Shown here: positions 1 through 64,000 of the stretch, piece after piece
Layout of the letters: every line of letters starts with the position of its first letter
Numbering within the stretch: the first letter of the stretch is position 1
Source of the DNA: Ardenticatena maritima
Lineage (GTDB): Bacteria; Chloroflexota; Anaerolineae; Ardenticatenales; Ardenticatenaceae
Assembly (NCBI RefSeq): GCF_001306175.1
Contig: NZ_LGKN01000009.1
Location: forward strand, 186,001 to 250,000
DNA: 64,000 bases
Direction: 5' to 3'
The notes under the pieces: generated by a model
Seen by the model: the letters and a program-made list of their open reading frames with translations, nothing else
Databases searched by the model: none
Told to the model about the DNA's origin: nothing
Made by a program: the position numbers and the translations under genes

Positions 1-22
1 AACACCGCAATGTCCCACGCAC

Positions 23-694
23 TCATGACGAACGCCCCCGCTGTTGGCGTTGTTGGCGTCGTTTGCGGCGCGACCGCGAGGCGTTGCGCCGTTTGGCGGC
101 TTCGGTGACATACTCGCGCAAGGTCTGCACTTCTTCGGGGGTCAGTTCACGCCACGCGCCGGGCGGCAAATCCCCCAATTCAAGCGGACCAATCGCCACG
201 CGCACCAGGCGCAACGTGGGATACCCCACCGCCGCCGTCATGCGGCGCACCTGGCGTTTTTTGCCTTCGGTGATGGTGATTTTGAGCCACGACGTCGGCA
301 CGCTTTTGCGCTCGCGAATGGGTTTACGGCGCGGCCAGAGGTCGGGCGGTTCAGGCAACCGTTCCACCTGCGCGGGGCGCGTTTTGTAGCCCCCCTTGAT
401 GACCACGCCCCGCCGCAACTGGTCAAGCGCTTCATCAGTCGGTATCCCTTCCACCTGCACCAGGTAGGTTTTGCTGTGCCGATACCGTGGATGCGTGAGG
501 CGATGGCTCAGTTTGCCGTCGTTGGTCAACAACATCAGCCCCTCGCTGTCATAATCGAGCCGCCCCGCAGCGTACACATCAGGCACGGGCACGTAATCCG
601 CCAGCGTTTCGCGCCCGGCATTGTCGGGATCAGTGAAACTGGACAACACACCGTAGGGCTTGTTGAAGATGATGTAGCGCTTTTGCTCCGCCAT
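23..694 (-). CDS. 23S rRNA pseudouridine synthase, RluE/RsuA family
   Basis: A 223-residue RNA pseudouridine synthase of the RsuA/RluE/RluB family, which isomerises a uridine in rRNA. The catalytic-aspartate motif [10 protein letters not shown] is present (Asp47), as are the N-terminal [10 protein letters not shown] block and the later KKRQVRRM and LVRVAIGPL blocks typical of the family. No S4 RNA-binding domain precedes the catalytic domain, which favours an RluE-like enzyme over RsuA or RluB. The C-terminus is a strongly basic Arg/Gln/Ser tail of about 25 residues, probably a nonspecific RNA-binding extension. It starts 3 bp after the epimerase stop, so it is the last gene of the minus-strand sugar/sulfate operon. 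The exact target uridine cannot be read from sequence. Confidence 0.9.
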
Positions 695-697
695 GCC

Positions 698-1675
698 TCA
701 AACACCCGTCTCAATCTGCGACGCCCAGTCTCGGTTTTCCTGATACCATCGCACCAAATTGGCGACCCCTTCCTCAAACGAGGTGTGCGGACGCCAACCG
801 AGCAAACGTTCGGCTTTGGAGATGTCCGCCCATGTAGCGCGCACATCCGCCGGGTGCGCCTCGCGGTGCACCAGTTGCGCCGGTCGCCCCACCAGACGCT
901 CCACCAGCCGAATGGCGTCCATAAGCACCACGGGGGTATCAGAACCGAGGTTGATAATCTCGTAGCCCAGTGGGCGCAAGGCGGCAATCGTGCCGCGTGC
1001 AATGTCGTCCACGTAGGTGAAATCGCGGGATTGCTGACCATCGCCAAAGACCACCACCGGCTTGCCCTCGGCAATCCACTGCACAAAGCGGAACAGGCTC
1101 ATGTCGGGGCGTCCAGCGGGTCCATACACGGTAAAGTAGCGCAAAATGCTCACATCAATGCCGTAAAGGTAGTGGTAGGTGTACGCCATCACTTCGGCGG
1201 CTTTTTTGGAAGCCGCATAGGGCGAGAGCGGCGAGTTGGTATCGGCGTCCTCGCGATAGGGCATTGGGTTGTGCCGCCCATACAGGCTGGATGTGGACGC
1301 CAGCACAAATTTGCCCACGCCATGCTGGCGGCACAGTTCCAGCAAGTTCAGCGTCCCCGTGGCGTTCGTTTCCATGTACACCCACGGATTGCGTACCGAC
1401 TGCCGCACGCCCGCCCGCGCCGCCAGATTGATGACGGCGTCGAAACGGTGCGCTTCAAAGAGGCTTTGTAGCGCGGCAAGGTCGCCAATATCGGTATGCG
1501 TGAAGGAAAAAGCGTTGTGCGGCTGCAATTGTTGGAGCCGCCACTGCTTCAAGCGCACGTCGTAGGCGTCGTTCAAATTGTCCACACCAACAACGGTGTG
1601 TCCTTCCGCCAGCAATCGCGCGGCGACATTGGCGCCAATGAAGCCAGCCGCGCCGGTGACAAGATATGTTCCCAT
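698..1675 (-). CDS. NAD-dependent epimerase, UDP-glucuronate 4-epimerase type
   Basis: An extended short-chain dehydrogenase of 325 residues. The N-terminus carries the NAD-binding motif TGAAGFIGANVA, then DNLNDAYDVRLK, a hallmark of UDP-glucuronate and UDP-galactose epimerases. The catalytic Ser/Tyr/Lys set is visible in TSSLYG and YAASKKAAE, and RYFTVYGPAGRPDM is typical of UDP-glucuronate C4-epimerases. Its likely job is converting UDP-GlcA to UDP-GalA for a surface polysaccharide. I start at the Met directly before GTYLVTG (GGGGGAA upstream) because the longer reading adds 14 residues unlike the family. It lies between cysNC and the pseudouridine synthase in the same direction. The substrate is inferred from motifs, not proven. 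Confidence 0.88.
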   Translation of the reverse strand: MGTYLVTGAAGFIGANVAARLLAEGHTVVGVDNLNDAYDVRLKQWRLQQLQPHNAFSFTHTDIGDLAALQSLFEAHRFDAVINLAARAGVRQSVRNPWVYMETNATGTLNLLELCRQHGVGKFVLASTSSLYGRHNPMPYREDADTNSPLSPYAASKKAAEVMAYTYHYLYGIDVSILRYFTVYGPAGRPDMSLFRFVQWIAEGKPVVVFGDGQQSRDFTYVDDIARGTIAALRPLGYEIINLGSDTPVVLMDAIRLVERLVGRPAQLVHREAHPADVRATWADISKAERLLGWRPHTSFEEGVANLVRWYQENRDWASQIETGV

Positions 1676-1755
1676 GTTTCCCCCATGTTCAAAAGATAAG
1701 AAAACCTGCCAGGCCAAAAGCGACCTGACAGGTTTTGATTGAAATCAGCAAAATG

Positions 1756-3735
1756 TCAAGCCTGGGATGGCGTATCATCAGGCGGCGGCACAATCCCGAC
1801 GCGCACCAATTCTTGCAAGATGGTTTCGACAATCTCGTCCACGCTTTGCAAGTCAGTTTCGACAACCAGTTCGGGCGAGCGCGGTTCTTCGTAGGGCGCA
1901 TCCACGCCCGTGAAGTTCTTGATTTCGCCGCGCAGTGCCCGCGCATACAACCCCTTGGGGTCGCGCCGCTTGCACACCTCAACATCGCACTTCACATAGA
2001 CCTCGAAGAAGCGCCCCGACGGAATGAGCGAGCGGGCAAATTCGCGGTCGCGCTCGTAGGGGGAGATGAAGGACGCCAGCACCACGTTGCCATGCTCAAA
2101 CGCCAGGCGCGCCACTTCGGCGGCGCGGCGAATGTTTTCGGCGCGGTCTTCGGGCGTGAAGCCCAAATCGCCGTTCAAGCCGTGGCGCAGATTGTCGCCG
2201 TCAATGAAGAAGGTGTGCACGCCCATCTCGAACAGGCGGCGTTCCAGCGCTTTGGCCACGGTTGATTTGCCCGAACCGGACAACCCTGTGAACCAGAGCA
2301 CAGCGGCTTTGTGGCCTTTCAGGCGTTCGCGCATTTCGCGCGTCAGTGCGCCGCTTTCCCACACCACATTTTGCGAGACGGGACGGCGCACCGTCACCGA
2401 GGGGCGTTCTTCTTCCACCAAATCGTCCACGTCGCGCGTCATATCGCGAATCATGCCGCCGGCAACCGTGCGATTGGTGAAGGGGTCAATGAGAATGAAA
2501 GAGCCGGTGGCGCGGTTTTTGTCGTACGGGTCGAAGAAGAGCGGTTGTGTGGTGGTGAGTTGCACACGCCCAATATCGTTCAGGTGCAACGTCTCGGCGT
2601 CCATGCGGTGCATCGTATCCACATCAATGCGGTAGTTCACGTTGGAAATCAACGCTTTGACCGTGCGCGTGGTGTGTTGCAACCAGTACGTGCGACGAGG
2701 GTCGAGCGGTTCTTCATCCATCCAGCAGATGATGGCGTCCAGACGGTTGGACTTTTGCGGCAAATTGTGCACGCGCACAATCATATCGCCGCGGCTGATG
2801 TCAATCTCATCTTCAAGTGTCAGCACCACCGAATCGCCCGCCACGGCTTCTTCCAGTTCTCCATCGAACGTGACGATGGACTTGACGCGCGTGGTCAACC
2901 CCGACGGCAAAATGGCCACTTCTTCACCGGGGCGAATACGCCCTGAGGCAATCTGCCCGGCAAAGCCGCGAAAGTCCTGGTTGGGGCGAATGACGTACTG
3001 CACGGGGAAGCGAAAATCCACAAGGTTGCGCGTGGCGCCCACGTTGACGGTTTCGAGATGGTGCAACAGCGTTGGACCATCGTACCAGGGCATGTTGGCG
3101 CTTTTGTGCACCACGTTGTCGCCATGAAGCGCCGAAATGGGGATGAACACGACATCTTGCACGCTGAGTTTGGCGGCAAATTCGTTGAATTCCGCCATGA
3201 TGCGTTCGTACACATCACGCGAATAGTCCACCAGGTCCATCTTGTTGATGGCAATCACCAGGTGGGGAATGCGCAAGAGCGTCGAGATGAACGTGTGGCG
3301 CTTGGTCTGGGTGACAATGCCTTTGCGGGCATCCACCAGGATAATGGCGAGTTCAGCCGTCGAAGCGCCGGTGACCATGTTGCGCGTGTACTGAATGTGT
3401 CCAGGTGTGTCGGCGATGATGAATTTGCGCTTGGGCGTCGCGAAGTAGCGATACGCCACATCAATCGTGATACCCTGCTCACGCTCGGCACGCAAGCCGT
3501 CCATGAGCAGCGCCAGTTCCATAGAGGGGTCGCCGCGCGATTGGCTGGCGCGTCGGGCGTCGTCGAGTTGGTCTTCAAAAATTTGGCGCGTATCGTACAA
3601 CAACCGCCCAATGAGCGTGCTCTTGCCATCGTCTACACTGCCCGCTGTTGAGAAGCGCAACAGTTCGACAACTTCGGTCGCCGCAGAAGGCGTTTCAAGG
3701 TCGGTTTTGGTTTCAGGCTGGTACTCAATCGTCAT
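1756..3735 (-). CDS. cysNC: Bifunctional sulfate adenylyltransferase subunit 1 / APS kinase (CysN-CysC fusion)
   Basis: A fusion of about 659 residues. The N-terminal two thirds is the CysN GTPase with P-loop GSVDDGKST, DTPGH and NKMD; it couples GTP hydrolysis to APS synthesis by CysD. The C-terminal third is APS kinase (CysC), with its own P-loop GLSGSGKST and the FIDGDNLRHGLN motif, making PAPS. The start at 3735 has AGAGGAAACCC immediately upstream; the longer start at 3759 has no such site. cysD lies 50 bp upstream. No PAPS or sulfite reductase gene is in the window, and the neighbours are nucleotide-sugar enzymes, so PAPS may serve sulfation of a polymer as well as, or instead of, assimilation (inference). 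Confidence 0.95.
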   Translation of the reverse strand: MTIEYQPETKTDLETPSAATEVVELLRFSTAGSVDDGKSTLIGRLLYDTRQIFEDQLDDARRASQSRGDPSMELALLMDGLRAEREQGITIDVAYRYFATPKRKFIIADTPGHIQYTRNMVTGASTAELAIILVDARKGIVTQTKRHTFISTLLRIPHLVIAINKMDLVDYSRDVYERIMAEFNEFAAKLSVQDVVFIPISALHGDNVVHKSANMPWYDGPTLLHHLETVNVGATRNLVDFRFPVQYVIRPNQDFRGFAGQIASGRIRPGEEVAILPSGLTTRVKSIVTFDGELEEAVAGDSVVLTLEDEIDISRGDMIVRVHNLPQKSNRLDAIICWMDEEPLDPRRTYWLQHTTRTVKALISNVNYRIDVDTMHRMDAETLHLNDIGRVQLTTTQPLFFDPYDKNRATGSFILIDPFTNRTVAGGMIRDMTRDVDDLVEEERPSVTVRRPVSQNVVWESGALTREMRERLKGHKAAVLWFTGLSGSGKSTVAKALERRLFEMGVHTFFIDGDNLRHGLNGDLGFTPEDRAENIRRAAEVARLAFEHGNVVLASFISPYERDREFARSLIPSGRFFEVYVKCDVEVCKRRDPKGLYARALRGEIKNFTGVDAPYEEPRSPELVVETDLQSVDEIVETILQELVRVGIVPPPDDTPSQA

Positions 3736-3785
3736 GGGTTTCCTCTTCTTTGCGTCCATTTTCCACTGTTGCCAAAGCGTTTTGG

Positions 3786-4697
3786 TCAGAAGTATCCCTG
3801 GCGCTTGCGGTCTTCCATGGCGGCTTCGGAGACCTTGTCGTCGGCGCGCGCGCCGCGTTCAGTCACCCGTGCGGTCGCCACTTCAAGGATGATGTCGTCA
3901 ATGGTCGTGGCGTTCGACTCCACCGCCCCCGTACAGGTCATATCGCCAATCGTGCGGAAGCGCACCGTTTTTTCGGCCACTTCTTCGCCGGGCAACGGTT
4001 GCACAATATCCGACACCGCAAGCCAGACGCCCAATCGGTTGACCACTTTGCGCCGATGTGCGAAATAGAGGCTGGGCAATTCAATTCCCTCGCGTTTGAT
4101 GTACATCCACACATCGAGTTCCGTCCAGTTGCTGAGGGGGAACACGCGAAAATGCTCGCCGGGCCCCTTGCGCCCATTGTAGAGCGTCCAGAGTTCGGGG
4201 CGCTGGTTCTTGGGGTCCCACTGCCCAAACTGGTCGCGGTGCGAGAAGAAGCGCTCTTTGGCGCGGGCTTTTTCCTCATCACGCCGTGCCCCACCGATAG
4301 CGGCGTCAAAGCGAAATTCGGCGATAGCGTCCAGCAGGGTGACGGTTTGCAAGGCGTTGCGCGACGCGTACGGTCCCGTCTCTTCTTTGACGCGCCCCTG
4401 GTCAATGCTGTCCTGCACATAGCGCACAATCAGGTGTGCGCCAATGTTCTCAACCAGGCGGTCGCGAAATTCAAGCGTTTCGGGGAAGTTATGTCCGGTG
4501 TCAATGTGCAACAGCGGAAACGGAATTTTGCCGGGGTAGAAAGCCTTGCGCGCCAAATGCACCAGCACAATCGAATCTTTGCCGCCCGAAAAGAGCAAGA
4601 CCGGGCGTTCAAACTGCGCGGCAACTTCGCGCATCACGTAAATGGCTTCGGATTCGAGTTGCTGCAAATGCGTTCGGCGGTAACTTGTGGTCGGCAT
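3786..4697 (-). CDS. cysD: Sulfate adenylyltransferase subunit 2
   Basis: About 303 residues of the PAPS-reductase/ATP-sulfurylase PP-loop family. The SGGKDS pyrophosphate-binding loop lies in LLFSGGKDSIVLVHLA, followed by the family blocks HIDTGHNFPETLEFRD, GGARRDEEKARAKER and FPLSNWTELDVW. CysD forms adenosine phosphosulfate from ATP and sulfate in complex with CysN. The start at MPTTSYRRTHLQQLE is preceded by AAGAGGAACCCT; the 28 extra residues of the longer frame look non-homologous. It precedes cysNC in one transcription unit. Length and motifs are normal for the family. Confidence 0.95.
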   Translation of the reverse strand: MPTTSYRRTHLQQLESEAIYVMREVAAQFERPVLLFSGGKDSIVLVHLARKAFYPGKIPFPLLHIDTGHNFPETLEFRDRLVENIGAHLIVRYVQDSIDQGRVKEETGPYASRNALQTVTLLDAIAEFRFDAAIGGARRDEEKARAKERFFSHRDQFGQWDPKNQRPELWTLYNGRKGPGEHFRVFPLSNWTELDVWMYIKREGIELPSLYFAHRRKVVNRLGVWLAVSDIVQPLPGEEVAEKTVRFRTIGDMTCTGAVESNATTIDDIILEVATARVTERGARADDKVSEAAMEDRKRQGYF

Positions 4698-4781
4698 AGG
4701 GTTCCTCTTCTCGTTTTTTCTTTCGGGCTTATCAATGAAAAACGGGCTCCCATGTTTCAGGGTCGCCCGTCCTTGGCGCAT

Positions 4782-6104
4782 CTACGCCACATGGCGCGTA
4801 TCAATTAACACTCGTGCGCGGCGACGAATCATCGCCCAGTCGTAGGTGCTGTGGTCGGTCACAATGACCACACAATCAGCGGCATCCAACGCCGCGTCCA
4901 GGTCGGGTTCACACGTCAGGTCAATGCCGTCGTACAACACGCGCGGCACGTGTGGGTCATGGTACATGACGTGCGCCCCCTTGGCTTGCAACAAATGGAT
5001 GATATCGAGAGCGGGAGATTCTCGCAAATCGCCCACGTCGCGCTTGTAGGCCACGCCAATGATGAGAATACGGCTTCCCCGCACCGGTTTGGCAACATCG
5101 TTCAACGCATCCTGCACCTTCTGCACCCAGTAGGCGGGCATTGAGGTGTTGATTTGCGTCGCCAGGTCAATGAAACGGGCGTGGTAGTTGAGCGTTTTCA
5201 GTTTCCAGGAAAGGTAGAGCGGGTCAATCGGCAAGCAGTGCCCGCCCAACCCGGGTCCGGGGGTGAATTTCATGAAGCCAAAGGGTTTTGTGGCGGCGGC
5301 TTCGATCACTTCCCACGCATCCAGCCCCAGTTTATCACACATCAGCAACACTTCATTGACCAGGGCGATGTTGACAGCGCGGAACGTGTTTTCGAGCAAT
5401 TTCACCATTTCGGCGGTTTCGGTGTTGCTGACCGGCACAATCGTCTGGATGGCTTGCTCATACAACGTGCGCCCCACATCCAGGCAATCGGGCGTCACCC
5501 CACCCATGACCTTGGGGGTGTTTTCGATCGTCCAATCTTTGCGCCCCGGGTCTATGCGTTCAGGCGAAAAACAGACAAAGACATCGCGCCCTACCTGAAG
5601 CGTGGGCACATGCGCCGTCAACGCCGGCACCACAACTTCGGTGGTTGTCCCTGGGTAGGTGGTGCTTTCGAGCACGACGAGCATCCCAGGGTGCAAATAG
5701 GTTGCCACCTGTTCCACAGCAGCGGTGATGTAGGAGATGTCGGGGTCGCCGGTTTTGCTGAGCGGGGTAGGAACGCAGATGATCGCCGCCTGCACATCGC
5801 GCAGCACATCAAAGCGCGTTGTCGCCTGAAAACCGCCCCTCTGGGGCATGGACGCATGCCCGCCAGCCGGCACAGGTTGGCGCAAAAGGGCGCGCAGGTG
5901 CTCGTGGGGGATATCCTCGACGTAGGAAACGCCCTGTTGCAACAGCGCAACCCGTTCTTCGTTGACGTCAATGCCAATCACCTCAAAGCCGGCGCGGGCA
6001 AACGCCAGCGCCAGCGGCAATCCCACATAGCCCAAACCAATCACGGCCAGCGTTGCATCGCGCTGACGAAAACGGTTCATCAATGCTTGTTTGGTCGTGT
6101 TCAT
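4782..6104 (-). CDS. UDP-N-acetylglucosamine/UDP-glucose 6-dehydrogenase (WbpA/WecC-like)
   Basis: A 440-residue nucleotide-sugar dehydrogenase that oxidises C6 of a UDP-hexose to the uronate with two NAD+. The N-terminal Rossmann motif GLGYVGLPLALAFARAGF, ICVPTPL, and the catalytic cysteine in GLGGHCLPIDP are all present, and GVAYKRDVGDLRESPAL marks the C-terminal domain. The GGHCLPIDPLYLSWK form and the length fit UDP-N-acetylhexosamine dehydrogenases (WbpA, WecC) somewhat better than UDP-glucose dehydrogenase, but the substrate stays open. The start overlaps the stop of the phosphatase gene by 4 bp (ATGA). With the epimerase at 698-1675 it suggests uronic-acid precursor synthesis for an exopolysaccharide. 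Confidence 0.9.
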   Translation of the reverse strand: MNTTKQALMNRFRQRDATLAVIGLGYVGLPLALAFARAGFEVIGIDVNEERVALLQQGVSYVEDIPHEHLRALLRQPVPAGGHASMPQRGGFQATTRFDVLRDVQAAIICVPTPLSKTGDPDISYITAAVEQVATYLHPGMLVVLESTTYPGTTTEVVVPALTAHVPTLQVGRDVFVCFSPERIDPGRKDWTIENTPKVMGGVTPDCLDVGRTLYEQAIQTIVPVSNTETAEMVKLLENTFRAVNIALVNEVLLMCDKLGLDAWEVIEAAATKPFGFMKFTPGPGLGGHCLPIDPLYLSWKLKTLNYHARFIDLATQINTSMPAYWVQKVQDALNDVAKPVRGSRILIIGVAYKRDVGDLRESPALDIIHLLQAKGAHVMYHDPHVPRVLYDGIDLTCEPDLDAALDAADCVVIVTDHSTYDWAMIRRRARVLIDTRHVA

Positions 6105-6571
6105 TGTGCATGCCCCTTTGCATGTTCAATGATGGCGGAAAGGCCGTTGCGGATAAACATGTCAATATCGCGTGCGGTTTCACGGTAGCGTTCAAGCGAC
6201 TGCCCCACGGGGTCGGCAATCTCCACGGGGAAGCCCGACATCTCACTCAGCATGAAGGTTTTGTCGCGCGCTTCGGCAAATTCGACGAGCAAGGCTTCTT
6301 TGTGCCCGCTTGTCATCGTCAGCACCAGGTCGGCGCGCGCCAGCATCTCAGCCGTCACCTCGCGCGAACGGTGTTGGCTGATATCCAGACCATACTCGCG
6401 CATCACCTGCACACTCTTATCGGTGGCGGGAATACCGTTGCGCGCCTGCGTCCCCGCCGATTCAACACGCCAATCGGCATAGCCGGCGTCGGCGAGGTGC
6501 TTGCGCAGCAAGGCTTCCGCCATGGGTGAACGGCATTGGTTCGCGGTACAAATCACCAAAATCGTCGGCAT
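6101..6571 (-). CDS. Low-molecular-weight protein-tyrosine phosphatase
   Basis: A 156-residue protein with the LMW-PTP/arsenate reductase fold. The catalytic P-loop CTANQCRS (C-X5-R) is at the N-terminus and the general-acid Asp is in ISDPVGQSLERY-like context near the C-terminus (EIADPVGQSLE). The sequence TANQCRSPMAEALLRKHL matches Wzb/Etp and bacterial LMW-PTPs rather than thioredoxin-coupled arsenate reductase, because the extra redox cysteines are not evident. Wzb-type enzymes dephosphorylate polysaccharide-export tyrosine kinases or sugar dehydrogenases, which fits its 4-bp overlap with a UDP-sugar dehydrogenase. No partner kinase is in the window. The start is the Met 1 bp after the upstream peptidase stop. 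Confidence 0.9.
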   Translation of the reverse strand: MPTILVICTANQCRSPMAEALLRKHLADAGYADWRVESAGTQARNGIPATDKSVQVMREYGLDISQHRSREVTAEMLARADLVLTMTSGHKEALLVEFAEARDKTFMLSEMSGFPVEIADPVGQSLERYRETARDIDMFIRNGLSAIIEHAKGHAQ

Positions 6572-6572
6572 C

Positions 6573-8744
6573 TTACCCTCCAGAAGCCGTAGCGGTTTCG
6601 TCAAAGAGACGCAACGCCGGATCGCCCAGCAACAAAAAGGTGTTGAGCACATCTTGGACGCCGGTTTGTACCACCGGCACGCCTTCACCTTCACTTGATT
6701 GCGGCACGGCGCTTTGCTGTGCCGCCAACAGAAGTTCGCCCAGGGTAGCATAGCGGCGTTCCGCCAAAAAGGTTGCCAATGGGTTGGAAAGGAATTGCTG
6801 GTCGCTCGGCAAGGTCAGGCTCGTAGGCGCAAGGGCGGCCACAATGCCGCCATCCGGTTGCCAGAGCAAGGTTTCCGTCAGGGATTCAACCTCAGGATGA
6901 ATGAAGAAGCCCGTGAGACAGGTGAAGTTGAGGAAGACGGGCAAGGTGGCGTTGCGCAATTGTTGCGCATCGTCCACGTCGAAAATGTGGTCACGCCCCC
7001 ATTGGGTGACGCTGCCATGCCCAAAGTAGGCGGTAATGAACGCGCCTTCGTTCAAGCGTTCGAGCAAGGGGGCGTCGGCATTGGGAGTGTCGGGCGGCGG
7101 CGTGTAGAGGTCGGTCTGGTAGGCGGTTTGTATCCGGTCGAGAAAGGCTTGCGCATCATTGGCGAAACTCGGCTCGCGCCCATCGGCAACAGCCAGAACA
7201 CGCGGCGTGGTTGCCGCCACATGTGTTTCCTCAAAGCGGATGGTCTTCTCCACAAGCGTGCGCACTTGTTCAGGCGTGCGCGCCGGAATACGGCCGACGG
7301 CAATATCAGGCGCGGGGTCGTCATCCACATTGGCAAAGGGTACGTCCGTGGCGGTTTCTCCCCCGTACACCGTCCAGGTGAGGAAAGTCGGCAGACGGTT
7401 TGCCTCTGGTGGCGCGATATAGCCGCGCATGTCATATGTCGCATCGCCGACCAACACCAGGAAACGCGGCGCAGGCGACCAATGGTCAACAGCGTAGCGC
7501 ACAAATTCGCGGATGGGTTCGGGTTCAGGCAAACCGTTGCCAAATTGGTCGTAGATGGCTTCAACCGGGACAGCCAACGGGGTGAGCCCCTGGGAACGGC
7601 GATGGTCGAGCAAGGGTTGGAGCGCATCGAGCAAATCCTGAGGTCCAACGGCCACGTAGTCGGCGCCGGTCAACGCGCGCAAGTCGGGTTGCACTGCCAG
7701 CGGTGTGATTCGCATGGGGGCGCGCGCCATTTCCAGAGTTGCCACCGCGTAGCGATGGTCGGCTTCCACGCGGAAGGTGAGGGTTTGCCCATCATGCTGC
7801 ACGCCTTCCAGGCGAGACGGCGGCGCGGTGCTCAGGTCGAGCACCAGCGGGGTTCCGTCAACGCCTTCAACTTGCACCACACCCGCCTGGGTTGGGGTGA
7901 AGAGCAGCGGCGCTTCATTCAGCACAAACCGACGCGGGTACGCCAGCATGATGGTGTTCACATAGACAATGTCGGCGATGACGTCAAGGTCGCCGGGCAA
8001 TTCCACGCGCACGCTGTTCTCACCAGTGCGCACCGTTCCCGCAGGAAGAGCGCCTCGGAGCGTGTAGGCACCCTTGCCGTCCCACGACGCTTCGGCCACA
8101 AGTGTATCGTTGATGAAGAGGCGCACATGATGGTCGGGCGACAAGGTGGGGGCGTCAGTCACCGCATGGAGTGTGAGTTCCGCCCAACCTTCAGCCTCCG
8201 GCACGACGGCGTCCGCCTGGAATGTGGTTTCAAGCGTGTTGGGAGCGGGCAAATACGCCCAAAACCAGTGGTCGCCTTCCTGGATTTCGGGTTCGTAGAG
8301 GGTGTTTTCTTCCAAAGAGAGCGTGTGCAGGTAGAAGGGCACCGACGCCCCGGCATCGGGAGCGGCATCCTGCGCGGGGAAGGTGAGAGGTGTGCCGTCG
8401 AACGTGAGCCGATAGACGTTTGCGGCGCTGTACCGGCTGGTTGATGGTTCTCCCCAGAAGTAGAGCCGTCCTTGTTCAAAAAGGGTCGGAATTTGCCCAT
8501 CGGGGCTTTGCACGACTGCGCCCTGCGCGCCGTCGGCTATCTCCACCACGTAGAGGCCTTCTTCGGCGAGGAACAGTTTCTGCGGGGTTTGTGTCACCAC
8601 GCCCGCAGAAGAGCCGGCAGATTCGGGCGCCGATGTGTTCGACACCGTATTCGTCTCGGTTGTTGAAGAATTGGCACGACAGGCAAGGCTGAACCAACTT
8701 GTCAACAAGACGATGAGCACAACAGAACGAACGTTTTTCAGCAT
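6573..8744 (-). CDS. Gingipain-like C25 cysteine peptidase, predicted lipoprotein
   Basis: A 723-residue secreted peptidase. The N-terminus has a lipoprotein signal with lipobox SLAC, so it is probably anchored at the outer face of the membrane. Residues from about 365 onward form a C25 (gingipain) domain: DYVAVGPQDLLDAL, LVLVGDATYDMRG, DIAVGRIPARTPEQVRTLVEK, the catalytic His in YFGHGSVTQWG (about residue 576) and the catalytic Cys in NFTCLTGFF (about 609). The N-terminal half is probably beta-rich. It follows a Thr/Pro-rich surface protein by 9 bp and precedes the phosphatase by 1 bp, so it belongs to the same operon as the PqqD-like protein and the larger C25 peptidase. The substrate is unknown; processing of an exported peptide or surface protein is inference. 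Confidence 0.85.
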   Translation of the reverse strand: MLKNVRSVVLIVLLTSWFSLACRANSSTTETNTVSNTSAPESAGSSAGVVTQTPQKLFLAEEGLYVVEIADGAQGAVVQSPDGQIPTLFEQGRLYFWGEPSTSRYSAANVYRLTFDGTPLTFPAQDAAPDAGASVPFYLHTLSLEENTLYEPEIQEGDHWFWAYLPAPNTLETTFQADAVVPEAEGWAELTLHAVTDAPTLSPDHHVRLFINDTLVAEASWDGKGAYTLRGALPAGTVRTGENSVRVELPGDLDVIADIVYVNTIMLAYPRRFVLNEAPLLFTPTQAGVVQVEGVDGTPLVLDLSTAPPSRLEGVQHDGQTLTFRVEADHRYAVATLEMARAPMRITPLAVQPDLRALTGADYVAVGPQDLLDALQPLLDHRRSQGLTPLAVPVEAIYDQFGNGLPEPEPIREFVRYAVDHWSPAPRFLVLVGDATYDMRGYIAPPEANRLPTFLTWTVYGGETATDVPFANVDDDPAPDIAVGRIPARTPEQVRTLVEKTIRFEETHVAATTPRVLAVADGREPSFANDAQAFLDRIQTAYQTDLYTPPPDTPNADAPLLERLNEGAFITAYFGHGSVTQWGRDHIFDVDDAQQLRNATLPVFLNFTCLTGFFIHPEVESLTETLLWQPDGGIVAALAPTSLTLPSDQQFLSNPLATFLAERRYATLGELLLAAQQSAVPQSSEGEGVPVVQTGVQDVLNTFLLLGDPALRLFDETATASGG

Positions 8745-8753
8745 AGATGTCTC

Positions 8754-9899
8754 TCACTCGCGTGGGTTGATGGAGCGTGCGACATATCGCCCAACAATGC
8801 CAAGCCCCAAAAGCGAAAAGACCAGTAGCGCGATACCGGCAAGGCGCAAGAAAGGCGTCCATGGGGACGAGGGGAGCGGGGGCGAAGCGCTGATAAGCGG
8901 ACGCGCCGAGGGCGCATCACCAGCAGGCGGCGCGTCCACCGCCGGCATCGCAATCACCGTTTCGCCTTCGTCCGTCACGGCGCTGACGAGCAAGGTGGGC
9001 GTTGGAATAGGCGCCGGGTAGGCGGCTTCCAGTTGCTCGGTGGGCGGCGCGGTCGGTGTCGGGGTGGGTGAAGCGTTGGGCGCAGTGGACGCCCTCGGCG
9101 ACGGCGTTGCGGTGGCGTCAACAGGCGCCCCAACCGCCCGCGAGGTTGGGCTTGGCACGGGTGTTCTGGTTTTGGTCGGCGTGCGGGTCGGCGTCGGCGT
9201 ATGGGTGGGCGTGCTCCCCGGCGGCGGTGTATTCGTGACGGTTGGCGACGGTGTGGATGTCGGTGTGCGCGTGGGGGTTGGCGTATGCGTCGGTGTACTG
9301 TTGGGCTGTGGCGTATTGGTCTTGGTTGGGGTTGGCGTGCGCGTTGGCGTGCGCGTCGGTGTACGCGTCGCTGTCGGTGAGGGTGTGTGGGTCGGCGTGG
9401 GTGTGGCGCTGGGTGTTGGTGTCGGTGTCGGGGTGGCGGTGGGCGGCGGCGTAGGGGTCGGCGTCGCGCTGGGTGCAGGGGTGGGGCTTGGTGTGGGCGT
9501 CGGGGCGGCGCCGGGAATGACGAGAACCGGCGGCGAGTGGTAGGTGGACTGGTTCGAGGCGTTGATATCCTCAAGCCAGTAGTAATAGACCTGGCCGATT
9601 TGGATATCCGTGTCAGTCCATGCGTAGTACGCGCCGGTTTGCCCATCCCCCTGCGCTGGAATGAACGGGCTGACGCGGGTGCTGTCATCGGGGAAAGCCG
9701 TGTCCGACGTCGTGCGGTGCACAAAAAAGCCCACGTTATCGAACTCGGTGGCGGTTTCCCACTCGACCAGCACACTGCCGCCCTGGTCGGTGGCGCGGAA
9801 ATACTGCAATGTGACCGCGCTCCACGTCTGCGCCACCAGCACAAAGCCCGCCAAGAGAATGAGCGCCGCACCTATGAAAAACTTGCCTGTTTGCCGCAC
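8754..9899 (-). CDS. Surface protein: signal peptide, fibronectin-like domain, Thr/Pro-rich stalk, C-terminal membrane helix
   Basis: About 381 residues of unassigned function. I start at GTG 9899: AAGGAG lies 9 nt upstream, and this leaves a clean signal peptide (hydrophobic [15 protein letters not shown]). The TTG at 9920 has no Shine-Dalgarno site. Residues about 27-125 resemble a fibronectin-III-like module ([32 protein letters not shown]). Then come about 150 residues of PTPTPTxTPT low complexity, likely glycosylated in an extracellular stalk, and a C-terminal hydrophobic helix ([21 protein letters not shown]) with a short basic tail. It sits 9 bp upstream of the lipoprotein C25 peptidase, and such beta modules commonly accompany gingipain domains. 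It could be an anchor or partner for the peptidases (inference). Confidence 0.75.
9040..9543 (-). repeat. Low-complexity Thr/Pro-codon repeat tract
   Basis: On the plus strand this reads as imperfect GTGGGxGTxGGCGTx-like units; on the minus strand they encode PTPT/RTPT repeats. It creates a spurious Val/Gly-rich plus-strand reading frame. Such tracts are prone to slippage and length variation. Confidence 0.8.
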
Positions 9900-9912
9900 G
9901 AATTGCGTCTCC

Positions 9913-10188
9913 TTATTCAAGCGTGATGAGATTGCGTTCCGCCAGCGATTGCAAAAATGCTATGGTATCTTGACGCGCCTGCTCAGGCGAAACGTTGAAC
10001 GTGCGCACCACATGTTCGATAATATCCTGCACGCTTTTGCGGCCATCAATCTGGTTCCAAATGAATGCGCCAACATGGTTGACCACGTTGACTTTCCCAC
10101 TGCGCGCATGCACGATCACGGCGTCTCCGTCGGCGTCGCGTGAAACGACGCCAGCCGCCACGGCGGGAACGCTTTCCAAAGAGAGCAT
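9913..10188 (-). CDS. PqqD family peptide-recognition (RRE) protein
   Basis: A 91-residue protein spanning the whole PqqD/RRE fold: [41 protein letters not shown], then the helical [13 protein letters not shown] and [15 protein letters not shown]. PqqD-type domains bind the leader of ribosomally made, modified peptides and hand it to the modifying enzyme. The start is set by AGGAGGAG 9-10 nt upstream of the ATG. The longer in-frame extension overlaps the intergenic region and lacks similarity. It follows the S26 peptidase gene by 37 bp and lies about 4 kb downstream of the precursor-like peptide, in the same orientation. No radical SAM enzyme, cyclase or transglutaminase-type protease accompanies it, which is unusual. 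Confidence 0.88.
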
Positions 10189-10225
10189 AGTGCCTTCTCC
10201 TCCTTCTGAATTGCGAACTGTATTG

Positions 10226-10723
10226 CTAGAGGCGAGCGACGTAAACGCACACCATTCCAAGCGCACGCCACCCTTTTTGAACGAGCCAATGCAAAGGGGC
10301 GGGGCGTTGCAATCGCGCACATTGTAGAGCAAAGTAGCCAACTTGCCCAAGCGCCCAATGCCCCCACCGCGCGCGCGGGGTGCGCCAATCACGATAGACG
10401 CCATTGCGCTCATAGCCCACCACACGCCCAATGAGGCGCGGGGGGCGGGGAAACGTATCAGCCGCCATCAGGGCGTCGCCTTTTGTGAGCATGCGCCCCT
10501 GACGCCAGCCCAGAAAGCGGTGCGTGAGCAGGTCATCGCCCGTATCCAGCACAACGACGTCGCCAAAGCGCACGGTGGCGGGTGTGGCCGGTTCCACACG
10601 CACACGGTCGCCCACGCGCAAGGCGGGGCGCATGCTCCCGCTCACCACCGTCAGCGTGACCACATGGCCGTGCTGGAGCGTTTCGGCAACGAGTGTGATG
10701 AGATCGCGGCTTGTCTGCATCAT
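10226..10723 (-). CDS. S24/S26-type signal-peptidase-like serine peptidase
   Basis: A 165-residue S26-like protein. The catalytic serine lies in the VSGSMRPAL box (Ser30), LLTHRFLGW provides the conserved His box (His68), and LTKGDALMAAD has the Lys/Gly-Asp box (Lys81). Unlike LepB it has no obvious N-terminal membrane anchor, and its length fits the small S24/S26 peptidases found beside PqqD genes in lasso-peptide-like clusters. The start overlaps the end of the large C25 gene by 4 bp, and the PqqD-like gene follows. A role in cleaving an exported or modified peptide is plausible but inferred; an ordinary accessory signal peptidase is the alternative. Confidence 0.82.
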   Translation of the reverse strand: MMQTSRDLITLVAETLQHGHVVTLTVVSGSMRPALRVGDRVRVEPATPATVRFGDVVVLDTGDDLLTHRFLGWRQGRMLTKGDALMAADTFPRPPRLIGRVVGYERNGVYRDWRTPRARWGHWALGQVGYFALQCARLQRPAPLHWLVQKGWRALGMVCVYVARL

Positions 10724-13700
10724 CGGACAATCAGCGGCGCGAATACGCGATACAGCACGTTGGTGATGAGCGTGGCTTCGGCGTATTTGGATGTATCACC
10801 GCGCGATTGGGCTCGCACAATCACCGTATCCGAGACCGTTGCGGGCATGAGAGGCACACTCACGGTCACATTGAGCGTCGTCGTGACAGCCGGCGCGAGC
10901 GTGATACTCATCGGCGCAACTGTTGTCGGCCAGGTATTGCCGCTTACCGAAAGGTCAAAGGTATCCGTGAAGTGCCCCGCATTCGTCAAAACGAGTGTAT
11001 ACGCCACATTTTGCCCACCGCCAGTTGTCATCTCGGCACTTGCCGGCGAAAGCGCCACATCAAAGCCTGTGGGAATCTGCAACGCCGGGTCGCCATAAAT
11101 CGTGAACGTGTCAATCAAATCGTAACTCCACCCACTGGCGTACAAGGCCAATTTGCCAACCAGCGCCGCCTGCCCCAGCGTCCATTCACCGTCGCGCCAC
11201 ATGGCGTCGAACATGGCTTCCTGCATGATGGCATGTCCGGTCGCCACGCCCAACCCCGTCGGCGAGAAGGTCGCCACCGCGCCGCCATTTGGGTTCTGAA
11301 TAAAGGTCTGCGCCAAACTCATCTTGCCGGGGTAGAAGTAGTAGCCATCCAGGCAGTCCATTGAAAGCACAATCGGCAGCCGAGGCCCGTTTTGGAGCGC
11401 CTCCGCCGTCTCGACATCCATCAGGTATTCATGCGCCCATCTGTCAACAGAGGCATGCCCTACATACGAAAGAAATTGTGTACCCGAAACAGTCAATGTG
11501 CGCGTCAAATCTTCAGTCAATGCGGCACATTGACCACTGGCGCAGAGACCTTGCGCTTTGTATTCATCAAGGTAAAAGCGGTCAACCGCATACGAGGGAT
11601 GTGTGGACGTAATGCGGGCAATGGCGCTTTCGCTAAACGCCACAAAATTGCCGGCGTCATCGTTATTGTCAGCCACGAAGGTGACGCGTTGCTGGTAGGG
11701 CTGCCAGCCAGCCTGTTCATACGCGATGGTCTTGCTCACAACCGCCCACGCCCCCACCGAATCGGAAACCACAATGCGCCCCACAAGCATATCGGGCAAA
11801 ATATCATCGCCGACAACGGCAACAAGGCGGTTAGCGCTATCCACCTCGCCCTGCCAGGGGTCTGCCCATGTCATGTTGGGCGGCAAGAAATTGGTGGGGT
11901 GAGGATAGGCGTCAAACCCCTGCCCGTTCCAGTGCCCATACCCAAAGAGCACAACATACGTGGGCGGCGGGGCTTGCCAGTTTTCGTAGGCATACGCCAG
12001 GAAATTGCGAATCGCCGCCGGTCCCCAACGCCCATCATTGAATTCATTGTAAAGGTCTTCGACATCCACCACCTTCGTGCGTAACCCCTGCCCCGCACGA
12101 TACGCCGCCAGCGCCTGCGCTTGCGTCATGAAAGCGCGGTGCGTAATGACAATGTAGTCTGCACCGTTGGTTGTGCTCTTCAAATCGGGCGGCTCGTAGT
12201 AGGAAACACGCAGCGGCTGTTTGTAGCCGGTGGGTCCTACGGCGGCAAAGCGTTGCGTCGGACCATGGTTGCGCTCAAACGCCACCTGATACCCATTGGA
12301 CGTTGGCGCTTGTTGGGTGCTGGTAAGCAAAATGGGGGTTGTCGGGACAGTGATATCAAACACGCGGATATCGCTCCCCGAAAAGCCATCTACATGGTAC
12401 TCCCAGGTGCCAACACCATTCCCATTGAAGAGCAACAGGTCGTTATTGGCTTGCAAGGCCTGGCGGTATGTCAGGACAATATCGTCAAAGTAAATCGTAT
12501 CCGCGCCGGTTGTCAGTTGCGTAAAAACAGCCTGCACACTATTGACGCCATCCACCAACACGCTGCCCGGAATCTGCCCCTGTGCAGTGCCGCGATTACG
12601 GAACATCCATGTCGTGCTTATCGTTGGCGACGCCCCATTGACGGTATACGCCGCGCGGCGATTGCCCACCGTCGAATAGCCAATCGCAGAAGCCGACAAC
12701 GTCGCCGAAAACGGCTCATCGGCAACGGCATGCAGCGTGAGCGTGTACGTGCGCGTCGCAACAGGTGTCCCAAAGGTGTTGATGGCGATTTTCTCGGCAA
12801 AGAATGTTTCTTGAGGCGTGGTATACCCACCGTCGGCAAAGTGCCACGACCAATAGACATTCGCGGCATCGAAAGTCGCCGTGGTTTCATGGCTGGTCAC
12901 CACTTGCGCGGAACCGGACGGCGCAGCGTCGCTCGTGGTCATACGCAAGCCGGGGGTATCATCCACAAGCAGCCAATACGCATTCGTCGAGGTGTAATGC
13001 TCCTGATTGGTGATATCGCCGACATAGCGTTGGCCGTAGAAAAGAATGGCATCGCCGGGGTCGAACTGCCCGTCGGCTTCCCCTTCCACCAGAATCGCCA
13101 CATCCTGGTCCTGGTGCACCATACGGAAGAAGTGCGGATCAACGCCCGTGGGGTCGAACCCCGCCGCCACCAGGTCGGCATAGGTCAGGCGGTAGAGACC
13201 GTCTTCATTCACTTCAATCTTGTAGCGTGGTCCCAACGAGGTTGTGGTTTGCGTCGCTGCCACAGGCGGTTGTGATGTGCGCCAGGCCTGTGCTTGTTCA
13301 GCGTTCAAGAGGCTGGCGGCCAGAATCTGGTCGAAAGGTGTATTTTGCACTGAGGCTGAGGATGTTTGCGCGGAAGAAACGCCGTCAAAGAGCACTTCCA
13401 CTTCCAGCGAGCGATACCAGCGCAAGGTGTTCGCACGGGCATCATACTGCACAGGCGCAATTTCCAGGCGCGCCACGCGCTGAGAGCGTACCCAGGCTTC
13501 ATCGCGCAACACCACAGGCAACGCCGGCCACAAGGGCTGCGCCGCCAGTATCGAGCGGGCAAGCGCGCCACGCGCCAACCGCCCTGGCGCCCATTCCGCT
13601 TCCTGGCGCGCCGGTTCGAGTGAGGGCAATGGCGGAGCGTCCAGGGCAATGGTTTCCACATCAGCCGCCCGCAGAATCACACGCGCGCTTCCTTCCGGCG

Positions 13701-13998
13701 GCAACCCGACGAGGTAAGCGAGGCGTGGCAAAGCCGGCATCCCCGGCTCATGCTTGATGTCCGCCCCATCCAGCATGACCTGCGTGAACGTTGACGCCCC
13801 TTCCTGCTGCAGCGTCAATTGCGGCTCCGGCACTTCCAGACGAACAATCAAGCGCGTTGCGTCAGGCGTCTGGACGTCAACAACAAGCGTCTGCGGGGGG
13901 CGCTGAAACGCCTCCGTCACAGGCAAAAACAAGGGTGCAAAGAGCATCAATCCCAGGAACCCAAGCGTGCAGAAAAAAAGCCAAAAACGAGTACGCAT
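10720..13998 (-). CDS. Large secreted gingipain-like C25 cysteine peptidase
   Basis: A 1092-residue protein beginning with a Sec signal (FFCTLGFLGLMLFAPLFLPVTEA). Residues about 40-240 form a propeptide/beta region, with beta-rich segments to about 600. The C25 domain follows: DYIVITHRAFMTQAQAL, YVVLFGYGHWNG, DMLVGRIVVSDS, catalytic His in YVGHASVDRW (about residue 848) and catalytic Cys in SMDCLDGYY (about 882). A C-terminal Ig-like domain ends in RVFAPLIVR, resembling a short aromatic-L/P-L-hydrophobic tail I recall from many Chloroflexota exoproteins, possibly a sorting signal. It is transcribed after the precursor-like peptide, with a terminator-like hairpin between them, and overlaps the S26 gene by 4 bp. 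Peptidase specificity is unknown. Confidence 0.88.
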   Translation of the reverse strand: MRTRFWLFFCTLGFLGLMLFAPLFLPVTEAFQRPPQTLVVDVQTPDATRLIVRLEVPEPQLTLQQEGASTFTQVMLDGADIKHEPGMPALPRLAYLVGLPPEGSARVILRAADVETIALDAPPLPSLEPARQEAEWAPGRLARGALARSILAAQPLWPALPVVLRDEAWVRSQRVARLEIAPVQYDARANTLRWYRSLEVEVLFDGVSSAQTSSASVQNTPFDQILAASLLNAEQAQAWRTSQPPVAATQTTTSLGPRYKIEVNEDGLYRLTYADLVAAGFDPTGVDPHFFRMVHQDQDVAILVEGEADGQFDPGDAILFYGQRYVGDITNQEHYTSTNAYWLLVDDTPGLRMTTSDAAPSGSAQVVTSHETTATFDAANVYWSWHFADGGYTTPQETFFAEKIAINTFGTPVATRTYTLTLHAVADEPFSATLSASAIGYSTVGNRRAAYTVNGASPTISTTWMFRNRGTAQGQIPGSVLVDGVNSVQAVFTQLTTGADTIYFDDIVLTYRQALQANNDLLLFNGNGVGTWEYHVDGFSGSDIRVFDITVPTTPILLTSTQQAPTSNGYQVAFERNHGPTQRFAAVGPTGYKQPLRVSYYEPPDLKSTTNGADYIVITHRAFMTQAQALAAYRAGQGLRTKVVDVEDLYNEFNDGRWGPAAIRNFLAYAYENWQAPPPTYVVLFGYGHWNGQGFDAYPHPTNFLPPNMTWADPWQGEVDSANRLVAVVGDDILPDMLVGRIVVSDSVGAWAVVSKTIAYEQAGWQPYQQRVTFVADNNDDAGNFVAFSESAIARITSTHPSYAVDRFYLDEYKAQGLCASGQCAALTEDLTRTLTVSGTQFLSYVGHASVDRWAHEYLMDVETAEALQNGPRLPIVLSMDCLDGYYFYPGKMSLAQTFIQNPNGGAVATFSPTGLGVATGHAIMQEAMFDAMWRDGEWTLGQAALVGKLALYASGWSYDLIDTFTIYGDPALQIPTGFDVALSPASAEMTTGGGQNVAYTLVLTNAGHFTDTFDLSVSGNTWPTTVAPMSITLAPAVTTTLNVTVSVPLMPATVSDTVIVRAQSRGDTSKYAEATLITNVLYRVFAPLIVR

Positions 13999-14053
13999 AA
14001 AGGCCTCACTTTCGATTATGCCAACATGCCAACGACCTTAGCAGGGTACCCGG

Positions 14054-14092
14054 CGGGGAAAAAGAAATGCTTCAGGGGTTTCCTGAAGCATT
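14054..14092 (-). terminator. Hairpin terminator/attenuator downstream of the precursor-like gene
   Basis: Perfect 11-bp arms AATGCTTCAGG and CCTGAAGCATT (14066-14076 and 14082-14092) enclose a 5-nt loop. Reading leftward on the minus strand the hairpin is followed by TTCTTTTTC. It lies 26 bp after the peptide stop and before the C25 gene, so it should raise the ratio of peptide mRNA over the downstream genes. Confidence 0.8.
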
Positions 14093-14118
14093 GAGATGGA
14101 AAACTGTAAGAGGCGCGG

Positions 14119-14265
14119 TTATTCACCCAAGCCAAACAAGTCCAATTCATCATCGGGTTTGCTGATAGGTGAACCAGCGCGCGTCGTCAGTTCCAATTCC
14201 TCGATAATTTGCGGGGGCTCGTAGGGGCGGCGTTCCTGCTGGCTCATTCTTTCATTGTGCGACAT
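14119..14265 (-). CDS. Short peptide resembling a RiPP (lasso-like) precursor
   Basis: A 48-residue peptide started at the ATG preceded by GAAGGAGGAGCAT. An upstream ATG at 14310 is rejected because the predicted -10 box ends only 6 bp before it. Residues 14-20 read PYEPPQI, matching the Y-x-x-P-x-(L/I) leader motif that PqqD-like RREs bind in lasso peptides. Thr27-Thr28-Arg29 is followed by Ala-Gly-Ser-Pro. If cleavage follows Arg29, Thr28 is at -2 as in lasso leaders, and Asp38 and Asp39 are core positions 9 and 10. The 19-residue core is acidic and lacks Cys. It sits between an ABC exporter and C25/S26/PqqD genes. The family assignment is inference; no lasso cyclase is present. Confidence 0.7.
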   Translation of the reverse strand: MSHNERMSQQERRPYEPPQIIEELELTTRAGSPISKPDDELDLFGLGE

Positions 14266-14315
14266 ATGCTCCTCCTTCAGGGACAAAAGGGGTTTACTGG
14301 ATAAGGACATTGCTT

Positions 14316-14344
14316 AGAATACACTATTACCACATAAAAGTCAA
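14316..14344 (-). promoter_or_regulatory. Sigma-70-type promoter of the precursor-like peptide gene
   Basis: On the minus strand TTGACT (14344-14339) is separated by exactly 17 nt from TATTCT (14321-14316). The predicted transcript starts near 14309, about 44 nt before the peptide start codon. It lies in an unusually AT-rich gap after the exporter genes, giving the peptide its own promoter. Confidence 0.7.
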
Positions 14345-14413
14345 GGCTTTTGGGGGACTTTTTTTCCAAAAACTAGACTTTTGTTGGAAAGCCCGCATTT
14401 TCATCTAGGCATT

Positions 14414-16240
14414 TTATCCATCTTCTGCTTGCTCAAAGCGCTCACGGGCTTCTTCCACATATTCGAGACTCTGATGACGGAAGTAGGTGTTGTACAACTC
14501 AGCATAATGCCCACCTTGTGCCAGAAGCGCCTCATGGGTCCCTTCTTCGATAATCCGCCCTTTCTGCAAAACGATAATGCGGTCAGCGGCTTTGATCGTT
14601 GAGAGACGATGGGCAATAACGATAGCCGTTGTACGCGCCAACACAAGGTCCAACGCCTGCTGAATCTGCCACTCCGTGAAGGGGTCCACGCTCGCAGTGG
14701 CTTCATCCAAAATGAAAATGGCGGGGCGCTGAATGAGCACACGCATGAGCGCAACCAACTGGCGCTGCCCCATCGAGAGACGGCTTCCCCGTTCCCCAAC
14801 TTCGGTCTGCAAGCCGTTCGGCAAGGTTTCCAACCATTCCCCGTTCCCAATGCGGTGCGCCATTTCCAGAATTTCGTCATCTGTGGCTTCGGGGCGCGCG
14901 TACCGGATATTGTCAGCCACTGTTCCACTAAACAGAAAAGGCACTTGCGAGACAATCCCCAATTGGCGACGGTACGCGTGCAAATCAAGGGTGCGAATAT
15001 CCATGCCGTCAATGAGGATACGCCCCCCCTGGAATTCATAAAAACGCGCCACCAGTTTCGCAATCGAAGATTTGCCCGCGCCGGTATGCCCAACAAGCGC
15101 CACCGTTTCCCCAGGGCGGATATGCAAATTGAAGTGTTCCAGCACCGTCTCTTTTTCGGAATAGCGGAAGGTAACATCTTCCAGGCGAATGTCGCCTTTG
15201 AGCGGCGGGACGGGGCGGTTGTCGGTCTGAATGACGGCCGGCTCGGCTTCGATGAGCGAGAAAATGCGTTCGGCGGCGGACAACCCCGCTTGCACCTGCG
15301 CCGCAAACGCCGAAATGTTCATCACCGGAAACCAGAAATAATCAAGGCTTGTGATGAACAGATACCACGCTCCCGCCGTAATGACACCCGCCGCAACAGA
15401 CATCCCCCCGGTGTACACCAGCAACGCCGTTCCAACACCCCCCAACGCATTCATCACGGGAAAAACCGACGCCAGCACAAAACCGCGCTTCACATTGACG
15501 CGGTACGACTGCTGGTTGGCGCGTTGAAACTCCTCGTAAATGGCGCGTTCCTGGCGAAAATTCTTCGCGACGGCAATGCCGCTAATCGTTTCCTTGATTG
15601 TTGCGTTGACGTTGGCGATGGCGCGCATCCCGGAACGTGTGACCCGCCGCGCCAGCCCGCGCAACCCCGTGGAAACGAGAAAGAGCACAGGCATAAAACC
15701 GAATAAAACCAGCGCCAACCGCCAGTTGATGAAGACGAGAATCGAACCCAGGATGAGCGCCTGCAAGACCTGCGCCAACACATCCGTGATGAGCACCGCC
15801 ACTTCGCCAAAGTCTTTGCTGTCGGAGGTAATGCGCGACACGACGCGCCCCGTTGAATACCGATCGTAGAACGAAAGGTCGTGGTTGAGGACGGCGCGCA
15901 TGGCGTCGGTGCGTAGTTGCAACACCGCATCGCCCACCACTTGTGTCACCAGGCGGCGGCGCGCCCAGTTGACGCCCCAATTCAGGAAACCCGCCACCGT
16001 CACCGCCATGCCCAGCACCAGAACAATCGCCGAAGTATCGCCCCCTTCCAGCACGCGAATACCACGCGAAATCAGCACGGGCACCGCCGCGCTGACAAGC
16101 GACAAGAAGGCAACCAAGACCGCCACCGTCACCACTTTGCGCACATGCGGGGCCAGATAGCGGCGAATGCCTGCAATCAATTCGCGGTCGCTATATTGTC
16201 GGTCGTATGATTCAATATCCAGGCTGGCAAAAAATCCCAT
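14414..16240 (-). CDS. ABC exporter half-transporter (BmrD/YheH-like subunit)
   Basis: A 608-residue membrane-ATPase fusion: an N-terminal six-helix exporter domain (residues about 30-320), then a nucleotide-binding domain. Walker A is GHTGAGKSS, Walker B plus catalytic Glu is FILDEATASVD, and the signature is LSMGQ rather than LSGGQ. The H-loop is IVIAHRLSTIK. A degenerate signature with an intact catalytic Glu is what the BmrD-type half of a heterodimeric exporter shows. Its partner ends 38 bp upstream. It lies 148 bp ahead of the precursor-like peptide, so a role in exporting the mature peptide is plausible (inference); multidrug or lipid export are alternatives. The start has GAGGGATGT upstream. 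Confidence 0.9.
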   Translation of the reverse strand: MGFFASLDIESYDRQYSDRELIAGIRRYLAPHVRKVVTVAVLVAFLSLVSAAVPVLISRGIRVLEGGDTSAIVLVLGMAVTVAGFLNWGVNWARRRLVTQVVGDAVLQLRTDAMRAVLNHDLSFYDRYSTGRVVSRITSDSKDFGEVAVLITDVLAQVLQALILGSILVFINWRLALVLFGFMPVLFLVSTGLRGLARRVTRSGMRAIANVNATIKETISGIAVAKNFRQERAIYEEFQRANQQSYRVNVKRGFVLASVFPVMNALGGVGTALLVYTGGMSVAAGVITAGAWYLFITSLDYFWFPVMNISAFAAQVQAGLSAAERIFSLIEAEPAVIQTDNRPVPPLKGDIRLEDVTFRYSEKETVLEHFNLHIRPGETVALVGHTGAGKSSIAKLVARFYEFQGGRILIDGMDIRTLDLHAYRRQLGIVSQVPFLFSGTVADNIRYARPEATDDEILEMAHRIGNGEWLETLPNGLQTEVGERGSRLSMGQRQLVALMRVLIQRPAIFILDEATASVDPFTEWQIQQALDLVLARTTAIVIAHRLSTIKAADRIIVLQKGRIIEEGTHEALLAQGGHYAELYNTYFRHQSLEYVEEARERFEQAEDG

Positions 16241-16278
16241 ACATCCCTCGACTATGCAGAATGTTTTGCAAACAGGCG

Positions 16279-18057
16279 TTATTCGTCACGCGCAAAAATG
16301 CGCCGATACGCTTCCGACGTCCGCAAGAGTTCTTCGTGCGTGCCGATGGCGCTGATTTCCCCTTTACGCAAGACGACAATCAAATCCGCCCATCGAATTT
16401 GCGAAAGGCGGTGCGTGATGAGAATCGTGGTACGCCCTTGCGACGCCGCGTAAATGGCGCGCTGAATTTTGTCCTCGGTGGCGCTGTCAATCGCGCTGGT
16501 CGAATCGTCCAGAATGAGAATGGCGGGATTGGTCAAAAAGGCGCGCGCCAATGCCAAACGTTGCCGTTGTCCCCCCGACAACGTCACACCGCGCTCGCCA
16601 ATCACCGTGTCGTAGCCATCCTTGAACTGCATGATAAACTCATGTGCCTGCGCGGCTTTGGCCGCGGCGATGATTTCTTCCATCGTCGCGTCGGGCTTGC
16701 CAAAGGCAATGTTTTCGCGAATGGTGCGCGAGAAGAGGAAGATATCCTGCTCAATCATCGAAATCTGGCTGCGCAGGGCTTCCAGATTCCAATCGCGCAC
16801 GTTGATACCATCCACCAGCACATCGCCCTGCGTCGCGTCGTAAATGCGGTTGATGAGTTTGACCAGCGTCGTTTTTCCCGCCCCCGTTTGCCCCACAATC
16901 GCTACCGTCTGCCCAGGCTGGACATGGAAGGTAATATCGCGCAAAACCGGCGCCTGGTGTTCGTCATACTGAAACCAGACATGCCGAAACTCAATCTCGC
17001 CGCGCATCTTGCCGGCGTAGCCATCCACGTTTTCGTCCAGATTGGTTTCGCGCGTGATGAGTTCCAAAATGCGGCGCGCCGCCGAATAGCCCGTCGAGGC
17101 TTGCGAATAGGCGAAGAGCGAAACGAAGGTGGGGAAGCCGAACAGGTTGAGCAACCCGACATACGTCACAATATCGCCAATCGCCAGCGCCCCCGCACGG
17201 TAGAGCCAGACCGCGTGAAAAAAGCCCAGCCCTTGCGCCAACCCCAACAGCAGCAAAGGCGTAAACCGCGCTTCAATCTCCCCCTGGCGCACGTAGGCAT
17301 CGCGAAACCGGCGCGCCAGCGCTTCCAGCCGCGACAATTCGGCTTCTTCCTGTGCGGTCCCCTTCACCGTCTCAATCCCATCGAGCGCTTCCGCCAGCCG
17401 CGCGTTGAGCGCCCCAAACGCCTCGCGCACCTCTGTGGTGACGGGTTGCAACTGGCGCAGGTAGCGCACCACGGCGATGAAGTAGGCGACGATAAAGCCC
17501 AGCGGGACCAACACGAGGCTGGGATGATACCGTGGCGCAACCAGCACAGGCATAAACAGGAAGTTCGCGGAACCGAGAATGAGATTGAAGCCCGGGTTGA
17601 ACATGAGGTTGATTTCGCGCACGTCGTTGGTGGCGCGCGCCATCGTGTCGCCCACGGGCTGCAAGTTGTGGAACGTCATGCTCTTGCCCAGCAGGCTCAC
17701 ATACAACTCGTTGCGAATATCGCGCTCCAACCGCTGCCCAATCAACTCAGCGCCAAAATTGCGCCCCAACTGCAAGATAGCGCGAATGCCCTGCGTGCTG
17801 ACCAGCAAGACGCCCGTCTGCAAGAGCAACGCTTTGGGTTCAGCACCGCTCAAAATCCCATTGAAGGCACGCCCCACCAGCACGGGAACCGCCGCCGCCA
17901 GGGCGGCGTTCCCAAATGCGCCAATCATCGCCATCAAAATAAACACCCAGTGGCGGCGAGCATGTGAAAAAAGCCAACGCGCGGGCGACCGTTTGTCGGT
18001 CTCATAGGGCGTTGGAATATTGAATTCAGAAGCGTGTGAAAGCGTCGCGGTCGTCAT
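16279..18057 (-). CDS. ABC exporter half-transporter (BmrC/YheI-like subunit)
   Basis: A 592-residue transmembrane-ATPase fusion. Six membrane helices occupy residues about 30-330; the ATPase domain has Walker [10 protein letters not shown], signature [14 protein letters not shown] and Walker [12 protein letters not shown]. The catalytic Glu after Walker B is Asp here, as in BmrC, LmrC and TM287, so this subunit contributes the inactive Walker site and a good signature. No peptidase-C39 domain is present, so leader removal must be done by another enzyme. The start has GAGGAGAACGG upstream. It is the first gene of the exporter-peptide-peptidase run; pgmB ends 58 bp upstream in the same direction. 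Confidence 0.9.
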
Positions 18058-18114
18058 CCGTTCTCCTCATCTTCCGGTCGGCTTACAGCCGGCAATGTTA
18101 GCATGGCGAACTAT

Positions 18115-18777
18115 TTAGGCAAATTGACGCCGCTTCAACGCTTCCTGCAAACAATCGAGCGAGAGCGCCGCCGTATCCGGCACTACCACATGCGCCGCCC
18201 CCACCCGCTCGGCGGGTCCCACCCCCACCACGCCAAACCCGCCACGCAATGCGGCTTCTACGCCCGCCTGTGCGTCTTCCACCACCACAGAAGCCGCAGG
18301 CGACACATCAAGCGCCTGGGCAATCGCCAGGAACAGGTCGGGGGCGGGTTTGGCGCGCGCCACCGTGTTGCCATCGCCCACAAACGCAAACCGCTCCAAC
18401 ACTCCTAACTGCGCCAGCACACGCCGCGCGTTGCGGCTGGCGCTTCCCACCGCATAGGGAATTCCCGCGGCGTCCAAAGCATCCAACAACTGGGGAATGC
18501 CAGGCAACAGCGCCTCAGGCGTCAACGTTTCGAGATATTCAAGGTAGTAAGCGTTTTTGCGTGCCAGGATGGCATTGAACGTCGCCTCATCCACCTGTCG
18601 CTCGCCCAAAATCAGCCGCAAAGAATCCGCACGACGCCGCCCGCGCAACTGTTCATTCATCTGCCGTGTGAAGGGGATACCCTCTTCGTCGCACACCCGT
18701 TGCCAAGAGAGATAATGCCCCTCGGCGGTATCGGTCAATACGCCATCCAAATCGAAAATCACAGCCTGTACCTTCAT
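18115..18777 (-). CDS. pgmB: Beta-phosphoglucomutase-like HAD hydrolase
   Basis: A protein of about 220 residues of the HAD superfamily. The nucleophile motif FDLDGVLTDTAEGHYLSW is characteristic of beta-phosphoglucomutase, with motif II SASRNA, a Lys in ARAKPAPDLF and motif III VVEDAQAGVEAA. The enzyme interconverts beta-glucose-1-phosphate and glucose-6-phosphate; related HAD phosphatases are the alternative. I prefer the ATG at 18777 (GAGGTG six nt upstream) to the GTG at 18786. It is divergent from recA. A TGG-TACAAT extended -10 element lies upstream on the minus strand near 18812. No maltose or trehalose phosphorylase is nearby. Confidence 0.85.
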   Translation of the reverse strand: MKVQAVIFDLDGVLTDTAEGHYLSWQRVCDEEGIPFTRQMNEQLRGRRRADSLRLILGERQVDEATFNAILARKNAYYLEYLETLTPEALLPGIPQLLDALDAAGIPYAVGSASRNARRVLAQLGVLERFAFVGDGNTVARAKPAPDLFLAIAQALDVSPAASVVVEDAQAGVEAALRGGFGVVGVGPAERVGAAHVVVPDTAALSLDCLQEALKRRQFA

Positions 18778-18887
18778 TGTTTTCACCTCGCTTCCGCTTG
18801 ATCAAACAGGATTGTACCACGGAGTGCAGTCTTCAAACATCAAAGACGCCCAAATGTTGCCCATTCAACACAAGTTAGGGGAACCTT

Positions 18888-18916
18888 TTGTCAGACGCTC
18901 CCGAAAACAGTATAAT
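18888..18916 (+). promoter_or_regulatory. Near-consensus promoter overlapping the 5' end of the recA reading frame
   Basis: TTGTCA (18888-18893) and TATAAT (18911-18916) are separated by 17 nt. The TTGTCA overlaps the TTG start candidate of recA, so a transcript from here would begin near 18923 and could not use that start. No other good promoter is visible in the 110-bp divergent gap. Confidence 0.55.
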
Positions 18917-19973
18917 GCCAGAACAGCCACAACCCGATGAACCAAACGGGGTATGGATTGTGGACAACGGAAAGCGAAAAGCGCTCGAAAGCACACTGGA
19001 ACAATTGAAAAAGCGCTTCGGTGACGGCGCCATCATGAAATTGGGGGAAGCGCCCGACCTGCAAGTGGAAGCCATCCCCACCGGCTCGATTGCGCTGGAC
19101 CTTGCCTTGGGGATTGGCGGCATTCCACGGGGGCGCATCACCGAAATTTACGGTCCCGAATCGAGTGGGAAGACGACGCTTTGCCAGCACATCATCGCCG
19201 AAGCGCAAAAGATGGGCGGTGTCGCCGCCTTCATTGACGTGGAGCACGCTTTCGACCCCACCTACGCCGCCAAATGTGGCGTGGATGTCGAAAACCTCTA
19301 CATCTCCCAGCCCGACACAGGCGAACAAGCGCTTGAAATTACCGAGGCGCTGGTGCGCAGTGGGGCTGTGGATGTCGTTGTCATTGACTCGGTGGCGGCG
19401 TTGGTGCCACGCGCTGAAATCGAAGGCGATATGGGCGACAGCCACATGGGCTTGCAAGCCCGCCTGATGAGCCAGGCACTGCGCAAACTGGCCGGCGCTA
19501 TCAAGAAGTCCAACACGGCGGTCATCTTCACCAACCAGATTCGCATGAAAATCGGTGTGCTCTTCGGCAACCCGGAAACAACCACGGGTGGCAATGCGCT
19601 CAAATTCTACGCTTCGGTGCGCATGGATATTCGCCGCAAAGAGGTGATTAAGCAAGGCGGCGATATCATTGGCAACCGCGTGCTCGTCAAGGTGAAGAAA
19701 AACAAAGTGGCGCCCCCCTTCCGCGAAGCCCAATTCGACATCATGTACAACGAGGGCATCAGCCGCGCGGGAGATGTGCTTGACGTTGCGACCGAAATGG
19801 AGATTGTCACCAAGCGGGGCGCGTATTACAGTTACGGCGATATTCGCCTGGGACAAGGGCGCGAAAACGCCAAACAATTCTTGCGCGAGCATCCCGACAT
19901 TCTGGACGAACTCGACCGCCGTATCCGCGAAGCAGCGGGATTGCCATTGCCGCCAGGCGCATCAACCGACTAA
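18888..19973 (+). CDS. recA: Recombinase RecA
   Basis: RecA strand-exchange protein and SOS coprotease. Walker A is GPESSGKTT, followed by [47 protein letters not shown] and [23 protein letters not shown], all essentially invariant RecA blocks. The open frame gives up to 361 residues. A TTG at 18888 has AGGGG six nt upstream; ATG 18915 has no site. GTG 18960 starts a protein ([20 protein letters not shown]) that matches the usual RecA N-terminus and would be compatible with the promoter overlapping the frame. The start is therefore uncertain. recX and rny follow in the same direction after a terminator-like hairpin. Confidence 0.95.
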
Positions 19974-20019
19974 GCGCTTTCCGTTGTCTATAACCCAAAA
20001 TATCGCCCCACGTTCATCG

Positions 20020-20053
20020 GCCGTGGCTGGATAGTCACGGCTTTTGTCGTTTT
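20020..20053 (+). terminator. Terminator/attenuator between recA and recX
   Basis: Arms GCCGTG (20020-20025) and CACGGC (20036-20041) with a 10-nt loop are followed by TTTTGTCGTTTT. It ends 11 bp before the recX start codon, overlapping its leader, so recX is probably expressed by partial read-through from recA. Confidence 0.75.
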
Positions 20054-20064
20054 CAGGAAGGCTT

Positions 20065-20742
20065 ATGCCCAAAATCACACGGCTCGAACGCCAAAAGCGC
20101 AACAAAGAGCGCGTGAATGTCTATCTGGATGGTGAATTTGCCTTTGGGCTTGCCATCCTGGAAGCGGCGCGCCTGCGTGTTGGGCAGGAATTGTCTGACG
20201 ATGAGATTCGCACGCTCAAAGCGCGCGATACGTATCACAAGGCATTCGACCGTGTGTTGCGGCTGTTGGGACGCCGCGCCCGCACGGAGCGCGAAATTCG
20301 CGAGTATCTGCGCAAGCATGGCTATACCGATGAAGTTGTCGAAGAGGTTGTGCAACGCTTGCACGCTCTGAACTTGCTCGACGACGCGGCGTTTGCCCGC
20401 GAATGGATTGAAAATCGCACCCGCCATCGCCCCCGTGGGCGACAGGCGCTCATCAGCGAACTGCGGCGCAAGGGCGTCGCGCAGGAAACCATCGAAGCAG
20501 CGCTCGACGACGCCAGTCTGGATGAGCGAACACTGGCTATTGAAGCCGCTGAGCGCTACGTGATACGCTTGCAAACGATTGACGACTACGCCACGTTCGC
20601 GCGCAAACTGGGGTCGTATCTGGCGCGGCGTGGCTTCTCGTGGGAGGCGGCACGCCACGCCGTCAACCATTACTGGCAATTGCGCACGCAAGACAACGTG
20701 CGCCCCGACTTTGACAACGAACACTGGAACACGGAGGAGTAA
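20065..20742 (+). CDS. recX: RecA regulator RecX
   Basis: A 225-residue RecX-family protein that modulates RecA filaments. Its N-terminus ITRLERQKRNKERVNVYLDGEFAFGL, and the tandem three-helix repeats (ALRLLGRRARTEREIREYLRKHGY, VVEEVVQRLHALNLLDDAAFAREWIENR, GRQALISELRRKGV) are typical. I start at ATG 20065, preceded by AGGAAGG; the earlier in-frame Met adds seven unrelated residues. It follows recA by 91 bp with an intervening hairpin and precedes rny by 5 bp. The length is somewhat longer than E. coli RecX, normal for the long RecX class. Confidence 0.9.
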   Translation: MPKITRLERQKRNKERVNVYLDGEFAFGLAILEAARLRVGQELSDDEIRTLKARDTYHKAFDRVLRLLGRRARTEREIREYLRKHGYTDEVVEEVVQRLHALNLLDDAAFAREWIENRTRHRPRGRQALISELRRKGVAQETIEAALDDASLDERTLAIEAAERYVIRLQTIDDYATFARKLGSYLARRGFSWEAARHAVNHYWQLRTQDNVRPDFDNEHWNTEE

Positions 20743-20747
20743 ACTTT

Positions 20748-22313
20748 ATGGAAGGCGTCATACTCATTGGAGCCGCCCTACTCGCCGCGCTTGTCGGCGC
20801 CGTTGTAGGCGCATGGCTGGGCTACCGTGGCGGGCAAGAACGCGCCCTCAGGGAAACCGAAAAACAAGTCCAATCCATGCTCACGGAAGCGGAACAGCAA
20901 GCCCGCGCCATGGTGCAGGAAGCCAAAGCCGAAGCCCAGGAACTGCGCCTGCAAGCCAAAGAAGAAATCGTGCGCCTGCGCGATGAAGCCGAACGCGAAT
21001 TCAAGCAACAGCGGCGCGAACTGCAACGCCTGGAACAGGAACTCCAACAGCGGCGCGAAAAACTCGACCGCCGGCAAGAGCAGTTGGAAAACCGCGCCCG
21101 CAACCTCGACCGCCGCGAACAAGCCCTCGAAAAGCGCGAAGAAGAAATCGAAGCCCTGGTGGCGGAACAACAAGCCGCGCTCGAACGTGTCGCCGAACTT
21201 TCACGCGAGGAAGCACGCCAACTCTTGTTGCAACAAGTTGAAGAAGAAGCGCGGCAGGATATGGCGCGCATTCTGCGCGAACGCGAAGCCGAAGCGCGCG
21301 AAATCGCCGAAAAGAAGGCGCGCGCCATCATCGTGACGGCGATTCAGCGCATGGCCACCGACGTCACCAACGACGTGGTTGTCTCCACCGTGGCGCTCCC
21401 CGACGACAGCATGAAAGGGCGCATCATCGGGCGTGGTGGGCGCAATATCCGCGCCATCGAAAACGCCACGGGGGTTGACCTGGTGGTGGACGATACACCC
21501 GAAGCCATCACCATCAGCAGTTTCGACCCCGTGCGCCGCGAAGTCGCACGCATTGCGCTGGAACGCCTGATTGCCGACGGGCGTATTCACCCCGCCCGTA
21601 TCGAAAAGGTGGTGGCGGAAGCCCGCGCCGAAGTGGAACAAATCATCCGCGAAGCGGGCGAGCAAGCCGCCTACGAGGTCGGCGTCAGTGGCTTGCACCC
21701 CGAGTTGATTCGCCTGTTGGGGCAACTCAAATTCCGCACCAGTTACGGGCAAAACCAGTGGGCGCACGCCATCGAAGCCGCCCGCCTCGCCACCCTGCTG
21801 GCGCACGAACTGGGCGCCAATGTGGAATGGGCGAAGAAAGGCGCGCTCTTGCACGACATCGGGAAAGCCGTCACGCACGAAGTCGAAGGGCCGCACGCCC
21901 TTATCGGCGCTGAAATCGCCAAGCGGTGCGGTGTCCACCCGGTGGTGGTCAACGCAATCGCCAGCCACCACCACGAAGTGGAGCAAGAAACCATCGAAGC
22001 GGTCATCGTCGAAGTGGCGGACGCGATCAGCGGGGCGCGCATGGGCGCACGCCGCGAATCGCTGGAACAGTACATCAAGCGCATCAAAGCGCTGGAAGAC
22101 GTTGCCAAGAGTTTCGACGGTGTGCAAGAAGCCTATGCCATTCAGGCGGGGCGCGAAATTCGCGTCATTGTGCGCCCCGACGACGTGGACGACTTGACCG
22201 CTATCCGCCTGAGCAAAGAGATTGCCCGCAATATCGAGGAAAGCATGGAATACCCTGGGCAAATCAAAGTGACTGTGATTCGCGAAACGCGCGCTGTGGA
22301 CTACGCCAAATAA
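20748..22313 (+). CDS. rny: Ribonuclease Y
   Basis: A 521-residue membrane-anchored endoribonuclease that initiates mRNA decay. It has an N-terminal membrane helix (ILIGAALLAALVGAVVGAWLGY), a long charged coiled coil (residues about 30-200), a KH domain with GRIIGRGGRNIRAIE, and an HD domain with HDIGKAVTHE and SHHHEVE metal ligands. The C-terminal EYPGQIKVTVIRETRAVDYAK is the usual RNase Y ending. The start ATG has ACGGAGGAG just upstream in the end of recX. All family blocks are intact. A strong bidirectional terminator follows. Confidence 0.95.
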   Translation: MEGVILIGAALLAALVGAVVGAWLGYRGGQERALRETEKQVQSMLTEAEQQARAMVQEAKAEAQELRLQAKEEIVRLRDEAEREFKQQRRELQRLEQELQQRREKLDRRQEQLENRARNLDRREQALEKREEEIEALVAEQQAALERVAELSREEARQLLLQQVEEEARQDMARILREREAEAREIAEKKARAIIVTAIQRMATDVTNDVVVSTVALPDDSMKGRIIGRGGRNIRAIENATGVDLVVDDTPEAITISSFDPVRREVARIALERLIADGRIHPARIEKVVAEARAEVEQIIREAGEQAAYEVGVSGLHPELIRLLGQLKFRTSYGQNQWAHAIEAARLATLLAHELGANVEWAKKGALLHDIGKAVTHEVEGPHALIGAEIAKRCGVHPVVVNAIASHHHEVEQETIEAVIVEVADAISGARMGARRESLEQYIKRIKALEDVAKSFDGVQEAYAIQAGREIRVIVRPDDVDDLTAIRLSKEIARNIEESMEYPGQIKVTVIRETRAVDYAK

Positions 22314-22332
22314 AGCCGCTTCTGCGCACACA

Positions 22333-22364
22333 AAAACGGGGCGACCGCGCGGTCGCCCCGTTTT
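22333..22364. terminator. Bidirectional terminator between rny and the EF-G-like gene
   Basis: Perfect 14-bp arms AAAACGGGGCGACC and its complement (22333-22346 and 22351-22364) flank GCGC. The outer A and T runs give a U tract in either direction, serving the convergent genes rny and the EF-G paralogue. Confidence 0.9.
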
Positions 22365-22380
22365 GCTTCTGCATGCGCTC

Positions 22381-24456
22381 CTAGTGCGACGCCTCAGCGG
22401 CTTCTTTCTGCGCCTCGGCAATCACTTGTTGCGCCACGTAATCAGGCACGATTTCATAGTGGTCGGGTTCCATGGTGTAGAAACCGCGCCCTTGCGTCAT
22501 CGAACGCAGGTCAATCGCGTAGCGCATCATTTCAGCCAGCGGCACCTGCGCCTTGATGATGGTCTTCCCACGTTCCTGCTCCATGCCCATAATGCGGGCG
22601 CGGCGCGTGTTGAGGTCGCTCATCACATCGCCCGTGTATTGGTCGGGCACGATAATCGTCACGTTGTAGATGGGTTCCAGCAACGCGGGCTTGGCGTTTT
22701 TGAACGCCAGTTTGAAGCATTCGCGCCCCGCAATCTGGAAGGCGATATCCTTCGAGTCCACGGGGTGCTCCTTCCCGTCATAGACAACGGCTTTCACGTC
22801 CACGATGGGGTAGCCCGCCAGCACCCCCTGTTCCATGACGGAGCGAATCCCCTTTTCAATCGAGGGCAGGAAGACGCTGGAAATGGCACCGCCAAAAATC
22901 TCACTCGCAAACTCAAATTCCTGACCGCGCGGGAGCGGCTCCACACGCATATGCACTTCGGCGAACTGGCCGGCGCCGCCTGTTTGCTTCTTGTGGCGGT
23001 ACTGCGCCGTCGCCGTGGCGGTAATCGTTTCCTTGTAGGGCACTTTGGGCGCGCCCATTTCCACATGCACCCCAAACTTCTGTTCCAAACGCGCCCGCGC
23101 CACATCCAAATGCACGTCGCCCAAACCGCCCATCACCGTCTGCTTGGTGTCGGTGCGGCGTTCCCAACGCAACGTGGGGTCTTCTTCGGTGAGGCGGGTG
23201 AGCGCCTGGTTGAGTTTGTCCACGTCCGCCTGCGACTTGGGATAGACAGCCACAAAGTACACGGGACGCGGGAACTTGATGGGTTCCACTTCCAGCGGCG
23301 TCGAGCGGTCGCACAGCACATCGCCCGTCAGCGTTTCGCCCAACTTGGCAACCGAACCGATATCACCAGCCGGCAACTCTTTGACTTCGATTTGCTCCTT
23401 CCCACGCTGGACGTAAATGTGCCCAATGCGTTCTTCCGTGTTGGTGCGCGGGTTGTACAGGCGCATATCGGGTTTGAGCGTGCCGCTCAAGACACGGAAG
23501 AACGAAATTTTGCCGACGTAGGGGTCGGAAAGCGTCTTGAAGATGAAGACCGCCAGCGGCCCATTGGGGTCGGCGCTGAGCAAGACCTCTTCGCCCGTTT
23601 CTTTGTTGACCGCTTTTTCGGGCGGCGCTTCCACGGGCGAGGGCAACAAGTTGACGATGGCTTCCATCAGGCGTTCGACGCCCAAGGCTTCCACACTCGC
23701 GCCAAACAGCACCGGCACAATCGAACCGTTTTGCACACCCGCCTTCAAACCGCGTGCAATCTCATCAGGCGTCAATTCTTCGCCGTCGAGATACTTCATA
23801 ATCAATTCATCGTCGGCCTCGGCGGCGGCTTCCATCAGGTTGAATTGGGCTTCTTCAACGGCGCTTTGCAACTCGGCGGGAATGTCGCGCACATCCCCTT
23901 TGCCGTAGTAGGCTTTGCCCGTCGTCAAATCTACCACACCTTCAAAGGAAGCCCCTTGCCCAATCGGAATTTGAATGGGGATGAAGCGCGCATCAAATGT
24001 ATCGCGCAATTGTTGAAGGGTACGCTCCCAACGCGCCGTATCGCGGTCCATCTTGTTCACATAGACCAACCGCGGCAACGAGCGATCGTTGCAGTATTGC
24101 CACATCAACTCGGTGCCCACTTCCGGCCCCGAGGACGCATCCACCACCACCACAGCGGCATCCGCCACACGCAAGGCGCTGATGGCGTCTCCCGCGAAAT
24201 CGAGGAAACCCGGTGTATCGAGCACATTCAACTTGTGGTCACGGTATTCGACAGGAATGACAGAGGTGTTGATGGAAATCTGGCGGGCACGTTCTTCGGG
24301 GTCAAAATCGGAGACGGTGTTGCCTTCTTCGGTGCGCCCCATACGGGTCAGCGCTCCCGTCAGGAAGAGCATCGCCTCAGCCGTCGTGGATTTGCCTGCG
24401 CCAACGTGCGACACAAACGCAACGTTGCGCAGGCGTTCTGGAGCGTACTTCTTCAT
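22381..24456 (-). CDS. EF-G-like translational GTPase (EF-G2-type paralogue)
   Basis: A 691-residue protein with full EF-G domain order: GTPase domain, beta barrel, then domains III-V ending in MTQGRGFYTMEPDHYEIVPDYV. The G1 loop is VSHVGAGKSTTAEAML instead of GHIDAGKTT, and switch I is RARQISINTSVIPV instead of the usual ERERGITI; G3 DTPGFLDF and G4 NKMD are present. These changes are typical of the EF-G2/FusA-like paralogue rather than the housekeeping EF-G, which is normally next to tuf and rpsL genes absent here. Its exact role (back-translocation, stress or recycling) is not established. The start has AGGAGGAAGGC upstream. Confidence 0.88.
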   Translation of the reverse strand: MKKYAPERLRNVAFVSHVGAGKSTTAEAMLFLTGALTRMGRTEEGNTVSDFDPEERARQISINTSVIPVEYRDHKLNVLDTPGFLDFAGDAISALRVADAAVVVVDASSGPEVGTELMWQYCNDRSLPRLVYVNKMDRDTARWERTLQQLRDTFDARFIPIQIPIGQGASFEGVVDLTTGKAYYGKGDVRDIPAELQSAVEEAQFNLMEAAAEADDELIMKYLDGEELTPDEIARGLKAGVQNGSIVPVLFGASVEALGVERLMEAIVNLLPSPVEAPPEKAVNKETGEEVLLSADPNGPLAVFIFKTLSDPYVGKISFFRVLSGTLKPDMRLYNPRTNTEERIGHIYVQRGKEQIEVKELPAGDIGSVAKLGETLTGDVLCDRSTPLEVEPIKFPRPVYFVAVYPKSQADVDKLNQALTRLTEEDPTLRWERRTDTKQTVMGGLGDVHLDVARARLEQKFGVHVEMGAPKVPYKETITATATAQYRHKKQTGGAGQFAEVHMRVEPLPRGQEFEFASEIFGGAISSVFLPSIEKGIRSVMEQGVLAGYPIVDVKAVVYDGKEHPVDSKDIAFQIAGRECFKLAFKNAKPALLEPIYNVTIIVPDQYTGDVMSDLNTRRARIMGMEQERGKTIIKAQVPLAEMMRYAIDLRSMTQGRGFYTMEPDHYEIVPDYVAQQVIAEAQKEAAEASH

Positions 24457-24548
24457 GCCTTCCTCCTATCCGCTATGAAGTTTCTCAGGAATGCCATCGT
24501 TGGCATTCGTCAATCGCAAAACATCGAACGGCGGAAGTCGTACTGGCT

Positions 24549-24570
24549 GGCGTGTATTCTAGCACACGCC
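24549..24570 (-). promoter_or_regulatory. Palindrome across the -10 box of the EF-G-like gene (candidate operator)
   Basis: A perfect 7-bp inverted repeat GGCGTGT-N8-ACACGCC whose spacer contains the -10 element TAGAAT of the minus-strand promoter. The position suggests a repressor site; no binding protein can be named. Confidence 0.45.
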
Positions 24571-24584
24571 AACCTGTTCTGCAA
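24556..24584 (-). promoter_or_regulatory. Sigma-70-type promoter of the EF-G-like gene
   Basis: On the minus strand TTGCAG (24584-24579) and TAGAAT (24561-24556) are separated by 17 nt, about 95 bp before the start codon. The remaining divergent spacer up to 24740 has only a weak plus-strand candidate (TTGCGG-N17-TATGAC near 24606-24634) for the transglutaminase gene. Confidence 0.6.
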
Positions 24585-24740
24585 CGTGTGTCAACTCTGT
24601 TTTTTTGCGGAACAGGCACAATTTTGGTATGACGTTCATCACACATTGCACGGCATGCCCCTTCTTCCAGCGCGTTTTGGGCTTTGAGCACGCCCCACTA
24701 CAATTGAACCACCACCCACGGAGAAGACGAGAGGGCGCAC

Positions 24741-27020
24741 ATGCGGACACGCTACCACCCACGCGAAGGTTGGCTGAGCATCGGGCTGTTGGGCGCGATG
24801 GTGCTTTTGACGGCACGCGCCTTGCAAGCCGCCCGCTGGAGCCCCAACCTCGATTTGCTGACCCCCACGGTGTTGGCGGCGTTTGTGGTGGGAATCCTGC
24901 TGGCGAAAAGCCGCTTGCCCGGTGTGCTGGCGTTCTTGCTTGCGCTTGTTGCCGGGGTGGGTGTTATCACGAGCCTGGCGTTTCGCTTCGTTCCCGACGA
25001 GGCGTTGACCGCCACTGAAAAAACCTTGCTGATTTGGGAGCGGGTGCAAGGCTGGGCGGAAACCGTGCTTGCCAGCGGGCGACCGGGGACGGATACCGCC
25101 ATTTTTGTCATGACGCTGATGGCGATCCTCTGGCTGGTGACGTTTTTTGCGTGCTGGTCGTTCTTCCACAATCGAAGCCCGTGGGGCGTCCTGCTTCCGC
25201 TCGGCACGGTGGTACTCATCAACACCTACTACGGTCCCGAAGACCTGACGCTCTACCTGATTGTCTTCCTCTTGTTGGGCTATCTCTTCTTCGTGCGGCA
25301 TCACCTGCTGGAACGCGAAACCGAATGGCAACAGCGCGGTATCCAGTATAGCAAAGACGTGCTCTTTGATTTTCTGCGCGATGGCACGGTCTTCGCCGTC
25401 GTCATGCTGGCACTGGCATGGTTAGGGCCCACCGCCGTGGAAAGCGAAACGCTGAATCCGGTGCTGGCACGGCTGACGCGCCCCTGGCTGGCGGCGCAAG
25501 AAACATGGAACCGCATGTTCGCCACGCTCAACTACCGCGGGAATAGCCGCAGCGGGGGCTGGTTTGGGCAAGAAATGGCATTCCGCGGACCACTCAACCG
25601 CTCAGACGACCTCATCATGTACGTGCAAGCCGAACGTGGGCGCTACTGGCGCGCCACCGTGTACGACACCTACACCGGGCTGGGGTGGGAAGCCTCGACA
25701 CCGCGCACGATTGATTTGCCGGGTGAACACCCACGCATCCCCCTCATCGCCGACGCACAGGGGCGCATCGCCACCGATATCGCCGTGGAACTGATTCGCC
25801 CGGCGGGGCGCTTGCTCTTCTTGCCGCAGCAACCCGTGCAAGTTTCACTCCCCGCGCGCGCCGTCGTGGCGGGTCCCGCCGCATTGGAAGCCCAAAGCAT
25901 CGAAGAAGTCCCCCCCACCGGTCTGGCGCAACTCTTCGCCAAATCGCCGCTGGTGACGGGCGACACCTACACCGCCGTTGCCGCCATCCCCGACCCCGAC
26001 GAACAAAGTTTGCGCCAGGCGGGTACCGACTACCCTCCGGAGATTGCCGAACACTACACGCGCTTGCCGCCCACCGTTCCGCCCGAAGTGGCGCAACTGG
26101 CACGCGAATTGACTGAGGGGCTTGATACGCCCTACGACAAAGCCAAAGCCATCGAGCGCTACCTGCGCACCATCCCCTACGACGAGACCATTCCACCACC
26201 GCCGCCGGGTGAAGACGGCGTGTACTACTTCCTGTTTGACATTCGCGCTGGCTATTGCGACTACTACGCCTCGGCAATGGCGGTCATGTTGCGGTCGCTC
26301 GGCATTCCAGCGCGGATTGCACAGGGGTATTCGCAAGGTCGGCTCATCAATCCCGACGCACACGTGTACGAGGTGCGCGGGCTGAACGCCCATACCTGGG
26401 TGGAAGTCTATTTCCCCGGCTTCGGGTGGATTGAGTTTGAACCCACAGCGGCTGAACCGGTACTCAACCGCCCGCCGCGCCCACCGGAGATGAACGAACC
26501 CAACACAACCCTGGGGCAAAACGGGGAAGCGCAATCTCCCACCGAGCGGGAGAACCAACTCGATCGCCTGCGCGACATCGAAGGCCAGATTGCCGATGAA
26601 CAAGGCGGAAGCGACCCCTTCGCCACCTTGCGCCGCCCGCCCGACTTGCGCACGCTCGCGGTTCCCATCGCCACAGCCGGGGGGCTGGCGCTCGTTCTGC
26701 TGGCGGGCTATTGGGCGCTTGCGCGCCGCTGGCAAAGACTCCCCGTCGTCGAACAAGCCTACGACCAACTGGTGCTCATCGGGCGCTTCCTGCGGCTACG
26801 CCCCCATGCGTGGCAAACACCACGCGAATATGTGCACGCCATTGGCGAACGCATTCCCACAGTGCGCGAACCGCTGACACGCCTCAGCATCTTCCTGAAC
26901 AAAGCCCGGTTCGCGCCGCACCGCTACACCGAAGAAGACGAAGCGCACGCTTCCGCCACCTGGCGTGAAGCCCGCGACCGCCTGGTCGCCTGGCTTGTGC
27001 GCCGCCGCCCCCCAGCCTGA
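24741..27020 (+). CDS. Transglutaminase-like membrane protein (TgpA/DUF3488 type)
   Basis: A 759-residue integral membrane protein. The N-terminal 220 residues contain about six membrane helices; a periplasmic region follows, with a transglutaminase-core domain at residues about 430-570. The catalytic triad region is visible: Cys506 in [24 protein letters not shown], His in [15 protein letters not shown] and the acidic position in EFEPT. Another helix ([22 protein letters not shown]) precedes a DUF4129-like C-terminal domain. TgpA-type proteins often lie beside MoxR ATPase and DUF58 genes, absent here. Such proteins act on extracellular peptides or protein crosslinks, but the substrate is unknown. 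The start follows AGACGAGAGGG. Confidence 0.85.
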
Positions 27021-27034
27021 ACGGCACGGCGGCT

Positions 27035-27535
27035 TCACGTGCCCAACAAGCCGCGCAACCGGTCAAAGAACGATTCGCGCGTATCGCCGTCGCGCAAGCG
27101 GCGAATGGTGCGCATGGCACGCCCAACCTGCAAGCGGTTCGCCTGGGCGCGATTCAGCCGTTGCGCGGTTTCCAGCGCTTCCAGCGCCTCATCATACCGC
27201 CGCAAGCGTGCGAGCAGACGCCCACGGTTGTAATGCGCGCCAAAATGCTCCGGCTCGAACCGCAAAACCGCCTCGAAGTCGTCCAGCGCATCGCCAAATT
27301 TGCCCATGATGACGCGTGTCACACCACGGTGAAAATGGCGCTCAGCGGTCGCCTCCAACGCCAACGCCTCGGTGAAGGAAACCTCCGCCTGGTGAAAAAT
27401 CAACTTCTGAAATTGCACCATGCCCAGCATATGCCAGTGCTCCGCCGAGGGGGCTTCCTGCACCAAATGCTCCACTTCCTCCAAAGGCGGCAACTCGCGG
27501 TCGAAAATGTCATGATAGAGTTTCATCTTCAACAT
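27035..27535 (-). CDS. Tetratricopeptide-repeat protein
   Basis: About 166 residues made largely of TPR helices: EHWHMLGMVQFQKLIFHQAEVSFTEAL, HFHRGVTRVIMGKFGDALDDFEAVLRFEP, and HFGAHYNRGRLLARLRRYDEALEALETA form three recognisable units between residues about 30 and 135. No signal peptide or catalytic domain is seen; it is probably a cytosolic scaffold. The start is set by AGGAGG seven nt upstream of ATG. It converges with the transglutaminase gene (14 bp between stops) and follows the glutamate dehydrogenase gene across a strong terminator. Its partner is unknown. Confidence 0.75.
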   Translation of the reverse strand: MLKMKLYHDIFDRELPPLEEVEHLVQEAPSAEHWHMLGMVQFQKLIFHQAEVSFTEALALEATAERHFHRGVTRVIMGKFGDALDDFEAVLRFEPEHFGAHYNRGRLLARLRRYDEALEALETAQRLNRAQANRLQVGRAMRTIRRLRDGDTRESFFDRLRGLLGT

Positions 27536-27554
27536 TCCACCACCTCCTCTTGAT

Positions 27555-27580
27555 GAAAACGGGGGGCATGTGCCCCCCGT
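27555..27580 (-). terminator. Terminator of the glutamate dehydrogenase gene
   Basis: Arms ACGGGGGGCA (27559-27568) and TGCCCCCCGT (27571-27580) around a 2-nt gap, followed on the minus strand by TTTTCATC. It lies 23 bp after the dehydrogenase stop and just ahead of the TPR gene. Confidence 0.85.
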
Positions 27581-27602
27581 TGTGTTGTGTGGTCTGCCTC
27601 GT

Positions 27603-28856
27603 TTACGGGTAAATCCCTCGCATAACAGTGGCTTCCGCCACACGATTGATGGCAAGCACGGTTGCCGCAATGCGCAAATCCACGCCCTTGGCTTCCGCCA
27701 TGTTCCACACGTCATCAAAGGCGCGCACCATAATGCGTTCCAGCCGCTTCAAGACTTCTTCTTCGTCCCAGAAGAACGACTGCAACCCTTGCACCCATTC
27801 AAAGTACGAGACCGTCACCCCACCGGCGTTGCACAGAATGTCGGGCACAACCAGGATACCCCGTTCGCGCAGAATTTCGTCGGCGCGCGGCGTCGTCGGC
27901 CCGTTGGCGCCTTCGGCCACAATCTTCGCCTTGATCTCGTGCGCGTTTTCCGAGGTAATCTGGTTTTCGAGCGCCGCCGGAATGAGCACTTCACATTCCA
28001 GCGTCAGCAACTCCTCGTTGGTGATGACGTCGCCGTCGGGCCACGTCGTCACGTTGCGCGTTTCCAGCACATGCCGAATCAGCGCGGGAATATCGAGCCC
28101 GTTTGGATTGTAGATACCGCCGTGCACGTCACTCACGGCAATCACTTTCGCGCCCTGTTCGTGCATGGCGAGCGCCGCATTCGAGCCGACGTTCCCGAAC
28201 CCCTGCACGACCACCCGCGCCCCTTCAATGGGAATGCCCACACGGCGCATCGCCTCGCGCGTGACGTACATGACGCCCACGCCCGTTGCCTGGTTACGCC
28301 CCAGTGAGCCGCCGATCGAAAGCGGCTTCCCCGTGACGACAGCAGGCACCGAATGCCCGTGCAGAATGGAGTAGGTGTCCATGAGCCACGCCATGACCTG
28401 CGCGTTCGTCCCCACGTCGGGCGCGGGAATGTCCGAATCGGGACCAATCAGCATGGTGATTTCGGTGGTGTAGCGGCGCGTCAGGTTTTCCAGTTCGCGC
28501 TGGGACAACTGGTAGGGGTCCACCACAATGCCGCCTTTTGCGCCGCCGTAGGGAATGTTGACCACGGCGCATTTCCAGGTCATCCACATGGCCAGCGCGC
28601 GCACTTCATCCAGCGTCACATCCTGGTGGTAGCGAATGCCCCCCTTCGTGGGACCGCGCACTGTGTTGTGGTGCACACGGTAGCCGGTGATGATGCGCAC
28701 AGAGCCATCGTCCATGCGCACAGGGAAGTTGACCGTCAACTCACGTTTGGGGTAGCGAAGAAACTCGGCGATGCTCGCCGGCACATCAAGATGGTGCAAG
28801 GCTTTGTCAAACTGCTCTTGAGCAACATGCCATGGATTACGTTGTTTTGAACTCAC
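27603..28856 (-). CDS. gdhA: Glutamate dehydrogenase (Glu/Leu/Phe/Val family)
   Basis: About 417 residues of the hexameric glutamate dehydrogenase family, interconverting glutamate and 2-oxoglutarate plus ammonia. [17 protein letters not shown] and [19 protein letters not shown] hold the substrate-binding and catalytic lysines; [13 protein letters not shown] is the dinucleotide loop; [22 protein letters not shown] is the C-terminal signature. I start at GTG 28856, which has AAGGAGGAGG upstream; the ORF extends 17 codons further without a site. It is divergent from deoC and ends in a strong terminator. Cofactor preference is not evident from sequence. Confidence 0.95.
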
Positions 28857-28913
28857 ACAAACCTCCTCCTTGAGGTTATTGAATGATAGCGCAACCACGC
28901 GCTTCAAGGCGCT

Positions 28914-28942
28914 AGCATACTCGCGAGTTTCTTTTGAAGCAA
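28914..28942 (-). promoter_or_regulatory. Promoter of the glutamate dehydrogenase gene
   Basis: Minus-strand TTGCTT (28942-28937), 17-nt spacer, TATGCT (28919-28914), about 58 bp before the GTG start. Confidence 0.5.
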
Positions 28943-28974
28943 GTACGGTCTAGAAAATCGGTTGCCAAACATGC

Positions 28975-29003
28975 TTGCCGCCCCCTTGTGGGCATGGTAT
29001 CAT
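28975..29003 (+). promoter_or_regulatory. Promoter of deoC
   Basis: TTGCCG (28975-28980), 17-nt spacer, TATCAT (28998-29003), ending 44 bp before the deoC start. It supports the short deoC start, since the upstream in-frame start would precede the promoter. Confidence 0.55.
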
Positions 29004-29047
29004 CACACACACTCCACATCGAGCCAACAATACCTCAAAAGGATGTC

Positions 29048-29875
29048 ATGATGAACGAACACGAGATGCAAACACTCATCGAACACACAACCCAACGCCT
29101 TCTCCTTGCCGCCGACAACATCGGCATTTCTCTTCCCGGCACACCACACTACACGCACATCGAACCCGACCTTGACACCTTACACGAGACCATCGCCGCC
29201 TACATTGACCACACCCTGCTCAAACCCGACGCCACGCGCGCCGAGATTGACGCGCTCTGTGAGGAAGCCCGCCAATACACCTTCGCCTCCGTCTGTGTGA
29301 ACCCGTTTTGGGTAGCGTATTGCGCCGAACGCCTTGCCGATACACCGGTGAAGGTCTGCACAGTCATCGGCTTTCCGCTGGGGGCGAATTGTCCTGAAAC
29401 CAAAGCCGCCGAAGCCGAACTGGCATGCGAACATGGGGCGAGCGAGTTGGACATGGTGCTCAACATCGGGGCGCTGAAAAGCAACGACCTTGAAGCCGTT
29501 GCGCGCGACATTGCCGCTGTTGTCAGCGCGGGGCATGCCCACAATGCACTGGTCAAAGTCATCATCGAAACCGCTCTTTTGACAGATGAGGAGAAAGTGC
29601 AGGCGTGCACCATCGCCAAACTCGTCGGCGCGGACTTTGTCAAAACCTCCACGGGCTTTTCCAAAGGCGGCGCCACCGTCCACGATGTGGCGCTCATGCG
29701 GCGCGTGGTGGGCACTGCGCTCGGCGTCAAAGCCTCCGGCGGCGTGCGCACCTTCGAGGACGCCGTCAAGATGATTGAAGCCGGCGCAACACGCATTGGC
29801 GCCAGCGCCGGCGTGCGTATCGTCAAAGAAGCCCGCGGCGATGATGTCTCATCAGCCGCCACCGGCAATTACTGA
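29048..29875 (+). CDS. deoC: Deoxyribose-phosphate aldolase
   Basis: About 275 residues of DeoC, a class I aldolase that splits 2-deoxyribose-5-phosphate into glyceraldehyde-3-phosphate and acetaldehyde in deoxynucleoside catabolism. Signature blocks are [45 protein letters not shown] and [20 protein letters not shown], the last holding the Schiff-base lysine. The start is one of two adjacent ATG codons after AAAAGGATGTC; the 38-codon upstream extension lies partly within the promoter. It is monocistronic or leads into the peptidase-MA gene 32 bp downstream. An N-terminal extension of about 45 residues precedes the barrel. Confidence 0.95.
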
Positions 29876-29907
29876 CCTTTGCCAACCAACCCGCGAGGCG
29901 AAACGCC

Positions 29908-31212
29908 ATGCGTCTCTCAAAGATTGCGCTCATCCTCTTGTTGGGCGTGGCAACGCTTCTCTCCGTTGCCATGCCCACGCGCGCCCAAACCGAATTACAA
30001 GCCACGCTGGAAACCGAGAACGATTTTCCCCGCGCCCTCATCTTCCGCGTGGAAGTGGACGCCCCCACCACGCTGACCGAGGCGCGGCTCTACTTTCGCC
30101 CCGAAGCCAGCGAATTTTGGAACAGCATTCCGGTGACCATCGAGCCGGGCGCCCACATTGAAGCCGAGTACGAGTGGTTTACCAAGAACCAGGTACTGCC
30201 GCCCAACCTCAAACTCGAATACTACTGGCGCTTCCGTGACGCTGAGGGCAACACCTACACGACCCAGCACGAATGGGTTGAGTATCTGGATATCCGTTTC
30301 GACTGGAAGCGGCTGGGCGATGAGAAAGTCACCATCATGTGGTACGACGGCGATGAGGCGTGGGGGCGCGCCATGTACGAAACAGCGCGCCAAGCCATTG
30401 ACGCGCTGGAACAGGAACTCGGCGCCACCCTGGACCACCCTATCCGCATTGTCGCCTACGCCAACGGGAGCGACTTTCGCTCGGCGTTTCCTCCCCAGCA
30501 AGACTGGATCGGGGGGCAAGCCTTCCCCGACATGGGCATTACCGTGCAAATCATCGGCGCAGGCGAATACGACTGGATGCAGCGCGTGATTCCCCATGAA
30601 ATTTCGCACCTCGTTTTTCACCAGGCGCTGAAAGACGCACTGGCAACACCACCCGCCTGGTTCAACGAAGGATTGGCGATGTACAACGAACCGGGCGACT
30701 TTGGCGAAGAAGAGCGAAGTCGCCTGCGCAACGCCGCCAAAAACGGCGAACTGCTGTCCCTGAGCCGCTTGCAGGGCAATTTCGGCGCCGACAGCCACGA
30801 AGTCAACCTGGCGTACATTCAAAGTTGGGGCATGGTGGACTTCCTCATCCGCGATTGCGGCAAAGATGGCTTGCGCCGCATTATCGCCGAGTTGAACAAC
30901 GATGTGACCATGGATGAAGCCCTGCAACGCGCCTGCGGATACGACCAGGCGACACTGTACGAGCGCTGGCTACGCGAAGATTTGGGCGTTGAGCCGCCCA
31001 CTTCTCCCGCCGGCGAGTCTGAACCTTCGCCCACGTCAACACCCAACCCGCCGCCAGAATCGGCGCCTTCATCCGAACCGGAACCGCCCACGGGGCTCAT
31101 CTCCCCCCTTCTGCTGACGTGCATTTGGGGCGTCTGCTGTCTGAGCATTCTGGCGTTTCTTTCCTTCACACTGGCCATTTTCTTCTGGCGGCGTGGCCGC
31201 ACGCAAGCATAA
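29908..31212 (+). CDS. Secreted/membrane peptidase-MA-type zinc metallopeptidase
   Basis: A 434-residue protein with an N-terminal Sec signal ending near PTRAQ. After a beta domain (residues about 30-130) comes a gluzincin domain of the peptidase-MA-like family: the zinc motif HEISH starts at about residue 230 (IPHEISHLVFHQAL), and the third ligand is in PAWFNEGLAMYNE. A Pro/Ser/Glu-rich linker and a C-terminal membrane helix (LLLTCIWGVCCLSILAFLSFTLAIFFW) with a basic tail put the catalytic domain outside the cell. It lies 32 bp after deoC and 15 bp before an MBL hydrolase. The substrate is unknown. Confidence 0.85.
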   Translation: MRLSKIALILLLGVATLLSVAMPTRAQTELQATLETENDFPRALIFRVEVDAPTTLTEARLYFRPEASEFWNSIPVTIEPGAHIEAEYEWFTKNQVLPPNLKLEYYWRFRDAEGNTYTTQHEWVEYLDIRFDWKRLGDEKVTIMWYDGDEAWGRAMYETARQAIDALEQELGATLDHPIRIVAYANGSDFRSAFPPQQDWIGGQAFPDMGITVQIIGAGEYDWMQRVIPHEISHLVFHQALKDALATPPAWFNEGLAMYNEPGDFGEEERSRLRNAAKNGELLSLSRLQGNFGADSHEVNLAYIQSWGMVDFLIRDCGKDGLRRIIAELNNDVTMDEALQRACGYDQATLYERWLREDLGVEPPTSPAGESEPSPTSTPNPPPESAPSSEPEPPTGLISPLLLTCIWGVCCLSILAFLSFTLAIFFWRRGRTQA

Positions 31213-31227
31213 ACCGAGGTGAAAGCG

Positions 31228-31920
31228 ATGCAAGAAATCCTGGAAGGGGTTTGGTGGATACGCCGCCCCATGGTCAATGTGTATGTCGTGCAAACGCATG
31301 AAGGGCTTTGGCTGGTGGACGCCGGCACGCCCTGGGACGCCAAAGCGCTGCTTGCGGCGCTGCGCTCTCTGGGTGTTGAACGTGGCGACCTTCGCGCCAT
31401 CCTGCTGACCCACGGCGATTTTGACCACGTGGGAAGCGCGGCGCACCTGCGCGACACCCTGCACGCGCCCATTTGGGTGCACCCCGCCGATGCCGAAGCC
31501 GTTGCCGGACGCGCGCCCATTCGCCGCCGTGTGGTAGGTGGGCTTGCCACCCGCCTGAGTATCGCGCTGAGCAGTCGGCTTGTACACGCCCCCCCCGTCG
31601 AACCCGACCGCACCCTGGCTGATGGTGAGGTCCTCGCTGAGGGCTGTTTGCACGTCATCCACACTCCTGGGCACACCGACGGGCACGTCTGCTTCTTTGA
31701 CGAACGGCGGTGCCTGCTCTTCGGCGGCGACGTCGTGCGCACGTCGCGCCGACGCATGTACCGCCCCCCCTTCGTGCTAGCCGATGCCGATGCGCAACGC
31801 CAAACCTTGCGCAAACTCGCCACACTCAAATTCGACCGCGCCGTATTTGGACATGGTCCGCCCATCCTCAACGATGCCGACCATCTGTTGCGCGCTGAAC
31901 TGACTGCGCTCGAACCCTAA
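31228..31920 (+). CDS. Metallo-beta-lactamase-fold hydrolase
   Basis: A 230-residue MBL-fold protein resembling glyoxalase-II/RNase Z-type hydrolases. The metal motif is LTHGDFDHVGSAAHL (His-x-Asp-x-Asp-His form), with further ligands in HTPGHTDGHVCFF and LLFGGDVV and in FGHGPPI near the C-terminus. The start is ATG 31228, with GAGGTG 8 nt upstream; the GTG nine bases earlier lies inside that site. It follows the peptidase-MA gene closely and precedes a small membrane protein by 21 bp, so the three may be co-transcribed. The substrate cannot be deduced. Confidence 0.85.
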   Translation: MQEILEGVWWIRRPMVNVYVVQTHEGLWLVDAGTPWDAKALLAALRSLGVERGDLRAILLTHGDFDHVGSAAHLRDTLHAPIWVHPADAEAVAGRAPIRRRVVGGLATRLSIALSSRLVHAPPVEPDRTLADGEVLAEGCLHVIHTPGHTDGHVCFFDERRCLLFGGDVVRTSRRRMYRPPFVLADADAQRQTLRKLATLKFDRAVFGHGPPILNDADHLLRAELTALEP

Positions 31921-31941
31921 ACCTTGCGAGAGGATACCGCC

Positions 31942-32391
31942 ATGGAGATTGTGCGTCTCATCCTTGACTATTTCACACTCAAACGCGAATTTGCCCTGCC
32001 GCCCAACATTGGCGCCAACATCCCCATGCCGTCCGACCTGACCGAGCCGCTTCCGTTGGTTTGGCAACTGGCGCTCTACCTGGCGCTTCTCGCCGGCATT
32101 ATTGCCCAATCCTATCTGGACAGCTTGCGCCTGGGCGAAAAATGGACGCTCTCGCGCCAAACTGTCATCGTGGGCGGCATTCTCGCACTGCTGGCGTTTC
32201 CCGTCGTCTATCAAAGCGCCGGCCTGGACGCCAGCCAACCCACACTTGTGCAATTGGCGCTGGTCTTTGCCGCTGGATTGGGCTACCAGAGCGCTTTCAT
32301 GGCACTGCTTGCCCCCGCTTCGACACAACGCCGTTCGTCTTCACGCCGCAAAACACGCCGCACCACCAGCAAAAAACGGTCATCCAAGTAA
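31942..32391 (+). CDS. Small membrane protein of unknown function
   Basis: About 149 residues, not recognised. Three hydrophobic helices are visible: PLVWQLALYLALLAGIIAQ, TVIVGGILALLAFPVVY and LVQLALVFAAGLGYQSAFMALL. They are followed by a strongly basic, Ser/Thr/Arg/Lys-rich tail (RRSSSRRKTRRTTSKKRSSK), which by the positive-inside rule should be cytoplasmic. The start ATG at 31942 has GAGAGGATACC upstream, rather than the TTG at 31924. It is the last gene before tRNA-Glu and probably shares a transcript with the preceding hydrolase. Confidence 0.7.
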   Translation: MEIVRLILDYFTLKREFALPPNIGANIPMPSDLTEPLPLVWQLALYLALLAGIIAQSYLDSLRLGEKWTLSRQTVIVGGILALLAFPVVYQSAGLDASQPTLVQLALVFAAGLGYQSAFMALLAPASTQRRSSSRRKTRRTTSKKRSSK

Positions 32392-32445
32392 TGCTGCCCG
32401 CCCATCAAAGAAAAGAGACGGGGCGCGGCAAAGAGATTTGGCAAT

Positions 32446-32473
32446 TTGACAAATACACAAATCTCAATAGAAT
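32446..32473 (+). promoter_or_regulatory. Promoter of tRNA-Glu
   Basis: Consensus TTGACA (32446-32451), 16-nt spacer, TAGAAT (32468-32473), ending 19 bp before the mature tRNA. The 360-bp stretch 32392-32750 holds only this promoter, the tRNA, its terminator and the leader of the next gene. Confidence 0.85.
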
Positions 32474-32492
32474 GTGCCCCGTCTTCTGGCGA

Positions 32493-32565
32493 GCCCCCAT
32501 CGTCTAGAGGACTAGGACACCACCCTTTCAAGGTGGAGACAGGGGTTCGAATCCCCTTGGGGGCA
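32493..32565 (+). tRNA. tRNA-Glu (anticodon TTC)
   Basis: A 73-nt cloverleaf. Acceptor arms GCCCCCA and TGGGGGC pair over 7 bp with discriminator A; the anticodon arm is CACC-CTTTCAA-GGTG with anticodon TTC; the T arm is GGGG-TTCGAAT-CCCC. CCA is not encoded (CAC follows). The D arm TCGTCTAGAGGACTAGGAC is typical of bacterial tRNA-Glu. Confidence 0.97.
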
Positions 32566-32570
32566 CACGA

Positions 32571-32604
32571 AACGCACCGGCTGAACCGGTGCGTTTTTGT
32601 TTTC
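32571..32604 (+). terminator. Terminator of tRNA-Glu
   Basis: Perfect 10-bp arms AACGCACCGG and CCGGTGCGTT (32571-32580 and 32586-32595) with loop CTGAA, followed by TTTGTTTTC. It starts 6 nt after the tRNA. Confidence 0.92.
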
Positions 32605-32750
32605 TCCGCGAACGACGCCACTCTTTCAGCACGCACACCGCAACATGTTTTTCTTCCGTCTGAATACCTGCGCGTGATCCAATCGCTTGTCCCGCGGCGT
32701 ATACTCATCGAACCACAACCAAAACCTCACATGACCAGAAGGAGGAGTAT

Positions 32751-33599
32751 ATGAAACGCTTGACGACATTGCTTGTACTGGTTGCTGTGTTCAGCTTGCT
32801 GGCACTTACGCCGGCACTGGCACAAACCACCCCCGCCGTCGAAGTCTCCGACCAGGTGACCGATGGAACAACGGTTGTCGTAGACCGTGTTGTCTCTGAT
32901 GGGCAAGGCTGGATCGTCATTCACGAGGATGCCGACGGCAAGCCCGGTCCCATCATGGGCTTTGCCCAGGTGCAAGACGGCGAAAACACCAACGTGGCTG
33001 TGACGCTGACCACCCCCGCAACCGACGGCCAGAAACTCTGGGCGATGCTCCACACCGACGCCGGCGAATTGGGTACGTGGGAATTCCCCGATGGCCCCGA
33101 CGCCCCCGTCAAAGTGGACGATGCGATTGTCATGGCGCCGTTCATGGTTGAACTGGTGGGCGTTGAAGTCTCCGACCAGACGACTGACGGCAACAGCGTT
33201 GTGGTGGACAAGGTTATTTCCAACGGGCAAGGCTGGATCGTCATTCACGAGGATGCCGACGGCAAGCCCGGTCCCATCATGGGCTTTGCCCAGGTGCAAG
33301 ACGGTGAAAACACCAACGTGGCTGTGACGCTGACTACCCCCGCAACCGACGGCCAGAAACTCTGGGCGATGCTCCACACCGACGCCGGCGAATTGGGTAC
33401 GTGGGAATTCCCCGATGGCCCCGACGCCCCCGTCAAAGTGGGTGATATGATTGTCATGAAGGCCTTCACCGTGAGCATGGCGCCCGCCACCCTACCCGAA
33501 ACCGGCGGCGCGTCCAGCACACTGCCGCTCCTGCTCACCACGGCGGGACTGCTGATGCTTGTCGGCGCCTTTGCCTGGCGGCGTCTCGCCATTCGCTAA
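32751..33599 (+). CDS. LPXTG-type surface protein with two DUF7282-like repeats
   Basis: A 282-residue exported protein. A Sec signal ends at ALAQ; two copies of a beta-rich module (residues about 28-130 and 138-240) follow, each containing GQGWIVIHEDADGKPGPIMG and KLWAMLHTDAGELGTWEFPD, resembling the DUF7282 domain known mainly from archaeal surface proteins. The C-terminus is a sortase-type sorting signal: LPETGG, a hydrophobic helix (LPLLLTTAGLLMLVGAFAW) and RR. No sortase gene is in the window. AGAAGGAGGAG precedes the ATG. The function is unknown; a cell-surface structural or binding protein is likely. Confidence 0.82.
   Translation: MKRLTTLLVLVAVFSLLALTPALAQTTPAVEVSDQVTDGTTVVVDRVVSDGQGWIVIHEDADGKPGPIMGFAQVQDGENTNVAVTLTTPATDGQKLWAMLHTDAGELGTWEFPDGPDAPVKVDDAIVMAPFMVELVGVEVSDQTTDGNSVVVDKVISNGQGWIVIHEDADGKPGPIMGFAQVQDGENTNVAVTLTTPATDGQKLWAMLHTDAGELGTWEFPDGPDAPVKVGDMIVMKAFTVSMAPATLPETGGASSTLPLLLTTAGLLMLVGAFAWRRLAIR
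32901..33117 (+). repeat. Intragenic direct repeat, copy 1
   Basis: 217 bp that recur 324 bp later (33225-33441) with only two synonymous differences that I can find by eye (GGC/GGT and ACC/ACT). The flanking parts of the two modules are far more divergent. Confidence 0.95.
33225..33441 (+). repeat. Intragenic direct repeat, copy 2
   Basis: Second copy of the 217-bp unit within the LPXTG protein gene. Near-identity including third codon positions implies recent duplication or gene conversion. Confidence 0.95.
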
Positions 33600-33626
33600 C
33601 AGACCCGTTCCGACGTTCTTCTGCCA

Positions 33627-33661
33627 GCCGCAGGTGGGTTCATCGCCTGCGGCTTTGTTCT
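33627..33661 (+). terminator. Terminator of the LPXTG protein gene
   Basis: Arms GCCGCAGG (33627-33634) and CCTGCGGC (33646-33653) with an 11-nt loop, followed by TTTGTTCT. It separates the surface-protein gene from mtaB. Confidence 0.8.
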
Positions 33662-33722
33662 CTTCCTAATCCCTGCTACAATTTGCCGTCACCGGGCGAA
33701 TCCAGCAGACAGGGTATGAAGT

Positions 33723-35006
33723 ATGGCGAAAATCCATTTCAAAGTGCTTGGCTGCCGTCTGAACCAGGCTGAAGCCGAACGATTGGCGCAAGGCTTCATC
33801 ATGGCCGGGCACGAAATTACCGAAAATGCAGAAGAAGCCGATATTTGCATTGTGAACACATGCACGGTCACCACTGCCGCCGGCGCCAAATCACGGCGCG
33901 CCGCCAAACCAATGCGCGCAGGGCAAAAAATCGTTGTAACGGGATGCCACAGTGAAGTCCGCCCACAGGATTTTCGCTACGCCGATCTCATCGTCTCGAA
34001 CGCCGAGAAAGAGCAACTGGTGGCGCTGACGCTGGAACGGTTTGGCATGGACGGGGAAGCGCTGGGCATGGATTACCGCCCGGTCGGACGCCTGCACCTC
34101 TACCCGCTGGTGCTCGACCACACGCGCGCCTTCGTCAAAATTCAAGACGGTTGCAATCTCGCTTGCTCATTCTGCCTAACCACCATTGCCCGCGGCGACG
34201 CCCGCAGTCGTCCGGCGGATGAGATTATCGCCGAGGTGCGCACGCTTGCCGAAAAAGGATGCCAGGAAGCCGTACTGACCGGTGTGCACGCCGGCGCATA
34301 CGGATACGACCTTGGCACTGACTTGGGGCATTTGCTCGAACGCCTGCTGACCGAGACCGATATCCCGCGTATTCGGCTTTCCTCGCTCGAACCGTGGAAC
34401 TTCAAAACAGAATGGCTTGACCTGTGGGTGCGTTTTGGCGAACGGCTTTGCCGCCACCTGCACATGAGCCTTCAAAGTGGAAGCAACACGGTGTTGCGGC
34501 GCATGCGTCGCGCGTATCGCGCCGAAACGTTTGCCGCCAAAATTGAAGCCGCCCGCGCGGCGATGCCCGAAATGGCGATTACAACCGACATCATCGTCGG
34601 CTTCCCCGGTGAAACGGAAGAAGAACACCGCGAAAGCCTGGCTTTCGTGCGCGAGATGGCGTTTGCCGGGGCGCACATCTTCCCATTCAGCCCCCGTCCG
34701 GGGACGCGCGCGGCTACCATGCCGAACCAAATCCCCGGCCCGGTGAAACGCCAGCGCTACGAAGAGATGAAAGCCGTGACGGATGCGTCAGCGGCGGCTT
34801 TCCGCGCACGCATGATGGGGCGTGTGCTGCCCGTGCTCTGGGAGCAACGCGAAGCCGATGGCGCACTCTCCGGCCTGACCGACAACTACATCCGCGTCTA
34901 TGCGCCGGTTGGCACAGCGTCGCCCAACACCATCACGCCCACGCGCCTGGTGCGCGAAGAAGGCGAGCGCGTGTGGGGGGAGATAGTATCTGTGGAACAC
35001 GCCTAG
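33723..35006 (+). CDS. mtaB: tRNA threonylcarbamoyladenosine (t6A37) methylthiotransferase MtaB
   Basis: A 427-residue radical SAM methylthiotransferase adding a methylthio group to t6A37 of ANN-decoding tRNAs. The N-terminal UPF0004 domain has the three Fe-S cysteines in LGCRLNQAEAE (Cys11), VNTCTVT and VTGCHSE. The radical SAM motif CNLACSFC starts at about residue 144 (C-x3-C-x2-C). LGCRLNQAE, GARSRP-like DARSRPADEI and the C-terminal TRAM-like region place it with MtaB (YqeV), not MiaB, whose N-terminus usually reads TYGCQMN. The ATG has a weak upstream site. It is single-gene, ending at a good terminator. Confidence 0.9.
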   Translation: MAKIHFKVLGCRLNQAEAERLAQGFIMAGHEITENAEEADICIVNTCTVTTAAGAKSRRAAKPMRAGQKIVVTGCHSEVRPQDFRYADLIVSNAEKEQLVALTLERFGMDGEALGMDYRPVGRLHLYPLVLDHTRAFVKIQDGCNLACSFCLTTIARGDARSRPADEIIAEVRTLAEKGCQEAVLTGVHAGAYGYDLGTDLGHLLERLLTETDIPRIRLSSLEPWNFKTEWLDLWVRFGERLCRHLHMSLQSGSNTVLRRMRRAYRAETFAAKIEAARAAMPEMAITTDIIVGFPGETEEEHRESLAFVREMAFAGAHIFPFSPRPGTRAATMPNQIPGPVKRQRYEEMKAVTDASAAAFRARMMGRVLPVLWEQREADGALSGLTDNYIRVYAPVGTASPNTITPTRLVREEGERVWGEIVSVEHA

Positions 35007-35017
35007 CGCGCTTTTTC

Positions 35018-35055
35018 AGCCCTGACCCTTCTTGCAACCGGTCAGGGCTTTTGTT
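35018..35055 (+). terminator. Terminator of mtaB
   Basis: Arms AGCCCTGACC and GGTCAGGGCT (35018-35027 and 35040-35049) followed by TTTGTTTCC, 12 bp after the mtaB stop. Confidence 0.88.
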
Positions 35056-35179
35056 TCCTCGCGTCTAGCCCGCCCAAGGCAACGCCCCCCGTGCGCCATT
35101 TTGCAATTCCCCGCTTCACTTTCATACTAAACACACCCAAAACAGACCAGCCCTCAATCAACCCAGGCAAGGATGCACT

Positions 35180-36106
35180 ATGAACATCATCACCATTGCC
35201 GATGATTTGCGTGTCATTCTGCGCGGATGGTTCAACGCCAACCACATTTTGCTCACTGGTCCTGAAACTGTGCTGATTGACACCGGTCATGCCCGCGACA
35301 TTGCGCAAACCTTGCACCTGCTGAACGAAGCCGAGACGCCCGCCGAAACGCTCACCCGCATTCTCATCACCCACGCCCACCAAGACCACATCGGCGGCGC
35401 AGCAACCTTATGTCAACAAAGCGGCGCAACCCTTCTCGGTCATCGCTGGCTGCACTACGCCATCACCCAACGGCGAAGCGATTGGCTGGGGCCTGTGTGG
35501 CCGCAAGAAGCCCCGCTCCCCCCAATCCATCCCGTGCATGAAGGCGAAGACGTGAACCTTGGGCGGTACACCTTCCGCGTTCTGCACGTGCCAGGCCACG
35601 CCTTTGAGATGATTGCCCTCTACGAACCCACGTTGCGGGTGCTCATCTCCGCCGACGCCGCTCATGACGGCGATTTGGGCGTACTCGCGCCGGAGATGGA
35701 AGGGATTGGGTGTGTACCGCAGGCTGTCGAATCCGTCGAGAAACTGATGGCGCTCGACGTTGAGGTGATGATCCCCGGACATGGTGTGCCCATTATGGGG
35801 CGCGAACGAGTCGCCGATAGCCTCAAACGCACACGCCAGCGGCTGATGAGTTTCATCACCAATCCGGAAAAACGCATGCGCCACCTTGCGCGGCGCGTCT
35901 TCCTCTACCAAGTGCTCTTGCACCAGCCGGTTGACGTCGAAACCCTGCGCCGGCATTCGCTCAATGTACGATGGTTCACCGCCTACAGCGAACAACTGGG
36001 CACAACCCCGGACGCTTTTTTTGACACCCTGCTCGACACACTCATGGCACGCGGGTTGATTCTCCGCCGCCCGGATGGGTTGCTCGTATCGCCCATACCG
36101 GCGTAA
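35180..36106 (+). CDS. Metallo-beta-lactamase-fold hydrolase (LACTB2-like)
   Basis: A 308-residue protein with an MBL domain over residues about 1-220: ILITHAHQDHIGGAATL is the canonical His-x-His-x-Asp-His motif, with later ligands in VLHVPGHAFEMIALYEP and VLISADAAHDG, and IPGHGVPI. The C-terminal 80 residues look like a winged-helix domain, an arrangement found in LACTB2-type hydrolases, some of which cleave RNA or thioesters. Start ATG with AAGGATGCACT upstream. It stands alone between two terminators. The substrate is not inferable. Confidence 0.85.
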   Translation: MNIITIADDLRVILRGWFNANHILLTGPETVLIDTGHARDIAQTLHLLNEAETPAETLTRILITHAHQDHIGGAATLCQQSGATLLGHRWLHYAITQRRSDWLGPVWPQEAPLPPIHPVHEGEDVNLGRYTFRVLHVPGHAFEMIALYEPTLRVLISADAAHDGDLGVLAPEMEGIGCVPQAVESVEKLMALDVEVMIPGHGVPIMGRERVADSLKRTRQRLMSFITNPEKRMRHLARRVFLYQVLLHQPVDVETLRRHSLNVRWFTAYSEQLGTTPDAFFDTLLDTLMARGLILRRPDGLLVSPIPA

Positions 36107-36115
36107 TCCCCCGGA

Positions 36116-36149
36116 AAAGCAAAAGCGCCACCATGCAGATGGTGGCGCT
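36116..36149. terminator. Terminator between the MBL gene and the radical SAM gene
   Basis: Perfect 11-bp arms AGCGCCACCAT and ATGGTGGCGCT (36124-36134, 36139-36149) with loop GCAG. The minus-strand side is followed by TTTTGCTTTTCC, so it chiefly serves the radical SAM gene; the plus side has a weak CTCTTG tract. Confidence 0.85.
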
Positions 36150-36169
36150 CTCTTGCCTTGTGATGATGT

Positions 36170-37603
36170 TTAGGCGCGTGTCAACTCAGGGCGCGATGGC
36201 ACGCGTTCGCGCAACGATGAGTACACACGGCGCGCCTTGCGCACGTATTTGTGCGGGTCGGTGTACTTGTTCCACGCTTTGCGCACTGCACGGCGCACAC
36301 GGTTCTTGAAAAGGCGCTTCTGGCTTTCATCACGCGCCCACATCAAAAATTCCAGGTCCAACCCCTTGATTTTGGCTTCGGTGGGGTTGCGGCGATACGA
36401 ATCGTGGTCCATCACCAGGTGCAGGTTGTGAATTTCACCATACTTGAAGAGGTCAGACCCCGGATGCGGCGTGTAGAAAGACGGGCTGTAATAATCCGGG
36501 TCAATCTCCTTAATCATGCTGATGGTATCGAGCACTTCTTCTTCGGTTTCGGTGGGCAAGCCCAGCATGTAGTTCGCCCAAATCGTCAAGCCATACTTGC
36601 GGCAAATCTTCGCCGCCGCCAGGTTCTTTTCGCGCGTCGTCCCCTTGCGAATGAAGTTGAGCACGCGGTTGTTGCCGCTTTCAAAACCGATGAAGTACCC
36701 CTTCAAGCCCACGCTTGCCATCAGCGCCACCATGTCTTCGTGGTGGTAGATGATATCGGCGCGCGATTGGCAGAAGAAAGGTTGCGTAAAGCCCTCGGCG
36801 CGATACTTTTCGCAAAACTCCATCACCCATTCACGGTCTTCGGTGAGGCAGTCATCGTGGAACATGAACGAGGCGAAATTGTACTTGTCGCGCAACATCT
36901 TCAACTCGGCGATCACGTTATCCACCGAGCGGCGGCGCGTCCCTTTGCCGAACAAGAAATCTTCCATGGGCTTGCAGAAGTTGCATTTGTAGCGGCAGCC
37001 GCGCCCGGCGATGATCGTCACGAACGGAGCGGGCAACTCTTCCACAAAGGGAACTTCGGGCGAATCCAGGTCGTAGCCCCACTTGCGCCACTCTTCCAGG
37101 AAGAGGTCTCGGTCGGCAAAAGGCAATTTGTCAAGGTCGGGGTGAATACCAATCAGGCGGCGTGTTTGCGGGCGCGTGCCATTGTGGATGGAGCGCACCA
37201 GGTTGGTGAAGGTGATTTCACCTTCGGCCTGCACAATGTAGTCCACCAGCGGGTTTGCCAGCACTTCATCCGGCTCAGCCGTGGGGTGAGGACCACCCAC
37301 CACGGTGATGGCTTCGGGCTTGACTTCCTTGATGATGGAGATGGCTTCCATCACCGGGTTGAAATCAACACTCATCATCGTCAGCCCGACCACATCGGGG
37401 TCGCGCTGTTCGAAGACTTCGCGGAAATGTTCCCAACCACGCAGGGCGCGCAGGTCAATCAAATCCACCGTGAACCCGGCGGCTTTGAGCGACGCCGACA
37501 AACTGGCAAGGCCGTGGCTAATCCAGCCCGAGTCCATGCCCTGCTTCAGGCTGTTGAAGCCCTTTCCGGCAATCCCGGCATAGACGAGTGTGACTTTGGT
37601 CAT
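36170..37603 (-). CDS. B12-binding-domain radical SAM protein
   Basis: About 477 residues. The N-terminal 130 residues have the cobalamin-binding fold (VTLVYAGIAGKGFNSLKQG, VDLIDLRALRGW, DVVGLTMMSVDFN, VVGGPHPTAEPDEVL). The radical SAM domain follows with GRGCRYKCNFC (C-x3-C-x2-C) and later GFESGNNRVLNFIRKGTTRE. Relatives methylate or rearrange unactivated carbons in hopanoid, bacteriochlorophyll and natural-product pathways, but this one cannot be assigned. The start at MTKVTLVYAG is fixed by AAAAGGAGG upstream; the longer frame is spurious. It follows erpA across a strong terminator and is probably expressed alone. Confidence 0.85.
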   Translation of the reverse strand: MTKVTLVYAGIAGKGFNSLKQGMDSGWISHGLASLSASLKAAGFTVDLIDLRALRGWEHFREVFEQRDPDVVGLTMMSVDFNPVMEAISIIKEVKPEAITVVGGPHPTAEPDEVLANPLVDYIVQAEGEITFTNLVRSIHNGTRPQTRRLIGIHPDLDKLPFADRDLFLEEWRKWGYDLDSPEVPFVEELPAPFVTIIAGRGCRYKCNFCKPMEDFLFGKGTRRRSVDNVIAELKMLRDKYNFASFMFHDDCLTEDREWVMEFCEKYRAEGFTQPFFCQSRADIIYHHEDMVALMASVGLKGYFIGFESGNNRVLNFIRKGTTREKNLAAAKICRKYGLTIWANYMLGLPTETEEEVLDTISMIKEIDPDYYSPSFYTPHPGSDLFKYGEIHNLHLVMDHDSYRRNPTEAKIKGLDLEFLMWARDESQKRLFKNRVRRAVRKAWNKYTDPHKYVRKARRVYSSLRERVPSRPELTRA

Positions 37604-37718
37604 ACTTTCCTCCTTTTGCCGTCTGGCAAAAACAAGCCGCTGGACACACAGCGGCGCTGGCTTTGGCACGTCTCTCGCGCACATTCAATGTTGAGTTGAC
37701 GGGTCAAGAATAAAACAA

Positions 37719-37753
37719 AGCCGCACCAGTGTCAAGTATGACACGGTGCGGCT
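37719..37753 (-). terminator. Terminator of the A-type Fe-S carrier gene
   Basis: A long stem, AGCCGCACC(A)GTGTCA at 37719-37734 and TGACACGGTGCGGCT at 37739-37753 with one bulged A and loop AGTA, followed on the minus strand by TTGTTTTATTC. It lies 26 bp after the gene's stop. Confidence 0.9.
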
Positions 37754-37779
37754 CATTGTTGCATTTTCACACCAACGGG

Positions 37780-38214
37780 TTAGGCGCCGCAGCCACAGCC
37801 GCCAGCCCCAGCAGCGCCCGTTGCGGAACTCGCGTCCGCCGTGCGGAAGGAATGCCCACACCCACAGGAAGCGACCGCGTTGGGGTTGTCAATGCGGAAA
37901 CCGCCGCCCATCAGGCTTTCCACATAGTCAATCTGGGCGCCCCACAGGTACATGGCGCTGGTGGGGTCAACCACCACCTTCACATGTTCATTGATTTGCA
38001 CGACGGTGTCATCTTCGCGCGGTTCTTTTTCAAACGCCATACCGTACTGGAAACCGGCGCAACCGCCGCCCGTCACGAACACACGCAGGGCATAGCCCTG
38101 AATGTTCTTCTGCTCTAACAACTGCTGGACAACGTTTGCCGCGGCTTCGGTCATCGTCACCAGCGGCGTTTCAGCAGCCTGGTTGTTTTGCACGTCTTGA
38201 ATGGAAATCGTCAT
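37780..38214 (-). CDS. A-type iron-sulfur cluster carrier (ErpA/IscA family)
   Basis: A 144-residue HesB/IscA-fold protein that delivers Fe-S clusters to apo-enzymes. The first conserved cysteine is in FVTGGGCAGFQYGM and the paired C-terminal ones in ASCGCGHSF. Unusually, a 22-residue tail follows, ending in GGCGCGA and adding two further cysteines. The N-terminus has a 20-residue extension. The start is preceded by AGGGAGGATTCGC. It lies close to a radical SAM gene, moaA and a large Fe-S oxidoreductase, all cluster-dependent. ErpA, IscA and SufA cannot be separated with confidence by eye. Confidence 0.88.
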   Translation of the reverse strand: MTISIQDVQNNQAAETPLVTMTEAAANVVQQLLEQKNIQGYALRVFVTGGGCAGFQYGMAFEKEPREDDTVVQINEHVKVVVDPTSAMYLWGAQIDYVESLMGGGFRIDNPNAVASCGCGHSFRTADASSATGAAGAGGCGCGA

Positions 38215-38343
38215 GCGAATCCTCCCTTATCAGTTGACAGCCTCTCTCGTTGCCGTCATTGTCGCTGGAAATCAATCGTCCGTTCGACTGGCAAACATTG
38301 TAGTCGAAAGCCTCCCGAAAATCAATTTGAGGGGCGGACGTGC

Positions 38344-39363
38344 TCAGCCACCAATCTGGCTCATGCCACGCGCTTGCGGGAAAACCCCACGGCGCAATTG
38401 ATGTCCCACCGGCTTTGCCTGCACGGCGCGAATGAACAAGTCGCGCAACGCGTCCATGCCGCCCTCATGCAAGGCGCGGCGAAAGTCCAGTTCGTGGTCG
38501 GTGAGCAGGCAGAGCCGAATTTTGCCGTCGGCGGTCAGGCGCATGCGGTTGCAATCATCGCAATAGGGTTCGCTCACCGGATTGATGAAGCCAATCAGGC
38601 CGCGCGCCCCCGGAATGCGATACATCTTGGCTTCGCCCAGCAACCGCCCGTCGAAAAGGGGTTCCAATGCGCCAAAGCGTTCTTCAATCCGCGCTTGCAC
38701 TTCGCTGTTGGGCACGTAATGTTGCAGCGCAAAGTTGGCTTGTGTGCCCAGCGGCATGGCTTCGATAAATCGCACGTGCCAATCGTGCTCAAGGGTAAGG
38801 GCGGCAAGGTCTGCTACATCTTCATCGTTATAGCCGCGAATGACCACAGCGTTCAGTTTGATGGGCAAAAGCCCCGCCCGCTCCGCGGCCTCGATACCCG
38901 CCCAGACCTTTTCGAGCGTGTTGAAGCGCATGAGGCGTTCCAGCGAAGCGGGGTTGAGGGTGTCAATGTGAATGTTGACGCGCGTCAAGCCCGCCTGTTT
39001 GAGCGGTTCGGCAAGTTCGGGCAAGCGAATGCCGTTGGTGGTCATCGCAATCGTGCGCAACCCCTCAATGCGTGCCAAACGCTCAACAATCTCAATCAGG
39101 TCGGGGCGCAAGGTTGGCTCGCCCCCCGTCAAGCGCACTTTGTCGAAGCCCACATCAACGGCGGCGCGCACAATCGTTTCGATTTCGGCGGGGGTCAGCA
39201 ACTCCTGGCGAGGCAAAAAGCGCAAGCCATGCAAAGGCATGCAATAGACACAACGCAGATTGCAATGGTCAATCAACGAAACGCGCAAGTAGTTGATGCG
39301 ACGCCCGTAAGAATCCACCAAGGCAGGTTTGGTTTGTACATTGGTTGCCACTGTGGCGGTCAT
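38344..39363 (-). CDS. moaA: GTP 3',8-cyclase MoaA (molybdenum cofactor synthesis)
   Basis: A 339-residue radical SAM enzyme for the first step of molybdopterin synthesis, converting GTP to 3',8-cyclo-7,8-dihydro-GTP. The N-terminal cluster motif is DHCNLRCVYCMP; the second cluster is in PYCDDCNRMRLTADGKIRLCL; GGEPTLRPDL is the SAM GGEP motif; and the C-terminus ends in the catalytically needed GG (MSQIGG). The start after AAAGGAGCCAACG gives MTATV. It implies molybdoenzymes in the organism, consistent with the NrfC/NrfD-type genes at the right end. Partner moa genes are outside the window. Confidence 0.95.
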   Translation of the reverse strand: MTATVATNVQTKPALVDSYGRRINYLRVSLIDHCNLRCVYCMPLHGLRFLPRQELLTPAEIETIVRAAVDVGFDKVRLTGGEPTLRPDLIEIVERLARIEGLRTIAMTTNGIRLPELAEPLKQAGLTRVNIHIDTLNPASLERLMRFNTLEKVWAGIEAAERAGLLPIKLNAVVIRGYNDEDVADLAALTLEHDWHVRFIEAMPLGTQANFALQHYVPNSEVQARIEERFGALEPLFDGRLLGEAKMYRIPGARGLIGFINPVSEPYCDDCNRMRLTADGKIRLCLLTDHELDFRRALHEGGMDALRDLFIRAVQAKPVGHQLRRGVFPQARGMSQIGG

Positions 39364-39426
39364 CGTTGGCTCCTTTCTCTGCACATCATTGTGGCAGGGT
39401 GGTGCGTCGCATAGACAGACGTCTCG

Positions 39427-40365
39427 TCAGGCGTCCGCGTCTTTGTCCGCGTCGGCAGGCGCGGCGCACGCCCCGCCACAGGAACTCCCCGGCTCTCCAC
39501 ACCCCACTTCCGAGGGCGGTTTCCCCGATTTGCCCACCCAAAGGTTTTCAACGGGGATTTCAACACGCCCATGTTCTTCGGTTTGCAACGTGATGGTGCC
39601 CTTCAACATATTGCGGTCAACCACTTTGCCAGAATACTGCTCGGTCACCACCCATTTTCCCAGTTTGGGGAAACCTTTGGAGACATCTTTGTAAAACTCG
39701 TACTCATAAGCCAGACAACAGCGCAAGCGCCCACACATGCCTGCAATTTCGGTCGGCACCAGCGGCAGGTCTTGCGCCTTGGCCATTTTGATGGAAATGG
39801 GCTGAAACTCCGTCAAAAACGCACTGCAACAGCGCTTGTCCAGCCCACACGCGCCCGCCCCACCGAGAAACCGCGCCACATCACGCGGGCCAATCTGGCG
39901 AAATTCGACCATCACATCGAACTCAGCCTTCAAGCGGCGGCGCAACTCCTTCACGTTGACATCGCCTTCCGACCCGTAGAGGAATGTCAGACGCGAACCG
40001 TCAAAACTGTACTCGGCGCGCGCCAACTTCAGGCGAACGCCCAACTCAGTGGCGAGCATACGCGCCCGCTTGAGCGCCTGATTGGCAAGGTGCTCGTAAT
40101 GTTTGCGCAACACCAGGTCGTGGCTTGTGGCGCGGCGCAAAATGGGCTTGTAGGTGCTTGGGTGCGCTGCTTCTTCCGGTGGGACGATTTTGGCCACTTG
40201 CCCAATTTCAACACCGCGGCTGGTTTCAACAATGACATACTCGCCCGGCGAAACAGCTTCACCTGTTGCATTGGTAAAGTGGTAGAGTTTCCCGACTTCG
40301 TGAAAACGCACACCCACAACTTGCTCGGTCATCGTTGTCTGCTGTTCTGTTGCCATCACCGTCAT
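39427..40365 (-). CDS. PSP1-domain protein (RicT/YaaT-like)
   Basis: About 312 residues with the PSP1 domain and the family's cysteine block GLDKRCCSAFLTEFQPISIK, followed by IAGMCGRLRCCLAYEYEFY. RicT of Bacillus, in a complex with RicA and RicF, carries Fe-S clusters and affects mRNA processing by RNase Y; the same role here is inference, though rny is present in this genome. The C-terminus ends with a Cys/Gly segment (GCGEPGSSCGGACAA) and an acidic tail. I start at MTVMATEQQ (GAGAGGAACAACC upstream); the frame is open 10 codons further up. Confidence 0.82.
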   Translation of the reverse strand: MTVMATEQQTTMTEQVVGVRFHEVGKLYHFTNATGEAVSPGEYVIVETSRGVEIGQVAKIVPPEEAAHPSTYKPILRRATSHDLVLRKHYEHLANQALKRARMLATELGVRLKLARAEYSFDGSRLTFLYGSEGDVNVKELRRRLKAEFDVMVEFRQIGPRDVARFLGGAGACGLDKRCCSAFLTEFQPISIKMAKAQDLPLVPTEIAGMCGRLRCCLAYEYEFYKDVSKGFPKLGKWVVTEQYSGKVVDRNMLKGTITLQTEEHGRVEIPVENLWVGKSGKPPSEVGCGEPGSSCGGACAAPADADKDADA

Positions 40366-40426
40366 AGGTTGTTCCTCTCTCTCACCTGCGCTCATGATAG
40401 CCGCATTCCCTCGTTGTGGTCAAATA

Positions 40427-40451
40427 GCGTTCTGCACAAAATGCAGAACGC
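40427..40451 (-). promoter_or_regulatory. Perfect hairpin in the leader of the PSP1-domain gene
   Basis: Arms GCGTTCTGCA and TGCAGAACGC (10 bp) around CAAAA. On the minus strand it is in the predicted 5' leader, about 62 bp before the start codon, and is not followed by a T tract, so it is not an ordinary terminator. It could be an RNA processing or stability element. Confidence 0.5.
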
Positions 40452-40502
40452 TTGTCATCTTGTTGATATCACAAATGTCAGGTTTTTCTGCATGATAGCG
40501 GA

Positions 40503-40530
40503 ATGATACGCATGATTGGATTGTGTTCAA
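40503..40530 (-). promoter_or_regulatory. Promoter of the PSP1-domain gene
   Basis: Minus-strand TTGAAC (40530-40525), 16-nt spacer, TATCAT (40508-40503). It leaves a leader of about 130 nt containing the hairpin at 40427-40451. Confidence 0.5.
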
Positions 40531-40570
40531 CTTTGCGCCCTCGCTTTCCAAAATCTTCTTCATAAAGAAA

Positions 40571-40599
40571 AAGGCGCAACAGCATGATGCTGTGCGCCT
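40571..40599 (-). terminator. Terminator of the Fe-S oxidoreductase gene
   Basis: Arms AAGGCGCAACAGCA and TGCTGTGCGCCTT (one bulged A) separated by TGA; on the minus strand followed by TTCTTTATG after the stem's own T pair. It is 23 bp after the gene's stop. Confidence 0.85.
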
Positions 40600-40621
40600 T
40601 TCGGAGGGATTGAACAAAACG

Positions 40622-42712
40622 TTAGGCTTGTTCGCTCTCTTCCTCGCCGCTCTTTGTCGTATTCACCCCTACCGACTCGGCAAGCAGTTCAGCAACGTCG
40701 CGCAGGGCGAGTTGGTCTTCCAGCCCCATCACTTTGCTTCCGGAGTCGAACATGATCATGCAGAAGGGGCACGCCGACGCCACCGTGTTGGGGTTGACGG
40801 CGAGCGCATCTTCCAGGCGAATTTGCTCGATGCGCTTGTTGTTGTGCGTCTCCATCCAGACGCCGGCGCCGCCACCGCCACAGCAAAGCCCGCGTTCGCG
40901 GCTACGCTCCATCTCGCGCAATTCGACGCCCGGAATGCTGGCAAGGATTTCACGCGGCGCGTCGAAAATGCCGTTGTAGCGCCCCAGGTAGCAGGAATCG
41001 TGGAATGTGATGGTTTCGTTGAGCGGTTTTTCCGGTTTGAGCCGCCCTTCCTTGACCAAATCAGCGAGGAGCTGGCTGTGGTGGATGACTTCAAAGTCGC
41101 CCCCAAAGTCTTTGTATTCGTTGCCCATGGTGTTGAAGCAGTGTGGGCAAATGGTGATGATTTTCTTGAAGCGGAACTTTTTGAGCGTGCCGATGGTCTG
41201 TTCCGCCATCATCTGGTAGAGGTATTCGTTCCCCATGCGGCGCGCCGGGTCGCCGTTGCAGCTTTCGCGCGACCCCAGCACAGCAAAACTGACACCCGCT
41301 TTTTGCAACAGTTGGACGGTAGCGCGGGCGATTTTCTGGTTGCGGTTGTCGTAACTGGCGGCGCACCCCACCCAGAAGAGGTAATCCACTTCGGTCTCTT
41401 CCTCGATTTCGGGCACGTCAAGCCCTTCCGCCCACTTCATGCGGTCGCTGGGTGCATACCCCCACGGGTTGCCGGTGCGTTCCAGGTTGCGCAACGCAGT
41501 GCTCACGGTGTCAGGCATGCGCCCTTCGGTCATCACCAGGTAGCGGCGCATATCAACGATGGCGTCCACATGGTTGATGAAGACGGGGCATTCGTACACA
41601 CACGCGCGGCACGTCGTGCACGCCCACAACGTCTCATCGCGAATCACCTCGCCAACCAGCGCCGCCCCCGGCTGAACAGTCGGGTTGGTGTAGCCGTTGG
41701 CAAACCCACCAATCGCGGAGTAGGGCATGCCGCCTTCGGCGAGCATTTGGTTGCGAATATCCATGACCAGATGCTTGGGGTTGAGCGCCGTGCCGCTATT
41801 CCAGGCGGGGCATGCCATCTGGCAGCGGCCACACTCGGTACAGGCGTCGAATTGCAACAGTTGCGTCCAGGTGAAATCAGCGAGCGCGCCCACGCCCCAC
41901 GACTCGGCTTCTTCCATGTTGGGGATGGGGCGCAAGGCTTGCGGGCGATCGTCGGCGCGGGTGAAGATGGTGTTGAGCGGGCTTGTGAAAATGTGCGCGA
42001 TGGGGGTGTAGGGCAAAATTCCCCAGAAGACTGCCACCAGCACCGAGTGGGTCATCCAGGTGGCAAGGTGCAAATGGCGCAATGCGGTTTCACTCAGGTT
42101 GAAAGCGCCCAATACCGCGCCAAAGACATATCCCACAGGCGACCAGGACGCCCAAGCCGGCGCCATAACCTGCAAGCGAATACCTTCAATAATGAAGCCG
42201 GTGAAGTTGATGAGGAAGAGCGAGACCAGGAAAACCGACCAGCCCCACTCATAACTAAGGCGCACCGAACCGTCAATGTAGCGCCGCTTGATCGCCATGC
42301 CCAACCCAACAAAGAAGAGCAAACCAAAAATGTCGAGGGTCACTTCGTAGAAGCGGTAGAGCCAGCCTTCCAGCAATTTAGCGTGCAGGAAGTGCTCGGC
42401 GATGTCGGCGTCAATGGTAGCGAGCACCGTCCCCAAGAAGAGCACCACAAACGACCAGAACATGAGGGCGTGCATGAGCCCGGGTTTGGTTTGGCGGGCA
42501 AGGCGCATTTGCCCCACTGCGCCGACAAGGAAATTCCAGAGCCGACGCGGCCAATTGTTCAAGCGTGGGTCGGGTTTCCCCTGGAAGTAGAGGCGAAAGC
42601 GGCGATACAAGCCGTAAATCAACGCCAAAACCCCCATGGCTTGTGAGGCATACATGAAAATCGCCGCCCACGTGGGAATGTTCCAAAGCGTTACGCGCAC
42701 AGGTTCTTGCAT
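40622..42712 (-). CDS. Membrane Fe-S oxidoreductase (HdrD/NarI-like fusion)
   Basis: About 696 residues. The N-terminal 270 residues form about six membrane helices resembling a heme-b nitrate reductase gamma subunit. Then come two [4Fe-4S] motifs (CTECGRCQMACP and CTTCRACVYECP) and two CCG domains of the heterodisulfide-reductase type (ending CCGGGGAGVW and CPFCMIMFDSG). Such fusions move electrons between the quinone pool and cytoplasmic donors such as ETF or ferredoxin. The start MQEPVRVTLWN follows GAGGGGGCAACG. It is probably monocistronic with a terminator downstream. The physiological partner is not shown here. Confidence 0.88.
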   Translation of the reverse strand: MQEPVRVTLWNIPTWAAIFMYASQAMGVLALIYGLYRRFRLYFQGKPDPRLNNWPRRLWNFLVGAVGQMRLARQTKPGLMHALMFWSFVVLFLGTVLATIDADIAEHFLHAKLLEGWLYRFYEVTLDIFGLLFFVGLGMAIKRRYIDGSVRLSYEWGWSVFLVSLFLINFTGFIIEGIRLQVMAPAWASWSPVGYVFGAVLGAFNLSETALRHLHLATWMTHSVLVAVFWGILPYTPIAHIFTSPLNTIFTRADDRPQALRPIPNMEEAESWGVGALADFTWTQLLQFDACTECGRCQMACPAWNSGTALNPKHLVMDIRNQMLAEGGMPYSAIGGFANGYTNPTVQPGAALVGEVIRDETLWACTTCRACVYECPVFINHVDAIVDMRRYLVMTEGRMPDTVSTALRNLERTGNPWGYAPSDRMKWAEGLDVPEIEEETEVDYLFWVGCAASYDNRNQKIARATVQLLQKAGVSFAVLGSRESCNGDPARRMGNEYLYQMMAEQTIGTLKKFRFKKIITICPHCFNTMGNEYKDFGGDFEVIHHSQLLADLVKEGRLKPEKPLNETITFHDSCYLGRYNGIFDAPREILASIPGVELREMERSRERGLCCGGGGAGVWMETHNNKRIEQIRLEDALAVNPNTVASACPFCMIMFDSGSKVMGLEDQLALRDVAELLAESVGVNTTKSGEEESEQA

Positions 42713-42822
42713 CGTTGCCCCCTCAAAAATGTGTTGCCCTTTTGTGTGAAGAAGAACGAAGATGCTCCCATGATACACTCAAACGCCAAACCGACAAGAG
42801 ACAACCAAACGCCCGTTGGGTT

Positions 42823-43512
42823 TTAGAGCATGCCGCAAAACGGGAAAGGCGGCGTATAGCCCACCAGCCACCACCACGATTGGCAGCCAATCGGCGCAAT
42901 CAGGCGGGCGAGCAAGCCTGTTCCTGTAAAGCGGTCTATCAGAATGAGGGCGAAGAAGAGCCCCAGCAAGTAGAGTTCGATGCGTGCACTGAAAAAGAAC
43001 CACCAATCGGGTAAAAAAGCGGCCAAAATACGCGCGCCGTCCAGCGGGCCAAAAGGAATGAGGTTGAAGACGGCGAGCGTCATGTTGAGCCAGAAGAACC
43101 AGGCGGCGAATTCCCCCCACGAAACAAGCAAAGGCCCAACCCGCATGGGCGTGTACGGCAGGAGTTTCAAATGCAGGGGCACAGCCACCAGCAACGCTAG
43201 CGCGAAATTGACCACCGGACCCGCCAACGCCACCAGCCCCATGCCCACCTTGGGCGAAAGCCGCTTGAAGCGGAACGGGTCCACCGGCACCGGTTTGCCC
43301 CACCCCAAGCCAACCGTCAACAGGAGCAGCGTCCCGATGGGGGAAAGGTGCGCCAGGGGGTTGAGCGTGAGCCGCCCCTGTTCTTTGGCGGTGGGGTCGC
43401 CCAACAGGTAGGCGACAAAGGCATGTGCTGTTTCATGCAAGGTGAAACTGACAAGAAAAGCGGTGAGCAAGTACAACAACAGTTCAGGGGCTTCCAAGCC
43501 AATCAGCAACAT
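42823..43512 (-). CDS. Site-2-protease-family (M50) membrane metalloprotease
   Basis: A 229-residue polytopic protein. The zinc motif HETAH (His26, Glu27, His30) lies in the first helix, and the third ligand is in NLIPFGPLDGARI, the family's NPxPxxxLDG equivalent. About five to six membrane helices are visible, and there is no PDZ or CBS domain, so it belongs to the short M50 rhomboid-like S2P class. The start is right after the Nudix gene: the stop and start codons are separated by one base. The C-terminal end (PIGCQSWWWLVGYTPPFPFCGML) is unusual. The substrate is unknown. Confidence 0.85.
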   Translation of the reverse strand: MLLIGLEAPELLLYLLTAFLVSFTLHETAHAFVAYLLGDPTAKEQGRLTLNPLAHLSPIGTLLLLTVGLGWGKPVPVDPFRFKRLSPKVGMGLVALAGPVVNFALALLVAVPLHLKLLPYTPMRVGPLLVSWGEFAAWFFWLNMTLAVFNLIPFGPLDGARILAAFLPDWWFFFSARIELYLLGLFFALILIDRFTGTGLLARLIAPIGCQSWWWLVGYTPPFPFCGML

Positions 43513-43513
43513 G

Positions 43514-44098
43514 TCAAGACTCCCTCGCCTCGTCGTCCACGTGGGCGCGCCCATGCCACCAATCGCGCAAGCGGCGCATGCGGTACGCGGCTTCGTCGGC
43601 ATGGATGGGATACGTTGGCGCGGCACGCTCTTGCAAACGTGCCGCCACAACCGCCAGCGCATACGCCTGCGGTGGATGCAGGACAACGCCAGGCGCCGCG
43701 GGGTTGACCCAGCGGTACGCCAGGATTTCGCTCCGCTGAACGCGCACATCGCGCCCATTCACGCGGCAGAGCACCACAATCTCGATGCGCGCGCCGTCCC
43801 CGTCGGCGTAGAGCACATCCTCGATGACCGCGTCCAACCCCGTTTCTTCGCGCACTTCGCGCAAGATGGCGGTGAAAGGCGATTCGCCGCGCGCCAGCCA
43901 GCCGCCGGGCAATCCCCACGGGTGCCGCCCGTGGAAGCGGTGTTTGAGCAGAAGCACCTCGTTGGCTTCGTTCAGGCAGACGGCGCTGACGCCGACAATG
44001 AACTTGCCCGTCGCCAGCCAAATCAGCCAGCGCCGCAACGTGTCGGGGATATGCTTCCAAAATGGATAGAGCAGGTCTTGCCATGCAATCTGTTTCAT
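43514..44098 (-). CDS. NUDIX hydrolase
   Basis: A 194-residue protein with a complete Nudix box, GGWLARGESPFTAILREVREETGLD, within residues about 60-85, hydrolysing a nucleoside diphosphate linked to another moiety. A 40-residue N-terminal extension with hydrophobic LRRWLIWLATGKFIVG precedes the fold. The start MKQIAWQDLLYPF has no strong Shine-Dalgarno site, so the start is less certain. It overlaps closely with the downstream M50 protease and is divergent from popT. The substrate is not deducible. Confidence 0.85.
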   Translation of the reverse strand: MKQIAWQDLLYPFWKHIPDTLRRWLIWLATGKFIVGVSAVCLNEANEVLLLKHRFHGRHPWGLPGGWLARGESPFTAILREVREETGLDAVIEDVLYADGDGARIEIVVLCRVNGRDVRVQRSEILAYRWVNPAAPGVVLHPPQAYALAVVAARLQERAAPTYPIHADEAAYRMRRLRDWWHGRAHVDDEARES

Positions 44099-44208
44099 GC
44101 GGCGGATTGTACCCCAAATTGCCAATCGCGCGACCCACAGCCCCTTGCTTTGGGCACGTTTCGTGCTATCGTCTCGCGCGGATGCAATCAAAGGAGGTGC
44201 AAGCAGAA

Positions 44209-45198
44209 ATGGCACAGGCTGAAACAACATGGACACTGCAAACACGCCGGCGCACATGGCGCGAATACGCCCTGTTGGTGCTCAAAGGCATGCTCATGGG
44301 GTCCGCCGACGTGGTGCCCGGCGTCTCAGGCGGCACGATGGCGTTCATCCTCGGCATTTATGAGGAACTGGTGCTCAGCATTCGCGCGGCGGCACGCCCC
44401 CCATTTTGGCGCGCGTTGCTTCGTGGGCGTCTGCGTGAGGCGCTGGAAGCGGTGAACGCCCCCTTCCTGATCGCCGTCGGCAGTGGGATTGGGCTGGCGG
44501 TGTTGTCGCTGGCGCGCATTCTGGAATGGCTGTTGGAAAACAAGCCCGTTTATGTGTGGAGTTTCTTCTTCGGGCTGGTGCTGGCGTCGGTGGTCACGGT
44601 GAGCAGTCGCGTGCGCCGCTGGACGCCCACGCTGGGCGTGTTGCTGGTGGCGGGGGCGCTCTTTGCCTACTGGCTGGTGGGGGCGGTCCCCTTGCAGACG
44701 CCCAACGATTGGTGGTTCCTGATTTTGAGCGGGGCGCTTGCCATTTGCGCCATGATTTTGCCGGGCATTTCAGGGGCGTTCATTCTGGTGTTGCTGGGCA
44801 AATACCAATACGTCCTTAGCGCGGTCAACAACCGCGACATTGTGACGATTGGGCTGGTGGGGCTGGGCGCCGCCATTGGGATTGTGTCGTTTGCGCAAAT
44901 TCTGGGCTGGCTTTTCAAACGCTACCACGATGCCACGGTGGCTGTGCTCATCGGGCTGATGGTAGGGAGTTTGCGCAAAATCTGGCCGTGGAAGGAAACG
45001 GTGGAATACATTACCGGCTCGCATGGGGAGATCATTCCCACGGTGCAGCGCAACATTGTGCCGCCCTTGACGGTGAACGGGGGCGTCAACGGTGAGGTGG
45101 TGGTTGCCGTGGTGTTGGCGTTGCTGGGGTTTGGAGCGGTGGTCTTTATCGAGCGCTACCTGGCAGGCGAGGAAACCTCAACGCGCACGGACGCGTAG
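44209..45198 (+). CDS. popT: DUF368 polyprenyl-phosphate transporter PopT
   Basis: A 329-residue membrane protein of the DUF368 family, now known as PopT-type undecaprenyl-phosphate recyclers. The family signature GMLMGSADVVPGVSGGTMAFILGIYEELV is at residues about 25-55, and the second inverted half contains ALAICAMILPGISGAFILVLLGKYQYVLSA. About eight to ten helices are visible. The start ATG follows AAGGAGGTG by 10-11 nt. It faces the Nudix gene divergently and its end overlaps that of the convergent membrane-protein gene by 21 bp. It fits with nearby surface-polymer genes that consume carrier lipid. Confidence 0.9.
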   Translation: MAQAETTWTLQTRRRTWREYALLVLKGMLMGSADVVPGVSGGTMAFILGIYEELVLSIRAAARPPFWRALLRGRLREALEAVNAPFLIAVGSGIGLAVLSLARILEWLLENKPVYVWSFFFGLVLASVVTVSSRVRRWTPTLGVLLVAGALFAYWLVGAVPLQTPNDWWFLILSGALAICAMILPGISGAFILVLLGKYQYVLSAVNNRDIVTIGLVGLGAAIGIVSFAQILGWLFKRYHDATVAVLIGLMVGSLRKIWPWKETVEYITGSHGEIIPTVQRNIVPPLTVNGGVNGEVVVAVVLALLGFGAVVFIERYLAGEETSTRTDA

Positions 45199-45708
45199 CC
45201 AGGCGACGATTTCCCACACGAGGAGCGCAAACGTCAAAGCGATGGTGCTCCATTTGGCGGCGGTAAACAGCGCCGCCAGCCAGGCAAGCCCCCCCAGCGG
45301 GTTGGGATACGCCAGCGCCAGGATGGAGAGTGTGAGATTTTCCAGCACGTCGAACAACGCGCCACTCCACGCGAGGAGTGGCGCGTTTGCATGTCGCCCT
45401 GTGCGCGCCGTCAACGCCGAGAGAAGCCCGCCCAGCAACAACGCATAGACCAGCGGATACACCAGGTCAGCGGTGAAGTGCCCGACGACAAACGCCCACC
45501 GCCCCGCCGTATCGGTCGCCCCGAAGGCGGCTTGCACATCGTCAGGGGTGTACCAGAACCGCAAATCAAGCGTGGGGATGGCGGAGACGCTGGCGCGCGG
45601 CAAGACCACAAGCACCATGAGCCAGTAGAGCCCAAACAGCACCAACAAGGCGCGGCGTTCGCCCGCGCGCGCTGAAAGCCGCAGCACCCAAGCACGCACG
45701 GCGCTCAT
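45178..45708 (-). CDS. Four-helix membrane protein of unknown function
   Basis: A 176-residue protein, not recognised. Four hydrophobic segments are visible: LLVLFGLYWLMVLVVLP, WAFVVGHFTADLVYPLVYALLLGGLLSAL, APLLAWSGALFDVLENLTLSILALAY, and STIALTFALLVWEIVAWL. Acidic and aromatic residues within helices (DLVYPLVY, DVLENL) could form a polar site. It is the last gene of the seven-gene minus-strand operon and its stop lies inside popT's 3' end. Its start overlaps yjbQ by 4 bp (ATGA), so it is co-translated with it. Confidence 0.75.
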   Translation of the reverse strand: MSAVRAWVLRLSARAGERRALLVLFGLYWLMVLVVLPRASVSAIPTLDLRFWYTPDDVQAAFGATDTAGRWAFVVGHFTADLVYPLVYALLLGGLLSALTARTGRHANAPLLAWSGALFDVLENLTLSILALAYPNPLGGLAWLAALFTAAKWSTIALTFALLVWEIVAWLRVRAR

Positions 45709-46121
45709 TCTCCCACAACCTGTACCACAATCTCGCGGCGACGGGGGCGGTTATCGAAATCCACGAAAATGATTTGCTGCCATGTGCCCAACCGCAAACG
45801 CCCGCCGATGAGCGGCACGCTCAAACTGGGACCCAACAGCGCCGCGCGCACGTGGCTATGCCCGTTGCCGTCGCCCCAGCGCAGGTTGTGGCGATAGTCG
45901 CGGTTTTGGGGCACCAGTTCTTCAAACGTGCGTTTCAAGTCGGCAATGGCGCCGCTTTCGTATTCAAGGGTGGTGATGCCACTGGTTGAACTGGGCGAGA
46001 AGATGCAGACGATGCCGTTGCTGATGCCACTCTGGGCAACAAGGTCGGCAACGGCGTCGGTGATATCGTGAATATCGGTATCGCCTTTTGTTTGCAGGTG
46101 CAGTGTACCGGTGAACGTCAT
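45705..46121 (-). CDS. yjbQ: YjbQ/UPF0047 family protein
   Basis: A 138-residue protein matching the compact YjbQ fold: DITDAVADLVAQSGISNGIVCIFSPSSTSGITTLEYESG and WGDGNGHSHVRAALLGPSLSVPLIGGRLRLGTWQQIIFVDFDNRPRRREIVVQV, with the conserved metal-site histidines in NGHSHVRA. Family members have weak thiamine-phosphate synthase activity but the physiological function is unsettled. It overlaps its upstream acyltransferase neighbour and its downstream membrane-protein neighbour by 4 bp each. Length is standard for the family. Confidence 0.9.
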   Translation of the reverse strand: MTFTGTLHLQTKGDTDIHDITDAVADLVAQSGISNGIVCIFSPSSTSGITTLEYESGAIADLKRTFEELVPQNRDYRHNLRWGDGNGHSHVRAALLGPSLSVPLIGGRLRLGTWQQIIFVDFDNRPRRREIVVQVVGE

Positions 46122-46786
46122 TGGCTTCCTCCGCTTGTTTCTTCAACATCGGCATACACCCCGCGATACGCAGGCGGCAACAAAACCGCTAAGCGCCGCA
46201 TAATCACATCGGTGGCTTCGGCGAGTTGCTGGCGCTTGGGACGCGCACGGTCGTATTCGAGGGTAAAAACGGGACCAAAGCGCACGTGGTATGTTGGGCG
46301 GCGCAGGTGCAACAGGTCTTGCGGGATGCGTTCCTGCCCCCAGACGCCCACCGGCAAGATGGGCGCGCCACTCTGCAACGCGAGGTACGCCGCCCCTTCG
46401 CGCCCACGTTGCAAGCCCCCCGTTTTACTGCGCGTGCCTTCGGGCGCCAGCCCCAAGATGCCCCCCGCGCGCAACACCTGCAAGGCGGCTTTGATCGCGT
46501 GGCGGTCAACTTCGCCGCGGTGCACGAAAATCACGTCCATGGTGCGCATAAGCCAGCCCAGCGGGTTGAGGGGATGCGCAAATTCGGCTTTGGCAAGCAC
46601 CGCGATAGGTCCAATCTGAAGCGTCGCCGCCACCAAAGGCGCTTCAAACGCGCTGATGTGATTGACCACAATCAGCAAAGGGCCGCCCAGCGGCACATGT
46701 TCGACGCCGTGCACATGCCAGTTTCCCAGGCGAAACAAGAGGCGCAACACCCCCCGAATTTGCCAGTAGAGATTGATGCGCTTCAT
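46118..46786 (-). CDS. 1-acyl-sn-glycerol-3-phosphate acyltransferase (PlsC-like)
   Basis: A 222-residue PlsC-domain acyltransferase, likely transferring a fatty acyl chain to lysophosphatidic acid at the membrane. Motif I is VVNHISAFEAP: the usual H-x4-D is H-x4-E here. Motif III is LGLAPEGTRSKTGGL and motif II is FVHRGEVDRH. The Asp-to-Glu change keeps a carboxylate and is known to occur in some relatives, so activity is plausible but unproven. It overlaps yjbQ and the XRE regulator by 4 bp each within the operon. Confidence 0.85.
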   Translation of the reverse strand: MKRINLYWQIRGVLRLLFRLGNWHVHGVEHVPLGGPLLIVVNHISAFEAPLVAATLQIGPIAVLAKAEFAHPLNPLGWLMRTMDVIFVHRGEVDRHAIKAALQVLRAGGILGLAPEGTRSKTGGLQRGREGAAYLALQSGAPILPVGVWGQERIPQDLLHLRRPTYHVRFGPVFTLEYDRARPKRQQLAEATDVIMRRLAVLLPPAYRGVYADVEETSGGSQ

Positions 46787-47262
46787 GGCGTCGCTTCGTC
46801 CTCGCGGTCTTCGGGAATGTTGCGGAAAATGGCTTCGAGAATGAGGTCGCGCTGACGCCGCAGGATTTCTTCCATAAGCAATTCGCCAATGTGCTCGGCG
46901 TCCGTCAGTTCAAGGCGGGCGCGGCGCTCTTCTTCGTCGAGTGCGACCCAGCGCTCCACCAGGTCGCGCAAGAGGGTGTCGAGGGCTTCGCGCCCAGCGC
47001 CAATTTGGAAGAGTTCTTCAAAAGCACGCAAGAGCAGCGCGTAGAGGTCTTCATCGCGCAAATAGCCCGCCGCATAGAGCAAAACGGGGTATTCCACCCC
47101 CAGCGGTCCCGCCATTTCGCGCAAAATGGGCGGCGATGGGGGGTTGCGCTGCCCGCTTTCGATTTGGGAGATGTAGGCGCTGGAAATGCCCGCTTCTTCG
47201 GCGAGGGCTTCTTGCGAAATGCCCGCCCGTTCGCGCAACGTTTTGAGGTAAAGTCCGAACAT
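46783..47262 (-). CDS. XRE-family transcriptional regulator
   Basis: About 159 residues. The N-terminal 65 residues are a Cro/C1-type helix-turn-helix: LKTLRERAGISQEALAEEAGISSAYISQIESGQRNP. The remainder is a charged alpha-helical region (ALLLRAFEELFQIG, RRARLELTDAEHIGELLMEEILRRQRDL) that could mediate dimerisation or ligand sensing. The start MFGLYLK follows GAGGACGACC; the upstream 17 codons are not supported. It is embedded in the operon with 4-bp overlap to the acyltransferase and may autoregulate it (inference). Confidence 0.85.
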   Translation of the reverse strand: MFGLYLKTLRERAGISQEALAEEAGISSAYISQIESGQRNPPSPPILREMAGPLGVEYPVLLYAAGYLRDEDLYALLLRAFEELFQIGAGREALDTLLRDLVERWVALDEEERRARLELTDAEHIGELLMEEILRRQRDLILEAIFRNIPEDREDEATP

Positions 47263-47270
47263 GGTCGTCC

Positions 47271-48758
47271 TCAATGTGTTGAAGGTTGTTTCACTGTTTC
47301 CTGCTCGTGCCACCCACTGCCGCGATTATCCACAAGCACCGCGACAATCGCAAGCAACAACGCCACCTGCACATACATGCCATGCACATAAAGGTTGTCG
47401 AAAAAGTTGTGGGCGCTCAGATGCACAAACGCCCCCAGCGCGCCAATCGCCATACCGCGCCACAGCCCCGTGGTCTGCCGCACGGCGCGCCAGGCAAGCC
47501 AGAGCGCCGCCGCCCAAAAGAGCAGATAGGCGCTCAGCCCCACCAATCCCGTTTCGGCGGCAACATTCAGGTAGATGTTGTGGGCATGCCCCAGCGGGTC
47601 ATCCCACGGGGGGAGTTTGTACATGGGGTAGCGGGCGGCGTAGTTGCCAATCCCGCCCCCCAGCCAGGGAAAATCGGCGAACATGCCCACAGCGGCATAC
47701 CAGTGCGCCAGGCGTTCCACAATGGCAAAGGTGCGGTCGTTCACCTCAATGGCGCGCACGTCAACCAGCCCAACGTAGGGCAAAAAGTCGGTCAGGCGTT
47801 CGCGGATTGGTAGCGGCACATACGCCCACCCGCCAAGCGCCAAAAAGAGCGCCCCGGCAACGCCCGCCAACAGGGTGCCCACAAACGCCCGGCGGCTGAG
47901 CAACATGCTGACCACCAGCACCGCCGCCGCCGCCCCAATCCACGCCCCGCGCGACAGACTGAAAAAGAGCGCCAACACCATGAGCGCCCCTGTGAGGGCG
48001 GCATAGCCCAGCACGACCGAGCGTACCAGAAGCGGAACGCCGTCATCGCGTTGGGGGAGTGCGCCCAACCCCGCCAGCAGAAGCCCATACGCCAGCGGCA
48101 AGGTCAAGCCGAGATAGCCCGCGTAGGGGTTGGGTTGTGCAAATGTGCCATAGGCGCGCAACCAGAGCCGCCCCGCCAGCGGGAAGAGAAAGCCCGGCGG
48201 TCCAACGCGGAAAACCGACTGGTAGATGCCCTGCGCCGCCGCCAGTGCGCCCGCCGTCAGCAACGCCAGCACGATGATGAGCAGGTCGCGCCGCCGCAAT
48301 TCATGCCACGCAATCGTGTACAGCGCCGCGACTTCCAGCCATTTGACGAGTTCCTTTGCCGCCGCGCTGAGCGAAAAAGCGTTGACCAGCGACAACAACA
48401 TGCTCCCCAGCAACAGCGCCAGCGGCAGACTCAGCGGGGGCGCGCGCACGATGATTTCGCGCCGCGCCAGCCCACGCGCCAACCACGCCGCGATGAAAAG
48501 CGCCAGCAAGGCTTCCAACCCACCCACCGTTGCCGGACCAACACGCACTTCGCGCAGGGGGAAGGGGACGAGGAAGGGGAGCGCGTAGAGCGCCCAGACG
48601 GGGCGCACCAACACCACCAGCGTGAAGCCCACCCCGCCGAGCAGGACGACGGCGGTGCTCAGCGGGAAGGTTGCCAGCACGTAGGCGGTTCCCAACAGCG
48701 CCGCCGCGCCGAGCACTCTTTCCAGGGATATGTTTGCCAGCCAAACGCGCTTCATCAT
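47271..48758 (-). CDS. O-antigen ligase/polymerase-family membrane protein
   Basis: A 495-residue polytopic protein of the Wzy/WaaL (O-antigen ligase) superfamily. Around twelve hydrophobic helices are visible. The family loop and motif appear near the C-terminus: a large extracytoplasmic segment (residues about 325-400) with LAHWYAAVGMFADFPWLGGGIGNYAARYP and then DPLGHAHNIYLNVAAETGLVGL, the H-N-x-Y region typical of the family. It polymerises or ligates lipid-linked glycans at the outer membrane face. The start overlaps the MFS stop by one base (TAATG). The glycan substrate is unknown. Confidence 0.87.
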   Translation of the reverse strand: MMKRVWLANISLERVLGAAALLGTAYVLATFPLSTAVVLLGGVGFTLVVLVRPVWALYALPFLVPFPLREVRVGPATVGGLEALLALFIAAWLARGLARREIIVRAPPLSLPLALLLGSMLLSLVNAFSLSAAAKELVKWLEVAALYTIAWHELRRRDLLIIVLALLTAGALAAAQGIYQSVFRVGPPGFLFPLAGRLWLRAYGTFAQPNPYAGYLGLTLPLAYGLLLAGLGALPQRDDGVPLLVRSVVLGYAALTGALMVLALFFSLSRGAWIGAAAAVLVVSMLLSRRAFVGTLLAGVAGALFLALGGWAYVPLPIRERLTDFLPYVGLVDVRAIEVNDRTFAIVERLAHWYAAVGMFADFPWLGGGIGNYAARYPMYKLPPWDDPLGHAHNIYLNVAAETGLVGLSAYLLFWAAALWLAWRAVRQTTGLWRGMAIGALGAFVHLSAHNFFDNLYVHGMYVQVALLLAIVAVLVDNRGSGWHEQETVKQPSTH

Positions 48759-49969
48759 TATTCACCGGCAACAGGTTGAGCGAGTTGCTGTTGCAACGCC
48801 GCCGCTTCCAACTCTCGACGACGCGGCATGAACAACGCACACGCCGCCCCCGCCAGCGCCACCAGCGCCAGCCATTCCAGCGCCGCATGCAAGCCGATGA
48901 TGTCCGCCAGGCGTCCCGTCAGATATCCGCCCGCCGAACCGGCGCTGAACATGAAGCCCAACACCAGCCCCGACGCCAGCGCCATGCGGTTGGGCAACAT
49001 GCTCTGCGCCATGAGCACCAGAATGCTGTGCGACGCCCCCAACAACAATCCCGCCATGCCCACCAGCACCGGCACAAGCGGGTGTGTGAGCGGCAATTGC
49101 AGATACACCCACAAAGGCAGGGCGCTCAACGCCAGGGAGAGCACCATCGTCCATTTTGCCGACCAGCGGTCGGCGAGGTAGCCGCCCAACACGCCGCCAA
49201 TCGCCGCGCCTGCCATGAGAAACGAGAGCGTAAACCCGTATCGATCGGGGGAAATGCCCGCGTCGCCCATGAGTTTGGGCAAGAAGGTTTGCGTTGCCGC
49301 TTGGGGCCACATGCGGAACACCAGCAACAAGACGAATGCCGCCATCACAGGCCAGGCAAGGCGCAACGCCGACGTTGTTGCTGTCCGCTTGCGCGTCGCC
49401 GCCGCCGCGTCCGTATGCCGTGGCACAACCACGCGCCAAATCCAGAAACCGACGAGCAGCGCCGGCGCCCCCAACACCAACAACGTTGCGGAAAGCCCCA
49501 CTTGCTTGAGCAACACCCCCGCCACCAAAGGACCACCCGCTAGCCCCAACTGCCCAAATAGGAAGAACAGGCTCGTCCCACTCGCCGCCATGTCTCCCGA
49601 CGCCAGCCGCGCATTCATGGTGGCTTGCGGGTGGTACGCCGCCGACCCCAACCCGACCAGCAAGAGCACAACAAACGCCGCTTGTGGAGAAAGCAAGGCG
49701 GCGATGAGGTAAAAGCCCGCCATCCACCAGAGCCCGCCAGCCGCCAGCCAGCGGCTGCCCCAGCGGTCAGCAACGTAGCCAAACAATGGTTGGGTAAGCG
49801 AACCGCCGAACGAATAGACGAGCGCCGCCAAGCCCAATTGCTCGTTGCGCAATCCCAGTTGAATGGCAAGCGTTGCCAAAATGATGGGAATGGCGCTGTT
49901 GAGAACATCCACCATCATGTGCCCGATGGAAATCGCCAAAAAAAGCCGGTTTCGCAAAATATCACGCAT
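48758..49969 (-). CDS. MFS transporter (fosmidomycin-resistance-like)
   Basis: A 403-residue major facilitator with about twelve helices. The early segments ISIGHMMVDVLNSAIPIILATL and GGSLTQPLFGYVADRWGSRW contain the loop 2-3 motif (G-x-x-x-D-R-x-G) and resemble the Fsr/fosmidomycin-resistance branch. A second copy, GGVLGGYLADRWSAKWTM, occurs in the C-terminal half. The substrate is unknown; drug or metabolite export is likely. Start and stop each overlap neighbouring genes by one base (TAATG), showing translational coupling from the GNAT gene to the O-antigen ligase gene. Confidence 0.88.
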   Translation of the reverse strand: MRDILRNRLFLAISIGHMMVDVLNSAIPIILATLAIQLGLRNEQLGLAALVYSFGGSLTQPLFGYVADRWGSRWLAAGGLWWMAGFYLIAALLSPQAAFVVLLLVGLGSAAYHPQATMNARLASGDMAASGTSLFFLFGQLGLAGGPLVAGVLLKQVGLSATLLVLGAPALLVGFWIWRVVVPRHTDAAAATRKRTATTSALRLAWPVMAAFVLLLVFRMWPQAATQTFLPKLMGDAGISPDRYGFTLSFLMAGAAIGGVLGGYLADRWSAKWTMVLSLALSALPLWVYLQLPLTHPLVPVLVGMAGLLLGASHSILVLMAQSMLPNRMALASGLVLGFMFSAGSAGGYLTGRLADIIGLHAALEWLALVALAGAACALFMPRRRELEAAALQQQLAQPVAGE

Positions 49970-50433
49970 TATTCACGCTCCGACGAACCATTTGCCAACG
50001 CCATTATCGCCAATCGTCCCCCCAGCAGGCGCACAACAAGGGACGACAGCAGAAATTTTATGTTGAGCGGAAACGGTACCCGCCACGGCGCAATCGGTTT
50101 GAACCCACACTGCGCATAAAACGGCACGAGCGAAGCGCCGCATTCCAGAAAGAGCGGCTTCGTTGCCCGCGCCGCCAAATGGCGCACCATCGCACGCCCC
50201 ACGCCGCGCCCACGCCACGACGGTTCAACCACCAGGCTTCCCAGTTCTTGCGCACGCCAGAAGGGGCGCAACTGCCCACACGCAACGCATGTCCCGGTTT
50301 GCACATCTTCAGCCACGCAAAAATGGCGCCAATGCAGTTGGGTGGGGTCCAGCCGTTCACGCCGCACCATCGCGCGAATCACGGGCATATCGTCTGGTGT
50401 TGCGGCACGAACACGCACCCCTGGAACAAGCAT
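49969..50433 (-). CDS. GNAT-family N-acetyltransferase
   Basis: About 154 residues with the acetyl-CoA-binding signature in GSLVVEPSWRGRGVGRAMVRHLAARAT (Q/R-x-x-G-x-G form: RGRGVG) and the C-terminal FYAQCGFKPI strand typical of GNAT enzymes. The last 35 residues contain a hydrophobic LNIKFLLSSLVVRLLGGRLAIM, which may bind membrane. The start MLVPGVRVRAA is chosen for the AACGGAGGCGACC site. It is the first gene of the seven-gene operon, downstream of the mnmG terminator. The acceptor is unknown. Confidence 0.83.
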   Translation of the reverse strand: MLVPGVRVRAATPDDMPVIRAMVRRERLDPTQLHWRHFCVAEDVQTGTCVACGQLRPFWRAQELGSLVVEPSWRGRGVGRAMVRHLAARATKPLFLECGASLVPFYAQCGFKPIAPWRVPFPLNIKFLLSSLVVRLLGGRLAIMALANGSSERE

Positions 50434-50486
50434 GGTCGCCTCCGTTTTGTTGACGCCCATCATACACCTACCTGCGCCAAAATTGA

Positions 50487-50517
50487 AAGACCTGACGAGG
50501 CGTCCCCGTCAGGTCTT
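50487..50517 (-). terminator. Terminator of mnmG
   Basis: Perfect 11-bp arms AAGACCTGACG and CGTCAGGTCTT (50487-50497, 50507-50517) with a 9-nt loop, followed on the minus strand by TCAATTTTGG. It lies 22 bp after the mnmG stop. Confidence 0.85.
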
Positions 50518-50538
50518 GTGTAGCGCCCTCATGTGCGG

Positions 50539-52500
50539 CTATTCCTCGTAAGCCGACGCCTTGCCCATCCGTTCCAGGTGCACCAGCAACACACTAATGT
50601 CAGCCGGATTGACACCATAGATACGCGCCGCCTGCCCAACAGTGCGCGGGCGGAAGCGGTCCAGTTTTTCGCGGGCTTCTTTGCGCAAGCCATGCAGTGA
50701 AAAGTAGTCAATATCATCAGGGATGATGCGGTCTTCCAGGCGGCGCATCCGTTCAACTTCCGCCAACTGCTTCTCAATGTAGCCCGCATATTTCGCCTGA
50801 ATCTGGACTTGCTCGGCTTCGTCCTCGGTCAGCGGTTGCGGCGGCGGCGTCAATTTGGCGATCAAATCGTAGGTGGCTTCGGGGCGGCGCAAGAATTGCA
50901 ACGCCTGCACGCCGTCATCAATCGGTTCAAACCCATGCGCCACCAGAATGTCGTTCACATCGCGCGGTTTGAGGAACGTGCGCTCCAAGCGCGCCAGTTC
51001 CTCGGCGACGCGATTGCGCTTGGCTTCCACCGCTTCGTACCGCTCACGCGAGACGAGACCGACACGGTAGCCGTGGTGCGTCAGGCGCAAATCGGCGTTG
51101 TCCTGGCGCAGCAGCAAGCGGAACTCGGCGCGCCCCGTCATCTGGCGGTAGGGTTCGGTGATTTCGCTGGTCACGAGGTCGTCAATCAGGACGCCGATAT
51201 AGGCTTCATCGCGCCCAAGAATGAGCGGCGGTTTGCCTTGCACGTAGAGCGCGGCGTTGATGCCCGCGATAAGCCCCTGTGCGGCGGCTTCTTCATAGCC
51301 GGTGGTACCGTTGAGTTGTCCGGCATGGAAGAGCCCATCAACCAGTTTGGTTTCCAGGCTGGCTTTGAGTTGCATGGGCGGCACGTAATCATACTCGACA
51401 GCGTAGCCGATACGCATCAATTCGGCATGGCGCAAGGCGGGAATGGTGCGCACCATTGCCCACTGCACATCTTCGGGCAGGCTGGTGTTGCACCCTTGAA
51501 TGTAAACTTCTCCCGTCAGCCATCCTTCGGGTTCAAGGAAAAGCCCATGCGCCTCTTTTTCGGCAAAGCGCACAATTTTATCTTCAATGCTGGGACAGTA
51601 GCGCGGTCCCACCCCCTCGATAACGCCGGTGAACATGGGCGCGCGGTCGAGGTTGGCGCGCACAATCTCGTGGAACTCAGGGTTGGTATAAACCAGATAG
51701 CAAGGCAATTGCGGCCGCCAGCGCATGGCTTCTTCCGCCTCAGGCGGGATGGGGTACACGGGGTTGGGCGGTCCCAAGCGTGTGATGATGTTTTCAGGCG
51801 GGAAAATGCCCGCATCGGGATAGGAGAACGAAAAGTAGAGCGGGCGCGTACTGCCCGGCTGCACCTTGGTTTTGCTGAAATCAATGGTGCGCGCGTCCAC
51901 ACGCGGCGGCGTGCCCGTCTTCAAACGCCCCAGTTGGAAACCGAGGCGGCGGTACGCGTCGCTCAGGCTGTGCGCCGCCCCTTCGCCGGCACGCCCGCCA
52001 GAGCGAATCACATCGCCCGTGATGAGACGCCCATGCAAAAACGTGCCCGTCGTCGCGACAACCGCGCCGGCTTCATACACACGCCCCAACGAGACCTTGA
52101 CGCCCTTGATGCGTCCACCTTCCACAATCAAGTCATCCACGCGGTCCTGGCGCAAGTGCAAATTGGGGACGCGCTCCATTTCCATCTTCATGAGCCAGGA
52201 GTAGAGCCGCTTATCGGCTTGGGCGCGTAGCGCCTGCACGGCCGGCCCCTTGGACTCATTCAGCATGCGAATTTGAATGGCGCTGCGGTCAATCGCGCGC
52301 GCCATTTCGCCCCCCAGCGCGTCAATTTCACGCACGAGGTGGCCTTTGGCGGGGCCCCCAATGCTGGGGTTGCACGCCATGTAGGCGATTTGGTCCAGGT
52401 TCATGGTGAGCAACAAGGTTTTCATACCCATGCGGGCGGCTGCCAGTGCGGCCTCGCACCCGGCATGCCCACCACCAATCACAATCACGTCATAGTACAT
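50539..52500 (-). CDS. mnmG: tRNA uridine-5-carboxymethylaminomethyl synthesis enzyme MnmG (GidA)
   Basis: A 653-residue FAD-dependent enzyme that, with MnmE, modifies U34 of tRNAs. The N-terminal FAD motif is [62 protein letters not shown] and [15 protein letters not shown] are family blocks, and the C-terminal helical domain ends in [15 protein letters not shown]. The start is the only ATG consistent with the fold. Size and motifs are normal. It is divergent from the PAP2-type gene and followed by a strong terminator. Confidence 0.96.
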
Positions 52501-52629
52501 CTGCGCTTCTCCTGACTTCCTGCTTCTTCACATGCCAATAATGCGCTCACAGCGCACACATGGCGGGGATTTCGACGGAGCATTGTAGCACGGCTGAAAC
52601 GAAGTTGAAAACGTTTGAAGAGAGATCAA

Positions 52630-52657
52630 TTGTTTGCCGCCAAGAAATGTTTATACT
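52630..52657 (+). promoter_or_regulatory. Promoter of the PAP2-type membrane enzyme gene
   Basis: TTGTTT (52630-52635), 16-nt spacer, TATACT (52652-52657). The predicted RNA starts near 52664, so an in-frame TTG at 52634 cannot be the start. A minus-strand TACAAT near 52584 is a weak candidate for mnmG. Confidence 0.55.
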
Positions 52658-52699
52658 CCCTTTCCACGACAAGTATGCAATCATCAGAGTCAAAGGAAG

Positions 52700-53983
52700 A
52701 TGGCTTTGCACAACACAAAAGTATCCTCTCCATCACCCAATGTGGCAATGTGGGCGCGCACCTTGTTGACAACGTTGCTCCTCAGCCTGCTGACAGGGGG
52801 GCTACTCGGCTTTGTTGCCGTGCGCACCAATATCATTCTGGAAATTTTCATTATCGGCGCGGGGATACTCCTGGGGCTGGCATGTGCTATTGCATGGCCA
52901 AAGGAGATATCCGGGCGCGCCGCCTTTGCATTATTTGTCGTTTTCGGATGGATTTTGCTTTGGACGGCGAACATCATGTTGCGAACCGGCGGTTCTTTGG
53001 CGCTGGTCACGCCACCTCTGCTCCTGAAAGCCATGCCTCTCACGTTTCTTGACTTCATTTTTGAAGTCTACGCTGTCTTTGCGGCTTGCTGGGCATGGGA
53101 CTTTTGGTTGCGGCGAAAAGGTCTTCGCCAGCCGTATCAACTGACAGAAAGCGAACGCCGGCAATACGATATTCTCCTCATGCAAATTCTCACCATTGGC
53201 ATCATTGGGCTCGCGAGTATCATAACGCGCACATTTCCATCAATTGGGTTATTGAGCCTGTTGCTTATAGGTATGTTTGGCTTCTACCCACGCCACCGCG
53301 CCTTTCTTTTGGATTTTGCACCTATCCTGTTCATGCTTCTTAGTTATGACTCATTGCGCCTTTTTGCCGACGATTTGACCCCCAACGAATTGCATATTAC
53401 CGACCTCATCGCTTGGGAACGCACACTTCTGGGTGGTCATATTGCTAACGTTGTCCTGCAAAACTGGCTGTGGGACCGTTCCTTTAGCCCGTTACTTGAC
53501 AACATCGCATTGGCTTTTTATTACAGCCATTATATTCTCCCCATCATCCTCATGGTGATTGTCTGGCAACTCTACCCGCGTTTTTACTGGCCTTTGGTGG
53601 GCGGTATAGTCGTCCTGGCGTATATGGCTTTCATCACTTACATTCTTTTTCCTGCCGCGCCCCCCTGGTGGGCCGCCCATTTTGGGTATCTGGAAGGTGT
53701 CCGCGCTTTTCATTCCATTGACATCCTGCTGAATTCCCCCAACCCTGTTGCCGCGATGCCGTCACTCCATATGGCAATGCCTACCTATCTGGCGCTCTTT
53801 GGCACCATGCTCTGGCGAAAGCGAGGGCTTTGGCTTTGGATTTTTCCGCTCGGCGTTGCCTTCGCCACAATCTATCTTGGGCACCACTATGTCGTGGACT
53901 TGCTCGCCGGCATGGTGTACGCCTTCTTCGTCTTTGCAGGTGTGTATCTGTGGATACATCGCCATCGTCACCTCACAACCTGA
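52700..53983 (+). CDS. PAP2-superfamily membrane enzyme (inositol-phosphorylceramide-synthase-like)
   Basis: About 427 residues with roughly eleven membrane helices. The C-terminal 180 residues carry a PAP2 phosphatase core: AAMPSLHMAMP holds the P-S-x-x-H motif and LGHHYVVDLLAGM the distal His/Asp motif, while YDSLRLF...WERTLLGG precedes them as in Aur1/PAP2_3-type enzymes that transfer or hydrolyse lipid phosphate headgroups. The N-terminal helices are unassigned. The start at ATG 52700 is chosen because of the promoter; the Shine-Dalgarno spacing (AAAGGA) is short. Codon use and GC (about 48 percent in a sampled 60-base stretch) are lower than the neighbours, suggesting acquisition. Confidence 0.75.
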   Translation: MALHNTKVSSPSPNVAMWARTLLTTLLLSLLTGGLLGFVAVRTNIILEIFIIGAGILLGLACAIAWPKEISGRAAFALFVVFGWILLWTANIMLRTGGSLALVTPPLLLKAMPLTFLDFIFEVYAVFAACWAWDFWLRRKGLRQPYQLTESERRQYDILLMQILTIGIIGLASIITRTFPSIGLLSLLLIGMFGFYPRHRAFLLDFAPILFMLLSYDSLRLFADDLTPNELHITDLIAWERTLLGGHIANVVLQNWLWDRSFSPLLDNIALAFYYSHYILPIILMVIVWQLYPRFYWPLVGGIVVLAYMAFITYILFPAAPPWWAAHFGYLEGVRAFHSIDILLNSPNPVAAMPSLHMAMPTYLALFGTMLWRKRGLWLWIFPLGVAFATIYLGHHYVVDLLAGMVYAFFVFAGVYLWIHRHRHLTT

Positions 53984-54017
53984 CAAATGTCCTGTGCACA
54001 TTTTGACAAACGCGCCT

Positions 54018-54045
54018 TTGCCCCTCTCTTTCAGGGTGGTATAAT
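54018..54045 (+). promoter_or_regulatory. Promoter of tatA
   Basis: TTGCCC (54018-54023), 16-nt spacer, perfect TATAAT (54040-54045), about 42 bp before the tatA start. Confidence 0.65.
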
Positions 54046-54086
54046 GACCAACGGAAATACCCTGTAAGCAGAAAAAGGAGCGACAC

Positions 54087-54257
54087 ATGCCCAATCTAGG
54101 TGTGCCTGAACTACTGATTATCCTGGTCATCGTGGTGATTTTCTTCGGCGTCGGACGTTTGCCCGAACTGGGGGGGGCGCTGGGGCGCAGCATTCGCGAA
54201 TTCCGCAAAGCCACTACGGAAGACGATACCCCCTCGACCGAAGAAAAAGAAGCCTGA
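54087..54257 (+). CDS. tatA: Twin-arginine translocase subunit TatA (short)
   Basis: A 56-residue TatA/TatE-type protein. It begins MPNLGVPELLIILVIVVIFFG, a membrane helix, then the hinge and amphipathic helix VGRLPELGGALGRSIREFRKA, and a short acidic tail. The F-G hinge and LPELG motif are diagnostic. AAAAAGGAGCGACAC precedes the ATG. It forms the pore of the Tat pathway for folded proteins, such as the Tat-signal Fe-S protein at 62068. tatC is not in the window. It has its own promoter and a terminator, so it is monocistronic. Confidence 0.93.
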   Translation: MPNLGVPELLIILVIVVIFFGVGRLPELGGALGRSIREFRKATTEDDTPSTEEKEA

Positions 54258-54280
54258 GCCGTCTCCACCATTTTCACGAA

Positions 54281-54313
54281 CCACAAACCATTTCACGATA
54301 AAATGGTTTGTGG
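54281..54313 (+). other. Hairpin downstream of tatA
   Basis: Perfect 13-bp arms CCACAAACCATTT and AAATGGTTTGTGG around CACGATA, 24 bp after the tatA stop. No T tract follows; it may protect the short tatA mRNA from 3' decay, with the true terminator next at 54335. Confidence 0.6.
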
Positions 54314-54334
54314 TGTTGGCGTGAAAGGTCATCA

Positions 54335-54376
54335 AAAAGCCTGGCGAGTTGCGAATGACTTGCCAGGCTTTTGTTT
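54335..54376 (+). terminator. Terminator of tatA
   Basis: Arms AAAAGCCTGGC(G)AGT and ACT(T)GCCAGGCTTTT (54335-54349, 54358-54372) followed by GTTTGCC. It ends about 60 bp before the tig promoter. Confidence 0.8.
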
Positions 54377-54434
54377 GCCTGTTCTGTGTTGAAGCGGAGC
54401 GGGTGGGGGGTGGTGTTTGATCAAGCAAAGAGGT

Positions 54435-54462
54435 TTGCCTCTCACCATGCATACGCTATAAT
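54435..54462 (+). promoter_or_regulatory. Promoter of tig
   Basis: TTGCCT (54435-54440), 16-nt spacer, perfect TATAAT (54457-54462). It excludes the GTG at 54465 as the tig start because the RNA would begin near 54469. Confidence 0.7.
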
Positions 54463-54512
54463 CCGTGTTTGGATTTTTGAGCCCAAAACTGCGTAGAGAA
54501 GGAGTAGACACC

Positions 54513-56036
54513 TTGAACATCGAACGCAAAGACCTGGAAAATGCACAGGTTGAATTGACCATCACTGTTGACGAGAAACGCGTCGAAGAAGCCAAAAAAG
54601 CCGCCGCCCGCAAACTGGCGCGCGAAGTAAAAATTCCCGGCTTCCGCCCAGGGAAAGCACCCTACCACATCGTCGTACAGCGGGTTGGCGAAGCCGCCGT
54701 GCTTGAAGAAGCACTGGAAACACTCGTCCCCAAAGTCGTCGAAGAAGCCATCGAGCAAGAAGGCATCGAACCGTGGAGTTATCGCTACATTGACCTCAAC
54801 GTCGAAAGCCTTTCACCGCTCACCATCAAAGCCATCGTGCCGCTCCCGCCCAAAGTCGAATTGGGTGATTTGAGCAGCATCGAAATTGAGCAAGAAGACA
54901 TCGAAGTCACCGAAGACGAAATTAACGCTGTGCTGGAAAACCTGCGCGAGCAGCGCGCCATGCTCATGCCCACCACCGGCCCCGCTGAATACGGCGACGT
55001 GGCGACGATTGACCTGGTGGGAACTTTGGTGAGCGGCGAAACCGTCCTCGAACTGAAAGGGCATGAAGTGGAATTGCAGCCCATGTTCGAGGAAGAGGAA
55101 GAAACTTCCGAAATCGCGGTGGCGGGCGAAGAAGAAAAGCCCCAGCCCAAGCCCGACATCATGCGCGAATTGAAGGGCATGGTCCTCAACCAGACCAAAG
55201 AATTCACGCTCACCTACCCTGAAGACTGGCCTGATGATCGCATCGCAGGGCGCACCGTCATGTACAAAGCGACCCTGCTGGATTTGAAGCGCCGCGTCCT
55301 TCCCGAACTGGATGACGAACTGGCGCAAGCCGTGGGCGACTTTGAAACCATTGAAGACCTGCGCAACCAGGTGCGCGAAAACCTCTACGAAGAAGCGCGT
55401 CAAGCGGCGCGTTCGCGGCTTGTGGAGCAAGTGCTCGACAAAGTGGCCGAAGTCAGCACCATCGTCTATCCGCCCGCCATGGTCGAAGCCGTCATTGACT
55501 CGCGGCTCCACGAACTGGAACACCAATTGCAGGTGTACGGGCTCAACCTCGAACAATACCTGCAACTGCTCAACAAGACGCTCGACGACCTGCGCGAAGA
55601 ATACCGCGAAGCCGCCGAAAAAGACTTGCGCCGCGAACTCGTCCTGTACGAGTATGCCAAAGAACGCAATATCGAAATCGAACAGGACGAATATCAGAAA
55701 GAAGCCTCGATGGCGCTCACAAACCTGCTCCAAAGCGGCGCCGACCCCTCGGTTTTGCAAGATGAAAACCTGGCGCGTGAAATTGCCCGCGGGCTCTATC
55801 AGCGCAAAGCCCTGAACAAACTTGTCGCCGAAGTCACAGGGCAACCCGAAGAACCACTCTTCCCCAAAGAACTGGAAGAAGCCTGGGCGCGCGCCGAAGC
55901 AGAAGAAGCCGAAGGCGGCGAGGAAACCGAAGCCGATGAAGAAACCGCAAACGAAGCGGACGCCGAAAATGAAGCCGCCGAACAGCCCGAGGCCGAAGCA
56001 AGCGAAGACGAAACACCCGCTGAAAGCGACGCCTAA
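54513..56036 (+). CDS. tig: Trigger factor (ribosome-associated chaperone)
   Basis: About 507 residues. The N-terminal ribosome-binding domain carries the signature VKIPGFRPGKAPYHIV; a FKBP-type PPIase domain covers residues about 150-250 (YGDVATIDLVGTL), and the helical chaperone domain with the final acidic tail (about 60 residues rich in Glu, Ala, Asp) completes it. The PPIase domain contains a Glu-rich insertion (FEEEEETSEIAVAGEEEKPQ). I start at the TTG at 54513, which has AGAAGGAG eight nt upstream; the family alignment also begins there. clpP and clpX follow, the common tig-clpP-clpX order. Confidence 0.93.
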   Translation: MNIERKDLENAQVELTITVDEKRVEEAKKAAARKLAREVKIPGFRPGKAPYHIVVQRVGEAAVLEEALETLVPKVVEEAIEQEGIEPWSYRYIDLNVESLSPLTIKAIVPLPPKVELGDLSSIEIEQEDIEVTEDEINAVLENLREQRAMLMPTTGPAEYGDVATIDLVGTLVSGETVLELKGHEVELQPMFEEEEETSEIAVAGEEEKPQPKPDIMRELKGMVLNQTKEFTLTYPEDWPDDRIAGRTVMYKATLLDLKRRVLPELDDELAQAVGDFETIEDLRNQVRENLYEEARQAARSRLVEQVLDKVAEVSTIVYPPAMVEAVIDSRLHELEHQLQVYGLNLEQYLQLLNKTLDDLREEYREAAEKDLRRELVLYEYAKERNIEIEQDEYQKEASMALTNLLQSGADPSVLQDENLAREIARGLYQRKALNKLVAEVTGQPEEPLFPKELEEAWARAEAEEAEGGEETEADEETANEADAENEAAEQPEAEASEDETPAESDA

Positions 56037-56070
56037 CCGTCCATACGGCGGTCGAACCTGCCGCATGCAC

Positions 56071-56103
56071 GCAAACGGAGCGCACAAGCGCTCCGTTTGC
56101 TTT
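56071..56103 (+). terminator. Terminator downstream of tig
   Basis: Perfect 13-bp arms GCAAACGGAGCGC and GCGCTCCGTTTGC with loop ACAA, followed by TTTG. It lies 35 bp after tig and before the clpP promoter; the short T tract suggests partial read-through. Confidence 0.7.
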
Positions 56104-56128
56104 GCCGGCGCCACACATTGCAACGTGT

Positions 56129-56157
56129 TTGTCTTCTGGTGCAAGAAGACCTACAAT
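56129..56157 (+). promoter_or_regulatory. Promoter of clpP-clpX
   Basis: TTGTCT (56129-56134), 17-nt spacer, TACAAT (56152-56157), 41 bp before the clpP start. Confidence 0.6.
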
Positions 56158-56198
56158 CAATCTGGTCTTGCCAACATCAACACGTACACGAAGGAACT

Positions 56199-56843
56199 AT
56201 GAAGCCCAAAACACCACATCTGGACACAATCTTGAATGCGCTTGTTCCCATGGTCGTTGAATCAACCGGCCGTGGCGAACGCGCTTACGATATCTACTCG
56301 CTCTTGCTGCGCGAGCGTATCGTTTTCCTGGGCACGCCCATCAACGCCCAGGTCGCTAACCTGATTGTTGCCCAATTACTCTACCTGAACCGTGAAAACC
56401 CCGAACGCGAAATTCAACTCTACATCAACAGTCCGGGCGGCGAAATCTACAGCGGTCTCGCCATCATTGACACGATGAACCTGATTGACGCCCCCGTTTC
56501 CACCATTGCCGTGGGGCAAGCCGCCAGCATGGGCACAGTCATTCTGGCCGCGGGCGAAAAAGGCCGCCGCTACGCCCTGCCCAACGCCACCATCCACATG
56601 CACCAACCCCTCGGCGGCGCGCGTGGTCAAGCCAGCGACATCGCTATCCACGCCCAGGAAATCTTGCGCCTGCGTGAAAAACTCAACCGCTTCCTGGCGG
56701 AACGCACCGGGCAACCACTCGAACGTATCGAACAAGACACCAACCGCGACTTCTTCCTCTCCGCGGAAGAAGCCCGCGACTACGGATTGATTGACCAAGT
56801 TTTGCACATTGAGGAGGAGCGCACCGATGGCACCACGAAGTAA
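56199..56843 (+). CDS. clpP: ATP-dependent Clp protease proteolytic subunit
   Basis: A 214-residue serine peptidase forming the ClpP tetradecamer. The catalytic serine is in VGQAASMG (Ser110), the catalytic His in [12 protein letters not shown] (His135) and the Asp in [12 protein letters not shown]. The hydrophobic N-terminal docking region and INSPGG loop are intact. The start has AAGGAAC upstream; upstream codons in frame are not supported. clpX overlaps its end by 17 bp, and tig precedes it, giving the conserved proteostasis cluster. Works with ClpX (and perhaps ClpC or ClpA) on unfolded or tagged proteins. Confidence 0.97.
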
Positions 56844-58125
56844 AAGCGGTCAAAGTTGCTCATTCTGCAACCGCGACCAAACCGAAGTCGGCCGCCTGAT
56901 TGCCGGGCCGAACTCGGTTTACATTTGCGACGAATGCGTCGAACTTTGCCGTGAAATTCTCGAAGAGGAAACGCCGCCGCTGCGTTCGCGCCGCCCGGCG
57001 TTTGAGGTGGAACTGCAACGCCTGCTGCCGCCCAAGGAAATTGTGCGCCGTCTTGACCAATACGTTATCGGGCAAGATCGCGCCAAAAAGGTGCTGTCGG
57101 TGGCCGTGTACAACCACTACAAGCGCATCTATGCCTCGGTCATGCCCAACGATGACGGCGTCGAACTGCAAAAGTCGAACATTTTGCTCATCGGGCCTAC
57201 CGGTTGCGGCAAAACCCTGTTGGCGCAAACCCTGGCGCGCATTCTCGATGTGCCCTTCTGCATCGCCGACGCCACCGCACTGACCGAAGCCGGCTACGTC
57301 GGTGAGGATGTCGAAAACATCTTGCTGCACCTCATCCAGGCCGCCGATTTCGACCTGGCGCGCGCCGAACGCGGCATCGTCTACATTGACGAGATTGACA
57401 AAATCGCGCGCAAATCGGGCGACAACCCCAGCATCACCCGCGACGTCAGCGGCGAAGGCGTGCAACAAGCACTCCTCAAAATCCTGGAAGGGACAATCGC
57501 CAATGTGCCGCCCCAAGGCGGGCGCAAACACCCCCACCAGGACTTCATCCAGATTGACACGACCAACATCCTCTTCATCGTTGGCGGGGCGTTCGACGGT
57601 CTGGAAGACATCATCGCCAAGCGCGTCAACACACGCGCCCAAATGGGCTTCCGTGTGCCCAACGCCGAAAGTCACCGCGAACTGGAAGGGCCTGAATTGT
57701 TGCAATACGTCATTGCCGACGACCTCGTCCACTACGGGCTTATTCCTGAATTTGTGGGGCGCTTGCCGGTGGTCACTAGTGTTGACCCGCTGGATGAAGA
57801 AACGCTGGTACGCATCCTCGTTGAACCCAAAAACGCCCTGGTGAAGCAGTACCAAAAACTCTTTGCCATGGACAACGTGGAACTCGTCTTCCATGAAGAA
57901 GCCCTGCGCGCCGCCGCCCGCAAAGCGCTCGAATATCGCACCGGCGCGCGTGCGTTGCGTACCGTCATCGAAAACGTCTTGCTCGACATCATGTATGAAA
58001 TCCCGTCGCGCGGCGATATTGGGCGCATTGAAATTACGCCCGAAACAATCACCGAGGGTGCGCCCCCGTTGCTCTTCAATCGCTTGGGCGAACCCGTTTC
58101 ACCCGAATTCGACCGCGCAGCGTAA
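56827..58125 (+). CDS. clpX: ATP-dependent Clp protease ATP-binding subunit ClpX
   Basis: A 432-residue AAA+ unfoldase. The N-terminal zinc-binding domain has CSFCNRDQ and CDECVELC; Walker A is [12 protein letters not shown], Walker B is VYIDEIDK, and the pore and sensor motifs lie in [11 protein letters not shown] and [10 protein letters not shown]. It feeds substrates to ClpP. The start follows GAGGAGGAGCGCACCG inside the clpP end; the 12 upstream in-frame codons are not supported. Family length and domain order are normal. A strong terminator follows. Confidence 0.97.
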
Positions 58126-58143
58126 TGTGGTCTTGCTGAAGCC

Positions 58144-58170
58144 AACGCCCTCCAAACGGAGGGCGTTTTT
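58144..58170 (+). terminator. Terminator of clpX
   Basis: Perfect 10-bp arms AACGCCCTCC and GGAGGGCGTT (58144-58153, 58158-58167) with loop AAAC, followed by TTTCGTTT. It lies 18 bp after the clpX stop. Confidence 0.92.
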
Positions 58171-58313
58171 CGTTTCCGCCACTCCCCAAGCCGCCTCCCT
58201 GTCCAGGTGGCGAGCCTGAACCCCCGTCGCGTGGCGAGTGTTTACACCCGCAAGGTGTGCTATCATGTAAGGCGCAAACCAACTTGAGAAAACACGTTGG
58301 AAAAGGGGGGAGC

Positions 58314-59258
58314 ATGCGATATCTGCGATTAGCATGGGTGAGTAGCCTTCTCACGCTCTTGCTGCTTGCTTGTGGGCAAGAAACGTACCCGGTGGTGCGG
58401 CTCAGTGAAGCCACCGTCGAAGACGTGGTCGGTGCAGAAAACCCACAACCGCGTATGCCGCTGCGCGTGGCTATCGCCGCCGTTCTTTCGCCGGAAGCCA
58501 CGTTTGAAACGTATCGCCCCCTGCTCGCCTACCTTTCCCAAGAACTCGATCGCCCCGTCGAACTGCTGCAACGCGGCACCTACGCCGAAGTGAACGAATT
58601 GGTGCGCACCGGGCAAGCCGACGTGGCGTTTGTGTGCGGCGGCGGCTACGTTGAAGGTGAACGCCTCGGCTACATGACCGTCCTGGCGGTGCCACAAGTG
58701 AACGCGCGCACCACGTACCAGGCAGTCATCATTGCCCGTGCAGACGCGCCCTATCAATCACTTGAAGACTTGCGCGGCACACGCTTCGCCTTCACAGACC
58801 CCCTCTCCAACAGCGGGCGCTTATACGTGCAGTATCGTCTCTGGGAAATGGGCGAAACCCCCGAAACGTTCTTCAAGCATGTGATTTTCACTTACGCACA
58901 CGACAACTCGGTTCATGCGGTTGCCGAACACATTGTTGACGCCGCAAGCGTGGACTCGATCGTGCTGGAAACCATGTATGCGCAAGACCCCACCTTGCGC
59001 CAGCAGATTCGTGAAATTGAACGCTCGCCTAACTTTGGCATTCCCCCTGTGGTCGTCCACCCCAACCTGGACCCCGCCTTGCGGGACGCGTTGGAACAGG
59101 TGTTGCTCAACATGCACAACACGCCCGCAGGGCGCGCCGCCCTGCGCGCCATTGGCATTGAACGGTTTGTTCATGCACCGCCAAATTTGTATGATGATAT
59201 TCGCCATATGGCGGCAACAGTACGCGGATGGACAGAAGCCAGAGGAAACGAACAATGA
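58314..59258 (+). CDS. PhnD-like periplasmic binding lipoprotein (candidate sensor component)
   Basis: A 314-residue solute-binding protein with a lipobox at LLLLAC (Cys20). Residues about 48-300 fit the phosphate/phosphonate-binding PhnD fold: LRVAIAAVLSPEATFETYRPLLAYLSQELDRPVELLQRGTYAEV, then ADVAFVCGGGY (the only other Cys, Cys108), LRGTRFAFTDPLSNSGRLYVQYRLWE and VDAASVDSIVLETM. No permease or ATPase gene accompanies it. Instead the histidine-kinase gene starts inside its stop codon (ATGA), as in the AioX-AioS-AioR and related modules where such proteins are sensors. Ligand unknown: phosphite, arsenite or sulfur oxyanions are candidates (inference). Confidence 0.85.
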   Translation: MRYLRLAWVSSLLTLLLLACGQETYPVVRLSEATVEDVVGAENPQPRMPLRVAIAAVLSPEATFETYRPLLAYLSQELDRPVELLQRGTYAEVNELVRTGQADVAFVCGGGYVEGERLGYMTVLAVPQVNARTTYQAVIIARADAPYQSLEDLRGTRFAFTDPLSNSGRLYVQYRLWEMGETPETFFKHVIFTYAHDNSVHAVAEHIVDAASVDSIVLETMYAQDPTLRQQIREIERSPNFGIPPVVVHPNLDPALRDALEQVLLNMHNTPAGRAALRAIGIERFVHAPPNLYDDIRHMAATVRGWTEARGNEQ

Positions 59259-61240
59259 AATGGCGACGCTCGCCACGTGAATGGGTTCACTTCATTTGGA
59301 GCAGATTGCAAGCCCTGCCAATTCGCACCAAACTGGCCGGCATGGTCTGGCTGAGCACGTGTCTTTTTATCTTTGTCTTGACGGTCGAAATTCGCGCTAT
59401 GACCGCCGCCAACCTCGAACGTGATTTGGAAGAACGCGGGATTGCCATTGCCCGCGCTCTGGCGGAAGACGCAACCGACTTACTCCTCACCCAAAACACC
59501 TTTGGCTTACACCAAAAAATCCGCACGACGCTTGAAACCAACCCCGACGTACGTTACGTCTTCATCCAGGACGCCAATGGGTTAGTACAAGCACACTCCT
59601 TCCCCAATCGTGTGCCGCCAAGTTTGCTTACGGTAAACCACCTGGAAGCCGGCCTTCCTCAACAGGTGCTTACCGTACAAAGTGAAGAAGGGCTGATAAC
59701 CGACATCGCCGTTCCCATCCTCAACGGCGAACTGGGAACGGTGCGGCTGGGGATGAGCCACAACCGTATCCAACAGGAACTGGCACGTACAACCAACATC
59801 GTCGTTCTGCTCTCGTTGAGCGGCTTGGCCGCCGCATCGGTTGCCGTGTACGTCCTTGCCAGTATTTTGCTGACGCCTATTTCAAGGTTGGTTGACGCCA
59901 CCGAACGCATGCGCGCCGGCGACCTCGACCAGCAAGTGCCTGTCCACTTTCCCGATGAAATCGGGCGCCTCACGACGGCGTTCAACCGCATGGCGCGCCA
60001 ACTTGCCGCCGCCCGCCGCGATTTGGAACAACGCAACCGCCACCTGCAAGCCCTGAATGAATTTTCGCACTTGCTTTCCGCCCAAACCACGCTGGACGCC
60101 TTGCTGGAAACCGCCACACGCGAAGCCGCCCGCCTTCTGGGGTGCGAAAGCGCCTGGATTGTGCTGGCGCCTTCCGAAGACGCCCAAACCGCCCCCGGCA
60201 TCCAGGCTGCGTGGGGTGTAAGCGACGCGTTCCGTGCGCATGAAATGCGCCCCCACGCCCAGCAGTGCCATTGTTTCGACGTACTCAGCGGGAAGGCGGA
60301 TTGGCGGCATCCCGTCATGCGCCATGATTGCCCCCGCCTGCACCGCGCATTCGAGCAACGCACCAGCGAAATTGCGTTCGACCGTCATCTGAGCGTCCCC
60401 CTCGTCTCTCACGACCACCCGCTGGGCTTGCTCAACCTGGCGCTGCGCCCCACACAAACCTTTTCCGACGAACAGATTGCCCTTGCCGAAGCGCTTGGGC
60501 GTCAAATCGGCATTGCGCTGGACGCCGAATTACAGCGCCAGCGCGCCCTGCGCGAACTCGCCGAACGCGAAGCCCTGCGCGCACAACTTCTGGAACGTGT
60601 CCTTGCCGCCCAGGAAGAGGAACGCCGCCGCATCGCCCGCGAATTGCACGACGAAGCAGGGCAAGCGCTCACATCGCTCATGGTAGGGTTTGGCATCTTG
60701 CAACAAAACCTGGACGACCCCTACGCCGTTGCCGCCAACCTGGCAGACTTGAAACTCACGACCAACCGCATTCTCGAAAACCTTCACCGCCTGGCTATTG
60801 ACCTGCGCCCCGCCAGTCTCGACCATGTGGGGCTGGTCGCCGCCTTGCGGCAATACGCCGACGTTTGCCGCCGCCAAAGCAACATCAGCATCGACTTTGA
60901 AGCCGTGGGGCTGGATGAACACCGGCGCTTTTCGCCCGAAGTCGAAACCGCTATCTATCGCATTGTTCAAGAAGCGCTGACAAACGCCATGCGGCACGCC
61001 CAAGCCACACATGTGGACATCATCCTCGAATGCCGCAATGGGCATCTCATTGCCATTGTAGAAGACGACGGCATTGGGTTCGACCCCACCACGATCAACA
61101 CGCAAGAACGCCTGGGCGTGTTTGGCATGCGCGAACGCGCCGCCATGCTCGGCGGAACATTGACCATTGAAAGCCAGCCGGGCATAGGCACAACCATCCA
61201 TGTGGAGGTTCCTTATGAACATTCGTATTCTCATCGCTGA
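59255..61240 (+). CDS. Sensor histidine kinase (NarX/DesK-type HisKA_3) with HAMP and GAF domains
   Basis: About 661 residues. Two membrane helices (residues about 28-50 and 175-205) bracket a periplasmic domain of about 120 residues; HAMP (about 205-260), GAF (about 285-430) and a dimerisation domain with phospho-acceptor His465 in RRRIARELHDEAGQALTS follow; the ATPase domain has NAMRHAQATHVD, DDGIGFDP and FGMRERAAMLGGTL. The GAF contains CxC and, 18 residues later, another Cys (CHCF...RHDC), a possible metal or Fe-S site. It overlaps the binding protein by 4 bp and the response regulator by 26 bp. It probably receives a signal from the PhnD-like lipoprotein and phosphorylates the NarL-type regulator. 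Confidence 0.88.
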   Translation: MKWRRSPREWVHFIWSRLQALPIRTKLAGMVWLSTCLFIFVLTVEIRAMTAANLERDLEERGIAIARALAEDATDLLLTQNTFGLHQKIRTTLETNPDVRYVFIQDANGLVQAHSFPNRVPPSLLTVNHLEAGLPQQVLTVQSEEGLITDIAVPILNGELGTVRLGMSHNRIQQELARTTNIVVLLSLSGLAAASVAVYVLASILLTPISRLVDATERMRAGDLDQQVPVHFPDEIGRLTTAFNRMARQLAAARRDLEQRNRHLQALNEFSHLLSAQTTLDALLETATREAARLLGCESAWIVLAPSEDAQTAPGIQAAWGVSDAFRAHEMRPHAQQCHCFDVLSGKADWRHPVMRHDCPRLHRAFEQRTSEIAFDRHLSVPLVSHDHPLGLLNLALRPTQTFSDEQIALAEALGRQIGIALDAELQRQRALRELAEREALRAQLLERVLAAQEEERRRIARELHDEAGQALTSLMVGFGILQQNLDDPYAVAANLADLKLTTNRILENLHRLAIDLRPASLDHVGLVAALRQYADVCRRQSNISIDFEAVGLDEHRRFSPEVETAIYRIVQEALTNAMRHAQATHVDIILECRNGHLIAIVEDDGIGFDPTTINTQERLGVFGMRERAAMLGGTLTIESQPGIGTTIHVEVPYEHSYSHR

Positions 61241-61868
61241 CGACCACGGCGTACTCCGCGCCGGCTTACGCGCCCTGCTGAATGCTGAAGAGGAAATCGA
61301 AGTGGTGGGTGAAGCCGCCGACGGTGTCGAAGCCGTGCGCCTGGTGGAAACACTGAAACCCGACATCGTCCTCATGGACATCAGCATGCCCGGCATGAAC
61401 GGGCTGGAAGCCACACGCCTCATTCGGGAACGCGCTCCCGATACGCGCGTGCTCATTCTCAGCGTGCATGAAGATGAAACCTTGCTGCAAGAAGCCATTC
61501 GCGCCGGTGCAGCGGGCTACATCATCAAGCGCGCGGTGGAACTGGAATTGTTGAGCGCCATCCGCGCCGTCTGGCGTGGCGACATTTATGTTCACCCCTC
61601 GCTCACGGGCGCACTGTTGCGCGGGCTCAACCTTGGCGCATCCACATCCCCCCACGCGACCGATTCATCCATTGAGCGCTTGACCCCGCGCGAAAAAGAA
61701 GTCCTGCGGCTGATTGCTCTGGGCTACACCAACCAGCAAATTGCCGATGAATTGCACATCAGCGTGCGCACCGTCGAAACGCATCGCGCGAACATCACCA
61801 GCAAACTCGGCATGCGCAGCCGCGCCCGTCTGGTACGCTATGCCCGCGAGCATGGGCTGATTGATTAG
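61215..61868 (+). CDS. NarL/FixJ-type response regulator
   Basis: A 217-residue two-component regulator. The receiver domain has the acidic pair in LIADDHG, phospho-acceptor Asp55 in IVLMDISMPG and the conserved Lys in GYIIKRAVE. The C-terminal LuxR-type helix-turn-helix reads LTPREKEVLRLIALGYTNQQIADELHISVRTVETHRANITSKLG. The start follows GTGGAGGTTCCTT inside the kinase gene end. It most likely controls the Fe-S/NrfD operon that begins 200 bp downstream and has direct repeats in its leader. Confidence 0.92.
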   Translation: MNIRILIADDHGVLRAGLRALLNAEEEIEVVGEAADGVEAVRLVETLKPDIVLMDISMPGMNGLEATRLIRERAPDTRVLILSVHEDETLLQEAIRAGAAGYIIKRAVELELLSAIRAVWRGDIYVHPSLTGALLRGLNLGASTSPHATDSSIERLTPREKEVLRLIALGYTNQQIADELHISVRTVETHRANITSKLGMRSRARLVRYAREHGLID

Positions 61869-61932
61869 CCCCCCTTCACCGCCCACCTCTTCCATCAGGT
61901 ACCCCTCCACCTGTCCACCTGGCTAGGGGAAA

Positions 61933-61972
61933 AATCCGCACTTTTCCACGACCACAATCCGCATTTTTCACG
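61933..61972. repeat. Direct repeats upstream of the Fe-S/NrfD operon (candidate regulator sites)
   Basis: AATCCGCA followed by CTTTTCCACG (61933-61950) recurs as AATCCGCA plus TTTTTCACG (61956-61972), a 23-bp period, about two helical turns. They lie upstream of a weak -10 candidate TACACT (61997-62002) that has no -35 box, at roughly -37 to -76. This is typical of activator-dependent promoters. Confidence 0.5.
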
Positions 61973-61974
61973 CT

Positions 61975-61996
61975 ACCGCCGGCCGGCGGTTTTTTC
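61975..61996 (+). terminator. Palindrome with T tract after the response regulator
   Basis: A perfect 16-bp palindrome ACCGCCGGCCGGCGGT (61975-61990) runs directly into TTTTTC. It may terminate the sensor operon; it also overlaps the predicted promoter spacer of the next operon, so a regulatory role is possible. Confidence 0.55.
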
Positions 61997-62067
61997 TACA
62001 CTGGACTCTGCACGAAGACCCGCCGGCATTCCAAGCAACGGGGTATGCAAAGCAGGAGGGAAACCTG

Positions 62068-63030
62068 ATGAGTGACCAAATGATACCCATCAACACCATT
62101 GACGTACAACCCGAAGACGTTTCGCCGGCGCCAGAAAACGAAGCGTTGGACGAAGAACGCCGCCGTTTTCTGGCCAAATTTTCCAGCGCCGTCTTTGCCG
62201 GGTTGATGGCGCCCGCCATCTTCAGCAAGGATTTTCCGAAATCGGCGGAAGTCCCGGTTCCGACCGAAACACCCCAAAAGTTCCCCACCAAGCCGTTGCG
62301 CAAACCCAACACCGACTATCTCGACCCCGAAGCCGGCGTCATTGACCGCATGTTGGTTGACTTGCGCCGTGCGCTTGAAAAACGCGAACGGGGCGAAAAA
62401 GTGCGCTTCGGCATGGCGGTGGACTTGCAAAAATGCACCGGCTGCCGCGCCTGTACAGTCGCGTGCAAAGCCGAAAACCAAACACCGCCGGAAGTCTCCT
62501 ACAACGTCGTGCTCGAACAGGAAGTGGGGCAATTCCCCAATGTGCGCCGTGTCTTCATGTACAAGCCCTGCTTCCACTGTGAAAACCCGCCTTGCACGCC
62601 GGTTTGCCCGGTCGCGGCAACGTGGAAACGCGAAGAAGACGGCATCGTCGTCATTGACTACGATAAGTGCATCGGTTGCCGCTACTGCCTGACAGCCTGC
62701 CCCTATGGCGCACGCTTCATTGACCTGGGCAAAACCTACACCGACCCGCTCCAACCGTATGAACAAATGGCCTCGCCTGAGTACGGCGAAAACCGTGTGC
62801 GCGCAACCGGCAGTTCGCCTGTGGGCAACGCCCGCAAGTGCCACTTCTGCTTGCACCGCATCTATCAAGGCATGTTGCCGGCCTGCGCCGAAACCTGCAT
62901 CGGGCGCGCCATTCACTTCGGCGACCTGGACGATCCCGAAAGCCTGGTGTCGGAACTCATCGCCAAACGTCCGTACATTCGCCTGAAAGAAGAATTGGGC
63001 ACCGAACCAAATGTCTACTACTTGCTGTGA
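62068..63030 (+). CDS. Tat-signal four-cluster ferredoxin subunit (NrfC/TtrB/PsrB-like)
   Basis: A 320-residue electron-transfer protein. A 45-residue extension precedes a Tat-type signal ([20 protein letters not shown]), indicating export by the Tat pathway. The body holds four [4Fe-4S] cluster motifs: [43 protein letters not shown] and [20 protein letters not shown]. This matches NrfC, TtrB, PsrB and ArxB, which relay electrons between an NrfD membrane subunit and a molybdoenzyme or cytochrome. The start follows AGGAGGGAAACCTG. NrfD follows 28 bp downstream. The catalytic partner must lie beyond the window. Confidence 0.9.
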
Positions 63031-63058
63031 GCAAGGGCATAAAAGGGAGGCATGAATC

Positions 63059-64000
63059 ATGGAAGGCCAACTCCGCTATCAAAGCCCGAACCGCTGGCTC
63101 ACCCGCCTGGGCTGGGCAATCCTCTTCATCGTGACGGTCGTCGGTCTGGCGGCGGTCGTCATCCGTACCGTCGAAGGCCTGGGCGTTACCAACCTGAACT
63201 ACATCGTCCCCTGGGGGCTCTGGGTTGCGTTCTACATTTACTTCATCGGGCTCTCAGCCGGGTCGTTCCTGCTCAGTACCGCCATCTACGTTTTCGGCTA
63301 CAAGAAACTGGAACCTATCGGGCGGCTTGCCCTCTTTTCGGCGCTCATCGCCCTGATTGCCGGTCTCTTCTTCGTGTTGATTGACCTGGGGCACATGGAG
63401 CGCTTCTGGACCGTCTTTGTGAACCGCAACTGGTGGTCGGTTCTGGAAATCGAAATTCACTTCTACGTCCTCTACATCATCGTCATTCTGACCGAACTCT
63501 GGCTGCTCATGCGCCAGGATTTGATTCGCTGTGCGCAAAATGAAAGCGGCTGGCGCGCCACCATCTGCGGCTGGCTGACCCTGGGAAGCCGCGACCTTTC
63601 CGAAGCCTCTGCTCAGCGTGACCGCCGCTGGATGAAGATTTTGGGCATCTTCGGTATTCCGATTGCGATTGGCGTCCACGGTGGTACAGGGGCGCTCTTC
63701 GCCGTGGTGAAAGCCCGCCCCATGTGGTACGGGCCGCTCTTCCCCATCGTCTTCATCATCTCGGCGCTGGCATCCGGCGCGGCGTTGCTCACCTTCTTGC
63801 TGGCCTTCTTTGTGGGTCGCGCCCTTGATAAAGCCCAGCGCGATGACCTGGTGCTCACGTTGGGGAAAATCACGGCGGGCTTGCTCATTTTCGACTTGCT
63901 GCTCATCTGGTCCGAATTCTCGGTCGGCCTGTATGGCAACATCCCCGAAGACGTGGAAGTCCTGCGGCTGATTATGTTCGGTCCTTTCTGGTGGGTCTTC
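63059..64000 (+). CDS. NrfD/PsrC-family membrane quinone-interacting subunit (partial, runs off the window)
   Basis: The open frame continues to the last base (314 codons seen, no stop). It is rich in membrane helices: RLGWAILFIVTVVGLAAVVIR, YIVPWGLWVAFYIYFIGLSAGSFLLSTAIYV, LALFSALIALIAGLFFVLIDLGHMERFW, and several more, including EIEIHFYVLYIIVILTELWLL. The GLSAGSFLLST segment and WG-x-W quinone-site-like sequences mark the NrfD/PsrC/TtrC family, which passes electrons from quinol to periplasmic oxidoreductases. GGGAGG eight nt upstream sets the ATG at 63059. Only 28 bp separate it from the Fe-S subunit, so they form one operon. The C-terminal end is missing. Confidence 0.9.
   Translation, partial: MEGQLRYQSPNRWLTRLGWAILFIVTVVGLAAVVIRTVEGLGVTNLNYIVPWGLWVAFYIYFIGLSAGSFLLSTAIYVFGYKKLEPIGRLALFSALIALIAGLFFVLIDLGHMERFWTVFVNRNWWSVLEIEIHFYVLYIIVILTELWLLMRQDLIRCAQNESGWRATICGWLTLGSRDLSEASAQRDRRWMKILGIFGIPIAIGVHGGTGALFAVVKARPMWYGPLFPIVFIISALASGAALLTFLLAFFVGRALDKAQRDDLVLTLGKITAGLLIFDLLLIWSEFSVGLYGNIPEDVEVLRLIMFGPFWWVF

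Follow-up and report, generated by a model that had tools for sequence, protein, structure and literature searches.

Linear polyphosphorylated peptides (LPPs; LppA/LppB/LppS/LppK/LppD/LppN) were described from Bacillota in May 2026, and their loci bring together an RRE, an SpI-type leader peptidase, an MsbA-like exporter and polysaccharide genes (PMC13381572). Popov and colleagues reported that the RRE, LppB, binds Y-16/P-13 of the precursor LppA and presents the end of the leader to LppS, an SpI-like serine peptidase, while an HprK-like kinase acts on Ser3 of LppA; LPPs were stated to be restricted to Bacillota (PMC13381572). Not until that month did leader peptidases of the SpI type appear in the RiPP literature.

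Here, a locus of Ardenticatena maritima (Chloroflexota, class Anaerolineae) is described from a stretch of 64,000 nucleotides, called the window below, in which all features named lie on the minus strand. The locus holds a leader-core precursor (YxxP), an RRE, an anchorless SpI-type protease, exporters and secreted C25 peptidases. The 48-aa peptide is likely to be an RRE-guided, RiPP-like precursor of LPP type, linear, processed by the RRE and the SpI-like enzyme and coupled to the C25 peptidases. The signal-peptidase-like enzyme probably trims it intracellularly, after which the peptide would reach the surface in linear form; no macrocycle is predicted. A preliminary description had matched the peptide to lasso geometry and overlooked the SpI-like and RRE/PqqD genes, which start about 3.4 kb downstream of the precursor gene.

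The precursor gene and its family

The 48-aa ORF (MSHNERMSQQERRPYEPPQIIEELELTTRAGSPISKPDDELDLFGLGE; 14119-14265) is a genuine gene, since it comes with a promoter, a ribosome site and a terminator, shows a dN/dS near 0.15 in comparison with a congener and has over 60 distinct relatives. The promoter is sigma70-like (TTGACT-17-TATTCT, 14316-14344), with a counterpart ahead of the congener's gene, and is followed by the Shine-Dalgarno sequence AAGGAGG (14271-14277); an intrinsic terminator-like hairpin with an 11-bp stem (14066-14092) lies 3' of the gene, ahead of the next one. The same-genus orthologue is 81% identical (NG86 dN 0.19 vs dS 1.28) and is found in the same synteny, with the ABC transporter gene on one side and the C25 gene on the other, as in the host. 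A chance ORF was also considered and is excluded by the orthologue dN/dS and the 66 distinct relatives.

The A. maritima genome carries a single copy, and several genomes of the class carry three to six copies each. Precursor matches at E<=0.1 occur in 46 of the 298 genomes of the host's class, some of the weak ones being unconfirmed by a profile; 34 genomes are profile-confirmed. When 84,980 prokaryotic species were scanned with a consensus stretch from a closer precursor set, an alignment of 27 precursors being too divergent, 25 loci were returned, all in Chloroflexota records and mostly in Anaerolineae. Every relative found belongs to Anaerolineae/Chloroflexota, a search for viral relatives gave none, and the family is absent from the curated libraries tried. 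The precursor is a member of a previously unnamed family linked to gingipain-type proteases.

Numerous copies of the precursor gene have no RRE in their vicinity. Forty-six precursor loci were fetched, and an RRE was present within 9 kb at 18 of them, which is an upper estimate because the loci were partly picked for RRE proximity. These 18 RRE-linked loci contain genes for C25a (13), the SpI-like peptidase (10), C25b (9) and an HprK-like kinase (8), and at three (L048, L068 and L077) all four accompany the RRE. Downstream of the host precursor the genes run C25a, SpI-like peptidase, RRE, fn3/PT-rich protein and C25b, an arrangement that is repeated in other families (L039, L054, L074, L075 and L068), with the HprK-like gene added in L048, L068 and L077.

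A role for the precursor as a C-terminal sorting tag was considered and rejected: one in-frame fusion was found, in L049, and further candidates (G037, G070, G136 and G239) are profile-unconfirmed. The L049 product (9943-12810, minus strand) is a 955-aa secreted repeat protein with a TM segment and basic tail, followed in frame by a complete AGSP-type precursor, which has a free-standing sister copy at 8651-8824. Orphan precursors in L045, L050, L053, L056 and L107 adjoin or converge on genes for secreted proteins, which carry LTD and PLD-like domains where scanned.

Leader recognition, the cut site and the lasso reading

The family consensus is [KR]xPYxxPx[IV][IV]xExx[LI]E[TV][RQ]AGSP[LI]...DPxDLFG. 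The leader is of the RRE (PqqD) type, YxxPx[I/V][I/V], with YxxP invariant, and in the host peptide it is predicted to span M1-A30 (14176-14265), with the RRE motif Y15xxP18xI20I21 and, in the preferred register, a cut site at T28-R29-A30. The predicted core is GSPISKPDDELDLFGLGE plus the stop codon (14119-14175), beginning at Ala30 in the alternative register. The preliminary description was right to see a precursor made up of an RRE-type leader and a core, a YxxPxL-type spacing (Y15-x-x-P18-x-I20) and a core start near Ala-Gly-Ser-Pro.

The proposed leader-binding chaperone is a discrete RRE of the PqqD family (9913-10188; 67.6 bits), the closest solved chains of which are leader-binding lasso and LPP RREs. 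It keeps Asn and Asp/Phe at the positions aligned to N33 and D70/F74 of LppB, and in the RRE tree it clusters with other AGSP-linked RREs, deeper branches being weakly supported. In L080 (9168-11224), from a genome that has AGSP precursors, an RRE adjoins an RRE-fused radical SAM/SPASM protein.

The proposed leader peptidase is an SpI-like soluble serine peptidase of SEC11/SipW type (10226-10723). Ser29/His67/Asp82 and Asp88 are invariant across 11 homologues, the invariant motifs being S-M-x-P, H-R and G-D, plus one more D; SEC11A is the best profile match, and the predicted structure (pLDDT 88.9) has a fold that matches S24/S26 proteins. The protein has no N-terminal TM anchor, and in natural fusions (L055 and L077) the SpI-like domain precedes the first membrane helix and is therefore cytosolic.

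Ala lies exactly 15 residues after the leader Tyr in all 66 distinct precursors, and Ser/Thr stands two residues past it in 64 of them. Cores are variable in length, and this fixed Tyr-to-Ala distance against variable cores in 66 natural precursors offers a ready test of a cut site set by the RRE. A cut after Ala would put T/V/I/A/S at -3 in 64/66 and Ala at -1 in 64/66, and the host T-R-A (generally [TVI]-x-A) complies with the -3/-1 rule of signal peptidases; in the host it would give Y(-16)/P(-13)/I(-11)/I(-10), the same numbering as Y-16/P-13/V-11/L-10 of LppA. The site is ambiguous by one residue, as a cut before Ala30 would turn the serine into Ser3, the numbering that it has in LPP and Bsf; these kinase precedents together with paeninodin spacing favour R29|A30. 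On these patterns, a cut after Ala30 appears about twice as probable as one before it.

The lasso assignment had been built on the positions of Asp and Thr, and a recount agrees with its arithmetic: with Arg29 as leader end, Thr28 takes position -2 and Asp38/Asp39 become core residues 9/10, and with Ala30 the two acids move to 8/9. The absence of a lasso cyclase from the window was likewise borne out. The orphan B2 protease and asparagine-synthetase-like cyclase that might have been encoded elsewhere did not materialise: PF13471 was absent from the 98.6%-complete genome, in a search that does recover a B2 gene next to a PqqD gene in G113, a genome from the same family, and the sole asparagine-synthetase-like protein (contig C6), nearest to lasso cyclases by NCBIfam and far under the cut-off, has HGDLAS where an active hydroxyamidotransferase relative has SGGLDS. 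An acid at core positions 7-9 occurs in 30 of the 66 relatives against 32.2 expected in one register, and in 39 against 32.4 (P=0.06) in the other. T/V/I/A does stand two residues before Ala in the relatives, a position that counts as -2 only with a cut before Ala. The lasso reading fails because B2 is missing, the SGGxDS motif is lost and the acid is no commoner than chance; the operon moreover has a peptidase of SpI type. Maturation by a trans-encoded B2 and cyclase could draw on the RRE and YxxP leader, on Asp38 at core 8 or 9, on lasso clusters elsewhere in the host's class and on the Ile/Val(-2)-R(-1) with Ser3 of Bsf lasso precursors (PMC10368454), but PF13471 is near none of the 18 RRE-linked loci and the RRE stands in a clade apart from the B2-linked lasso RREs of the same class, so that this origin is highly improbable.

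Modification by a tailoring enzyme encoded in trans, radical SAM or other, is also improbable: relatives in G186/G218 adjoin PapB/QhpD-like radical SAM enzymes, but the conserved operon contains no such enzyme and Cys is found in 0/66 cores. A linear core, released by the RRE and SpI-like peptidase, is the preferred reading. AGSP precursors with Cys-free acidic/aromatic cores adjoin PapB/QhpD-like radical SAM/SPASM enzymes in L102 (665-5349) and L104 (502-5424), although these enzymes are known for cross-links that involve Cys.

Secreted C25 peptidases and a proposed pathway

Between the precursor and the polysaccharide genes, the operon encodes two secreted peptidases of the gingipain/PorU family, both with the His/Cys dyad kept: C25a (10720-13998), which has a C25 propeptide, and C25b (6573-8744), which has a lipoprotein-type N-terminus. 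A secreted fn3-like, PT-rich protein with a C-terminal TM helix (8754-9920) is conserved in the operon. A PT-rich fn3-like TM protein of the same build is encoded on contig C6 of the host (L006, 7403-12197), together with BtrH/DarH-like, LCP and catalytically degenerate asparagine-synthetase-like proteins.

Among solved structures, C25a and C25b both match PorU best, a protein for which a sortase role has been proposed in P. gingivalis (PMC4560394). This match, and the polysaccharide genes next door, would suit sortase-like transpeptidases that use either the fn3/PT protein or surface polysaccharide as acceptor for the released core. However, the conserved Arg of PorU at Cys+32 is replaced by Gly and Ser in C25a and C25b, and the link between peptide and C25 is genetic only; such a role is rather unlikely. 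Lacking the Arg proposed to mark sortases, the two enzymes are by sequence likelier to perform plain proteolysis than transpeptidation.

The C25 peptidases might instead cut after Arg29 outside the cell in the manner of Arg-gingipain, leaving the RRE and SpI-like enzyme to another substrate. Arg precedes Ala in 47/66 precursors, and C25 tracks the precursor (32/34 profile-confirmed genomes vs 154/264, P=1.7e-5, with kinship of the genomes uncorrected and C25 common in Anaerolineae). On the other hand, Arg is replaced by Gln/His and others in 19/66, the precursor has no signal peptide, and the invariant spacing from YxxP to Ala points to a cytosolic cut presented by the RRE, which makes this arrangement quite unlikely. 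In the literature, no role for C25 peptidases in Anaerolineae was found, and searches on C25 with PqqD, gingipain/C25 with Chloroflexi and lasso/PqqD with Chloroflexi returned nothing that describes the operon.

Upstream of the precursor lie two MsbA-like ABC exporters (14414-16240 and 16279-18057), which are syntenic in the congener and adjoin the precursor only in the genus. On the other side, the polysaccharide-locus neighbours are a low-molecular-weight phosphotyrosine phosphatase (6101-6751, its start probably further in) and a nucleotide-sugar dehydrogenase (4782-6104). No HprK-like kinase is encoded in cis; one with an intact P-loop (GPSGTGKT) is found in trans on contig C4 (217.8 kb), and eight relatives have it in cis (L046, L048, L051, L068, L069, L071, L076 and L077). 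An NTP transferase is likewise absent in cis and present only in trans, in a glycan locus at C4:115.3 kb. Another C4 cluster (L136, 8427-11000), with an fn3-like protein, an HprK-like kinase, a secreted protein and no RRE nearby, is possibly a displaced part of the peptide system.

In the preferred model of intracellular leader removal, the peptide would be made from its own promoter, and the RRE would bind YEPPQII as an added beta strand and present T-R-A|G-S-P for leader removal by the cytosolic SEC11-like peptidase. Optionally, the HprK-like kinase, in trans here, may phosphorylate Ser32 before cleavage. The linear core would then be exported, possibly, judging only by position, by the adjacent MsbA-like pair. 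In the weakest step, the C25 peptidases and the anchored fn3/PT protein may trim, attach or sense the core outside the cell, an extracellular role for C25 that we infer from position only.

The logic of an RRE with a cytosolic SEC11-like peptidase and a kinase is now found in a phylum other than Bacillota, with a precursor family new to the curated libraries tried and a link to secreted C25 peptidases. Tentatively, Chloroflexota may have a class of linear peptides, processed by an RRE and an SpI-like enzyme, for which secreted gingipain-type C25 peptidases form a dedicated second, extracellular stage, for trimming or for transpeptidation onto a surface fn3/PT protein or polysaccharide, and in which several scattered precursors share a single processing locus.

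Comparison with known systems

SodX is an SpI-like enzyme that removes a leader without Sec export. The SpI-like protein of one relative weakly matches this NiSOD maturation protease (TIGR02754), which differs in its substrate. The SynChlorMet (Scm) cassette supplies the best NCBIfam matches, ScmD-like for the PqqD protein and ScmC-like for the kinase, both below cut-offs, but the host operon has no ScmE/ScmF radical SAM gene next to the RRE; literature searches on SynChlorMet gave unrelated papers only. With PorU and the gingipains of the T9SS, the locus shares the catalytic domain with its His/Cys dyad and, in C25a, the propeptide, whereas the sortase Arg is missing and the C25 genes are in an operon with an RRE and an SpI-like peptidase.

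Phosphorylated lasso peptides of the Bsf/paeninodin type (PMC10368454) have in common with the locus an RRE, a YxxPxL leader, Ile/Val/Thr near the cut, a Ser3-like serine and, in relatives of the host locus, an HprK-like kinase. They differ in that the host has neither B2 nor a functional cyclase and the position of the core acid is not fixed.

The LPP loci share a discrete RRE next to a soluble SpI of SEC11/SipW (archaeal/SipW) type, the leader Y(-16)xxP(-13)x[V/I](-11)[L/I](-10), provided that the cut follows Ala30, an MsbA-like exporter, a polysaccharide-locus setting without a cyclase and, in several relatives of the host locus, an HprK-like kinase in cis. Unlike them, the locus lies in Chloroflexota, has its kinase and NTP transferase outside the cluster, ends its leader in [TV]-[RQH]-A-G-S instead of FETxxS, and adds two C25 peptidases and the fn3/PT protein. 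Its RRE scores nearer to PbaB1 and TbiB1 than to LppB, its placement relative to LppB having low support in a tree that contained one partial LppB sequence. While formal membership fails on the in-cis kinase, the NTP transferase and FETxxS, the locus would, by analogy, work like an LPP locus.

Follow-up and report, generated by a model that had tools for sequence, protein, structure and literature searches.

The window, a stretch of 64,000 nucleotides from Ardenticatena maritima, carries near its right end three overlapping genes on the forward (+) strand, X (58314..59258, 314 aa), S (59255..61240, 661 aa) and R (61215..61868, 217 aa). X encodes a lipoprotein with the PhnD fold (Pfam Phosphonate-bd, 225 bits) and is a putative oxyanion sensor of the ArrX/AioX family. 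S is a sensor histidine kinase containing sCache_3_2, HAMP, GAF, HisKA_3 and HATPase_c domains, with a conserved Cys triad (CxC-x18-C at 338/340/359) in the GAF domain, and R is a NarL/FixJ-type response regulator comprising Response_reg and GerE domains (Pfam). X and S overlap by 4 bp and S and R by 26 bp, in agreement with the overlaps described in an earlier sequence-only reading of this DNA. The ATG of R at 61215 is preceded by GGAGG, and an alternative in-frame ATG at 61200 would give a longer protein. The earlier reading had also noted a single cysteine outside the lipobox, in the likely ligand loop, and X indeed contains exactly two cysteines, Cys20 of the lipobox and Cys108 within AFVCGGGY, the latter being part of the ligand pocket. 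No ABC permease or ATPase genes were found adjoining X in the window or in the continuation of the contig, and the genome, which is 98.6% complete, encodes no Phosphonate-bd protein other than X. A PhnD-fold binding protein, a histidine kinase and a response regulator are therefore found together without a transporter, which is the composition of an XSR module, and both the domains and the neighbouring genes bear out the AioXSR-like architecture proposed earlier.

Following a gap between R and B (61869..62067), the + strand carries B (62068..63030), a four-cluster Fe-S subunit resembling TtrB, ArrB and DsrO, and C (63059..64000), an NrfD-type membrane subunit of 520 aa whose gene runs past the window end to L005:10621. 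To the right of the window lie A (L005:10627-13773), a molybdoenzyme of the TtrA/SrdA clade with 1048 aa and a Tat signal, and, after it, a cytochrome c gene (L005:13778-14233). The genes right of 64 kb thus form an oxyanion-type molybdoenzyme operon, in keeping with the link to oxyanion respiration that had been drawn from the window alone.

The best NCBIfam match of A was the TtrA model (NF011567), with a score of 569 bits that lies below the cut-off of 1750, while authentic TtrA reached 2075 bits. Against the ArrA model (NF041714, cut-off 1600), A scored 132 bits. In published trees, a single clade contains TtrA, the selenate reductase SrdA and an arsenate reductase of an archaeon (PMC7331816, PMC10100899). 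At the molybdenum-ligand Cys, the clade of A carries the motif HTTICEQSHH, with GRxEHGR upstream, compared to HGAYCGLAYR in authentic TtrA and SHSAICAEAEK in ArrA. The motif of A resembles HTNICELSHH in a TtrA-like enzyme that is encoded inside an ars cluster on a plasmid of Citrobacter arsenatis, and an ars cluster with this type of enzyme is also present on pEL-ars2. As a similarity between motifs, this points toward arsenic. The tree of A joins the Citrobacter enzyme to true TtrA (SH-aLRT 99) and not to A of the window, and the likeness may therefore be ancestral. The other molybdopterin-family proteins of the genome are Fdh, NapA, NuoG, DmsA-like and PhsA-like proteins, and no ArrA was found among them.

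We compared X with proteins of known structure. The best match in the PDB was ArrX of Chrysiogenes arsenatis (218 bits), compared to 121 bits for AioX and 46 bits for PhnD, and over the stretches available X is 44% identical to ArrX and 33% identical to AioX. An AlphaFold2 model of X, built from the window and locus sequences only (pLDDT 92.9), had ArrX as its top Foldseek match (TMt 0.95). VIA-align gave Z scores of 35-36 for ArrX (rmsd 1.4-1.6 Å), 34.7-34.9 for AioX and 32 for PhnD, and since these values are close, structure alone separates the three proteins weakly, and sequence and the tree are better guides. Phylogeny had been proposed earlier as a check, and in a tree with three PhnD-like proteins of no assigned family as the outgroup, X did not cluster with the PhnD-like proteins but fell on the side of ArrX, separate from AioX/ArxX as well; the exact position of ArrX is unsure because its row is a long branch.

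The pocket of X comprises Y90, C108, Y135, S165-N166-S167, H196 and D214, and all seven pocket residues of AioX (Tyr88, Cys106, Tyr131, Ser161, Ser163, His192 and Asp210, in AioX numbering) are retained. These residues are nearly invariant across 111 homologues, whichever enzyme adjoins, with the exception of a Ser/Thr swap at the second Ser. The ligand is not decided by the pocket residues (PMC5908839), and the pocket Cys is also present in the three PhnD-like outgroup proteins. The Cys is thus not diagnostic alone, and we dropped it as sole proof of arsenic sensing.

Two other identities for X were rejected. Authentic TtrS has neither the pocket Cys nor the pocket His and is 17% identical to ArrX, and X scored 24 bits against the TtrS model (cut-off 750), so that the echo of TtrS perceived in the sequence-only reading fails in detail. 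A PhnD importer component was discarded since there is no transporter and X does not group with PhnD-like proteins. The parallel with AioX drawn in the same reading holds for the architecture and not for the closest relative, which is ArrX. By every feature tested, X, S and R belong to the AioX/ArrX/ArxX sensor subfamily.

The module and the enzyme operon are inherited together. A sister genome within the genus, collinear on either side of the locus, lacks X-S-R-B-C-A-cytochrome c and little else, the missing block spanning 10.4 kb from 58126 to ~68478. Among 298 genomes of the class Anaerolineae, X was present in 66, A in 69 and both in 59 (Fisher p ~1e-43, a value that overstates independence because the genomes are related). 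XSR and BCA adjoin in most contigs of sufficient span in the wider set. Related XSR sets adjoin genuine ArrA, ArxA-like, PsrA-like or TtrA-like enzymes. ArrA stands beside XSR in Firmicutes (L092, 1176 bits) and in Chloroflexota (L125 and L132, ~1281-1283 bits), these scores also being under the ArrA cut-off of 1600, and ArrA/ArxA-like enzymes stand beside it in Methanoperedens.

At least 25 changes of enzyme type were counted on the X tree. Between two loci of the Methanoperedens type, L098 and L104, X, S and R are 86%, 88% and 87% identical, respectively, and A is 32% identical. The enzyme in L098 is TtrA-like and 51% identical to A of the window, while that in L104 is ArrA/ArxA-like. Such an enzyme swap behind a conserved XSR is easiest explained by a common substrate of the two enzymes. 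The TtrA/SrdA-clade enzymes of several Methanoperedens MAGs were annotated by Leu et al. as SrdA, i.e., as selenate reductases (PMC7327174).

ArrX binds arsenate with a Kd of 1 uM (PMC5908839), and a TtrA-type enzyme of P. aerophilum is highly expressed with As(V) (PMC9751042). ACR3 was observed near X in several TtrA-like loci, and over the cut-off it lies within a few kb of X in the relatives L159, L060 and L063. Genes of ars type were near X in 16/117 loci and in 0/20 controls, a difference that is not significant (one-sided p 0.07, with some loci counted twice), and proximity to ars genes was set aside as proof. In the genome of A. maritima, neither ACR3 nor ArsB exporters were found, but only an ArsC-like protein, which is below the cut-off and encoded beside pst-like genes. 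An organism that respires arsenate would be expected to have such an exporter, although its arsenite would arise outside the membrane.

The site proposed for ArrR of Chrysiogenes is TCAGGTTTTTCCCTGA (PMC5908839). Matches of at least 12/16 to this site were present in 20/79 regions upstream of XSR-linked enzyme genes or operons, compared to 2.2 expected from dinucleotide shuffles and to 16/1300 control tiles (p ~4e-17 against the tiles, most of them coding sequence). Such sites include TCAGGGAATTCCCTGA (L068, TtrA-like), TCAGGTTTTGCCCTGA (L099, ArrA) and TAGGGTTTTTCCCTAC (L159, TtrA-like). The gap between R and B is the region carrying these operators in related loci; in the window, the best match in this gap was only 11/16 (TAGGGGAAAAATCCGC at 61924-61939), which is at chance level, and the gap contains a terminator-like hairpin at 61975-61990. 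The nearest relatives (L044-L046) have a different palindrome, resembling TCCGTAG-N3-CTACGGA.

Taken together, these results suggest that the locus probably encodes a module of the ArrXSR type together with a non-canonical arsenate reductase under its control. X, anchored to the membrane as a lipoprotein, would close around its ligand, an oxyanion of arsenic and most likely arsenate, in the Tyr/Cys/Tyr/Ser/Ser/His/Asp pocket, and loaded X would contact the periplasmic Cache domain of the kinase S. S may then phosphorylate the NarL-type R, and phosphorylated R is predicted to switch on the adjoining B-C-A-cytochrome c operon, with A reducing arsenate. The order of the genes, their homology, the conserved pocket, the co-inheritance, the enzyme swaps and the operator in relatives are observed, and we infer the ligand, the direction of phosphotransfer, the use of an operator in this organism and the substrate. 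The ligands listed in the sequence-only reading were arsenite, thiosulfate, tetrathionate and phosphite; the idea of an oxyanion is kept, and thiosulfate, tetrathionate and phosphite now appear less likely than arsenate.

The main rival to arsenate is selenate, which X would sense in order to control a respiratory selenate reductase of the SrdBCA type. The order of B, C and A is that of srdBCA, the clade of A includes SrdA (PMC7331816), Leu et al. applied the SrdA label to several Methanoperedens MAG enzymes, and the genome is without arsenite exporters. However, ArrX bound no selenate (PMC5908839), the same XSR serves ArrA/ArxA-like enzymes, and relatives have ArrR-like operators and ACR3 nearby, and we therefore consider selenate unlikely. 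Sensing of arsenite, with the enzyme acting as an arsenite oxidase that feeds the cytochrome c encoded just after A, appears to us improbable: arsenite is the ligand of both AioX and ArxX, with AioX using the equivalent Cys, other loci besides this one have a cytochrome c gene behind A, and a NapA gene lies ~20 kb off, but X groups with ArrX and not with AioX/ArxX. The menaquinone of Chloroflexota favours reduction, which also counts against an oxidase. In addition, the TtrA/SrdA clade has no listed oxidase among its members (PMC7331816).

It is very improbable that the module is an analogue of TtrSR that senses tetrathionate or thiosulfate and controls a true tetrathionate reductase. Although TtrA is the best NCBIfam model for A and the B-C-A order is as in ttrBCA, the score of 569 bits is far under the cut-off of 1750 and the 2075 bits reached by authentic TtrA, A differs from TtrA at the Mo-Cys motif, TtrS is without the pocket Cys and His, and neither tetrathionate nor thiosulfate is bound by ArrX or AioX (PMC5908839). 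Recruitment of X from an importer for signalling by phosphate, phosphite or phosphonate would fit the Phosphonate-bd fold and the weak binding of phosphate by ArrX (PMC5908839), yet X is tightly co-inherited with a respiratory molybdoenzyme, has no transporter and groups with ArrX, making this the most far-fetched of the four.

Surveys of arsenic release depend largely on arrA. Should the substrate be readable from the sensor, about one-fifth of the sampled Anaerolineae genomes (59/298, with X and A) would carry an uncounted arsenate reductase, as would some methane-oxidising archaea. Adjacency to the sensor and joint gain and loss suggest that a widespread enzyme, usually labelled as a tetrathionate or selenate reductase, may be an overlooked arsenic-breathing enzyme, and through the sensor, a clade of molybdoenzymes whose sequence does not give the substrate receives an assignment that can be tested directly. 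Pyrobaculum, Citrobacter TSA-1 and Fusibacter are reported to show arsenate-dependent growth in the absence of ArrA (PMC9751042). More tentatively, and somewhat short of what we would call probable, the TtrA/SrdA-clade enzymes under ArrXSR control, which are spread over Chloroflexota, Methanoperedens, Firmicutes and deltaproteobacterial lineages and at present carry the annotation of tetrathionate or selenate reductases, could be respiratory arsenate reductases of a second, widespread family, and part of this ArrA-less arsenate respiration would then be due to them.

Among known systems, TtrSR/TtrBCA shares with the locus the B-C-A order, the overall enzyme family and a PhnD-like sensor domain. 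However, the TtrS sensor is fused to the kinase and is without the pocket Cys and His, and A is 37% identical to TtrA, with another Mo-Cys motif. The catalytic subunits of SrdBCA and of the Pyrobaculum-type alternative arsenate reductase are in the same clade as A, as judged from the literature only (PMC7331816), and Srd has the B-C-A order; the papers found report no link between these enzymes and an XSR sensor. The plasmid enzyme of Citrobacter arsenatis (L079) resembles A in the B-C-A order, in its motif (HTNICELSHH compared to HTTICEQSHH) and in sequence (40% identity), but no XSR is present in the 21 kb covered, and the A tree places the enzyme with TtrA. The arsenite-sensing AioXSR and ArxXSR systems also consist of three genes with an exported X that has a pocket Cys, whereas X of the window is 33% identical to AioX and lies on another branch, and their regulators are sigma-54 activators, unlike the NarL-type R.

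In ArrXSR of Chrysiogenes arsenatis, which senses arsenate and is encoded beside arrAB, ArrX is 44% identical to X and shares its pocket and fold (Z 35-36). A kinase is common to both systems, ArrR is CitB-like without an AAA+ domain and R is NarL/CitB-like, and a related operator is present in many relatives. In contrast, the operator is not recognisable in Ardenticatena maritima, S includes a Cys triad within a GAF domain, and the adjoining enzyme belongs to the TtrA/SrdA clade and is not ArrAB. The module would work like ArrXSR and yet is not ArrXSR-ArrAB, because the adjoining enzyme differs.

The histidine kinase S, encoded with the PhnD-fold lipoprotein X and the NarL-type regulator R in the three-gene sensor set XSR, contains a GAF domain (window positions 60086-60523; residues about 278-423 of S) that carries a CxC-x18-C triad at residues 338, 340 and 359. 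The triad is kept in the GAF domain of the long S kinases (about 650 aa), and it is possible that these cysteines provide a second redox or metal input. None of the other GAF domains of this genome matched that of S at an E value of 0.001. The cysteine of the predicted ligand pocket of X is also present at L069, L070 and L071, in PhnD-like binding proteins that do not belong to the sensor clade and whose neighbours include neither XSR nor obvious transporter genes.

Upstream of B, the gene for the four-cluster Fe-S subunit, the nearest relatives of the window (L044, L045 and L046) carry TCCGTAGTTTCTACGGA-like palindromes in place of the ArrR-type site, which suggests that the operator has shifted in this subclade.

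A variant without the kinase was seen at L151:1785-4986 and L144:1275-4435, where the next gene after X encodes a protein of 737-748 aa and precedes those for B, the NrfD-type membrane subunit C and the molybdoenzyme A. In this protein a HAMP domain is combined with a sigma-54 activator domain and a Fis-type HTH domain. The binding protein appears to signal directly to a membrane-bound transcription activator. Methanoperedens nitroreducens (L124:6881-13164; L133) has two XSR sets in tandem, flanked by two differing ArrA/ArxA-like operons, with ACR3 upstream in L124.

On a haloarchaeal plasmid (L080), genes for TorD and Mrp/NBP35 accompany a B-C-A operon whose A is 43% identical to that of the window; in place of XSR, a gene of the bacterio-opsin activator type lies nearby. 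Among the plasmid loci L079, L188 and L189, a DsrO-NrfD-TtrA-like operon adjoins transposases, without annotated ars genes, on an E. coli plasmid, and lies within ars clusters on conjugative plasmids of Citrobacter and Enterobacter. The operon in these ars clusters is a candidate mobile arsenate reductase.
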